The notes under the pieces were generated by a model. It saw only the letters and a list, made by a program, of their open reading frames with translations, was not told where the DNA came from and did no database searches. A program made the translations under genes and the position numbers. From Owenia fusiformis (Eukaryota; Annelida; Polychaeta; Sabellida; Oweniidae): DNA of 64,000 bases. Position 1 is the stretch's first letter. Each line of letters opens with the position of its first letter. Below are positions 1-64,000 of the stretch, one piece after another. The stretch lies in the NCBI GenBank assembly GCA_903813345.2, contig CAIIXF020000001.1:1986001-2050000 (forward strand), given 5' to 3'.

Positions 1-556
1 TTTCAAAATTGAATTTTAATGGTTTGGTTTTTGTAATCCGAGCTTCATTAACAGTGTGCCCAAAACACTGCACTTTGAGCTTTCTCAAGAAAATGGGATT
101 AAAAATACATTTATTACTATTTGGCATAACTAATATGTTCAGCTTATCTTCATAAAAAATGATTTTCCTATACTTTTTTTATACAAATGGATCAACATAA
201 TCTTTACAGATTAATAACTGAGCATGTATAGCACATCCTAAAAGATAGATAAAATGTTCCTAGAACCAGTCTAAAAGATCTGGAGATATCCAGAAATCAC
301 TTAGATTTCTCCACTCAAAATTTCTTAAGAAATTCCATTTTCAATTACTAACTTTTGAGATGGTACCTGTGTGTTATTGAAAAAGAGATCTAAAAAGTCA
401 TTGAAATCAGATGAATCATTCTTTATTGTGTTATATAACACGCATGTAGCATATCGCACAAAATTGAAGAATTGTCAAAGAGATATTGAATAGCGTCACC
501 TGCTCTGTTGGCCTGGTAGACAGGCCTATTGTCTGATGGAATAATTCTCAATAACT
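1..556. other. AT-rich flank upstream of minisatellite, no gene seen
   Basis: I see no convincing exon here. A 68-codon minus-strand open frame (423-629) runs from this flank into the first minisatellite unit and is most simply chance. Confidence 0.5.
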
Positions 557-3500
557 GACCCACCTGGACATGTCTGACAGGGGAAAGGACTCGGGTAAGG
601 GGTGAGGCTACCCTTTGTAAGAGCTTCACTCAATCTCCACTCTTTGACCCACCTGGTCATGTCTGACAGGGGAAAGGACTCGGGTAAGGGGTGAGGCTAC
701 CCTTTGTAAGAGCTTCACTCAATCTCCACTCTCTGACCCACCTGGTCATGTCTGACAGGGGAAAGGATTTGGGTAAGGGGTGAGGCTACCCTTTGTAAGA
801 GCTTCACTCAATCTCCACTCTTTGACCCACCTGGTCATGTCTGACAGGGGAAAGGACTTGGGTAAGGGGTGAGGCTACCCTTTGTAAGAGCTTCACTCAA
901 TCTCCACTCTTTGACCCACCTGGTCATGTCTAACAGGGGAAAGGACATGGGTGAGGGGTGAGGCTACCCTTTGTGAGAGCTTCACTCAATCTCCACTCTT
1001 TGACCCACCTGGTCATGTCTGACAGGGGAAAGGATTTGGGTAAGGGGTGAGGCTACCCTTTGTAAGAGATTCACTCAATCTCCACTCTTTGACCCACCTG
1101 GTCATGTCTGACAGGGGAAAGGACTTGGGTAAGGGGTGAGGCTACCCTTTGTAAGAGCTTCACTCAATCTCCACTCTTTGACCCACCTGGACATGTCTGA
1201 CAGGGGAAAGGATTTGGGTAAGGGGTGAGGCTACCCTTTGTAAGAGCTTCACTCAATCTCCACTCTTTGACCCACCTGGTCATGTCTGACAGGGGAAAGG
1301 ATTTGGGTAAGGGGTGAGGCTACCCTTTGTAAGAGCTTCACTCAATCTCCACTCTCTGACCCACCTGGACATGTCTGACAGGGGAAAGGACTTGGGTAAG
1401 GGGTGAGGCTACCCTTTGTGAGAGCTTCACTCAATCTCCACTCTTTGACCCACCTGGTCATGTCTGACAGGGGAAAGGATTTGGGTAAGGGGTGAGGCTA
1501 CCCTTTGTAAGAGCTTCACTCAATCTCCACTCTTTGACCCACCTGGTCATGTCTGACAGGGGAAAGGACTTGGGTAAGGGGTGAGGCTACCCTTTGTAAG
1601 AGCTTCACTCAATCTCCACTCTTTGACCCACCTGGTCATGTCTAACAGGGGAAAGGACATGGGTGAGGGGTGAGGCTACCCTTTGTGAGAGCTTCACTCA
1701 ATCTCCACTCTTTGACCCACCTGGTCATGTCTGACAGGGGAAAGGATTTGGGTAAGGGGTGAGGCTACCCTTTGTAAGAGCTTCACTCAATCTCCACTCT
1801 TTGACCCACCTGGTCATGTCTGACAGGGGAAAGGACTTGGGTAAGGGGTGAGGCTACCCTTTGTAAGAGCTTCACTCAATCTCCACTCTTTGACCCACCT
1901 GGACATGTCTGACAGGGGAAAGGATTTGGGTAAGGGGTGAGGCTACTCTTTGTAAGAGCTTCACTCAATCTCCACTCTTTGACCCACCTGGTCATGTCTG
2001 ACAGGGGAAAGGATTTGGGTAAGGGGTGAGGCTACCCTTTGTAAGAGCTTCACTCAATCTCCACTCTTTGACCCACCTGGTCATGTCTGACAGGGGAAAG
2101 GACTTGGGTAAGGGGTGAGGCTACCCTTTGTAAGAGCTTCACTCAATCTCCACTCTTTGACCCACCTGGTCATGTCTGACAGGGGAAAGGACATGGGTAA
2201 GGGGTGAGGCTACCCTTTGTAAGAGCTTCACTCAATCTCCACTCTTTGACCCACCTGGTCATGTCTGACAGGGGAAAGGACTTGGGTAAGGGGTGAGGCT
2301 ACCCTTTGTAAGAGCTTCACTCAATCTCCACTCTTTGACCCACCTGGTCATGTCTGACAGGGGAAAGGACATGGGTAAGGGGTGAGGCTACCCTTTGTAA
2401 GAGCTTCACTCAATCTCCACTCTTTGACCCACCTGGTCATGTCTGACAGGGGAAAGGACTTGGGTAAGGGGTGAGGCTACTCTTTGTAAGAGCTTCTCTC
2501 AATCTCCACTCTCTGACCCACCTGGTCATGTCTGACAGGGGAAAGGACATGGGTAAGGGGTGAGGCTACCCTTTGTAAGAGCTTCTCTCAATCTCCACTC
2601 TTTGACCCACCTGATCATGTCTGACAGGGGAAAGGACATGGGTAAGGGGTGAGGCTACTCTTTGTAAGAGCTTCACTCAATCTCCACTCTCTGACCCACC
2701 TGGACATGTCTGACAGGGGAAAGGACATGGGTAAGGGGTGAGGCTACCCTTTGTAAGAGCTTCACTCAATCTCCACTCTCTGACCCACCTGGACGTGTCT
2801 GACAGGGGAAAGAACATGGGTAAGGGGTGAGGCTACCCTTTGTAAGAGCTTCACTCAATCTCCACTCTCTGACTTACCTGGACATGTCTGACAGGGGAAA
2901 GGACATTGGTAAGGGGTGAGGCTACCCTTTGTAAGAGCTTCACTCAATCTCCACTCTTTGACCCACCTGGTCATGTCTGACAGGGGAAAGGATTTGGGTA
3001 AGGGGTGAGGCTACCCTTTGTAAGAGCTTCACTCAATCTCCACTCTTTGACCCACCTGGTCATGTCTGACAGGGGAAAGGACTTGGGTAAGGGGTGAGGC
3101 TACCCTTTGTAAGAGCTTCACTCAATCTCCACTCTTTGACCCACCTGGTCATGTCTGACAGGGGAAAGGACATGGGTAAGGGGTGAGGCTACCCTTTGTA
3201 AGAGCTTCACTCAATCTCCACTCTTTGACCCACCTGGTCATGTCTGACAGGGGAAAGGACTTGGGTAAGGGGTGAGGCTACCCTTTGTAAGAGCTTCACT
3301 CAATCTCCACTCTTTGACCCACCTGGTCATGTCTGACAGGGGAAAGGACATGGGTAAGGGGTGAGGCTACCCTTTGTAAGAGCTTCACTCAATCTCCACT
3401 CTTTGACCCACCTGGTCATGTCTGACAGGGGAAAGGACTTGGGTAAGGGGTGAGGCTACTCTTTGTAAGAGCTTCTCTCAATCTCCACTCTCTGACCCAC

Positions 3501-4205
3501 CTGGTCATGTCTGACAGGGGAAAGGACATGGGTAAGGGGTGAGGCTACCCTTTGTAAGAGCTTCTCTCAATCTCCACTCTTTGACCCACCTGATCATGTC
3601 TGACAGGGGAAAGGACATGGGTAAGGGGTGAGGCTACTCTTTGTAAGAGCTTCACTCAATCTCCACTCTCTGACCCACCTGGACATGTCTGACAGGGGAA
3701 AGGACATGGGTAAGGGGTGAGGCTACCCTTTGTAAGAGCTTCACTCAATCTCCACTCTCTGACCCACCTGGACGTGTCTGACAGGGGAAAGAACATGGGT
3801 AAGGGGTGAGGCTACCCTTTGTAAGAGCTTCACTCAATCTCCACTCTCTGACTTACCTGGACATGTCTGACAGGGGAAAGGACATTGGTAAGGGGTGAGG
3901 CTACCCTTTGTAAGAGCTTCACTCAATCTCCACTCTCTGACCCACCTGGACATGTCTGACAGGGGAAAGGACATGGGTTAGGGGTGAGGCTACCCTTTGT
4001 AAGAGCTTCACTCAATCTCCACTCTTTGACCCACCTGGACATGTCTGACAGGGGAAAGGACATGGGTGAGGGGTGAGGCTACCCTTTGTAAGAGCTTCAC
4101 TCAATCTCTACTCTTTGAACCATCTGGTCATGTCTGACAGGGGAAAGGACATGGGTAAGGGGTGAGGCTACCCTTTGTAAGAGCTTCACTCAATCTCCAC
4201 TCTTT
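557..4205. repeat. 89-bp minisatellite, 41 tandem units
   Basis: Each unit begins GACCCACCTGG and ends CTCCACTCTTT or a one-base variant. Unit starts fall at 557, 646, 735 and so on every 89 bp to 4117, with no indels that I can see, giving exactly 41 units. Units differ by diagnostic substitutions (GACTTGGG, GATTTGGG or GACATGGG; GGTCATG or GGACATG). These reveal higher-order structure: units 17-27 (1981-2959) are repeated as units 28-38 (2960-3938), and units 3-9 (735-1357) recur as units 11-17 (1447-2069). The array is much more GC-rich than its flanks. 89 is not a multiple of 3, so the array cannot encode a repeated peptide. Nearly every unit carries the E-box CACCTG and a G-run series on the plus strand. 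Confidence 0.97.
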
Positions 4206-7200
4206 GATAGAGATCATTTTATAATTCAACATATGGTCAATCAGAAAAAATTATGACATATACTTGTATATCTACTACCTCCAGTGAAACCTCTGTTCAG
4301 GGAACACTCTGTACTGGCTGAAACCATGAACATATAAGTCCATGAAATAATGCTTGGTTCTTAAAAATACTGTTTTCTTATAGAGACAGGTTTTAATTCA
4401 TTATTATAATTTTCAAACTCCCATTAAATATAATGTAAGTTTCATGTAAGACTATTAAGATCATTAATAGTTTAATACTGTAAAATCGTATGTTATACTC
4501 AGAGGCTAGAGTTGATAAGAGTGAGGGTGAGGAGGGCAAGAACTGATGTTTTATAGTTCTATGTATTGTCTATGCTAAGCATGTTATTAAGGAAGAGAAA
4601 CAACTTAAAGTACAAACATTGCTCAGTTAACTTTATTCACATTCAGTTTTTTGTTTGTTTATTTGTTTGTTTGCTTGTTTGTTGTTTTGTTTCATGGCAA
4701 AGCTCTGTCATACCACAATAAACTGTACTGTACTAGAATGGTATATCCCACTGTCTCTTGTCTAGGAGACGATAATTTATCATGAAGAAAAAAGATGAAA
4801 TATTATAGTTTTAGATACATTATCATTCTAAAATAATATTTTTGTCAATAATAAAGGCCAACATCACCAGATGAGAGGGATTGAATAATTTTTGAAAAGA
4901 TCTAATTTCCTTACTCTCTGAGCTAAAGAAATATCTGACAAATAAGTTTATCATACAATAGCAGATGTCTCTCAGACAGATTCATTTCTCAACTGAATCT
5001 GAGAATTACATAATATACAATATTCCTTTCATAAGTGCCACAACATTCAGTTCTAATGTACTTTACTTAAGATTTTGTGTGATAGTTCCTGCTTTCAGTT
5101 AAAGTGTTTATAATGTTGACAATTACAAAAAATTGCTTTGAAAAGGTTCAGAGGGTTGGGGAGGTCGTGACCTCCTGTTTAAGGAAAGACAAATTTTAAG
5201 GCAATTAAGACCAGCAGTTGTCATTATAGAATACATTCAGAGAAAATATATTCCACAATATCTTTAGCAATTAGTTTAGAGGTCTTTGTTGTTATATAGC
5301 AGCTATAGAGAAGGGTCAAGAGATTGGAAAAGAGGGGCGTTCACTCGCTTTCTCATTTTGCCGAAAAAATTACAATCAAGGGGTTGTTTCAATATAACAT
5401 TTAATTGCTTATTAATGCTTATTATTTTATTTTGTTATTTTGTACAGAGAAAACAAATTAAAGAAATCATATGAACAATAATAATTTATTTTAAGTCACT
5501 TTTTATTTATTTAATTAGAACTGGAAGCAAAATGTTCAGCCATGAACATGTTAATGTTGTTTTTAAACATGTTTTGTGTGTCAGGAATGAAATGAGGAAG
5601 CACAAATGGCAACATTTGAAAATTAAAACCATATAAAACTCTATAAATAATCGGGCCAAATGATTTTAATTTAAAACTGTTTTATAATTGTTTTTTACAT
5701 TGACCTGAAATTTTCATCAATCAATATATGCAATATATAATACAATGCAATACAATATAATATAATACAATAAAATACTAATATAAGACCATATTTAAAA
5801 ACATTCTCATAGAAATTATCCTGTTTCTATTTGAAGAGTATCAAATTATGTTTAGGTAGAATATATCTCATCTAAAGCCCCACCTGACATGCCACAACTA
5901 AGAACTTAAATGTTAGAAAAAGATTATATTTATGAGGAGAAACATGTAATTAAGGAAGTGTGTGTCCCCTTATGAGCACTCCATGCATGCTTTAACACCC
6001 ATTCAGATTCTAAGAAAGAATTGTATTTCAATACAAATTAAATGAAAACAATAAGGATTAATAAGGAAATTGCATCAGAATAAAAAATGCTTTTGTAAGC
6101 CTAAAATGAGATGCTTGTATGATTTTTTGGCTTATTTTTTAGGAAATATTGCTTTCTGACACCATGTAAGCATGTTGGTTAGCTAGAGAACATGACATGG
6201 GCCACCAGGATTTACAAAGTCTGCCAATGAGAAGTACATATAGACATTTACATGTACTGTAAATCTGCTTGATTTAGTGTTTATTGCATTAAGTCTTGCG
6301 TCAGGTCTATGTGGTATCACAAAGGTTTGAAGCAAGACTATCCCATGGGTCAGTTCTCTGTTTGCAAGGACATCATTTTTTGAGAGTTTTTTCGTGTTTT
6401 TTTGTGCTAAAAATGGTAAACATGTCAAAGTTGATAATTTTTTGTTGGTGTCTTATATTGGTACAAAATAGATTTACATGTCAGTCATTTAGAAAATCAT
6501 GTGTACTAAAGTATAATGAACACATGCGGCAATAGGAATGAAACATAGTTGAAAACATTATTATAAAATGTAATTAAAAGTTTTTGAATTGAAACAAAAT
6601 GTTTGATTTCATGCCAGAGTGGTCAGTTATTATTGAACATTAGTACATTAGGGAAGTTGATATTTTTCTATGACCAGATGACCTATGGTCATAGAAGTCA
6701 TATATCATGTAGATCATCCCCTATCAAGATGAAAATACTTCATTAAAAATATTAACCATCTAAGCAAATTAAAATCTCATAAAATATCCCATCATCTGTG
6801 TTTCTATGTTCAAAAGCCAACTGTCTATTGCTGATACGGGCAACAAACACATTTATTTCAGAATTGAGCATTCATTATTCATTTAATCTTCTTTCTGATT
6901 AAAATTCTGATCTATTTTAGACAGCAAATTGTCCAGTAAGTCTCATAATTTATATCAGTAGCTCCTGAAACTGTAATTTTGAATGAGAATTATCATAAGA
7001 ATTTGTGCCAATATTTTGTTTAAAAACTTATTAAAAACAAAATGGGTCTCAATAGTGGTAACATTTTTTTAATGAAGGTAATTTTTTATCAAAGTTGTCT
7101 CTGTATTGTGTTAAACCATTTTTTGTAGAGGTGCTTGGATTTTTATGGGGAATCAAGTTTTACAAATTTGAATATCTTTCCCCTGGTATCGTCCACTAAG

Positions 7201-10019
7201 ACTCATAATGAGCAGATTATTTCACATAATTTTTCTTTATGCAACTATTATGTAGATGATCTAACACATAAATGCATTAATAGCCATCTATGGTAGATTT
7301 TAATCACTTTATTGAGGTATTCAAGTGGTGTCTTTTCCTCGGTCAAGTGTAAATTGGTTGTTTCTGATGTTTTTATGCAATTACAAAACCAGTAAATAAT
7401 TGTTCATTATGTTCTTAATTGAATGAGTACTTTTAAGACAAAGAGTGCCAGTTAAAGCTGAGGTAAGGAACTTGGTTGAAATATATTGTCTGTACCCTTT
7501 TCAAGCGTTTTAGTATAGACCTTAATTGCACTCTCAAAAAGATATACTCTTGCATTTAGACAGTATTTCCCAATCATTTATTGCATTTTCTGCCTTCAGA
7601 AGTAGCTGGCTTTTATTTCACATTCAAAATCATGTATCAATCCATAACAGCTTCATTTGAGGTTCTTTTCAGCATCAAGATCGTCAAACTGTGTGTCTTC
7701 CTTAGAGGATTGTGGATATTATTCTCTAGGCCTGTCTCAGAGTGATTGTTGCGCAGTTGATACAACCAGAGACATTGACTTGTTCTGGTATCAGATCCTT
7801 TTTTCCCTTTTTCTGAAACAGAGTCAGAATATTTTCAAATGAGTTGAGACCTACAGCATATGTTGTGTTTTGTGGAAGTGATAATACTTAAAAGAAGCGA
7901 GTCAAACCAATTGAAAAGGTATATTAATGATTCTGTTTGAAACAATTTTTTCTGATGTTTAATCCCCCGTGTTTTCAACATTGGATGTTCTTATTTTGTT
8001 AAATAATGATATAGTACTGTATCTTTATCTTGGTGTTATGGTACAAATTCAGTTCCAAAATCAGGGAAAATATGGCATACTGTTTAATTAAACATCTAAT
8101 CACTTTTAATCCTAGCCTAAGGTGAAAATACAATGGCAAGTTCAAATCTCTCTTGACCCCTTTACTGGTCAATTGAAACATAGACATAAGGCTTTTATTA
8201 ATTATCTTTTGAAAAAATCTAAATGACTGAAAATCTCAAAATGACAAGTGGGTCTCTAAGAATAATATGATAATGCTCATTATTGTTTGCTGTAAGAGAT
8301 GTAGCAAATATAAAATTCAATTAATAAATGAAAATAATTATATTGTGCTGTGTTTCTATTATTTTAAACTTCTCGTATGAATGAATCATGATTTATTTTA
8401 TGGAAACTTGTATTCTCTTTCAATTTATTTTCAATTTTTATTTTTCAGTGTTCATATTTTATAATTGCACAGTATAAGGAACACTGAAAATATATATAAT
8501 GCTTTTTTCAAATGAATTGAAACACTACAGATTAACTTCCAAGATGATAAAATAAAAGGAAATAAAAACTCTAAGAATTTTGTTAAAAATAACAGTTTAG
8601 GTTCTGTACTAATTTGAAGAATTTTTTTTTGAATTTTTCTTTTTTTTATTGTTGAAAAATTCTTGTCAAATCATTGAGCTGATCTGTTTTTTCTTTTCAA
8701 CAATAAGATAATAATAGGATCTTAAACACCATATTCTTTTAATTTTGCATGTTAAAATTGATAGAATCAATTTTTTCTAGCATGCGACCATTGTAGCAAA
8801 AGCATATTTCTAATTATCTTAATAGGCTAAAATATTTACCATAAAAATGACTCCTTATGGTGTACTGAGTATTTGAAACCCAAGCTGGGTAATGTATCCC
8901 TGATGATTTGGCCAGTTTTTTGATTGGATCAGATTGATTAGGGGGAACCATTCAAGAACTCATCATAACACTGAATGATGGCAAAAATTAATGACCAATT
9001 TTTCTTTCTTTAAAGTTTTTGTCGACAACTTTCAGAAGGTATTTGGTAGAAGTTTTTCAATGGTGTATTTTGTTGGGGTACCAGGGAAAGGGTTGTATTT
9101 AAGTTGATTGGTTATAATTAATACTGGAAGAAAGACCATGTGTGGGGGTGAATAAAAGTAACTCTTTTAGAGTTCGGTTTATTTCTCTAATGTTCATTTT
9201 GCATTATTTTGGGGGCCTTTAGGCAGGGTATTGACCCATAGCCTACAATTTTCTGACCCCCAGGGGTCAAGTTATGACCCATGGGTGATAGAGGGTTGAA
9301 CTTTTTTGAACCTTTTTAAGAAAAAGAGAATACATTTTTGACCGGTCCAGGTGGCCCACGCGACTATTGTCAAAAAAGAAGCACAATGTTGCAAACTTCT
9401 AAGTATCACAGCTTGAGAGAGATTGGAGCGTGAACTTAATAGAGAACATTTCATGTTTTCCGATGTTTTAGACAATTAAGCTGCCTCGCTCTCCAACACT
9501 TATGCATTTTAACCGTTTTTTTCAATAGGTCGTAATTTTTGCTGGCCAAAGCTAACAGATGGTGTGGTAACGATAGTGCATTGTAACACACGCATCATGG
9601 TACCTAACACAACCACACTGAAAATATAGCTACCAAAGAACAAAACATTTTATGCATTCCAACACCAAAATTAGAAAAATGTTTTCATAGTGGTTTGCTT
9701 TTTTAAAATGATAAAAATTGCGCTTTTATATTAAAAGTAATCGATCCATGTGTTAATGAGCGTACATGCCGACACACAGGGCGCTTTTGTTTTTCAATCT
9801 TAAAAAATATTTGCGTTTCATTACTATGTTAAATGCATGTTCAAAGGGAAGGATTAAAAACTATTTGTCATTGTTTGATAAATTGCTGTAAATATTGACA
9901 ATATATTTTCTATTGGCACTTAAAAAACATCTTGAGCCCCTTAGGACAATTCAATATAAACACGTTTCCGTTTACTTAGACATTAAAACGATTTAAAATC
10001 TCCTTAATAACAGGTGTCG
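4206..10019. other. Gene-poor AT-rich stretch
   Basis: I find no supported gene. It contains a GTTT microsatellite near 4646-4692 and an ATACA/ATATA-rich simple tract near 5725-5780. The open frames present (for example 5286-5474, 6183-6535 on both strands, 7657-7842, 9272-9475) are short, AT-driven, and lack recognisable domains or good splice context. Confidence 0.5.
4646..4692. repeat. GTTT-type microsatellite
   Basis: An imperfect run of GTTT units (TTTGTTTGTTTATTTG and similar) extends over about 47 bp. Confidence 0.8.
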
Positions 10020-10275
10020 CATTTAAAAAGGCTTGAAAAAATCTTTTATTAAAAAAGACAGAGGGTCAAAAGAATATCTTTCTTTATAATTGACATGTCT
10101 TTTTCTGTTTTATTATAGGTGTAAAAAGGGTCATAAAAAGAATTAACTTGTTTTCAAAAGAATGCTTGACTCCCCAAGAACGTTAAAAATAGGGTCAAAA
10201 AAGAATCTTTTAAACATTTAGGAGGTGTTCTTTTCCAAATAAAAAAGTCAGTAGGGTCAAAAAAGTTAACATGCC
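10020..10275. repeat. Degenerate tandem repeat, about 63-bp period
   Basis: AGGGTCA occurs at 10062, 10127, 10191 and 10253, spaced 65, 64 and 62 bp. Each copy is followed by A-rich sequence, and most by an AAAGAAT/ATCTTT-like segment. This is best explained as an old, diverged tandem duplication of about four units. Confidence 0.5.
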
Positions 10276-10944
10276 TGTCAGGAGTACATTAAGAGATGAT
10301 AAAAAGCTTTCTCGTTAGACATCTTAAACTGAGATCTGTTTTAGCTGATAGCGCAATTAATGAAGAGGTTAATTCTAAATTGAGTGTAGGTTTTTATGAA
10401 TTGAAAAAAAATCTTTAAATAATTATTATTTGGTCATTAGTTTACATAGTAATGCCACACAGAAAAATAATACGACAAAAAATGACAATTGTGTGGTCAC
10501 TTTAATTTTGTCTGATTTATAATTTTTCAAGTTTTAATTATTAGATTCAGCCAGTGCATCTTTGATAATTATTTTTAGTTAATCCATCTCAAAAAAAGAT
10601 TAAATCGGACACTTTAATAGGAAATTAATTAGAATTTTGCCTTGTAAAGGTTATTGTGACATTATCAAATAGTAGTCTGTTTAAATCTTATTGTTTTAGA
10701 AATATTGCCGTCACCATAAGTATGAAATTCACCATCTTGTTTAATATAAACCGATTCAATTTAACATTTTATAGCATTGTATTGATTGAATATTCATATT
10801 TATACAATATTTGGTTTATGTCTAATGATACTGAAAACTTGTTTTGATTCTAATTTTGCAAGTATCAATTACATGTACTGTATATAAAGTTATATGTAAA
10901 TATTTGGTATTTAATTAATTACTCCGTATCATATTTATTTTAAG

Positions 10945-11056
10945 GCTCCAAAAGAGGGAGTTTTCAACAATGGGTAGAATCACCAGGAATTTGCCAACTT
11001 CTTGAACAATGGTTGACCATAACTCCAGTCCCAAATCTTTACAAGTCAAACTTAAG
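10945..11056 (+). other. Exon-like island, unassigned
   Basis: A 112-nt block lies between a plausible acceptor (TTTATTTTAAG at 10934-10944) and a strong donor (AAG|GTAAGA, GT at 11057). One frame is open throughout (36 codons, ending with 2 nt of the next codon). It translates with features such as QQWVESPG and LLEQWLTITPVPNLY. A second frame is open from an internal ATG to the donor. I do not recognise the peptide. It could be an internal exon of an unseen transcript, an upstream hb exon, or chance. Confidence 0.25.
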
Positions 11057-12375
11057 GTAAGATTTTATAATCAAACAAAATCAATTATGTTTTTTTATTT
11101 TTGATAAGATTCTCCATGCCATGTTTTTTTTCATCGAATATAAACTTGATCTCGATCAAAGAATTATGCTTAATTTAGACAAAGTCATGGTTCTGTGAAA
11201 GGTAAATGGAACATTGGATTGGTTTTATACTTTTGAATTAGGTTCTCAAAATCTGGATCTAAAAAGTTTTTGTAAAGCATTATACTCTAAAAGTAGCATT
11301 CCCTTCAAAAACACATCCCTGGACCCAGATGTGTTTCTCACAGGTTTAATCAATAAACCATATGTGTCACGACTATTATGTAATCATTTCCCCGAGAGGG
11401 CCTTCAAAACACAATCTGCAACTTGAGTACCTTCTCATGCTTTGATGTGTTTTGGTATCAACTCACAAAAGTAATGATGAATAGAAATCACTTGTCCAAA
11501 TATTCAATTTCAAAACAAGAAATATTACATTAAAAGGAAATATCCTATTGAAAAGTGTCATTAAACCTTTTCAAAAACTTTATTAAGTTTTGGTCAGTTG
11601 AATAAAATAAAACCATTGGACAAAGAAGTTGGAATTAGGCAGTTTCATGTGTTAACAGTTGATTCTATAGAATGTCTCATAGTTGACAACTCGGTAAATA
11701 TTATTATGCAAGATTTTAAAAAGGCTAGATATTATTTCAAAGATGAATGAAATTGGATGAAACTGAACAAAGAGTTCGGAAAAACAAATATGTATTCAGT
11801 GACCAATATTGACTCTTAGAGTGTTTGAGAATGTGAAAAAATAAATGGTCACTGAATAAGACCGTTATTGTTAAGGATTTAGTGGACCTGCATTTGATTA
11901 TGTGGTCTTGTAATAATAACAACACCAGATGTAGTGGGCCACATACTTCTACAGACACTTTTGGCTGTTGGTAAAATTTAATTATGAAAATCCAAAATGT
12001 AAAGATGAAATGTACCATGAGTTTGTATAACCACACATGCATATGCTCAAAAAATCAATGTTGAAGTCAATCTGACATAATAGATGTGTATTAATGTATC
12101 TCCCCATTATTTGTATGATCAGTTAGGAATGGTCACCTAACTAGTTCAAGAGTTTATCCATTCCACATTGTCAATATAGGGTCAGAAGGCCTACATTCAA
12201 GTAGCGATTAGTTTTTCAAGAAAAAGCATTGAAGCGATTGTTGTCATTATTTCGTCAGGTAAGCCACAAGCCGATGCAGCCAGCTATTGTTCTTAGACAT
12301 TCGTAGCATCTCTGAATAAGCCCCGTGCTCAGCACACGTCATCCGACCTTTACGACCTTTCTTTTGTGATACAGT

Positions 12376-12700
12376 GTCAACCAGAGAGATGGTGGAGACT
12401 GGTTCACTTTCAGCTAACTTCAACTATTGCTAGGAATCAACGAAGGACAACATATATATTCATGACAGAGAAAGGACAGTTTTTATTTCATGACAGACAA
12501 TAACATTCATAATATTTGAGGAGTGACATTGAAAGCATTGGACAATAAAGAGCATTCATCATCCTTTTTCAACGCAAATCAAAACAAACATTCTATTAAA
12601 AAACTATATGGACTATTTTTAGATGCAAGATTAAAAGAAAGCAGATACAAAAGATAATTTTTGTGGAAACGAGGAAGAAAAATCTTCGTGCTGATCAAAG
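12376..12700 (+). other. Possible noncoding (5' UTR-type) exon
   Basis: The 3' edge is a textbook donor, CAAAG|GTAAGC (GT at 12701). The 5' edge could be an acceptor after CTTTCTTTTGTGATACAG (ending 12375), or the block could instead be a first exon starting in the GC-richer stretch just before it. No long open frame is present, so any exon here would be untranslated. The alternative is a chance donor. Confidence 0.25.
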
Positions 12701-15100
12701 GTAAGCTTATGAATCCTTGGTTTTTTATAAGAATCAATTTACATAAAGTTACAAGACAGAATGACATAAAATATTTCATCGTTAAAAATAAAACTTAAAC
12801 TGAAAGAAATGTGGTCAATAGTGCATCAGTTAATTACATATATTATTTATTTCATGTTAAAATTCAGTTTTTAAAACTTTGAATTTAAAAGTTGGTTTCC
12901 TGTGTGGTTACAAGCTTGTCAAACAGCTGACAGGTAAAACACAACATGTGACCATTAACGTGTTTTAGAATAATTTCTTAAGTACCCAATTTATGTATTT
13001 TAAACCGAAACAGTTATTCCATTCAAAGCATAAAGGTTGGGTGTTATTTTGTAATTCAGAGAAATATTGGAGAAGGTATCTGAACAGATTTAAGAAAGTA
13101 TATTATATCTAGAATATACTGAGATTGATTACAAATAACATATCAAACAGAAAAAAGGAGACATTAAACAGAAGATAATTTTTGAGGAAAATTTGTGAAT
13201 AGATAGCTACTCCTAGGAGTCTGCATTGGACCTACAACATAAAGGTAACTCAATCTATTAGCAAAACAAATCTTGAATTAATCATTTAGCAATGATCCAT
13301 TATTAATTAGATTGAAGTTTTGGGTGAAATTGGGTGTTTTAATAGCTATATGTTGAAAAAGGAGTGTGCTGATATGACCTAGGAGACCAAGATCTTTGTA
13401 TCTTAAAATTGAATCATATATCCCGGGGCCTATAGAAATTTTATTAGGTTTAACAATAGGCTCACATATGGCCATAGTTTCAACAAACTCAGTGTTACCC
13501 CAAGGTGTTTCAAATAGTGTCACTAGATTTCTAGAGATAAATGAGAATTGGTAAATTATTTCTGAATGTATTTTCCACATGTCACACTTTTTGTCAAATA
13601 TAATTTTTTTCTTCATTTATTTTTCTGCATTGTTTTTCATGTCTTTTCAACTTCTTTATTGTCTTAAGTTTAATTGGCTGTTAAATTGGTATATAAATTG
13701 ATTTTTTTAAAGATGCTTGAAAAATAGTTCAAGAGAACTTGATATTCGACTTCATTCTGTATTGATATATAAAAATACAATAACTCCAATAAACGGCATT
13801 CAATTTCAATACTCGTCTATAATGAAGATATCAACTTTCTTTTCAAAACAGGTTGTTTTTATAATTTATTAAACTCTTCTGACTTTTGCCCTTTGATTTG
13901 TACTAAATGTCAAAAAACATGCGCCTGACAATAAAACATATGTACATCTGCTTGAAAGAGCAAAAATCAATAGTATTTTGTCTAAAGAGGTGTTAAATCG
14001 TGTTAAACACACTATAAAGCGTGTGCAAATGAAAAAATATCCGTAGTTAATTGTTTTATTGTTGTAGTAATTTAGTTCCAGGCATAAAAAATGTTTTCCG
14101 TAATTGATACATTTATCTGAATTACGGGAGGTTATAACAAGCGTATAGCGGCAATTAATCCATATATTTTTACATTAATCTTTCTTAGTAGTATAACGTT
14201 AGCGGATTAACATTCTGCGACATTGCATGAACTTTGTAGTCTTTTTTAATATAGGGTTTTGTGTTTTATTTTTCTATTAACAATTAGTCAAATTGGTAAT
14301 ATCATTTTTGTAATTATGTTGTAACAATTAAGTGATTGTAAATCTTGTATTGAATTGATTGGACTTCCCTTGCATAAGATGACATGATTTTACATTGTAG
14401 CTCCCTTGCTGAAGATAACATGGTGTAGACTACTTTTCCAATAATTTTATCATAAAAGTCTACTCATAAAAACTGGAAAGATATTTAAAAAAAACATTGA
14501 AAAAATAAAAATCAATGACTATAGCTCCACAAAAATAACAGATAAACTTAAAGTGTATCAGAAGTCTACCACTGATAAAAGAAACCATGAAAAAGTTGTG
14601 ATATCTCTTTGTTATTGTACTTGTATTATTCACCTATATGTTACATAAGATCACAAAGTCAAAGTACAGTTTCACATAGATACCAGGGATATTTTTGATA
14701 TTATCGAAGCCAGTTATGTCCTACGTATCTGGCTGACATATAAATAACAAATACTGAGAAGTCAATGTTCAAGTCGGCTCTTGATAAAACAATAAACATT
14801 TGATAAAACAATTATATAATTCTTTATCTCAAAATGACCATAGTGGAGTTTTGGATTTATTTGCAGTGTGCTAAGATAACATGTCAAGTGTTTTGGTGTA
14901 TTATATGAGAACTAAACCAGAGCGTTTAACATGTTAGAGAATATTCAGAATTTGCCAATTTTGCAAAAATTGCCAATTTTTTTAAATGTAAAGATCAGAG
15001 GTTGAGTCGTTGGTTGGGCCTTACGTGTATGGAAAACTCCCATGTATCGCCACATCAACATATTGTGCATCGACATAAGCTATGAGATAAACCTTTTTGC
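12701..15100. other. Gene-poor AT-rich stretch
   Basis: No supported gene. A 112-codon minus-strand open frame (13278-13616) is the only long one; it is described under findings. A further weak donor-like site (CATAAAG|GTAACT) lies near 13244. Confidence 0.45.
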
Positions 15101-15109
15101 ATTACACTT

Positions 15110-15800
15110 AACAACCAATGTTGCCTCTTGTTAATAATATTAACTTAATTGTGCAATCAATTGCAATTTATTCAACATAAGCTCTTTGACAGAATGCATT
15201 TATTCAACATTTACTTTGTTGAACAATCAATTTACTCAATTGCACAGTTAATAAACCCAACATTTTTTGAAAGCGCTACCAATTCAACTCAACATTAACT
15301 CAGTTGCACAATCAATTTACTCAAAATAAAATCTGCTACATAATGATTTATGTAACATTGTCTCAGTTGCACATATCTTTGAAAGCAAAATCAGTTCACA
15401 AATTGCAGTTACACGACACAATTACACAAATGGCTAATGCCTGTGTTTTCTTTATTTTTACAATCTAATTTTATTTTCTGATATTTGAAGGACTGTCCAG
15501 AAATAAAGCAGACCTGTTGGACTTTTTATAAAGTGTTGTATGATATAGAATGATGAGAGGAAAAGACATTGTAATATTTTTCCCCACTTTAACTTTCAAC
15601 TCATCTTCAACCCTTCTAGTTCCTCAAAATAAATGCAACTGTATAATCAATTCACTCAACAGTTGTTCAGCATCAACTCTCAATGTCACTTACTCAACGT
15701 CACTTTCCTCAACATCAACTATGTTACCGAGCAGTTTACTGAAAATAATACTGTTGCTTTAGTAATTTACTCAATATTTCTATGATGCTTTACTCAATTT
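15110..15800. repeat. Diverged interspersed short-repeat tract
   Basis: Variants of AATCAATTTACTCAA recur at about 15225, 15310 and 15646, together with many CTCAACAT / TTCAACATT and GTTGCACA segments. The tract looks like a decayed tandem repeat without a fixed period. The 70-codon open frame inside it (15550-15762, rich in S, T and L) follows from the repeat composition. Confidence 0.4.
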
Positions 15801-15858
15801 CTATTTTGCACCACCAGTTTGAAATCCAAAAGAAAACTTACACAATTTATATTACCAA

Positions 15859-15868
15859 CCCCCCCCCC
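15859..15868. repeat. Poly-C tract
   Basis: A run of ten C residues. Similar homopolymer tracts occur at 27776-27787 (C), 28871-28886 (16 C), 37739-37747 (G), 46040-46049 (G), 46520-46530 (G) and around 48119-48124 (G). Confidence 0.9.
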
Positions 15869-16799
15869 TTATATATTTTTAAGGGATGTGTCCTCTATAT
15901 TTTTGATGCACCTATTGACCTCAACTCTTGACCGAATTTGGTAAAGAAAAATATATTCTTGTGGTATGATAAAAATAGCATTCGGTAGGTCATATTTCTT
16001 TAAAAATGAACTTCTTTTTTGATGTCCAACTTTGATGAAATGTTCTATTTTTCACGAGATAAACACAAATTAAGTTTATGGTTTACTTTAGGTTTTGTGG
16101 TCGTCTAGTGTGGTGCAGAAAAATTGAATTTTACTTATAATTGTTCAATGTCCAAGCAGGTTCTGTATTAATGAGGTGAAGGTTTCTAGTGAGAATATTG
16201 AAAGGACATCAATGGAACTGACCACTTTATTTGGTACAATTCTCTTTCCCATCTGTGCTTAAATAAATCTTGGAAAAGCTGTAATGCATCCATGCATTGT
16301 TATTGTATTCTTAGTTCTTTATATCATCACTGACGCAATAGAAGAAATTATAAAATATAGTTCTCATTTAATTTATTTTTATCATTATGACATTCAAAAA
16401 GATAAAATTGTACTCTAGTTAGTGTAGGTGCTGCTCTAAAGGTGCTATATTACAATGTCAAGGCACGTAGATATACTGTGTGGTTTTGGCCACCAAATGC
16501 AATGAATGGACATGATTTAGAAAGAATGGGAATGGAATACAGATATGCTATTGTTGCTGAAAGCTAGAGGGACTCCTTGGGTTGGAGGATTTAAGTTCAG
16601 TGTCATTTTTTAATAAGTCTATAATTCAAACCTATGTATCCAATGACATTTTGTTTTTAAATCAAATAAGATAACATTTAAAGAATTATCAATTTTGATG
16701 AAGCATTGTAGAATAGTCTGTAGTTTATATAAATTCCTCGGGGAATTATATAATAAAATACCAAAGACTAAAAAAGTAAATAATTCAATACTTTTGGAA

Positions 16800-17072
16800 C
16801 AACCCTCAACTCTGAACCAAGAATGTCAGCCTCACCAACACTGTCAATGTGTGTGTCAATGTTGATCTGAGGCCCTTGTTAATCCATGTTAGCTACACGA
16901 GTAGGTACCCAGGAAGCTATCAATTACCTGGTCACACCTGACCTAACCATGATATCCCAGATCTTTGGCTCATTCACCTTCTTCAGAGTGAAAGAAAATA
17001 TATCATTGCCTTTGGTAGTATCAGTTCCAGATGGTCCAACCGGGAGCAGGGGTCACTCGGTACACTCATGAA
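16800..17072. other. GC-richer exon-like island, strand uncertain
   Basis: Base composition rises clearly above the AT-rich surroundings. On the plus strand an ATG frame of 61 codons runs 16886-17071 and ends next to a donor-like CATGAAG|GTAAAC. On the minus strand a frame of about 42 codons also stays open, with a donor-like ACCAG|GTAATT in the middle. I recognise neither peptide. This may be an exon of an unseen transcript, or a fragment of an old mobile element. Confidence 0.25.
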
Positions 17073-18591
17073 GGTAAACATAATGTACAGTTAGTTTTTT
17101 GATGGATGCCATGAATGACTGGTGCTATTTTATGTGTTGTATATTTCCTCTAATGATCTCTTTCGTCTTTTTCACGAGCGTTTCAATCGCGTTTAATATG
17201 GATCTTCAGGTGCCTTTGGATAATGAATGGTGAAACTTTCATACTTTTTTCACGACGTGTCATTATCTACGCTTTCAGGGGCTTTTCATTTAGAATGAAT
17301 AAAAAATATAGATGGCCTATAAAGTCACATTGTAGCCCCCAGGAATTAATTCTGTAGATTTTACTGCTATACAGATAGGACTCAATATGTATTCATCATC
17401 CATAAACTCAGATTGGGAATTGAGATTTTACTTTTTATGATTAAATAAAATGAATTAGATAGGTGTCAATCTTCTTTCTTGATATATATCTCACCCCTAG
17501 ACCATTATAAAGTTAATGATTTAGATCATGAAATAGACAAAAAGAATCAGGTATCGTATAAATACATATGGACTCTCCATAATGACCCATTGTGTGAAGG
17601 CAGCAGTAGGAACAGTCCCCTACCATCTCATTCTCTTCATCTTATGACGTGTCTCTTGCCTGTGGATTTCATGCCCAAATATGGGTATAGTGAGGCATGA
17701 GGCACTGAGGCAGGTGAGGCAATTGCCACACCAAAGTTTTACAGAAATATATATTTCAGAACTACTGGCTTTACTCTGTTTGCCTCACCTATTATATCAC
17801 CACCAAAAAGTGTTGACATATTGTTATGGTCTCCGTTTTTTGTGACGGCAGTTGGAGTTCGGCGGTTGGCAGTTGGGGATCGGTTAATCCCTCGTTTATT
17901 TTTGCTTCACGTAATTTAGATGCCCATACCTCAGAGGCTCTGTCCATGGCGTTTTTCAAAAATATAAGTGACATTGGTAAACGATGACATGAATGGTACC
18001 TGACATAAATAGGGAGATGTTAAAGACCTTGTATAACGAAAAAGTTACTCATAAAACAGGCACAGTCGTGAGGTGCGGTATGTAGTGAATGACCAAAATA
18101 CTTCTTGAATTCCCACGTCTGACCCTCAATATTCTTGCATGAAACCAGATGTCCAGATAAATGTATTTGTTTCTACTAATGGTCGACTTTTCAAAATAGC
18201 ATCACTAAGTGATACTCCTGTTTTAGGTGGGTTTACCTAAAAGAAACAAGGTCTTGTTACACTGGTCAGGAACACTTCAATCTGGCTTACTGACCTTCAA
18301 ATTGATGCACTCATTGCCCATGTAGTCTATTCTGGAGGAATGGGTCCACTGGGGCAGTAGTTCAAGATATGGGCCTGTGATTTAGCCCTATTAGGGCAGC
18401 TGTTTATATTATTCCCAGAAAAGGGAAGTTGTCAGAATTATAAAATTCCTCAGATTTTAAGATTCTGGTATTATCTTGAACAAAAGTTTACTTGATTGAT
18501 TGAGAGATTAATTAAAACTTTTGAATGTAACTGTGGATTGATTTTACCTTCAGTGTCAGACACTGATGCAGGCAGATGAAGATCTCTTTTA

Positions 18592-18599
18592 GAGATGCA
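18592..18599 (+). repeat. Left target-site duplication of hAT-like element
   Basis: The octamer GAGATGCA directly precedes the element that starts at 18600 and is repeated exactly at 18928-18935. An 8-bp duplication is the hallmark of hAT-superfamily insertion. Confidence 0.75.
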
Positions 18600-18927
18600 G
18601 GGGCGGATCCAGGATCCAACAAGGGGGGGGGGCCCAAATTTCCGGTCAGAGAAAAAAACGTCCGCGCTTGCGCGGAAAAAAATTTTGGGCCCCTAAAATC
18701 CAAAAGTGGGCCCAAATTTTGAAATTTTGAGGCCCATTTTCTTCAAAATTTGGCCTGAAATTAAAAAATAAGGCCTTAAAAGGCCCAGTAATGACCAAAA
18801 AGGCCGACTTTTTGGGGCCTGAAGGCCTTGTTTGGCCCAAAAAAATTTTTGGGCCCAATTTTTTTTTCTGGGCCCACCCAAGGGGGGGGGGCCCGGGCCC
18901 CCAGGCCCCCCCCCCTAATCCGCCAGT
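18600..18927. mobile_element. Non-autonomous hAT-like MITE (328 bp)
   Basis: The element is bounded by a perfect 8-bp target-site duplication (GAGATGCA at 18592-18599 and 18928-18935). Its ends form short imperfect terminal inverted repeats: the left end reads GGGGCGGATCCAGG, and the right end in reverse complement reads ACTGGCGGATTAGG, sharing the GGCGGAT core. The interior is low-complexity, made of repeated GGCCCAAATTTT / AAAATTTGGGCC palindromic blocks and long G and C homopolymers, and it has no transposase. The overlapping minus-strand frames here (up to 161 codons, extending to 19261) are products of this composition. It must have been mobilised in trans, if at all. Confidence 0.75.
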
Positions 18928-18935
18928 GAGATGCA
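18928..18935 (+). repeat. Right target-site duplication of hAT-like element
   Basis: Exact second copy of GAGATGCA, immediately after the right terminus CCGCCAGT. Confidence 0.75.
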
Positions 18936-21900
18936 AACGCAAACTTCTGGAAAGAGTTGATTGATTTTTGAATGTTATGTAAACCTAAACAGCTGAGATG
19001 CTTTGCATTCTGCAGTTGCTTGACATGATCTACTGTGTGCAACTGTTTATAGGGATGGGGTACTGTTAGGAAGAGCTCACTGTTGATCACAGGGTATAAA
19101 TATCTTTTCCCAGCATTTTTGTTAAAGAAATGGGACAGACGCAGCCAAAATGCAAGATTTATGTTTGCCAAACCAAAATTAAATAAAATTACCAGAATAT
19201 GCCATCGATGAGCACATCGCAGACAGCACATTTGAAAAAAGTGAAGATCAAAGGAGAACATATTTGAACAAGTAGATGCGTCTTAAACCTCCGTGTCTAA
19301 TCTTGGGCTTTGTGGGTAATGTGGCTTCTATATTAGTTTGCATCAAGATTGTGTGGTCGGTGTCAAAAAACAAAAGATGTGGACTTAAGAAGTCACCTAA
19401 GATTCACTGCCATCTGGTCATGTGTTAGTGAAATCTTAAGGGGTGGGTGGGGATGATGATAAAGGGGGGTGGTAGTTACAGTGTTTGGTTTTCAATGCTT
19501 GCCCAGTTATTGTTAGTTTACTCCTGGTCTGTGATTTATCTAAGCCTGATGCATTTTTGCAGCCTTATTTTCAAGCATAAAAATCATAAACTAATACATT
19601 AAATAGTCTATACATGTATTAATTTGTTTAGAAAAGCTTGATTAAATATATTTAGAACGACGCATTTTCTGTTATTTTTTCATTTATTTTTAAAAAGCTC
19701 ATTATGAAACATTAAATAGATATTTAGATATACTAAATATGTGTTACAAAATATATAATTTGTTTATTCTGATAGCTTTTTGATATTTATTGGTTGAATT
19801 AAATTTTTATTATCATTTCATTTTGATTAAATCATTTTTAAGTGTTATTTCATTGATTTCAAATCATTATTTTAATGGATCAATCATCAGTTTTACAAAT
19901 TATCATTTTTTATATTTTTTGTACCATAAAATAAAAGACACTGGGATGTTTTAACTATGGACTTGGCCATCACAACTGGAGAAGCTAATTTTGACCAATT
20001 TATAATAACAAGTCAGAACCTTTCAACTCTTTGTTCTTTGGGTCATGCTTGTGGTTTCACTAAATCTCCATTGTCTTTTTGACTTTGTCATTTTTGAATC
20101 ATTGGTGGTCATCTTTGTATAAGACAGGTGTTCCAGCGGAAAATGTAACAGAAAATTTAATATAACGTTAACAATGATTTTTGATTACTGATATCAAATG
20201 TTGATGTTTTACTAATGGGTAGTTGAAAAAGACTACCAGATTGCATTTTTAGGCGTCTCAGAGTAATAAATGAAACTCTTAATTACATTGTAGAATTTTT
20301 AATTTGGTCTGTAGTTTTTAGAGCTTAATAGCTTGAGCTCCATTAATGGCCCAGGTTTAGGCAATTTATGAATGCTATACTAGGATAAAGAACTAGACAA
20401 TGTAACATCTCATCCATTGTCATCAGCACTAATATTGTTTATTTTTTGAATTAATTGAATAAAATCAGTGATCGTGATATCAAATAAGACCGGTTGTCCT
20501 TCAATTCTGGTCAAGTCATTATAACAAAGGGGTGAGAAAACCTCGGGCAATTTATTAAGCCTTTTCAACAAAGTTACCACAAAGAATGGACAATAGGAGT
20601 GAAAATTTGTTAACAATTAGTGCATTGAAGTTGACCTCGTTTAGATAATGATGCTTTATGAAAATTGATAATGAACTCGAGTGGTCAGTGATGGTATCCA
20701 TTTTGGGGAAATGTTTGTAGGTACTCAGTTACCAATGACCAATACAGTAGATACGCATCTTTTGTCAGAGCAATATGAAACACAAATATCCAGATCATGT
20801 GTCTTATTTGTATTTGGCATATTTACTCGTGTTATTGACAAAACTGACACTGTTGAAAGAGATACTGACATAAATAAGATGTATGGATAAAGCTTTGGGG
20901 AGGGACAAAAAATGCACCCATTGACCCCTTATACAGAATCTAAACACGGAAGTGATCAGATCACAAATATGTTTAGAACTCCTGATTAATACTAAAAGCA
21001 GGTTGTACAAACAAGGAGCTTTATTTTTTAAGTCTTTCTTGAAAAAACAAATCATAGCGGCTTGAGAGAAGTATCATATCATTTGTAGGAATGTTATATT
21101 TATTTGAAGTCATGATCTGTACCTAATGCACTTTTTGTACCGCCATTCATATCAAATGATGCCATTTCTAGCATCCCCATGGGAGGGGGAGGCTCTAAGT
21201 GATAAAAATCAGCCAATCACGACTGGCCGCTTTATGATGAGTCGTAAATTAGCTGCACACGACTTCATAAAAAGAATCATCATCAAGTTTATCATTTTTA
21301 TGAGAGATGAATTCTGATGGCCTAACCCTTGAACTCTGTCAGGGTTTTCATCGAAACTCATCAAATTTGATTACGAGAATATAAAGTAGTCTACAGGGTG
21401 CCCCATAGATTTTTTGAATTTTTTCTCTAATTGAATTAGACTGAGTTCTCAAATTACAAAAAGCATAACTTTTACAGTCACAAAGTTATCGTGGTTGGAG
21501 AGTCTTGTGGTATTGTCTTGGAAATTATTAATTTGTGAAAATCTCACTTTCTCTTGACTTTTGACAACAAAGGAATTGATTTGCATGACAAGTCAAAAGA
21601 TAAGCTTGTTGTATCCTTTTTACCACTATGCATTTCCAAGAACGGCACTTTAAAAGAGACGGGTCTGCGTAATAGTTATCATAGAAAAGCAGAACAGCGT
21701 AAATTATTTTTGAATGCGATGGAACATTAACGTCAGCATTCATCAAATTAATGATAAATAGTGTAATAAAACGAACCAATCAAATCCCTCTGTGTATGTC
21801 TTGCAGTTTTTATTAACACAATAATTTCAGTTTTTGAGACTCGTTATAATGAAACTGCGTTTTATCTGAATCTTCTTTAGATCAGCTTCCCATTTATCTT

Positions 21901-22390
21901 AGGGTGTCAAAAATACTAGGGTTGTTAATTTTTGATGCTCGTGTGGCTCTGTCATTAAGGTTGCATCTCATTAAAATCGTCATAACAACCAGGGGGTAAT
22001 TGACAGAGAAAAAGATAAGAGGCTATAGGGATTAATTACAGTTCGACTATCAGATTTTATAATATGCTCAAACTACTAGAAAAACTACATAGGTCACAGG
22101 GTTAAACACTTAAAAAGAGAATAATAATCAGCTTTTTTGCCGTCAATATGTTTTTTGAAGAGTCAATAATGAACATGATGGGCAGCAATTAAGCAGTCAA
22201 TTGGCTCGCAAATAAAGACTAATAAGCACTACTGGTTGAATTGATTTCACAAGCTTGTTGTATTTTTTAAGTTATTTTAGTTCATATCGCAATTTAAATG
22301 ACATTTATCACTTTTTAATCATGAATTCTTTCATATAATTGGTTTTTAATAGTGATTATCAGTAAAAGATAGTGATGTTTGTATTTTCAG
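18936..22390. other. Gene-poor stretch
   Basis: No supported gene. Short frames at 20410-20616, 20681-20890, 20804-21055, 21126-21317 and 21528-21779 have no domains or convincing splice context. A slightly GC-richer patch near 21160-21270 contains CCAAT-like and TTTATGA motifs and could be regulatory, but nothing shows this directly. Confidence 0.45.
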
Positions 22391-22561
22391 TGTGTAGATT
22401 TCCGAGGAGGTTTCGTGACGACCAGCTGACTTTTCGATGATTTCGTTAAAGCCCCAGACAGCTTCTGTTCAGCACAATCGGGTACAACTTGGCACAATCC
22501 ATGATCACAAACATTTACAGACTGACAGTCAGAGAGCACAACGCCACATCACTGACACAAT
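22391..22561 (+). other. Exon-like island, candidate alternative 5' exon of hb
   Basis: A strong acceptor (TTTGTATTTTCAG, ending 22390) and a good donor (ACAAT|GTAAGA, GT at 22562) bound 171 nt that are markedly GC-richer than both flanks. An ATG at 22437 opens a frame of 41 codons plus 2 nt to the donor, beginning MISLKPQTASVQHNR. If spliced to the acceptor at 56342, that frame continues into the hb frame without a stop. No domain is recognisable. Reality as an exon is moderately likely; linkage to hb and translation of this frame are inference. Confidence 0.4.
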
Positions 22562-25500
22562 GTAAGAAACAATTTTAATCATATTAAATCATGTTGAATA
22601 AAGTAGAATAGAAGGGAATAAATCAAAATTCAATCGAAAAATATTTTCTTCGAGAAATTACTTTACAGCTCAAGTATTCAATGTTTTAGTTTCTGTTCCC
22701 ATCTTTCTTCTTCCCTACCCTTGTAGATTATTTAAGAGGTGGTTGCACAACAGAGGCTTGATCAAGAATAAAACCAAGCAGGGAATACTAACCCTTTATC
22801 AGGGAACAACTTTATCCCACTCTCAATATTGCTGATAAAGCTATGAACTCACTTAGCCAATCAGATCAAGTCATCCTTCAGTGAGCCTATCAGATCAAGT
22901 CATCCTTCAAGAATGTCAATTTTAAAAAGTAAAGCATAGGTGTAGATTTGATAGGTCGAAGGCCAAATGGGAAAATGTGGTTCTTACTCAGAGGATATTG
23001 TTCTATTCTAGCTGGTCAGATTAGGGTAAAACACGAATTATGTCACATTAGTTATTTATTTTGCATTGACCACATATACAGCTGATTGCAGATACAACAA
23101 AACTAATAACCATACACTGTAATCATTGAATAAAAATAAACATGAAATTATGCACTGTAAAAATAAATTGCATGAATTTAGTAACAGTGGATGTTATTAT
23201 TAAGCTGTTCTTAAAAGCTGCTATGTTGCTTACAAATGACACCCTTATGATTCGTCTACTAATTGCATTTCTAGATTTATTATCTATTTAATTTTACAGT
23301 TGATCCCACGTCTTTTTAATATAGGGGTCATAGGGACAATTTGCTCTTTATGGTTTCTTTGTTGAAAACAATGAGTAATTAATTTAATTTCATCTGTAAT
23401 TTCTTGGGATAAGATTCTGACAAGAATTCTAGTTCTGAATTTTTTGTATAGAGGGCAGTTGAATCATTTTCATTCTTAGAGCATGTTGTTGTTACCATCC
23501 TTTTACATTCATTAAGGCATCAATGAATGTAAATATTGGTGTAATACAGATCTATACAGTTTTTCTCGAAAAATTCTTTATTTAATGAAATTATCATTCA
23601 AAAGTGTGAAGTTAGATGACCTTTGGAGATGTGGAAAGAATAATTAATTTTGTTATTGTCCACATATTTGTAACATAACAAGTTGGCAAAGTGTAATCTA
23701 TAGATAAGAAATATTAAACTTTTATTGGTCTTTTTGTTCTTTTGAGTGGTGTCTACTTGTGAATCGTGAGGAAATTATATTCGAACATTACTAAGAAATA
23801 ATGTAGCATTTTAATTGCTACAGATATAAGAAGGTGTATTTATTAAAGCACTCAGCATGATGTAATGTATTTGTAGACCCAAGCATGATAACGTCATTGG
23901 TTATTTTTGAATCATTGGGCGACAATTACATTTATTCTTTAATATAATGAAATTCCAAGAAATAATTAGTTGATCAATTTCTCCATTTTGGCAATAACTT
24001 AAATAACTAGTTCATGATAATTATTGTTTTTTGAACACTAAATGTTTATTTCAAAATGGCCAACATTATATCACCTTTCAGATGTGTGTTGGTCAAAATT
24101 CCTTTTGTAAAATGGAATCCTAGTTCAGCAAAAGCTACGTCATTGGTCACAATGTTGTTGTAATGCTGTGTAGAATAATATACAACAGAAATATGATTAT
24201 TGCTATAAAGATTTAGCGTGGGTTTTGTGATTGTACAACATGTATATACGAGATCTTAAGACTTTAGACATTTAATTAATTAATTCTTGATTTTTACTAC
24301 ATACAATATATGGGAAAGAATGAGTCTATTAAACTTATTTTTCACACAACCAGACTTTGGAAAAAATCTGAGTTTTTTTGATAGCAGAGGAATATTTAGG
24401 CCAGGATAAGCATTTACTCATTTTACTGACTAATCGGAAATTAAGAAAAGAACAATCAAAAGAATAATTGTATTTGTGGCATTGAGGTATAACCTACCAT
24501 TTATAAAGTATTAAATTGACAGTCATTATATTATATTTGCTACATTAATAGACGTTTTTACTACTTTATTAACTTGTTTACCAACGTAGAGTAGACAGTC
24601 AAGAAAAAACTGTATTGTGTTGGTATGATGATTAATGTATGCGAGGTATGTGGGCGGGGCAGGTTTATGTGATGAGGGCCTATACAGAGAGGATGATAGA
24701 TGTATACTTACTCCATACACTTATCATTTAAACTGTCTCCATTTCTTTCTCCAACAACTGTAGGAATGTTATAAGCTACAGATGTTGCCATTTTCTCAAA
24801 TATTTCATCATTTCATCTGATTGGGGAATTTTTATAGGGTCAGTTGATGTCTTGAGGGATCAGTCTGGGCACCATCATTATATATGTGCATATACTTCTA
24901 TCGTTAAACCACACCCTCTTGTCTAAAGAGAGGCTCTGGAAAATCAAAATGATGTAATTCAGTTTTGGTAAAAATTATAGCATTTTACAACCATTTAAAT
25001 ATGATTTCATGAATCAGTATTTTTTATGAAATGGGTTTTGTGATTGATTAGACACATTCATAGGAGGATTGCTCAAAGGGGAATAATTCTGCTGGGAGGT
25101 TTCTCCTTCTGAAGACAATTTACTCCTTTAGGAGATCACAGTGTAATCATGAGGATGTTTCATAGTTGCATCATTCGTTGCCTTACCAACAACTCAGTAA
25201 ACCACAATGTTACCATAGGGAGTCATCTCTTGTTACCATGACGAAATGAGTTCATGTACAAATAATTAAATATAGTGTTTCTATGCTATAGTATGCATGT
25301 AGTAATTAATCCTAGATATCTTTTGTATTAAATAATACATAGTAATTGCATACTGTTTCCAATTGAATACCCGAACATGTAATTAGAAAAATTGCATCTT
25401 TGACTCTTTTTGTTAAGCAAGCATGAAGTTAATTGCAGTATCTTCTTATATTGCACGTTGTTAATAATCACATCACAAGTCTACTGAAAAATAATAATCA

Positions 25501-28500
25501 ATGGGATCCAATTGCTGATACATAACTCCCTTAATTAGAACTAATGCAAGCTAAAAACTGGCATTTTAACTGACCAGTGTTACATCATAGCATATTTTAT
25601 TGATTCCATTATTGGCGAAAACTTATGCTCTGTTTTTCCTCACGCAAGCCTCAGGAATAGTTAATGAGGATTTAGTTGTTTGATGGATCAATGGAACCAA
25701 GCAAAGTAAGAAGATTTGAATAACTTTAGTATGTCAGGCACTTGTATAGTTCTATACAGTGTACATATCTTTCTAATCCAATCCTATTGTCAGTTAGAAA
25801 TGTCATATTAGTGTTAGGTAATATGACATATCATGGACAAGGCAAAATGAGAATTTTGGCATTTTTATATCTTTTAGCACTCATTATGAAATGGCATGAT
25901 AAGTTCGAATTTATGATAATTTTTTCTTAATTAGTTGACATTTTTGTCATAATATGACACTGGCCATGTTTATGACATAATTAACTCATCAGCAGAGTGT
26001 CATTATTAGAACTAATCTCATGTTTATTCTTGGTTTTCAGTAACTGCAACAATAGGTTTGTTTTTCATTTTGACATCATTAGGTTAACACCTCTATGTAG
26101 GTTTTATTAATGATGGAAATGGACCCGAATTCCAGTAATAAACACTTGTTATTCAATACTAACACAGGAGATTCAATAGCAGCTTTAACACAATAGACTC
26201 TATTCTCTCAACAAAGCGACAAAACATTCAGAACGAGGCAAAAATGAATTAGCCGATTACTAATCCTCATCATAGAAAATTGAATTTTTAAGTATTACAT
26301 AACAGTGTTAGGAATTCGTCCAATTAGTCGTAATTGATAGAGAAAAATGCCTCATCAGCGATGGTCAGGGAAATAAATAATTTTACGCATTATCCCTTAT
26401 GAGTAATTTCATTCTCATTTCGTTAAAAATCAATTTCGTGATGACTCTCTGAGTGTTTGTTGCAATATGAATAGTAGAACCGAAAAATTATATAATCGTT
26501 TGATTGGTTCAATTTAGTAATGTATTTCTGAGCGATTTCTCCAATTGTATTTGGTGTTTCTTGGCAACCGTTATGCTCTGAAGGATTATTAGACAGATTG
26601 TCAGCTAATAGAAGACTCGTTCAAAAATAATTATATCAAGAGCCAATGGTCCTATTTTGACAGGTTTTTCAAAAATAAGATTCAAACAAAAAAATATGTG
26701 AATGCTCATTATAGACTTATGTGTTATCATGATCAAGAAACAAGAATCACTGAGAATTTGTAAAAGTACAATGTATGTGTCATTGTAATTATAATCAATG
26801 TAATAAATGTTAATTACATATTTCGTCATTCTCTATAGATATTGTTTTCCCCTCAATAGAAGCACATTTTGACCACACGGCAGGAAGAAAAAATCAATTG
26901 AGCTGAGTTAACTAATTCAGGTTGGATTATAAATTTTTCCATTACATCAACAATTCTTATATAAGAGTATAGAATTTCTAGTCGCGGGGATATATTGTGC
27001 AAAAAGGGACAAATACATTCTGGTACCATGTTTGTACAGGAACAATTTCGTAGGCAAAAATCAATTGGTACAATGTCTATCGGTTAAGATTATGGCATGT
27101 AGAAATCATTATATTTTTCGAATTAAAACAAAGTTACATAACATGGTTGATATCTAGCCCAATGTACACACTTCATGATAGCGAACAAAAACACGTTGCT
27201 ATTTGGTAACCAAAATCTACTTAAGTGACCAACTCAAAAATCAATGTTCACTTTTCGTCTTGTTTGCATTAGACATCAGTGTTTTTATACATGGTGCAAT
27301 ATATCTTGGTATGATCCATTTTCTATAGAATTGAATAAACCCCAATGTCTCTAAATCTTACATTGAAAACATTCAATCGGACTTAAAACCATTCACCTGT
27401 CAATTCCAGTGCATTTATTTGGCTTTTTTACAAAATTGTATGTTTAATCAAGAACTTATCTTAATCTCGTTTGAAAATAGTTATTAAAAGCTGAAGCCAA
27501 GTAAAATATGTTGCACTTTTTTAACCTGTGAACTGTGTCAAATATAAAACACACCCAAGTTAGAAACTTGGTTATGTGTTATTTCAAGAGACCATGCTCA
27601 GTATCATCATTGAATTACCTTACATTTGTATTTTTTTAATAAAAACATTATACTTAATACAAAGCACTTTTGTTTGTTGTAATTTTGGTTTTCAACTTTT
27701 GGGGGCTTTTTGTTTTGTGAGTTGTAAATTATGCTAGATCACAAGTATCCTTCACATATGGTACCATCGATTCTGCCCCCCCCCCCCTACTCTGATTGTC
27801 CTGCTTCTTAGCTAATCAATGATGTCATAATGATAATGATATTTTATTAAATAATAATGAGTCATTATAACTCTAATATGAAATTTGCATCAAACCCTAT
27901 TTTCTCTCTAAAACAAAGATAGCGGGGGAGGGGGTATACTGATGTCCGGAGTTATTATGAGATACTGAGCTTTCTGTAAAGATGTAGATCAAATTATTAG
28001 AAAATTGGATTAAGGGTGAGATGAACAGTCTCGATGCAAGGATGTTTTACAAAGTACAATAGAACAGAATAGTTCGACTGATCCAACTGTTAATACACAA
28101 TCAGCAACATTCATTTCATTACATAACACCTACGTTGAATAAGTAAATATAAATTGTACATTTTATCAGAAAAATGATTGCGTTAATGTTACAAAGTCCA
28201 ATCAATAAAAGCGAACGGTACAATCAGTATGTAAATAATGAAAGCTGTTAACACAATACTTTATGGTGTGGTCAAAATGCAACACTCTACTGAGGTCCAT
28301 TGTTTAGTTACCTAAGATTAAAAATAGGATGTTTGTTGTTGAAGCTTTGTAATGGTACAGGGTACAAATTCATCAATTCTCTTGTTCACAAAATATTGGT
28401 GAAATGCATGTAGAGAAAGGAGAAAGAGACAGATGGGTCGGGTCGGGTCCCAAATGTTTTGGTGTGGGGTACTTGCATTCGGTGTCGTCTCAGTGATTGA

Positions 28501-31500
28501 ATCTGTTCTGTGACTGTATTTAACTTATCACCCCCTCCCACCTTAAGCACAATTTAAAGTGGTCTTTAAAAGTCTTCGTCCCTTTTGTGCAATTGATAAT
28601 TCTCAATGATTTTCAACAGTTTTATGTCACTCCTTTACGACCAGACTTCATATCAGGCTTTCAAAGGTTTTTGGATATATTTCCAAAGGGGGAGAAAAAA
28701 CTCTGATGTTTTTTATGGAATTGTGTTTTAGACTTGAATAGAATATATTAGACAGATACTGGGCATGATGGGATGGGTATGTAAAAAGGAAAAATATTAG
28801 ACAAACATTATACAGATGATAATTTCCCATTGGCCTGTATTGAGATATTTTTTGTCAAGACATTGTATTACCCCCCCCCCCCCCCCATTCTGTCTAAAAT
28901 AGGCAACTATTCTGAAAACAGAGGTTTGATGCATATTTAGTATTCTCTGCTTTGATAAGATAATGTGGGAGGGGGATATATTTTAACACATTGATTAATT
29001 AATTATTAGACAATAGTATTGAAAGTATTAGGAACACCTGTCTATTGCTTGCCCAATAAACAAGTAAATACAAAGGAATGAATGACACATTTACATAATC
29101 TCTTTAACGAAATATTTATTGTTGTAAATGTCACTCGATTGTTGTTATAGAACGCAATCTTGTTTATTTTACGTTCATACAGCTGGCTTTTTTGTCATTT
29201 CTTAAATGGTCATTAATGCCACATTGAGACTTACTTGCACTACTAATGTTTTTCCATATTGAGAATTTAATTTCTTCTAATGGAATGCCTTGTTGAATAA
29301 ATTCAATAAAATGCTATTGTTATTTTATATTTGGTCAAACGTTTTGATGAAAAGAATCACCATGGTCTTACAGTACATATTTTGATTGTGGCCGGTTTTT
29401 GTCTAATGAAAAAGAGAAATCTTATATAATCAACTTGAAATCCAAGTAAAATATTTACTTTATCCTGAGCCCCTCAAAAACTTCCTTTGAAATGGAACAA
29501 AATAACCCACTCAGATTTCTGTTTAAACAATGCGTTTATCCGTAGGTCTTAACAAATATTCAACCTTTTCTTAAGGCAGTAACAAAAAGCGTGATTATAT
29601 AAGCCTTTCTTCAGGGGTTTAAGAGATATTGGAAAGAAAAAGCCAAAATACATTAATGGAAAACCAATAAATCCGAAATATTTCATTGAATTTTTTCTAA
29701 TTTGTAGAAATAATCCATGTTTACCATTAAGCCCACTTTAAACCATTTTGATAAAGAGATTTAGAGATTAGAAAAAAATGGTATTCCGTGATTTGATGTT
29801 TGTAGTCATTGTGTATTTTCTAGAAAAATGACAAAAGTTTCCCACTAGCCTAAATATCAATATCCATTTCCTCGTAAACTAACAACTGGATTTGGTTTGG
29901 TAATTCTTAAAAATATAGAGCTTGAAAGACTGTAAAACGTGACATATACTCTGAAATATTAAATGTTTTACGATTTTTTGGTTTCTGTACAAAAAGGTGA
30001 TAACAACTGTAGTAATATCACAAATGTGATAATCCAATATTCCATTGATCCAAATGAAACTTCAACTTTAGTTTAACTTACTTATCTAAAATAGATTATA
30101 TTATGTTGGAAAATACAACAGAGAATGTAGATCTATAGTATTATAATAACTTATGTAAGAGTATTGAAAGGTGGTTGGGTTCATGTTTATTTTTTATTCA
30201 TACCTATGAGTTTGGTCATTGTAAAGGAAACCTTTCAAGTATCAAGTTTCTCTTTTCTACATGTGGGCATTGAGTGAACACATCAAGATTTCGTTGAGTG
30301 AATTTGAACAAAATTGAAAATATCCTGCTTTTGGTAAGTATTTATTTAGCTTTTGATTAGAAAAAATGATATTCTGGTTTTTACCTTGAATTAATTTCCA
30401 TTTACAAAATTGAGATGAGTTTTACTGAATCTTAAACTTGTATTATGTAAAAACTTTAAAAAACTTATATCTTTACTTTTGAACCTAAGTAGCACTTGGT
30501 TTCTTAGTTAATTATTTTGCATTTTCGGCAAAATCTGTTTAAATAAAACCTGAATGGCTTCCACCCATTCCACTAATTTGATTTTGCTCCCATAAAAGAG
30601 AGCTTCATGTACCTCAATATACAAGGTTCTGACACCATTGGTAAATGGCTTGATGGAATAAGTAATATCTTATATAACACAATATTTGTTTGGAAGAACT
30701 TGAGTCTGTTTCGCAATTTAGAAAAATCTATTTTAACCAAATATAAAAATGTGAAAAATATTAACCATTTTGTTAATTATTAATGAATAATAATCTTGGA
30801 AATAACATTAAAATTCTAATTATTCAGATCTACCTTTAGTTAGATATGTACTTCATCAATTATTTGCAATTATGATCAGTAGTGATCAAAAGAGCCACTT
30901 CTATTAACATGCTATAGCATGTGTTTTCCTGGTCTTCAAGTCAAAACATTTCATCAGGTACCTTATGACAGGATGCAAAAAGTGAAACATTTGAAAACAC
31001 AACAAATAGTTGAAAATCTGGTATAATATTAACATGGCTAAAGATGATAGTTGATTGTATAGCTAGGAATTAACACAGGTGTGACTGTTTTTGCATAGCA
31101 AAGATTAATGTAGACATTTTTCTATTTTTTCCTGACAGGCTATGAGCCAACTGTCTTGTTTAAGTTTAGGTTAGCAGTTGTAGGCAACATCTAGACAAAG
31201 AGGGGTCAGTTCTCTTTCAATTTCCTTTTCAAAAAGACCACATTTGTTAAAACCAATTTGACCATTCAGTGTTGTTACAATAGTTGCAAGAATTATACAA
31301 TGGATTGAATGAATAGTTTGGTAAAAAGCATACAGGGGTGATGTGATGTGGAAAGTTTATGTTGAATAGAGATGGTATAAAAATAACAACTCAAGCAAAA
31401 ATCTTTATAAAAAGTTCATAACCTTCTGAATGTGTTTTATCCCTCCGGATGGTTGGTTATGTAATTTTTTGACATGTTTGTAATAAATTTTTTATGACTG

Positions 31501-34500
31501 GGTGGGCCGGGATAAAGGATGTCAGAAATTGGTAAAAATGAATCAAATATTCAAATAAAATTATGTTCTTGATTTTCAACCTGAATGGAATGTGATGTAT
31601 TAAAAAGCAATATAAATGTACATGTTGCAGTATAGAGAGTTGAGCTTGCAGTAGAAAAGTAAATATGTTTTTAATAATTTATCTTTTATTTTATAATTTC
31701 AATTCAGATTATATATCACAAAATCATTTTTGAAGTTCTAATCAGAGAAAGTCAAAATTAATAGATAATAGTCATAGAACTAGCTTTTCAATTCAATGCA
31801 ACTATTTTTTACTACATTTTTATTTTTAAAGTACTTGTCAAAGAAAGTCAAAATGATTAGAGAATACATATAACTTAGAATAGGATTGGTCAAGGAATCG
31901 TTGCCAGGTGATGGAATGCCATGATTCAGCCTCTGCAACTTCAGTCTTATAGGAATCAAAATGTTCATGTATGTCAGAACATTCTAACCTTGAGAGTATA
32001 TGAGGGGGTTGTATAGCAATTTGTGTTTACAACTGTTTGGATTATTTTTCTTCAATTATCAAACATTCCATGAGGTCTTTGATTATACATCATACTGGTC
32101 AGTAATCAAATTATCATGGAAAAAGTGATTTACGTCCCATAAAAATTCGACAGATTTTTCTATCATTTGCTCTTTGCTGCAGATTGCCACCATGTTTTAG
32201 ATGTTTTCAGCATGCCTTTCTTAATTGTTTTGACCAGCTGATTTTTTTTATATCTTCCTGGCAAGAAATAGAAAATATTTACCATTGAAGATCCTTGGGT
32301 AGTGAACAACACTAACACAGGCTGTGTGTATACAAGGATGCTGAACAAAATCGTAACCTAATACAGGGAAACTCTTTGAATTATCCTGCTATGTAATACA
32401 TGCCATAGCATAGTGAATCAGGGTGGTAAAAACATGGACAAATTGTAAATAAACAAAGTGAATAATCGAAGAGGAAATGATAAAAATGATTCATTGAGCA
32501 ATTCCCACTGACCATTCTTATGACCTATTGGTTCTTTCCTACTTTCTTGATTGTATCAATTTTTTAGACATGTAGAAATTAGTAATGAGTGGAGAAAGAT
32601 AGGAATGACTCATTTAGTCTTATCAATAATATTGTATACTGTCTGTAATTACCATTACAAAATGCCACCTATTTTGATCATTATTTAGAAGAAGTAAAAA
32701 TAATCAATAAGTCAATCAAACAAACAAACAATCAATTGATCAATCAATCAAAAGGAAGTTTTATTTTCTACACACGCCATCATGTTTAATATTCCCATGT
32801 GTCTTAGGCCTTGGGTACAGGAACACTTATCTCTGACCACTTATCCTTCAAACACAAGGCACATGTAGAAAAATCCTTCAAAAATCTGAGCACATACTTG
32901 ACCAAAGTCCCAACGGTTTATTACAAAATAGGGAGTGACCATGAGTGACCAAATATAGTATTTTGAGAGGGTTATCACGATAACCTACCAAAGTCATTCT
33001 CAATAACCAGGCATTTGTTTATCCTGCTTAATTTAACCTACTCTTATCTGTGTATATTGACTTTGCAAAACACTTCAACATAGCTGTAAAAATGACCAAG
33101 GCCTCTTGATAACATTTTCTAGATAATGAATTCTCTAAAACTGACCATTAACCCCTAGCATCCTGTTATCCAATATTAACCAAATAATTCCCATAATAAT
33201 TTTTTTTCATTTTCTTTTTTCATATCTGGTGCTGTTCCATGTTGAATGATCTCACTATGATGCTGTCTAACATTTACTCATTAGGTAAGCATAATTATTT
33301 ATTAACAATGTGTTCAATATTTTTATCATGTTTTAGGTCAAGCAAAAAAGACATGTTTAACCTTTGCGATGTTTTATTCTTATTTATACAAATTTATTCA
33401 TCAAATGGATAATAAGATAGCAATTTTCTCACCAAAAAATACATTTTTTATTCTTGTAGTACAAATACAGGGTGTTCTAAATTTATCCAGATAATATAAT
33501 AGTATTATGTTGTGTCACCCTGTATTTTGGAAACTACCAGGACTGTCAATGTTGCTAAGGAAATCAAGTTCAGATATCTCCCCTAGTTAGTTGATGCATG
33601 GAGATAAGAAGTGACCCTTATTGGCTGAAGTGTGGAGGATGAAGCTGGGTGGTAAGATAGGCATTCAAAAAACTCCAGACTGTCATAGAGCCAGAAAAGG
33701 CACATCTCTGATGACCATGCTCATGAGCATCATTTTAGTTTACAGTTTAGAGTAGATTACCTCAAAAGTAAGAAAGTATACAAATTCTTATTGGTCAATA
33801 TTTCTATATTTTAATTATATATTTCAACTTAGAGTATTAAAAATGAATTTTTTTTATTACTTTGGGATATGTGGGTAATTGTCTTTCTATTGTTATCAAG
33901 GTAGCTTAATTCATAATTATTGTGAGGCATCTGATAATCTTAAAATCTTGCCATGGTTAAATAGGATTTTATGCATCATTGTTGTCCATATGGCTAAACT
34001 AAAATGGCTGTATGACAGAACAGGGATTTGTAGCACTTCCTGTGAGTGGACCACCCTGTCCATCCATATCAGAGCTCTGCGTCTCTGCACTAACTGACCA
34101 ACAGACTGACCACTCATGCCTTACAGAAGGCACCGACCTCACAAATTTATTAACATTTTGGTAAGCACTAGACTTATACAGGGTCTTATTACAACAAAGC
34201 GATTCCAGAGTGCTAGATAAATCGTAGTATGATAAAACATTGAAAACTTGACCAGTAATTTATTTGCTCATTGAAAAAAGTCAAAAGTTCAGTGTCTACG
34301 TAAAACAGTACATAGTCTAAGAGATTGTGTATATAAATAAGTGTTGGAGGTTCAACTCTGGGTCAGTTATGGCTTCCCAAAAAAGATAAAAGCACTCAAA
34401 AAATAACTAAAATGTTCTGTAAAAAATATCCTACAAATGTTCCAGTCATAAATCCTTGTAAAACTCTTTAGTGTAACAGAATAAATGTCACGGTATACTG

Positions 34501-37500
34501 CCCCTTTCATTACGCTCATCAATCATAGAACTGGACAAAATGTATATCGAATATGTTTTATTACGATAATAAAGCATTAATAATAGATTATGAATTATTG
34601 GCTATAATATAAAGGGTCAGACCTTAGGCCCCATGGCCCTGGATTCTATGTAATGGGAGTTTTATTTGTTGATCCAAACAAACTTGGTATCTTAAAACAC
34701 TTCAAAACACTAACTACAAAACTACTTGATTTTTTTCTCATGTGTTGTCAACGCTTTATCAAAAGCTCTTGAAATAATCCTTAGTTCAAACAATAGAAAA
34801 GTTGGTAATTTTATCTTAGCTGGTGAGAAATTGTATTATTCCAGGACTGGTGGTCAAATAGAGTGTTTTGTTACCATTATATTCTAATGAAATGCTCACA
34901 CAGGAACATCAAGCGTATTGGAATTCAAAGACTTAAAAACATGATTAAAAAGATGAATATGGGGATGTGAAGGGAATTGTAGGATGTGATTGGGTTAGAC
35001 ACTTGGAGTTAGTTGACTCCTTCCTAAATGACTTAACTTGTATATGTGTCTCACATATGTTTAGACTTTCTCCTTCTATCATCATAAAATAGGAAACTAG
35101 ATAAGGGATCAAGGGTCACTGGTCAGGAATGCGATACTTAACCTTGGCTTTTTTAGCTCCCAATGGGTCAATTTATTTACCCCACATCTGGTGGATGTAG
35201 CTGTCTAGTTACAGGCGACATCCTCCATTCAACCGACAAAAAATGACCATTCCGCTTCATGGACATTGTATAACATACCAAATTCCTGCCAATGAAAAAT
35301 ATTAAAAATATGTCTCATAAAAAGAAATAAAAATATTTTCTGAAAGGATTTTAAAAAGCAGGTTGAAATTCATTTTGTAAAATCAACATTAAGATGGTGA
35401 TTTAGATCAGAATTGACAGGGTGTCCATTTGAACAAGTTATGGTATTTTATATGTACACATACAATCTATACAAAACTTACTTTTTTAGTGCACTTACCT
35501 ACCCATTCATTGCAGATTATATAATACTTTATTGATGTTTCTTTGGTGGTCCAAAACTTCAAAAATGCAACTAATGGGCACTGGGCAGAACAGAAAAATA
35601 GGTCCTTTGAAATTTATTTGCAAAAAACAAATAGTATCATTTAATAGACTTCCTGCCCTCTGGCAATAGATTTATATTTTAATTGATTTTTGTATACCAT
35701 GCGTGAATCGTATTAAAACTACATTAAACAGCTCCACAAAAAATATAAGGAAGAATGTTTTTAGTATTAAAGATTGGAGGATCTTGAATGGTTGGAATTT
35801 TTTAGGCAAAAAACATTGATGTAAAAAACATTGATGGATTTGATAGTCAATAAGAGGGAATCACAGGTCACGGGCACTTTACTTTAAGCTATCTGGGGGT
35901 CATGTCAAACTTTTACAAAAATTGTTTCCATTAATTAGAAATTGTAATAGAAAATCTCATATAATTTATAGTAATTTATATATAGATAAATCATGTCCGT
36001 ATGGACTACTTTTAAGAATTGAGAACCAAGTGATTTGATTGGTCCATTGGTCAGATTGAGATTGTTTTTTGATAGGCCCCCTGTGTTGCTATACTCATAT
36101 CTTAAGATTGAAGGGTGCCTAGCACTTACAAAACATTTAGCTAAATAAATATCATAAAAAATGGCCATTTTCTAGATAAACATTCACTGATGGCCAAGTT
36201 GAACTTTCCATAGAACCTCCTAACTTAGAAGTTTGTCATCTTTGAAAAGAACCAGTCCAAAAGCAAAGATAAACAATTCACAAAAATAAACAACAAGGCA
36301 TCCAAAGTATACAGCAACATCGTTAACTCGTTAGCAAATCTTGTTAGACATTTTTTTCTAAATAGAATTCACATGTTCATGCATTTGTGTTGTTTTCTAT
36401 TTACTTGTCAAAAAAATTCAGTATGCATACAAAACATCACCATCTATTATCATTTGAATGAATTGTAACATCGATCAAAAAATTAAACTCTGTGATTGTC
36501 CCTATTATTATTGATTTTATATTTGAATTTTAGTATTTTTTATACTTTAATATAATACAAATAAATTGTCGTCCAGAGCAGTGATTGGATGATTAATGGT
36601 GTTTCTATTTTCACTGTCTTAGCAGTTTAATTTCTAATGGAGAAGCAACCATGGAATCCAGTCTAAACATTTTCTCAGGAATTCAGTATCAATTGCCATG
36701 GATACTGACCAAAGCATCTGAACATCAGTAAACAAAATGATAGATCTTTTGGCCTGTTGTTTTTAATTTTCACCATCACTCTTCTTATTACATAACTGAC
36801 AGGTTTAATTTAGTGCCTTAAGTGATTTTGCATGTAAAAATGTGAAATGGAAACTGGTGAAAAATGTTGCCTTATATAATACAGGGCTTTTCATTTCATG
36901 GCTCAGAGAGACTTCTTCCATTAAAAATCTGAAGTGTTTTAATTACTCTGTAAAACTAGTAGCCATCTTATGTAACATATTTTCCTTGGTGAAATTTTCT
37001 AAGCTGGGTAGAAAATAACAGAAAGCAAATGTTACATAGGAATCCTTTTGCCCCTTTCTTGAGTTTCAATTTTAAAGGGAGCTTCGTCTAAAGAATATCA
37101 TTCTCCTAGATTTCTGGTTTATAGTCAGAGGCCTTATTTCTGGTGTAGATTCTGATAGAGAAAATATAATTTGATCTTTTTATTGTTCATATATGTGCTT
37201 AGTTATGTGTGTTGAAGAGGCCAGAGTTGCAGACAATATTATATTCTTTAACAGTGTATCAAAAATGTAAAAGACAACTGGCACATGGATTCTGTTCATT
37301 ATTACTTATACACTGTTATCTTTATCAGAAAAAGGACATTAACTTCTACTAATTAATGTCCTCTACTTGGACCATTAGGCCAGTCTGTCAAGTAAATATG
37401 TTTGAAAGGTTGCTAGTTGCAAATCTATGCATAAATCAATTTGCAACATGATTAAATAAGATATGCAGCTTGTGATAGATAGACTTTAAGTTACAGACTC

Positions 37501-39980
37501 TACTTAGAGTACATTATGAACAAGGGGTCTGCACTGCCACATTACATACTACTTTTAGGGTTGTATATTATTTAAAAATGCAGATGAGCTTCTTTATTTA
37601 GAATTTATCTTGAATTATTAAGTGATGGCTCAGTTTTTTTGTTTCAGTCTTACATCTCTGCGTCCCCTCCTCCACCCCCGGCCTCCACCTCCCCATTCAC
37701 TCCCTCTAATACTGGTTTTTGAAATATATATTATATAAGGGGGGGGGCAAAAGCTTGAAGCAAGACTAAGCAGTATTCAATTATTTTGACAATACTTATA
37801 CAACAGTCAGCTATATGATCAATGTTAGCCATAAAGATGAAAAAATGACTATTTCAGAAGATATTCAAAAGATGACCAGGGAGGTGAATAATGGGGGAGA
37901 CAGGGGTACTATTTTAATGGAGAATGTTGATGGGTAAATACTGGACATAAACAAACACCCACACAATCAGTGAATTGACTCATTAAATTCTTGTTTAGAG
38001 TGAAAAGATAATTGCAAAGTTCAAAAGTGATTCAGAGGGCATTCTGTCAGAAAAATATGTAATTTGTTTGAGACAAAACTCATTCATTAGTTGAGATTTC
38101 TTGCTTTAATTAAAACCAATCACCCTACAGAAGTAACTTTCTCTAAATACTGGTAATTAAGATGTATTGCAGCTGACCAGTCGAGGTCTTATTAGAAGTG
38201 ATCAATTTATTGTATTTAGAAGATACTTGAAAAACAGGGATATTGGTCTCCATATGGTTATGTAATAAGTCTGGGGATTATTGCTCAAAATACTGGAGTC
38301 TGCATAATCGGCTTAGCTTAATGTCAGAGTTGTATGCTATGTCCAGATTTTAATTGGTTTTATTATAGAGTGCTCATTTTTGCAGATTCTGTATGGCATT
38401 ATGTGAATATCAAATGACTTTTATATTTGATTTTTCTAATGGTGTTGTTTAGGAAGTTGGTTTTGATGGCTTGTTTTGTTTCTTGTTTTGTTTGGTGGCT
38501 TATTTTGTTTCATGTTTTAATGGGTTGTTTTGTTATATTTTAATAGTTATATATATACATTTTTATTATCCCTTTGTCTGCTAGTTTTGATGCTATACAT
38601 TAATCCTAAATTTTCTGTGCAGTTTTTATGCATTTTTGGGATTGTTGATAAGTAAATCTGTTTATTATTTGAGATTGTATTTTGTGGTTACCGCCAAGTA
38701 CTGCTATCACCAGAGAACGCCCACTTTTATTTGAACAGTGCACGTGTGAGAGGACCTTGCTTATATAATGTAGTATGGAAGTGAGTAATGTTATTTTTGA
38801 AGTGGAGGGATTTTGGGACATGTCTTTTAGTGTTCAGCAAACAATGAATTTACTTTGATTAAATATAAAATCCAACACAAACCAAAACAAATAAACAAAT
38901 AGAATTCATTGATAACGTGGTCATGAAAATAATGATAAATTAAGATAGGAGATGCCTATATTTATACACATGTCAATACATGTACGTCTTATGTAAAATT
39001 CACAAATAAAAAAATAAAGATTTGATTGTTGTCCAAAAAATAAATTGGTGAAAAATAATGTGACACATACATTTCGAGACATTATATTGAAACTAAAAAT
39101 TGAATGATTTAATTTTACAGGTGAATCGTGATTCACTATTTTTTCAATTTATTCACATCAGTTGGAGAATTTTGATTTAATTGAATATTTGGCAGGTGCC
39201 TAACTATTTGCTCCATCCATGTCCAATAATTGAAACTTTCACCATGTTTTTTATGACATGCTAAAATAAAAAACAGCTAATTAGACAATTTCTCATGCAA
39301 TGGAAAGTGCTGTTTTGGCTGTGTTTAAAAAGAAATATGCAGTTATGTAAGCTAACATAAAAAATACAATTCAATGCATGTGAATGAAAAAATAAAGCAT
39401 TTTTGTTATGTCTTTTTGAAGTTTTGTAATTGAAAATGATTGCCAATATAAATATTCTGTCTGATTGAAGATGATGATTAAGATTTAATTTTCTTGCTTG
39501 AACAGTGAGAAATAGAAGCGGAAGGGGAATATTATCTTTACATTTCTATTGATGTATGTTGCCGCCTTGTTTGCTATGTTTACATGGTGTTTTCTGAGAG
39601 CTCTCAAGGACGGGTCATACTGTTTTAACTGACCAGTCCCATTGGTCAGCTTATCTCACGTTCTCATAGATACTGAAATACAGGTTCAGGGCAGGTATTT
39701 ACGAAAACATTAAAACCAAAAGGATAAAAAATCATCTAAGGTGAAATTATTCATGTAGCCGAGGTCAGTTAATAGCAATGTAGCCCTGACGCTGAATTAA
39801 AATCCATGGGAAAATAATATAGAGAAATATGTCTATGAAACTAAAATATTTTTAGTTTTTACTGACTGAAGAGGTGTTATCAACAGAGCTTTTATACGTT
39901 TGTTGTAAAAAACATTGCCAGTGTTTGCGACAACTTCCAGCGTGAGAGACTCGCTGATTTCTGACCAACTAATTCATGAT
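22562..39980. other. Long gene-poor region
   Basis: I find no supported coding exon in this 17-kb stretch. Contents noted: a 29-bp-spaced direct repeat at 22861-22909, poly-C tracts at 27776 and 28871, a CAAT/CAAA-rich simple tract near 32705-32752, a 59-bp imperfect palindrome with TACAGGGTG ends (33466-33524), a moderately GC-richer patch ending in a donor-like TTTTG|GTAAGC near 34160, and a GTTTT-rich tract near 38455-38540. A large noncoding flank is typical of developmental regulators, so enhancers are plausible but cannot be read from the sequence alone. Confidence 0.45.
22861..22909. repeat. Two-copy direct repeat, 29-bp spacing
   Basis: TCAGATCAAGTCATCCTTCA occurs at 22861-22880 and again at 22890-22909, separated by 9 bp. 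This is a small local duplication. Confidence 0.85.
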
Positions 39981-39983
39981 TAA

Positions 39984-40126
39984 AATTTGAAGAGGATTGA
40001 ATTGAACTGGACACTGTTGTGTTTCCATCGCTATAGCATCATCTTACGTAACATAGCAGGAAGCTGGGTTGCCATAGTGATCTGTAGAAAAATGAGCAAG
40101 ATGAAGTTCATCTTAGAGAAATACAG
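39984..40126 (+). other. Possible alternative first exon with short ATG frame
   Basis: A frame is open from a TAA at 39981 through a donor-like TACAG|GTACGC (GT at 40127). It contains ATG 40092 followed by 11 codons plus 2 nt (MSKMKFILEKY). This phase would join the hb frame at 56343 without a stop. The support is weak: a short frame, one decent donor, and slightly raised GC. Confidence 0.15.
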
Positions 40127-43100
40127 GTACGCATTGAAGTCAGATATTAATTAATAAAAGTATTGAAACACAAGTATTATTATATAACATCACACATTAT
40201 CAATAACATTATCACGAACTTACACAAAGTAAATCGATGCATTTATATACACGTATACTTATATATTTCTTTAAATGTGATAACATAGCATATAAATCTA
40301 TACAAAACTAATTCTAATAAACTAACACTACTATCTGTATATTGTCATATTTGATGGTAAATAAAATCCACATATAAAGTCTTATACAGGTGCATGCATT
40401 CATTTTCTTGACCAGTGGATTTTGATTTTCATTTGATTATCAGAATGTACTATTGACACTATGGACTGACCACATATAATTTTATTTCTTGATCATGAGA
40501 TGGAAAATGATGATGTATGAATATTTATTGAAGCAAGTCTGTAACAATGAACTATACCATTTTATATGATTTATTTTAGTTTATTTCTTTGAAGTATTGT
40601 TATATATAACAGACGATTGAATTTTGTCACGTATATTGACATTCACTGTTGACTTCAGAAAGTTTTTAAATGGCTGAACTTTACCTGGAATTGAGAAAGT
40701 GTTCAGTCATCACAATGATGTTTTATTCTGTTCTGCTCTTCAGCTAGTGTGCTATTCTCTGACTAAATTTAATTGCCTTACACTATGAGCTTTAACCAAT
40801 CAAAGAGCATGATGGTGCTGTGCTGATATGTTTTCCTATCAAAACATATACAGATATATTACTTAGCAATGGAATGGTCTGATTGGCCCATCCAGTTCAG
40901 CAATATATCATTAAATTTAGAATATTTGTGTTTGAGAGGAAATTGTGATTATACTCTTACAAAGGGTTATAGTAAGGGTATGTAACATGTGTATACTTTA
41001 GTGTAACCCACGTGCCAAAGTTCAGGTTTGATATATTACCAACATATTGGCTAAAGTCATAGTTGGGATTCTGTTTTTTGTTCCATATTTAGTGTTCCTT
41101 GTTTTATGATTGATTTATGATGGAGTTGTCTTTTTAAAGAGGTAGTTTTATTGACATGCCAGGTATCTGCCTAAAGTAAAAAATAACAACATAAAATACA
41201 TCTAAGGACAGAAGTTGTAGAATTAGAAAGAATTTATGATTGTAAGCATCTGGACATCTGGAGTAAGGGAACTGGATGTGATAAATAAAACAACATTTTC
41301 TTGCTTTTTAAAGTAAATGTATCACAACCCAAAAATATCTTCTGGAAAAAAATAAAATACTGGTAAGCATCTTATTAACCCCAAAGTTCAGAATTGTCAA
41401 AATTTGGAGATACCCCTAAAAGTTCACTGTATTTTGATGAATTCTGACTAGTTTTACTAAAATCCTACATTTTTACATCAATTCAAATGAAATATATCTA
41501 CTTTGTATACTGTCCTGCAAAGCCATGGTCAAATGATAGGCATCAATGATATAATGGTATAGGTCATGTTCAAAGTAAATAAACTTTTTTATGAAATATA
41601 TTTTTTGTCATTAAAACTGTAAGTCAATCCAGGTAAAAAAAATAACGCAAAGTGCACTTATCAACCTTGTAGAATAGCTCTGTAAGGCCATGTGTTATGA
41701 AGAGGATTGTATTTACTCATTTAAGTTATTTACAGTGTAATTTATCAATGTGACTCACATTCTCATTTTTTCAAGTTATTTCAGCTTTTTATCTCTTTGA
41801 CCAGTATATGACCGATGATAAAATTGAGTCCTTATTGGTTGTAAATCTCCTGTAATTCTCTTGTCCGACATTTATTAATCATGAAATATAGTAACGCAAA
41901 AAATACAATTACCAAATTGAGGAAAAAACATTAGCCAAATGCATCAGAGGAAATACATTTTAAAATAATTTCCGAATATCAGATCACTCATTTGAGTCCT
42001 TCATTAATATATTGCTGCTTTATAACATTGACTATATCAAGAGTTCATGCCTTCAGCCTCTTCATAATCTCAAATGACCAATTAAACGCGATAAATAATT
42101 GCCATTCTTTTTTATGGTCATCGGAAAAACCACTTGAGTGTTTTAACTTGATTAGTTTTTTTGATTTCGCTCTTCAGTATGGCAGTTTTTCGGATCTACA
42201 TTTTTCTAAAATAGACTGAGTGTACGAGACAGATTACTGAGCTTTATGGAGATTTTATAATCAGTGGTCACTTGTGTTTTTATCAGCGTTTAAATCACCA
42301 ATATTCCTTTCTGTTGTCCAGCCAGAAACAATATTTCCAATTTTCCAAATGACATTAAAGTCTGGTTTGAATGTATTTAATTTATAAACACATAAATCAT
42401 TGGAATCAAAGGCAAAAGTGCAACCACAGTTCATGAACAGTAATTTGTTAACATTTTGATCAGCATTTTGATTCAAGAACTTATCCAAAAAAGTTCAGAT
42501 AACTACCTATAAAACATCCTAATTAGAAAAAGCAAAAAAGTCATCAATCCTGTCAGTCCGAGAACAAATGGCATAAAAAGTTGCATAACACAAAGTTATG
42601 GTCAGTTTTGAAGGAATTTATTGTTACAAAAAAATTAATAAAAGCTTTTCTTAATGCTTGGACAACTTTACTTGTAAATTAAAAATTCTCAAAATAAAAG
42701 TGCTCTTGATTTTTGGATTTAGTTAACTGCTTTATTAACCCAACTGAAAAATGCAAAAGAACTTTGACCATTGACAGTCTAAATATGTACTAAGCCCATA
42801 GGAAAACAACTTTGTTTAAATATTTGATATCTGAAAGAGATTTTTCCCAGAGTAATCTTAGCCGTCAATACTGACCTTCCTAAAACAGATTTGAAAAACA
42901 AGTGAAAGCTTGGAATATGTTCTTGAATATTGAGCAAATGGCATTAGTCATCATTATTTTTAATTTTAGTTAAGTATATGCAGAGTAGAAATTCTGGATG
43001 TCTGAAACCAGTTTCTTGTGATGTTATTTTAGTAGTGCAGGTGATGCTTTGTAGCATGGTTTAATGTGATGTATGAATAGTTAGATGAGAAGCCATGGTT

Positions 43101-46100
43101 TAAGGCATCAGTATTAATTTCATCAACAAAGAATCAGAAATTGAACAAGAATTTATACATAATATATCATTTAGACTTGATGAATCATTTTATTTGCATT
43201 TCTTCCGAGTTACTCATGATATGGTCCCGTTTGATATCCCAGTTCACGGTCACCTAGGCTTTCATAGAGTAGGGTGACCCTTGACCCTGGACATGACCAA
43301 CCCAGAGGATGTTTATGACTAAACGGATGTTTTTTCACACCAGGCTAGAATTCTATTTGCATATGAGCCATTTTTATTGAAAGAAAATTCTGAAAGGCTT
43401 ACAATGATGAATATATCATGGTCAGTTGTATGTTTAAACGTGATCACGTTTCTCAAGTTGTGATTTTTTATGGAAATATCTGAACTGTTTTATTTAGTGT
43501 TAAATGCTTTGATATTGGTCAGTTCTGAAATAACATATTTTTTATTGAGTTTAAATTGCATTTCTGCCACCCATCGTCAACAAGTTGAAAAACTGAAAGG
43601 AATCATCCTGAAGTATAAGAAAGAACTGGACTGGAATTATTAATATATTTACTGCTTTTTCTTGAATCTATTCTGGGTTATTTTTTGATTTTCCATGTGC
43701 CTGAATAAAAGAAGAAAATTTCATTTGGGTTAATTTAAGCCAATTTTGATACAATAATTTCAATCCACATGCGATTTATACACTCCGTCTTATTTGTAAA
43801 AATAAAGAAACTGTTTTATTTTTTGGGAAAGTTTTTTGCATATTTTTGTTGATTTTTTAAAGTTGGCTCAAATGAGGGTTTAATTAAAGTGGTCCTTGCT
43901 GATTAAAAAAAGTAGATAGTATTTGTGTTTTATCAGCAGCCGCCACTTGTCTATAGTTGGTCATGACATACCAAGGTTAAAACAACTCTGGTCAAGGTGT
44001 TCACTTACGTACCATTTAAAACTTACAAGGCACCCCAAAATCATTTTTATATATCCATTTTATTCTTCAGATAAGATACAAGGCATGTAATAGTTGTTTA
44101 TGTAATTGATGTTTTTTATTTAACATTAGTGGCAATTAGCATCAGAAACGTTTTGAAGAGTATATATATATATAGTTGCCATGGAAATAGTTGTTACTAA
44201 AGATTGTCTGATTCCATGATGATATTAGATCATCAGAAAAGCTTGGGATTATTTTCATCTGCCAGAAATGCTAACTCAAATAAATCTCCATGGAGAGTTA
44301 TATAACATACAATTTAAGCCAGAGTTATTTTCTGTGCAGAAATTCCATAATTAAGGAGTAAAATGTGGAAAACTTCAGCAAAATGCAATTACCAAAATAA
44401 TCATTGGTGGATTAGTGAATTTCCTGTAAATCAGAGATGTAGTTATATAATACTGGAGATTCTGACTTGATCTCCAAGAGATGTGTTTATTTCTGCAATG
44501 TTCTTGGTGGCTTTGGATTTTTGGTCATATCTTGGCACCATGTAATCTAATGATCTCTGTTATTTTACTTCACTACCAAATTCTCTTTCTATGAAATTTA
44601 GTCCAGCAATGAGCCTTTATATACCCCACCCCCTTCTTGTGATAAAAACCTGTGTGTTGAAATTAAAAAGGAACTTCAAGTTTATGTAATATTATTCATT
44701 GATTCATTCACTGCAACAAAAGTTATAACAATTGGTAAAAGGTTACAATTGCAAAAAAATGTGACCATTGCAAAGAGTAATCTCTTTTAGGTGCCAAAAG
44801 TGAAAATCACTTTTTGAAAATGTGGTGTGTCAGTAAAGATCCATGTGGAATCCACACTGAACTAAGAAATTAAATTATGGAAGAAGAATTACATATGAGA
44901 AAACCCAGTATAAATTAATTACAGATGTTACATAATAGAGAAAATAGCATGCTAGATGTTTCTTGTGGATCTATAAACCTATCCATAAACGTCATTTCAG
45001 TAAGCGGATCTTCTAAGCTGATTACATTTATTTCATCATGAAAGTATCTAACAAATTGCAGTGTTCGAACAAACAATGTAAATGTAATTGATATAGCAAT
45101 AATTAAGAATGTGTGATTTGTTAGTATGTAATTATGTTACATATATTCTCTATGGCTGTTTTTGAAATTAGAAGCCGAGTTTGGACGTAAATAAGATTGT
45201 TCGGTCAGGTAAAATGTATGGTCAATCAATAACTCTTCATCCTTCTATTGTATAATATCATTGATTTGCTGAATTATTTACGAGCATTGTATTTAAGAAA
45301 ATAATGATATGAAACAAAGGAAATTGAAGTTTGGGATTCAATTTAGTTTTGAGTAGAGGCCATAATTTCTTATTTGGCAAATATTTCCTAAATCTTTCTT
45401 TTAATCATAAATTATTTTGAGACATGAAAGAATAAGTTCTTCAAAGAGTAGGATTAAAAATAAGTACTTAAACAACTTAAACAACTTAAAATATAATTTT
45501 TGATCACAAAAAGCTAATCAAAATTATGTGTCAAAATATATTTTGTTTTCTAAGGATATTTTAAGTGATAAAGAAAACATAAATAAAACATGAAAGAAAG
45601 TTTCTGTTTTAGGAAGTATTTTAGAGTTCAAATCCAGATTCTAGAGGAAGTTATGATTTCTTATGGAAATAATAAAAGCAGGAAATAGATTCTGAGAAAA
45701 TGCTAATTTAAACTTGTGTAACAAATATGGTTCTTTGTTTCCTGGATACTTATTCAAAAATCACCAGATCCAGCAAAGATAAATTAATCTAAGAAATTGA
45801 TTGAGAAAATTACATAAAAGATTGAGAGGTCTCCATCCATTTAACCTTTAATATGTCTCATCTCACTCATTTTCCAATGCAGTTTTATGTAATAAATGGT
45901 GACATAAGCTGCTGAGAGTTAAGATGTTAATCATGTTTTAATTATTGCATCCTTGTGCTTTGATTGATTATGTGGCAGGATTCATATTTCTTTATGGCTA
46001 CTGATGGTATGTAGACTCCTTAAGGGAGGGGAAGGGGAGGGGGGGGGGTTAGGCCATTAGTCCACATCCCTAAACACCCCACAAATTAAAAATCCCTGTT

Positions 46101-46950
46101 TAGATAAAAATTGATAAGTATTTGCTTATAATTCCAAAACATGACCTAAAATTGGTATTTTTGCATAAATAAGGATATATTAAACTGTCTTGTATGGCCA
46201 TTCCCTACTGTTTTAATGAAATCCAGACCATACTTTCTAACAAACCCATTTCTTAGCATATTATTTTTGCAAGTTATGCATTAAAAGTTGAAAAGCAATG
46301 TAATTGACATTGTTCTTTCCACATTAAGAAAGATACCATCAGCATCATCATAATACTCTATTTTGCTAAATAAAAAAAAAAAGTCACTCTTACTTCTAAA
46401 AACACACCGTAGTGTAAGTATAAAGATTTCTTTCCTCTAAAAATATAATATGATTTAGAAAATGGTGGTTAAGTTAAAATATAAAAGAGAGTTTCAGATC
46501 CCCTTGGTATTTGGTAGAAGGGGGGGGGGGCATAGGACAGTGAAGGGTTCAATCAATGGAGCACTAATAGACAGTTAATATGTCATCATCATATTTGATG
46601 TTTACTAGTAATAAGTGTGAATTTGTTTCACAGGTTTAAAGCTGTATAAAATACTCTATTTCCTTCTACCATTGAACTTATAATTTAAACAATCAACACC
46701 TAACATGAATCCTAATATTCCTTAGAAAAATAGTGTGAAGATAAAGAAACTAAAATAGCCAGAAAATAGTAAATTGAATTTCACACTTCCAGATTGTTTT
46801 CATTAGCACTTTATTATATGACTTAAACATGTGTGTGTTATATCAGCCAATAAAAATGCAGGCTCTAGTGGGCTCCATGAATTCATTAAAACATGAGCCA
46901 ATGAAAAAACAGTAAATATTACATACACTATAGAGCGCCTGTGGCCTAAT
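40127..46950. other. Gene-poor AT-rich stretch
   Basis: No supported gene. The small frames at 41992-42219 and 42261-42488 show no domain or clear splice context. A TATATATATATA run near 44162 and poly-G tracts at 46040 and 46520 are present. Confidence 0.45.
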
Positions 46951-46952
46951 CT

Positions 46953-46959
46953 TATATAA
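46953..46959 (+). promoter_or_regulatory. Candidate TATA box (TATATAA)
   Basis: TATATAA lies about 30 bp before a transcript-like, purine-rich segment that ends in a strong splice donor at 47203. It would place a start site near 46983. In an AT-rich genome such a match is common, so support comes only from the downstream exon-like segment. Confidence 0.25.
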
Positions 46960-46983
46960 TCACTAGATTAGTGGTTCCAATCA

Positions 46984-47203
46984 AAATCAAACTACAGTCT
47001 CCAGCTAGAACACAAAGAGAACACACATACTTCAAGAATTTGTTGGAAGAAAAAAATCAAGCAGTCATTTTTTGAGGACTTTTCAAAAGGACTTTAAAAA
47101 ATATATTATTTAAAAGACATTGGATATTATAATCAGTTTGAAGCTATTGGTTGGGGATTGCAACCAATAGAAGAGGAACAGCAGCTCAAGTTATATCTGG
47201 ATG
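46984..47203 (+). other. Candidate 5' UTR exon (TATA-driven)
   Basis: The segment ends in a strong donor, GGATG|GTGAGA (GT at 47204), and begins about 30 bp downstream of a TATATAA. It has no long open frame, as expected for an untranslated leader. Its last three bases are an ATG. If spliced to 56343 that ATG would read M-K-stop; if spliced to the candidate exon 48212-48282 it would give a 24-codon upstream frame ending at TGA on the next junction. The start coordinate is an estimate. Confidence 0.3.
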
Positions 47204-48211
47204 GTGAGACTTTTAATAATTATTTTAATTATTTCATGATTAGTTATCATTTTGCAAATAACTTTTAAAAAACATATATTTTAGAGAGAAGGTTTTCATA
47301 AAAATTTCATATTTTGACACTACTTTGTCATCTTTTAATGCATTCTTTAAGTATTTCTTAACCTTCATATCCATGTTAACATTTAATTAACATTTAAAAA
47401 AGTTCAAAAACTCAAGAAAACTGTTCAATAAATATGATCATTAATAGCATACATGTTCCACATATTGGTCATGTCTCTGCTTCAAAATTACCAGAGGAAT
47501 TTAGATTTATTTAAAAATGAATTCTAAAAGTAAAAAAAGAATTAGATTGGGCAACAATGCTGAATTTTTACATGTCAAGTAATATGAACATTACAATTCC
47601 AAAATGTAGTTTAATTTGAGACTTAGGCTTATTTTCTTTTGCTTAATAGAATTTTTAAACCAGCTTTATATAACTGAATTAGCAATTGTACTGTTAAATA
47701 TACTGATTGGTTTTAATCCTGATTTTGTGCTTTGCAAAAACCCACATTTAAAGAAACAAATTTCAATTAAAAGTATTTTCTCAAAGACTTAATTCTTGGT
47801 GCTGCAGTGAAATAGGGAGGGGGCCTGTGTTTCTGAGAAATAATAACAGCAGGAGAATTAGCTGACTCTCTCTGATTGCATCTTACTACTACAATAAAAA
47901 TATCAAAAAATAAATTATGCATTAACTAGCCAATTTGACCATTTATAAGTACATCAAAGAATTGCTAACAGTTGGAGTTTACTGTTGTATTCTCACTTGA
48001 TTATAATTGAAAGGATTAAAAAAAAATATCAAAAGAATTTTATGTTTTAGAGTTGGTTTTATGGCTTGAGCTTTTTGAGCTGTTAAGTAAATACTGGGAA
48101 TCAAAGGGAGGGAGAGAGGGGGGGTCGATGGGATATTACCAGTGCTACCCCTTTTTAAGATGCTTCTTTACTCATGTAGTGTTTGTTATAAGTTAAGTTA
48201 ACATTTCACAG

Positions 48212-48282
48212 CTCACCAGCAAAGGAGGTCCAGATTGCACACTGGACCAGAAGATTGGAGGAATTAAATTCAGCTATTCCTG
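48212..48282 (+). other. Candidate small internal exon (71 nt)
   Basis: It is bounded by a good acceptor (TTAACATTTCACAG, ending 48211) and a strong donor (TTCCTG|GTGAGA, GT at 48283), and is GC-richer than its surroundings. One frame is open across the block (23 codons plus TG). Joined to 56343, that frame closes immediately (TG+A = TGA), so a transcript including this exon would need ATG 56392 to start hb. It is best read as an untranslated or uORF-bearing leader exon. Confidence 0.35.
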
Positions 48283-51200
48283 GTGAGAATAAAAACATGT
48301 ATATCTATCAAGGGGAATCCAGATGTGTGGCCAAGTCCATGGAGCATTTTTGTGATGGATATATGTAGTGGCATAAATAATTCATGACGTGTTAAATTAT
48401 GTATACACATTGTAGAGATTAGAGACTAAGGGAAGTTGCATCAGTTGTGGGGAGGGAGGGGGGTATTTGGTGCATAATGTATAATGATGTTTTGAGTTAG
48501 CATAACATCTTTCAGACTCTGGTTACCATAGCAATGCAATGACCAGTCCAAAACAGGAGGTGATTATGCAAGATTTTTGCCTGTTCTCCCTTAATCAGCA
48601 ATCCAAGTTTATCAGCCTGGTTTTACATTTCATTTGGGAAATTTTTAGGCTGTCTTTTATTTTGACATCTGGACTGTTTGTCAGTAAAGATAACACAAGA
48701 GGGGATGGCCCATTGAGCTAAATTATCAATTTGATCATTTTTATATTTACATTTTACCTCATTAAGTGTGACATTTCATATGAAAATATATGAATATTAT
48801 ACTATAATGTGGTATAATTAAAGAATGCATAGGTCTTTTAGGGTGTAATTGGATGTGCTTAATGGACGTCCTGTTGGTACAAAGGTTCATCAGTGTTTTA
48901 AAGGGCTCTTGAAATGTTGACTTTGTGTTTGGTCACTCGTGGTTATGTAAGATTTAGCGGCTATCTCTGGCTATAGTACATAGTAGGGCACGGTGTCAAG
49001 TACTTTTTGTCTACATTTTTCATGAAGGGGAGGAAAGCTTAGACAAGGCAGCCATTTTGTTCAACTGTCTAACATATTTTAAGTTTTTGAAGTTGTTTTG
49101 CACTTTTTGGAGTTTTGATGCAGTGTCCTAGTCAAAGGAATTCTCTGGTCAGTATTTTATGTTTTATTTGTGTGAAGTGTGATTATTTCTATCTTCATAA
49201 AGTCTTTTTTTAATATGTTCTTAAATTGAACTTATATAATTAAATTTTTAACAGAAATTACAATTGATTGTGTATGAGATAATTTTCATATTTCAAATTA
49301 ACGTTTGGGATCATGAAATAGTCATATATTTAATAATGGATATTAGGTTCACCTTCTGTTCAAAATATATTTACTTCTTTAAATCAATTATGTATGAAGT
49401 CAAGTTTAAATGCTTTTTAACGACAGATACAATTGCAATTATTCTTATTAAGTGATGAAACAAAGGAAGAAACATGCAATATTTAGCAATCAACCATATG
49501 TAGCCATAAAGTTAGTTACGTAACAATACATCTGAAAAATCATAATCTACATATGTTGTGTTTGCCACGTACTTAACACAATGTAGGTAACATGTTATCA
49601 TATTTTATCATTTATTCATTGACTCTTCTACATCCGAAGCCAATGTAGGCTGATTCCCGATATGTTACATTATCTATACTTTTACGCCATACTTTTATTA
49701 TCAGTTCACTGGGATGGTTTTACTGATAAGATACGAAGAAACAAACAACAAAAATTAACTTAAATAATTTTGATGAACATTTTGATATCCAAAATTTTGA
49801 TCAGTTTCTTGACCCTTCTAGTTGTAAATTGATTGAATTTTTTGTGACATAACCCATTGAAGTTTTCACACTGTCTGGGTTTCCATCACCCTTAAACTGG
49901 TCCACCTATTGTGAAAAAATACCACCCTATTCAAAACATTTTTACATTTATTAATTTCGCTCCAAGAAAGGACAGCTGACAAAGGTACATTCGATTATAA
50001 AAATTATATAATACATTATTATAGATGAAATTCTCAACAAAGACAGTTTTCAAATTCAAATTAATCATAAAGAAGGCCATTAAGGTTTTGAAAGGCGATT
50101 TTCCTCGTTCTATTATAGTTATTATGTCCATGAAAAGATATATTATTCTATAGGTCGGTGCAAAGCATTGTGGTAAAAAGCGTCAGAGTTTGAGGGTCAT
50201 TTGACCTGCTGACCTCTACGTGCATAATACGCAAGCATCTAGTCTGATAAATTTTTATGATGTGTAGGCTTTCACATAGAGCAGATGGAACTGAGACATA
50301 ACTCATAATCTTTTTAATATATATGGATCATTTGCAACATTTGGATTAAACATAGTTGAACATGTACGAGGAAAGAGTAGGAATTGGTTCAAGGTATGTG
50401 AACATTGTAAACAATACTTTTAAATATTGTTCATGCAATAGAAACTTTGTTGGGTTCTATGTTAGGCAACTCTAAGGACTCATAGGGTTTATTCACTGAT
50501 GAAAGGTATTTATAAATGAAAATTGATTAGAAAACATATTAAGTGATACAAAAATGAGTTGTTAGATTGTTGTCATTTGTTTTATTTACTCAAATAATTT
50601 ATAATAACCATGACAATTTCTAAGTAGTCTACTAAATATTTGTCATTCTCTTGCTTTGAACATTTAGCATTGGCTCGATCTCAGATTCTAGTTAAGGATT
50701 AGATTATAAAATATTGTCTCTTATGTCTCATTTCCTTCTTGTTATTTTTCTTCATTAGCCAAATCGGTGATTCACACCTGTATGACTGAATGAGAAAATA
50801 ATGCAAAAAAAGAATTCTGTTGTGAATGAATGAAGCAAGCAGAAGCAACTCATATAAGGAGTTTGCACACTAGTGACATCTATAAATGGTGATCAATGTT
50901 ATATGCAGCTGTTAAACATTAACTGTTTGAACAATATTATATATGAGCAATGAACATCATTCACTCTGTTCAGATTATGTTGTACTTGCAGTTGAAATAT
51001 GAATCTTTAATATTTAATAACCTAGAAGAATTATTGGAATAAAAAAGTATCTCTAAGAATGCGATAATGTAATGATTAAGCCTTATAGTTCTCCAGTTCC
51101 TTCCTTATTAATTTGCTACTTTTATCATCAGTATTTAATAAGTGAAAAATAGGTAGCTACCCCCTATTGTAAATACAAAGATATGGCGTCATCATTACAA

Positions 51201-54200
51201 TATAAGGTCTAGAATTTCTGAAACCAAACCTTATTTTTATGAAAAAATATCTGAAGATAGTGGTGTAAATAATGAAAGTAGATTTTGCTGTGGCTTATGG
51301 TGCATCATGGTTCAGGTGTGTTATAGCATAGATCACCTGTTTTGCCAATAAAGCTTATATTTGAGTGATGAGGCAGGTGAGACAGTTTACCTGTAGTGAA
51401 GAGACAATCAATTAACTGGACACCTCGTTATCATCAAATTATAATTGGTTAGTGGCTTCTTTTTTCTCAGCATATTCAATTAAACACATATATTTTACTG
51501 TTAACACATTTTATTATGAAATCTCAGAGGCTCTAGGTTTTCATGTTTAGTTTACTTAAGTCAATAAAGAAATGTGTCCGGATGTGAGACTTGTCAATGC
51601 AGAATACCAAATGTCAATAAATTATTTTTGATATTATTTTTACGATAATCATGAGAAAAAGAATGTTGATATTCATTCAATTAAATGTAATAATAATTGA
51701 AATAATGTAACCGAACACTAAACTAACACAGTAAAATAGATACAGTCTTACACTAATTGCCCTTTTGAGTAAAACATTATTTTTGCACGGTTATTTTACA
51801 AAACATATTCTTTTAATTTGAATGACATTGCATTTTGAGTGAAAATAACTTTCAATTGTTGAAAGTTATTTCATCTTTAATGGTTAAAAATATTACGTGC
51901 AATAATATTTAGAAGTTTTAAATACAGCCATTATTGCAGACTTCAATTTTCTAAGTCACGTATTTGGTTTAAAAATTTTGAAAAATTAATAAATGCTATC
52001 TTAATAGAAGTACCAGCAAGATAAAAATATTTCAATAAGTTTTGATATTTATATTATTGCTTAGTGAGTGACATGTGTGGATGAAAACATACTTATCAGA
52101 TTTTAATATTTTTCATAAGTTAAAATTTCCTGAATATATACTAACAAATCGAATGTCAAAGATGCCCCGATACTGAGAATATTACTTTCTAGTGCTTCTT
52201 TTAGGACTTACAATTGGAAATGTATTACAATGTTCTGTTTATCTCCCATTCAGTATGATATGACCATATCCATAGTACCATATCCACTGTCCCTTGGTAA
52301 GAGTTACTTTGCATGCCTCTACAGTTAAAGTCAATAAAACACGAATCACTAATAGTATACCGTAACCTCAAATGATTTGATATAAACTGAGATGATATTA
52401 ACGCAAACTATCTTCATTATTTAAGAAAATCAACTCTATATGCTATAAATGGCTACTTTCTACTCTCTCATTCACCCTGCAGGTTTTGGTTTGAATTTTA
52501 TGTTGCAATGAAAAACAAGTCATATATGTGACATGAAATAGAAGCCATAAAATATGATTACGTTAGGTAAAAACTACATTAAGATTTACGAGGATTTATG
52601 CTTCAATTTGTGTTTTATTTCTCCGCAGATCTCCAGAGAGAAGTTTTTAGTGAAGTTTTATGAGATTGCACTTACTGACTCACATACTTTGATTCTCTAA
52701 TATTCTTTTTTATGAAAAAATCAATGCCTCGCAATTAAACGAAAAAATAACAAGGCGAGAAACGAGTTTTATTTTACGTTGATATCTATTTGAAGTTCTT
52801 CGAAGGCAAATCAATTAGTTTTAGGTGCAAACATGTATTTTTATGGTAAAGTACTCAATATATGCAGAGGTCATTCAAGTGCATCTATTTCCTTATTATA
52901 CAAGAGATGCAAATTCATTGAAGAATATAATAGAGCTGTTTTATCTGTCACAAACCTTTTTAGGAGACCCTGCCTTTTCTTAAGTACCCTATTTCAATGT
53001 ACGATTGTTATTCTGTAATAATTGAGATAACTTTTATTGAGATAAATTTTTTATCATTATTTATTTTTATTTTATTTATCCAGTTTTTGAAAGTATATAT
53101 GATTAATTGAATAATTATATTCCTTAGCTCAACAAAACAATTCATCTTATTCCACGTTTTCTTGATTCTGTTCTTCATCTTTGTTAATAACTTCTTCCTT
53201 TTGCTTTTTTTGTAAGTTGTAACTATGGAGCACTAAGTCACATCTTGGGAACCAGTTGATAGCTCTGAACATGAGTTTTTTAATGCCGCATTACCATGGT
53301 TTTAAAAAGACTATAAAGGTTACAAAGTACAGCGGTATAAATAAATATTGGAGAGAATAACATTTATTTTAATGAAGCCTTTGCTAATAAAGGTCAACGT
53401 ACACTGTGGTTATTGTCAATCAACGATGATCATAATTGAGAGAATTGTTCACTGTATGTTGTATTGTTTTTATAACTGTGTCAACAAATATTGAACATGT
53501 TATAATTAAAATGTTTTTTATATCGATAACACTTGACCCACAGTTAGACATGCTCTTTGACAGATACAACCCTTTTTCTGAATTATTTCTTATTTGACAT
53601 GTTTTATTTCAAGGGCACTATTTGAGATAGTAGAAATCAGAATGTATATATTTTGGGGATTGGGTTGGTTTACAACATGTACACGTATATGTGGTACATC
53701 TGTGTTTGCATGATACTCAATATGGATTGTTTTTTATTAATTAAATTTTGATGAAAAAATGTGATGCATCTCTTAATACAGAATTTCTATTTTAATCAAA
53801 TCTATTTAAACACAGATTGCTAGCTGACAATATCAGTGAGATCAAAAACATTGTGAAATGACAGTTTGTTTTTTATCTGTGGTTCGACTTGAACAATACA
53901 GAAAAAATAATTACAAATACAGACTAACATCTTTGCATTGTATTGAGATTACACAGAGTAATAATGCCACAAATAGTATCTGTGTATGGCCAGCCAATAA
54001 CTCCTTCAATATAAGTGACCAGCATTTGTGAATCCCTTACATCTGATTGGCTGCTGAAAGTGTTGTTTTGATTGACGAGGATATTCTTGGAGAATGTGTA
54101 GTGATCAGTGAAAGTAAGACCCGTGCTAACTCAGGAAGGTGCTACAAATGTGCATAGATATATTATTAGAATCAATCAATCAAGGAACTCCACAAATTTA

Positions 54201-54365
54201 TTCATATTCAAAAATGATATCATTAACAGTAATTCTGCGACACAAAAAATGACATGATTCTGAATTGGAGAAATTTATGCACACATTAGTTGATTAAGAT
54301 ACACATTTGGTAACAGTTGGCATATTGGAGACTTATTCTGGATTTGAGAGTTGTAGTTTTCTATA
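48283..54365. other. Gene-poor AT-rich stretch
   Basis: No supported coding exon. There is a donor-like TTCAAG|GTATGT near 50394 with a TATATATGG about 75 bp upstream, and a CCAAT/ATTGG-containing, slightly GC-richer patch near 53990-54130 that could be a promoter region. Neither is more than suggestive. Confidence 0.4.
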
Positions 54366-54439
54366 ATGTCATTCCATGGACTTAGCTATGATATTAGTGA
54401 TATACGCCTAAACATGGGCTCATCATTTGGGTACGCAAA
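54366..54439 (+). other. hb: Candidate first coding exon of hb (alternative N terminus)
   Basis: ATG 54366 has A at -3 and an in-frame TAG at 54354-54356, giving a clean start. Its frame reads 24 codons (beginning MSFHGLSYDISDIRLNM, ending SSFGYA) plus 2 nt up to an excellent donor, GCAAA|GTAAGTC (GT at 54440). Splicing to the acceptor at 56342 would complete a Lys codon and continue in frame as SDAACQNQVFVIREIG before Met(56392), adding 41 residues to the protein. The intron would be 1.9 kb. This is the best placed of the candidate upstream exons. The frame match could be chance (one in three), and I know of no conserved domain here. Confidence 0.35.
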
Positions 54440-56342
54440 GTAAGTCATTCAATATTATAAATGAATAATTATTGATATTAATAATACCGAATAATAATAA
54501 TGAAATTATTGTTGTTCTTATTTCAAACTATTTCCTGGCTTATTTTGGATTTTTGATGCTCTTGTATGAATGTGTTTTTTGGTTTATAAACAGAATATGG
54601 ACAGCATATAGATGTTACATCAATTTTTAAGAATTATATTGTGTTTAATGATCACAGATAAAAACACAGCTGGTAAATTGTACAAAAACAATTTTTATTA
54701 TTATTATATGATGGAGAAACTTTCCTGGCATGATAATTTCATATATTTTACAAACTGCACCAATTGACCTCAACTAAGTTTCTTCTGTAAATTCTTAAAC
54801 ATCTCATAAAGAAAAACTAGTGATTGCTGACTGATTGATTTATTAGGCTCCAGGAGTGATCATAATGACAGGTCCCCTGTTCTCCTATATAGGCAGGGGT
54901 TAATAGGTTACAACCCTGCAAGTAGTAACTATGAACCTAAAATATTAGAGCTTCCTTTCTACCTATAGCCTCCACAAAATTGTAATTGATTTTTCATGTT
55001 TTTTATCATGCTGTAAAATAAACCCCATAATTATAAGGCTAATGATACTAACTTTGACATAAAATTTGTACCTGATAACTCTCATGTTATTTTCACAGCT
55101 TGCTTTTCTGGTATTACCCTATGGTATTCTATTTACAGCAAGATCATGGCCCAAAATTACACTTTGCTTTTAGTAGACCTGAAGACGTGAATACCTAATG
55201 ACATTTTCTTGGAAAATTTTATTGAATCAAATTGATCTTGCTTGATGTTAATAATATTAACTTTTGTTTGTGAAATCATTTGTTCGCCAAAATTATTCTT
55301 GCTCAACACAGTTAAGAATGTTTGACTTGAATTTATGAATTAAAGATTTCCATAAAAAAATATTTTAATTTTTGCTTTTTGACATCAAATAATAGCCTAA
55401 TATTCTGAGCCATCATTATTTATGATTGTTAAACATACAAGCAATCAGTGTATCTAAATATTTTTTTCATCAAATACGTCAAGTGAAATATTGCTACCAT
55501 TGGGATGTTGCGTGGTTATTCTTAAAATAAAATTGACAAAATTGTTTTGTGTTGTAAAATCGTTATGATGCATCAGTGCTACTGTAAATCATTCATTATT
55601 AGAATGCAAATATTTTGTCATTGTTGCTCCATGCTTTAATATTACGGTTTTGTTATTTTGACATTCTTCCTGTGCGATTAAAAATACTCGTTTGAACACT
55701 TTGGTTACAGTATCAGAGAAAAGTAGGGTATATGAATCATATTATTATAAAAACAGTCAACTGTTATCATCATTAGCTAGAGACAATAACTTAAAAATAC
55801 TTTTACTATAACCTTTAAACTTTACTTGGTAGGAGGTGGTATCTCTTTAATTCTTTAAAATGATGAGTATTACACAGAAACATTTGAATTGCCAACTTAA
55901 TTTGCAAAATTATATCTGATAAATTCTGTAAGGCACTCTGGAAAACAGTTGGGAATGTCGGGGTGAGAAGAATAGGTTGATAAAATTAAATATGTTTTCT
56001 TTACATGTATATTCATTTGTAAAAACACTATTGTCTCTATTTTATATTCTGTTTAATTACATTTTGTGAAGAATTGTAAAATACTAACAGCTAAATAAAT
56101 AATATAGAGGACTAGAATTTATATGAATAAATCATTCATAAGCCTTCGATGATTTTATAAAAAGAACTTTAAAACTAATCATATTCAATTTGCAACACAA
56201 TAAAAAGTGAACTAATTGAATTCAGAGAGTTTCATTGAAGGCTGAAAACAACATCATCGTAGAGTAACAATGCATTATAAGGCAGCATTTGTGTTTATTA
56301 AGAACATTAATTAAATATGTTATTTTGTTTGTGTTTTTCTAG
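54440..56342 (+). other. Intron immediately upstream of the hb coding body
   Basis: AT-rich and without open exon-like segments. It ends in TTTGTGTTTTTCTAG, a good polypyrimidine tract and acceptor (AG at 56341-56342). Whichever upstream exon is used, this stretch is intronic or upstream of it. Confidence 0.5.
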
Positions 56343-57274
56343 AAGTGATGCTGCTTGTCAGAATCAGGTATTTGTAATACGAGAAATCGGAATGTCTTCA
56401 GAGGGCGCCACTACCACGGAGGTGAACCAGGGTTACCCTGGCAACGACTTCATGCACAGCAGCTCTAGCCATTCAGAGCACCCACATCCACAAGTGTCAG
56501 ACCCACCCAGCTCTAATGAATCAATGAGTCCACCTGAGCTTCGTGCCGCAGATGATATCACAAGTCCCGTCATGGAGAACGGAGACTACCAGAGTCCTAA
56601 CCCTAGTGCAGTGTACCGAGCAGAGGCCCGTGTGTTTCCTAATGAGAGAGCAAGCCAGGTCTACAATGAGATTGAGCAGAAGCTACGCGCTGATGGGGTA
56701 TCTACTGATCATGTAGTAGACAATATAGAGGGTTCAGAAAGACAGAGTGAATCAACAGAGCACGATCAGAGTGCAGAGAACATTTCATATCAAAAACATG
56801 ATCAAAGCAGTGAAGAAATTCCATACATGAAACACGCTCAGAGTCCAAATGACAATGCTTATCCAAAACATGACCAGAGCATTGATAATGTTTCATATAC
56901 GAAAAGTGATGTTCCTTCAAATTTCTCAGCTGAGCGTGAAGCCGAGAGCCCCGACTTGACAAGCCCTTTGGTGATGGCTGATCAAGACCGTGGAGGAAGC
57001 CCCGGGATGAGCTATTCCAGTGATACCCCCCATAATCACAGCATGTATGATGAAGATATGATGAGCGAGGACAGCTACACTCCCCCATCTTCTGTGGGTA
57101 GCGCCATGCAGATGAACCCAAGCCCTGGATCAATGTTGTCACCCAGAGGACCCGTTGGTAGTCCATGGAACCCAGAGGGCCAATACCCAGGGGTAGTTCC
57201 ACCAGGATTCCAGCACATGGTACCAGACGCAACTGGCAAAGAAATTTACTACTGCCATCTATGTAGCTACTCAG
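56343..57274 (+). CDS. hb: hb coding exon 1 (N-terminal acidic/Ser-rich region and Cys half of finger 1)
   Basis: The exon starts after acceptor TTTTTCTAG and ends at donor CTCAG|GTACT. Translation from ATG 56392 gives 294 full codons plus 1 nt (phase 1). The product is rich in S, P, E and H, with many SP dipeptides and a 4 x 12-residue repeat. It ends in YYCHLCSYS, which is only the zinc-binding Cys pair of finger 1. The His pair must therefore come from the next exon used. Positions 56343-56391 have no stop in frame (SDAACQNQVFVIREIG) and could be coding or 5' UTR. Confidence 0.93.
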
Positions 57275-60200
57275 GTACTAAATCCCTTTCTTTGTATTTA
57301 TCGGTATGAACTTTTTTATCTTTCTGCATTTTAGTTAGCACCTTGAAGATTTCATTTAAGCTCTTTAGGTCCCATTTTTAGTTTGCTTGAATTAGAATAT
57401 TTCTTCTTTGATAGTTATAGAGTAAATTCAAGAATATAGAACAGTCTTATAGTTTCAAGATTGTTTCTTTAGATGATTAGTTGATTGAATGATTGCTTGA
57501 TTTTTCATTGTTTTCTGCATGATGACTTCACTATTGTAGGCCACTCTTCCAACGAATTGACAAGTCACATTGCTAAGCATGATAAGGATGAGATCAAACA
57601 TGGTAATTCACCCGCCTCTGCAAATAACAGAATGACCCATCCCTGGCTAATAACATTTATGTACTTGCATGCTAACAGTACATTATACCTATGTGTTATA
57701 CCCCCTAAAATGACTAATTGAATTTCAGGTCCCCATACTAATAATAAAAATGTATTTGGATGTCACGGGTAAACAATAATATGATGACCTTGCTAATACC
57801 TGAATAAGGGACCTGTCAACATTGGCTAACAACTGATCGAGGGATCAGTCAACATCTCCATGGAAAGATTAGTTTTCATAATTGACATTATTATAATGAT
57901 TACTTACTAACTTTTTAATTTTTCAGATTCATTGGAACATAGTCTTCACATTATGGTTCATTGTTTCATATTTATTATATTTTGTACCCATAACAGCCCA
58001 TCAGCATTAAAAGCTATTACAACTTTGACCTACATCTTTAAAATCATAAAATAACATTAAGTAACAATTATTTTATTGTGACATGGAACTAATTGATAGA
58101 AGTGAGTTAGATACTGATCTGGTTATGGAAATAAAATATATTTAATCATAGAACAGATTTAAAAAGTATAAAGACATTCTTATAGTATTAAGTACACAAG
58201 AAGACAATATATGATAATATGTGGCGTTCAATTCATTATTTATCAGGGCATGCAGAAATCGCATCTCTTAGTTAAGGCTGAAAGTCTGCAGTTGTACATA
58301 CCATCATATAAACAAAGGGAAACATTTAATTCATGTTCATTTTATGTATTTACAGGGAACTCTAAATTCCACTTCAACTCTCACATGAACTCCCACTTTG
58401 AACATAGATGTCCCCACTGTGACTACACATCTCGCACTGAAGGTCGTTTGAAGCGCCACATCAAAGATTTCCACAGTGATGACCCACCAGATAGCTTTTC
58501 TGGACAGCCACGTCACATCGTGCGTACTCCTGGACGACCCAAGGTGTTCCGTTGCAAGCAATGTGAATTTACATCTGTAGATAAGGTATGACTAAACATA
58601 AATAATGGCCTTGTGTTTTTTTTCTATTTCGTCACTATATAATTACTGTGTACTTTACCTTATTATCCCCCACAGTAATTTCTTTTGTTTACTAGTTTTT
58701 CTTTGCATTATTTATATGAATCATATCAATAGTTATGAAGTATTAAAAACCAGTGTCTTATGAAATATATCTTTTGTGATGCAAACCAAAGCAATTAAAT
58801 AATAAAATTGTAATTTTGTGTGATTGTAGATTGAGTTTTGGGAGCATTCACGTAAACACATCAAGGCAGACAAGGTCCTCCAATGCCCCAAGTGTCCATT
58901 TGTCACCGAGTACAAACATCATCTAGAGTACCATCTACGTAATCATTTTGGATCTAAGCCGTTCAAGTGTCCAAAATGCAACTACTCATGCGTGAACAAG
59001 TCCATGTTGAACTCCCATCTTAAATCGCATAGTAACGTATACCAATATAGATGCGCTGATTGTACCTATGCTACCAAATACTGCCACAGCCTGAAGTTGC
59101 ATCTCCGCAAATATAACCACAAGCCAGCCACAGTCCTGACCACCGATGGCAGTCTACCCATGGATGGATCCGGTGATTTCAATCTTGTTGCTAAGCGTGG
59201 TCCCCCTAGAGGACCCAGGGGGATGAAGTCGGGCCAGGAGAGCAAGACGCCACCCCAAATGCCGATACCACCTGCAGGGTTAATGAACATGCCACAGATG
59301 TCAAAGGTTGTCCCACCTCACATGAACGCAAGGGTTGGTGGTATGATGCCTCCATTTTGGAACTTGATGCATATGAATGGGATGGCCCCTCCTCCCCTGA
59401 TCCCCATGCCTGGTATGATGCATCCATCCAATGAGAAGATGTTCGCAAAGTTGGCCGCCTCGTTACCTCTCAAATGCACCGTATGTGAGTTTGTTGGTGA
59501 ATCCCGTGAATCCCTCACTGAGCACATGCTGAAGGTACATGCAGCCGGTGAGAATTCAGATCTCCTGCGTATGTTTAATGTCTCCTCTGATTCGCTGATG
59601 GAAGAAGCCAAGAAGGCTGCAGAGATGGCAATCAAGACTGAACCCAAAGATGATGGTCCCACCCCCATGAAACAAAGCCCTGAGTCTATGCACCATCAGG
59701 CATCTCCTCGTGATGGCAGCTCTGCTCCCCATCTGTCTCCCCATGCTATGTACAGGTCCCCACCAATGGAGGCAATGCGCCACCATCTTCCAAGTGGAAT
59801 CACGGGTCTCAACAGTGAACTTGAAAGCCTGGCCAGAATGACCATGCAGCTCACAAAGGCAGAACCTAGAGCCCGACTTCCCATCCCTCAGCTACCTCCC
59901 CACATGATGCAGCAGCAACGTAGCCCTGCCGCCCCCATCCAAACCCCTCGTCCTCAGACCAACAGTGAGGCACCACTAGACCTGACAGCCAAGCCCAGAG
60001 ATGATGAACAGCCTTCCCCACGCCAGCCACATGATGATCAACCATCACCTAGATACCCACATGACATGAGGCACCAGCAGGAGACATACAGTTCAGGTGA
60101 TACATCTTTTGCTGCACATATGCTTGGCTTAGAGGGTTTGAAACGGGCTAGAGTAGAGGAGAAAGGTGGCATGAGTGAAGGGGGTGCTGGTTTTAATTCT

Positions 60201-61052
60201 GCTTCTTCTTCGGGGCTTGCTTCGCCTCCAGCTCGCAAACGCTCCCGCAAGGGAAAGGCTTACAAGCTTGACACGCTCTGCTTACGTCTTCAAGAGCGTG
60301 GTACTAACTCTCCCGAGGCTTCAGGTGATGAAGAGCCCCAGGATGCTGCTTCTGCTTCAGCTAGTCATAGTTCTACTAGTCAGACTAACACCACCATTCA
60401 CGCATCTAATCAGCCCTCTGCCATTTCAGGTTCAGAGGCAGAGTCTGACTCCAAGCCAGCCAACACCAGCTCTGATGAGCCTATTGATTATAACGAGATT
60501 CACAACAGTCTCAGTCAATTGAACAATGAGTCCCCAGAGGTTGGTGAGAAATTCAACCTTGCCCCTCGTGCGGCTACCAGTATTCGCAACCCCCTCTCCA
60601 TCAAGAATGCCCCCAAAGAGCCCAGCGCTGAGGAAAGTGCCGCTGAGGCTGCTGCAACTGAGGTCAAGCAGCACTATGATCATCGCAAATCTATGATCAT
60701 GCGCCACAAGGAGACAGAGGCTCCCATGAATGGACATCCCCACTACCCTCACACCCACCCCCATCTGCCACCACAACATCTCCAGAGGGAGCCACCAAGC
60801 ATGGGTGACGTGAATCAGAACCTGCATATGCTGTTAGCATCCAGTAAATTCCCCAATGGATTCCACCCAGCCAAGAATGGTGGTCGTTACGAGTGCTCCT
60901 TCTGTCACCTTGCATTCTTGGACTGTGTCATGTACACCATGCATATGGGTTACCATAGCAACAGGGACCCATTCCGATGTAACATGTGTGGGGTTCACAC
61001 CAAGGACAAAGTAGAATTCTTCTTACATATAGCAAGAGCTGCCCATGCGTAA
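56392..61052 (+). CDS. hb: Hunchback transcription factor (spliced, four coding exons)
   Basis: Coding parts are 56392-57274, [57540-57602 optional], 58356-58585 and 58830-61052, giving 1111 residues without the small exon and 1132 with it. C2H2 fingers (1111-residue numbering) are at 288-308, 313-334, 361-381, 390-410, 418-438, 446-468, 587-608, 1060-1080 and 1088-1110. The consecutive middle block (residues 361-468, with [17 protein letters not shown] and ATKYCHS) and the terminal pair (MHMGYH then RCNMCG) are the hunchback signature; the terminal pair is the dimerisation-type CF domain shared with Ikaros. Other features are four 12-residue repeats (124-171), a PLDLT motif of the CtBP-binding type (753-757) and a basic RKRSRKGK stretch (840-847), a likely nuclear signal. 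Hunchback is a nuclear DNA-binding repressor/activator in axial and neural patterning. ATG 56392 has G at -3, but the exon is open upstream, so a longer N terminus is possible. Confidence 0.95.
56761..56904 (+). repeat. hb: Coding tandem repeat, 4 x 36 bp (12 residues each)
   Basis: Residues 124-171 are four consecutive copies of H-[DA]-Q-S-x5-Y-x-[37 protein letters not shown] and [12 protein letters not shown]. The DNA copies have diverged at many sites while H, Q, S, Y and K are kept. This suggests either constraint on the peptide or a moderately old duplication. Confidence 0.9.
57540..57602 (+). CDS. hb: hb optional 63-nt exon encoding an alternative finger-1 helix
   Basis: Acceptor CTATTGTAG (AG 57538-57539) and donor ACATG|GTAATT (GT 57603) bound a phase 1-1 exon of 21 residues. 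Joined to exon 1 it gives C-x2-C-x12-H-x3-H exactly (CHLCSYSG, then [13 protein letters not shown]). Joined on to exon 3 it leaves that exon's [13 protein letters not shown] as a second helix without its own Cys pair. Skipping it also gives a perfect finger with that second helix. Both forms are in frame. It is most likely a cassette exon that changes finger-1 specificity. I infer splicing from sequence alone. Confidence 0.65.
57603..58355 (+). other. hb intron between optional exon and exon 3
   Basis: AT-rich, about 750 bp. I looked for an additional Cys-pair exon that would complete a second finger and found none. Confidence 0.7.
58356..58585 (+). CDS. hb: hb coding exon 3 (fingers 1b, 2 and start of 3)
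   Basis: After acceptor ATGTATTTACAG, two bases complete a Gly codon. The exon then encodes [13 protein letters not shown] (helix of finger 1), finger 2 ([18 protein letters not shown], residues 313-334), a Pro/Ser linker, and the Cys pair of finger 3 ([11 protein letters not shown]). It ends at donor ATAAG|GTATGA in phase 0, splitting finger 3 between exons. Confidence 0.95.
58830..61052 (+). CDS. hb: hb coding exon 4 (fingers 3b-9 and C terminus)
   Basis: Acceptor GTGTGATTGTAG leads in phase 0 into [10 protein letters not shown], completing finger 3. Fingers 4, 5 and 6 follow with almost no linker. Next come a Met/Pro-rich region, the isolated finger 7 (CTVCEFVG..., 587-608), a long Ser/Pro/His-rich region with KTEP (a possible sumoylation-type IKTEP sequence), PLDLT and RKRSRKGK, and the terminal finger pair. 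The stop TAA is at 61050-61052. The 740 codons form one large open exon with composition clearly unlike the flanking DNA. Confidence 0.97.
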
Positions 61053-61277
61053 CTTTGTTCACCTTGCACAATGTAGACTGGACTAAGTCAAATCAAATGA
61101 CTGATATGATGGGACATTCAACTGTTATTTATATGAAGGAGCTGCCAAAAGAATTAATATTATAAACATTCATCTTAACTGACACTTAGGTGCTTGATGG
61201 TGTCAAGATGCTCGATGGTACAGATTGCTTGTTAGGCTACAGTGAATTAAAAAGCAGTGTTTCTATGCCAGAAAATA

Positions 61278-61285
61278 TGTATATA
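61278..61285 (+). promoter_or_regulatory. Pumilio element TGTATATA
   Basis: Perfect match to UGUANAUA with the preferred UAUA core, 28 nt before another perfect site. Confidence 0.55.
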
Positions 61286-61305
61286 TTCTTTATAATAGAA
61301 GAACA

Positions 61306-61313
61306 TGTAAATA
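61306..61313 (+). promoter_or_regulatory. Pumilio element TGTAAATA
   Basis: Perfect UGUANAUA match, paired with the site at 61278. Confidence 0.55.
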
Positions 61314-61925
61314 TAACGTAGGCTCTCTCCCTTTAAAGCATAGATCTTTGCCTTTTCTAACTGGGTCAAAGTGAGTACAGTAAAATATACAAGTACATGT
61401 TTTAATTCAGCTCTCAAAATGCAGTCTGAAAAGGTGAGAGATCCACTCAGTTATTTAATCAAGTGGCCTATTGCATCCTGTAGTCTGCCCCTTTGCTTCA
61501 TGTTTGCCATAAGTTATAGAAATTAGTCATCCAAGCTGTAATTTTCATTCCATGGGTCCGTAAATGACGCATGTTTACGAGTATGAAAATATCACGAAAC
61601 ATTGTTTATTTAGATAGCCATGTTATTGCTGCCACCGTATGATATGTAATTACCATAGTGCATAGTGTAGTGTAGACATACAATTGTATTTATAGTGTAT
61701 TTCACTCATGTTTTAGTGTTCTTATGTATATCTATGAACAGGTAACATATGTATAATTTAATCCATAATTGAACAGATAAGTTTAGACATATTGTTGGGC
61801 ATAGTGAATTTGATGTATGCTTTCGCTTTATGATTCACAATTTTGATCGAAATGAAGTTAACTGGTTTAAGCATTACCCGGTGGATGTTATAGCATTTAA
61901 TATGCTAATTGATGTATTTCTACAT

Positions 61926-61933
61926 TGTAAATA
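61926..61933 (+). promoter_or_regulatory. Pumilio element TGTAAATA
   Basis: Perfect UGUANAUA match, preceded by CAT so that an ATTGTA box-B-like string is also present. Confidence 0.5.
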
Positions 61934-62319
61934 GTAGAATTAGTTCGCTTGTTAGGTGTTCTTTAGTAAATGATAAAAAGTAAAATTGCAGAGTCATAAA
62001 TGTAGTTGTACAATGATGAGCAAGACAGAAGCGATGCTTACCTTAATGTTGCTTATTTCGTAGCTTTGTAAGCGCTTTTAGTATCTGTTAAACATTGAGC
62101 ATCTATTTAGCTCCAGTCAAAATTGTTCGGGAAAATGCAGGAATGATATGGAAAGATTACATGCTCAATTTGAAAATTCAGAAGGGAATTGTTGAGTGGT
62201 TTAACATTTTGAGATTGCTGAATATGTACGTTGTGAAGACAATGCAATACCACATAGCATTACAAATCAATCATGCATTATATTTTTATTGACAAATCTA
62301 TTGTACTTTTGTACATAAA

Positions 62320-62327
62320 AGTAAATA
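62320..62327 (+). promoter_or_regulatory. Pumilio element TGTACATA
   Basis: Perfect UGUANAUA match. It is the same octamer variant (UGUACAUA) found in the fly hunchback Nanos response element, with an ATTGTA a few bases upstream. Confidence 0.55.
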
Positions 62328-62576
62328 TTATTGAGACAGATATTATGTCTTGTGAAAATTGTATCACATTTGCACCAATGTCACGCATTTTGTGCAATAC
62401 AAATTGAAGATCTCAGTGTAATAGAATAAGACCCAATTGAGCTTATTAAGATTCTCTATCACTTTACTGTCTCATTTAATTGTTAGTGAAAACATTTTAC
62501 AAATTAGCATTTATGGATTTTAATTCCCGATTCCTTTTTCACACATTTAATAAGTAATCAGCATTAATTTATTTTT

Positions 62577-62584
62577 CTACCTCA
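62577..62584 (+). promoter_or_regulatory. let-7 8-mer site CTACCTCA
   Basis: Full complement of the conserved let-7 seed (nt 2-8) plus the A opposite nt 1. First of two such sites. Confidence 0.7.
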
Positions 62585-62841
62585 AATTCAACCTCAAATC
62601 CATCTTGTACACATTTCTAGTTTTGATTTTTCATAAATTTTCTTGAGGTCTTCGCACATTTACTGAAATTACCAAAGTATTTTCTATTTAAATGATACAT
62701 TTATTGTACATGTTCGGATCATGTATTTATGACAAACCAACAACAGTGAAAACTGACATAATATGCGCTTTCAAATAGAATATTTTCATGTCTTAATTTA
62801 TTATAGTCCCAAGTATGTAGTCATATTAAGCTCATGTTATG

Positions 62842-62848
62842 TCAGGGA
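62842..62848 (+). promoter_or_regulatory. lin-4/miR-125 7-mer-A1 site TCAGGGA
   Basis: Complement of miR-125 nt 2-7 plus A opposite nt 1; nt 8 is not paired. It lies 20 nt before the second let-7 site. Confidence 0.4.
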
Positions 62849-62867
62849 TCACTAGGTTTAAAATATT

Positions 62868-62875
62868 CTACCTCA
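62868..62875 (+). promoter_or_regulatory. let-7 8-mer site CTACCTCA
   Basis: Second perfect let-7 8-mer, 291 nt after the first. Confidence 0.7.
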
Positions 62876-63022
62876 CAACAGTATTGACGATTTGCATCTT
62901 TACACATTCAGCATTATTTTGTAATATAGTACTTCCTTATATGGAATAATTACCATATTAGGAAAAAAGATGACATCCATATAAGGTATGAAGATTGAAT
63001 GTAGGTTTAGGTAAAAATCATA

Positions 63023-63030
63023 TGTAAATA
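63023..63030 (+). promoter_or_regulatory. Pumilio element TGTAAATA
   Basis: Fifth perfect UGUANAUA match in the 3' UTR. Confidence 0.5.
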
Positions 63031-63511
63031 GTATCTGGGAATTCTGTACAGTTTGACGTTTAGATTACAGGGATTGAACCGGTGCCGTAAAATGAACAAA
63101 CCAACATTAGGTTTATTGTAAATTGTCTTAATTGAACTCATGTATTTTTGAGTGATTCTTATGAAATCTACATAAAATAGTTGCATTTACAGTACAAGCT
63201 ACAATTCCAAGCAACTATTTCCTGTATATTTTATACAGAACTGTATATTGTACCATATTTATTATATAGCTATAGTTTTCTCAAACTTTCATAATCATTA
63301 CAGTATATTGACTTGTAGAGAATCCATCTTAACATGCAACTGAAGCAATATTGATAAAGAAATGACATTTTAGCTTATAAGTATTGTAATTTGATGGCGA
63401 TCACCTAAAACCATATACTCATTAATTTATTGTTATCTTCTACTTTTGAAGTTTGAATAACTAGTATATTCTGATCAGTGTAGAAAGTGTATGTTAAATG
63501 GAAGTAAATCC

Positions 63512-63517
63512 AATAAA
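63512..63517 (+). terminator. hb: Polyadenylation signal AATAAA of hb
   Basis: Canonical hexamer followed about 25-45 nt later by a T/GT-rich stretch (TTGTTTTTATTGTTGTTTG), the expected downstream element. Cleavage is likely near 63530-63540. Confidence 0.75.
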
Positions 63518-63535
63518 TAGTCATGTATAAATTAT

Positions 63536-64000
63536 ATCATTTGTTTTTATTGTTGTTTGTTTTCCATAGTCATGAATTGTATATTGTAATAGACAGTATA
63601 GTCCAGTTACACCCCCTCAATAAGTTCAAATACCATACTCGTGTATAAAGGATAGTCCAGTTACACTCCCCTCCATAAGTTTGGTAACCCTGATTCCTTT
63701 TAAGGACTATTTATGTTTGAAGATTAATTCAAAAAAGCAGAAAACACCAACAGGCTTAATTAAAGGTACACTCCTTCCAACTCCATTGCTTTATTTATAT
63801 GGTTGTTGAAACCTATTATCACGGGATGTCATCGCCTGATTTGGTCAATGTTAGGGAGCAGGTCGTTTTTACAATAAATTTCAATATTTTCACACAAAAT
63901 ATTTTTTTACTGAAAAACTGCTCATTCGCAGAGAAAATGTACTAGCACATGCAATGACAATGTCAATCACGCTTCTGTACGAAATTCGGCGGAAGTCTTT
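63536..64000. other. Downstream flank
   Basis: Nothing coding is seen. It contains a two-copy tandem duplication with a 54-bp period. Confidence 0.6.
63598..63694. repeat. Two-copy tandem duplication, 54-bp period
   Basis: ATAGTCCAGTTACAC, then a C-rich string and ATAAGTT, occurs at 63598 and again at 63652, with a few substitutions. Confidence 0.8.

Follow-up and report, generated by a model that had tools for sequence, protein, structure and literature searches.

The hunchback-family zinc-finger gene hbl-1 of Caenorhabditis elegans has a 3' UTR that carries let-7 sites and is named as a direct target of let-7 in the available part of PMC3597506, and this module resembles the hunchback (hb) locus described here. 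The present locus differs from it in belonging to another phylum, in carrying two let-7 8-mers only and no convincing lin-4/miR-125 site, and in being known from sequence alone. The worm gene has more let-7 sites than hb has here, and its founding papers are reportedly those of Abrahante 2003 and Lin 2003. In worm and mouse, let-7 and miR-125 jointly target lin-28 and lin-41, and this co-targeting is conserved, according to the available part of PMC4979967; hunchback has 0 occurrences in the text of that paper. The genome studied here is similar, in that lin-28 and lin-41 both carry let-7 8-mers and lin-41 also carries a miR-125 8-mer. A further point of comparison is chinmo of Drosophila, a zinc-finger gene of the BTB type. 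Like hb, chinmo encodes a zinc-finger temporal identity factor, and its 3' UTR has sites for the let-7 and miR-125 of the let-7-Complex; unlike hb, it is a different zinc-finger gene in which several sites have been tested experimentally (PMC4979967, available part). The initial annotation of our locus had also linked let-7 and miR-125 to the control of hb itself in flies, a link that we did not find in the parts of the literature examined. Likewise, there was nothing on let-7 sites in hb in the available parts of PMC521178, PMC3562263, PMC2861627, PMC2916846, PMC7390627, PMC9116403, and PMC8022929, and a search of the openly licensed PMC literature by title and start of abstract gave no report of let-7 sites in a lophotrochozoan hb among the matches listed.

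The window, by which we mean the whole 64-kb stretch of DNA that was analyzed, probably comes from a spiralian, Owenia fusiformis, and contains a gene that, judging from its predicted protein, we take as single-copy hunchback. The last coding exon (58830..61052, + strand; 740 codons plus the stop) encodes the middle zinc fingers, a long linker, and a C-terminal finger pair and ends in a TAA stop at 61050-61052; its start near 58830 is a splice site judged by eye. The middle fingers were identical to those of fly Hb at 76/99 residues, by far the best match in the genome, and the runner-up match to the finger block in a search of the same genome was 42% identical. The C-terminal finger pair cannot separate Hb from Ikaros, given that it matched fly Hb (29/54) and Ikaros (31/53) about equally. 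The name hunchback depends on the comparison with fly Hb, since a Pfam search returned general C2H2 models only and a PDB search returned other finger proteins only. When viral contigs were scanned with the finger exon, one pattern match and no relative turned up.

Downstream of the stop, the probable 3' UTR of hunchback spans 61053..63530 (+ strand), with its end inferred from an AATAAA at 63512. The let-7 8-mer seed site CTACCTCA is present at 62577..62584 and again at 62868..62875 (both + strand), as had been claimed, and these were the only two copies on either strand of the window. The first site is highly accessible, its unpaired probability of 0.94 being near the maximum for the UTR, which favors a let-7 function; the second has an unpaired probability of 0.22, which places it at the 77th percentile of the UTR. 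A let-7 6-mer, ACCTCA (62591..62596, + strand; unpaired probability 0.70), begins 14 nt past the start of the first site. With 1.38 copies of CTACCTCA expected in the whole window and at least two found in 37/100 shuffles, it is the placement of the sites and not their number that is unusual. Within 61053-63530, 0.013 copies were expected from an order-1 Markov model, 0.016 from base composition, and 0.027 from the window-wide rate, a range that brackets the earlier hand estimate of about 0.02. The Poisson probability of at least two let-7 8-mers in the UTR is thus about 9e-5 (0.013 expected) to 3.5e-4 (0.027 expected).

The two 8-mers could nevertheless be chance words of an AT-rich 3' UTR that have no regulatory effect. 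This is a rather unlikely explanation in our judgment, and it draws on three observations. First, 155 8-mers are present in two or more copies in the hb UTR, and CTACCTCA is one of them. Second, when 38 microRNA families were compared on this UTR, the chance that any of them would reach two 8-mers was 0.09. Third, neither 62577 nor 62868 offers let-7 good supplementary 3' pairing, given that the duplex energies of -13.0 kcal/mol (site 1) and -13.8 kcal/mol (site 2) were weaker than 97% and 93%, respectively, of 500 control draws in which the flanks were taken at random from the UTR. The pairing is therefore seed-only, and the description of the sites as perfect let-7 sites stands for the seed 8-mer and fails beyond it. 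Supplementary 3' pairing is not needed, however, for a canonical let-7 seed target. Against the chance explanation, let-7 alone among the 38 families had two 8-mers in the hb UTR, with miR-92 and miR-33 having one each, and let-7 is the family that was foreseen from worm hbl-1; in view of the any-family chance, the case for let-7 partly depends on this foresight. In addition, CTACCTCA ranked second among the 155 words by the ratio of observed to expected counts, behind only the overlapping word TCTACCTC.

The occurrence of let-7 8-mers in two other timing genes of the same genome, with none in the control flanks, also argues against chance. We chose lin-28 and lin-41 as textbook targets of let-7 prior to any inspection of their flanks, while hb was selected for its sites, and the test was therefore run without hb. 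We located lin-28 on contig C11 with LIN28A as the query, as two exons, one cold-shock and one CCHC, separated by about 1 kb; the cold-shock match includes a TAG that lies ahead of the conserved stretch and is probably intronic. After its stop, lin-28 has a let-7 8-mer at +767 and let-7 7-mers at +592 and +1180, and the first AATAAA follows at +2984. On contig C3, one NHL gene was 74% identical to TRIM71 and scored 467 bits, compared to 114 for the next. After its stop, this lin-41/TRIM71 gene (C3:30302000-30311900) has a let-7 8-mer at +518 and two miR-125 sites, a 7-mer at +22 and an 8-mer at +170, and its first AATAAA follows at +2340. Further let-7 8-mers past the first AATAAA, at +3514 in lin-28 and +7385 in lin-41, were left uncounted. 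The transcript ends of these two genes are no better established than the hb end, since earlier ATTAAA words lie in both flanks (lin-28, +27; lin-41, +91 and +177). As controls, we used the 3' flanks (2,478 nt after the stop) of 40 other C2H2/NHL genes of the same genome, which were hand-picked and not random; four of the 40 flanks were shorter than 2,478 nt, and one (L031), which lacked an in-frame stop, was measured from its first base. A let-7 8-mer was found in 0/40 control flanks, a let-7 7-mer in 5/40, and a miR-125 7-mer in 4/40, and all 151,782 bases of the control stretches, with both strands and coding sequence included, held three let-7 8-mers. Without hb, both timing genes had a let-7 8-mer (2/2 versus 0/40 controls, Fisher P 0.0012), and two 8-mers were seen where the expected number was 0.054 to 0.057 (P about 0.0014 to 0.0016). 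With hb included, the comparison became 3/3 versus 0/40 (Fisher P 8e-5), or four let-7 8-mers where the expected number was 0.067 to 0.084 (P about 8e-7 to 2e-6). The presence of a let-7 8-mer after the stop of both lin-28 and lin-41, as opposed to 0/40 controls, is the new result of this analysis.

The genome also encodes the ancient miR-100/let-7/miR-125 cluster. In a search of 498 Mb in 525 contigs, twelve of them large (32 to 62 Mb), a let-7 precursor was identified at C10:10549662-10549738 (67 bits against a cut-off of 53.5), and its mature let-7, TGAGGTAGTAGGTTGTATAGTT, is unchanged. The sequence AACCCGTAGATCCGAACTTGTG, which we take to be miR-100, starts 291 nt upstream of let-7 on the same strand and lies in a fold-back. 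About 7 kb downstream, at C10:10556680 and again on the same strand, is TCCCTGAGACCCTAACTTGT, presumably the first 20 nt of miR-125, in a hairpin of -35.7 kcal/mol. The cluster (C10:10549377-10556703) is intact in order and strand. We located miR-125 by the 11-mer TCCCTGAGACC, which had 31 + 21 matches in the genome compared to 59 + 52 for the reversed pattern, and examined the copy in the cluster; given that it is not commoner than its reversed pattern, this 11-mer alone proves nothing, and the miR-125 call rests on the position in the cluster, the length of the 20-nt match, and the hairpin fold. The Rfam lin-4 model RF00052 had no match in the genome, including at the miR-125 locus, and an Rfam scan of the 64-kb window returned nothing at gathering scores. 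Pairs of CTACCTCA with a start-to-start distance of 283 to 307 nt were sought across the genome, which gave 94 + 154 matches versus 45 + 47 for the reversed pattern. Among the matches listed, nearly all pairs on contigs C1 to C3 appeared by eye to be tandem arrays, the exceptions being the hb pair and C1:23388341, and the pair counts are therefore unusable as a null. Arrays with CTACCTCA in many units and spacings of ~43 to 87 bases by eye were seen, among the matches listed, at C1:7362107-7363807, C2:19214170-19216583, C2:34960413-34965574, and C3:4858978-4861111; if transcribed, such arrays could titrate let-7.

The initial annotation had connected hb with both let-7 and miR-125, the latter on the basis of the word TCAGGGA at 62842, which is indeed present there as the one copy in the UTR. 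This 7mer-A1 site (62842..62848, + strand) begins 26 nt upstream of the start of the second let-7 site, and a joint action of the two microRNAs, with 62842 and 62868 cooperating through co-transcribed microRNAs, would be conceivable. The spacing falls within the range of about 8 to 40 nt over which microRNA sites cooperate, and let-7 and miR-125 lie in one cluster. The miR-125 duplex at 62842 (-16.6 kcal/mol) was more stable than roughly two thirds of 500 control duplexes, and the one copy of TCAGGGA in the UTR compares to 0.04 expected from the composition of the UTR, or about 0.13 from the window rate. However, the UTR has no miR-125 8-mer or 7mer-m8, and the lone 7mer-A1 lies in a paired region (unpaired probability 0.04, 29th percentile). 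The window as a whole has six copies of TCAGGGA compared to 6.73 expected. A 7-mer without an 8-mer was found in the hb UTR for 13/38 families, including miR-125; the miR-125 7-mer also occurs in the control flanks counted above, and lin-28 of the same genome has no miR-125 7-mer or 8-mer in the 3 kb after its stop. We therefore regard joint targeting as doubtful. The let-7 half of the proposal was borne out by the statistics, by the let-7 gene in the genome, and by the 8-mers of lin-28 and lin-41 against 0/40 controls, while the miR-125 half is weak, and the sites of hb make no convincing case for targeting by miR-125; lin-41 appears to be the better let-7/miR-125 co-target of the two. As a third partner from the cluster, miR-100 was dropped because the hb UTR has no miR-100 seed site.

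Any action of let-7 on hb would depend on where the transcript ends. From the stop to 63540, AATAAA occurs once, at 63512..63517 (+ strand), and a T- and GT-rich tract, seen in the sequence, comes next. This is a probable textbook poly(A) arrangement, from which we infer that the hb transcript reaches about 63.5 kb. Both let-7 8-mers sit in the final 40% of the UTR as delimited by this single AATAAA. In the 2,459 nt upstream of 63512, AATAAA was seen 0 times compared to 2.2 to 2.8 expected, and the word is present on the + strand in 21/22 other blocks of equal length from the window; given that the control permutation AAATAA is likewise missing from the hunchback UTR, this absence lends the long UTR weak support. 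An ATTAAA at 61246, inside the putative UTR, could give rise to a short hb form without the let-7 sites. That the transcript stops before 62577, for example at this ATTAAA, or has several ends, such that most of the mRNA is without the sites or only a long form carries them, is improbable in light of the lack of any AATAAA from the stop to 63512 and the GT-rich tract behind the one found there. Just past the probable poly(A) site, ATAGTCCAGTTACAC was seen by eye to occur twice (63598 and 63652; span 63598-63666, + strand).

Signals other than microRNA sites are also present in this UTR. The motif TGTANATA, presumably of the Pumilio type, occurs five times (61278, 61306, 61926, 62310, and 63023; + strand), whereas 0.9 to 1.2 copies were expected, and at least five were found in 1/40 control flanks. 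Given that the prototypical target of Pumilio is fly hunchback, according to the available part of PMC6357968, the Pumilio-type motifs in the hb UTR may equal the let-7 sites as a regulatory signal.

Collectively, we consider it likely that this is the UTR of a spiralian hunchback and that let-7 represses the hb mRNA through the two 8-mer seed sites at 62577 and 62868. The 6-mer near the first site might assist them, and miR-125 may make a small contribution at 62842, which is the weak link. As let-7 rises late in development, Argonaute loaded with let-7 would lower the output of hb, and the lowered hb would in turn bring an early hb-dependent state to its end, in the manner of C. elegans hbl-1. 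This model presumes that the cells expressing hb also contain let-7, and it presumes the repression itself and its timing as well. If the sites act, hb would work like hbl-1 and is a candidate addition to the known let-7 circuit. Since lin-28 and lin-41 also look like let-7 targets, hb would be one of three timing genes under let-7 control, and the presence of let-7 sites in hb and the two other timing genes fits an old developmental clock, short of proof.

The proposal of an ancestral bilaterian timing circuit goes too far. A match between the worm and this spiralian would date the circuit to the protostome ancestor at the oldest. Sites of the 8-mer type are readily gained, and independent gain in worm and spiralian is thus possible. 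We hold only tentatively that the protostome ancestor already had a timing module in which let-7 controlled hunchback, lin-28, and lin-41, and that nematodes and spiralians have both kept it. If this is true, the module could, in an annelid whose larva is free-living, time the end of larval states or of early neural ones. Control of a hunchback gene by let-7 is documented in a nematode, and the spiralian sites, together with those of lin-28 and lin-41, make it directly testable whether this control is an invention of worms or is old.
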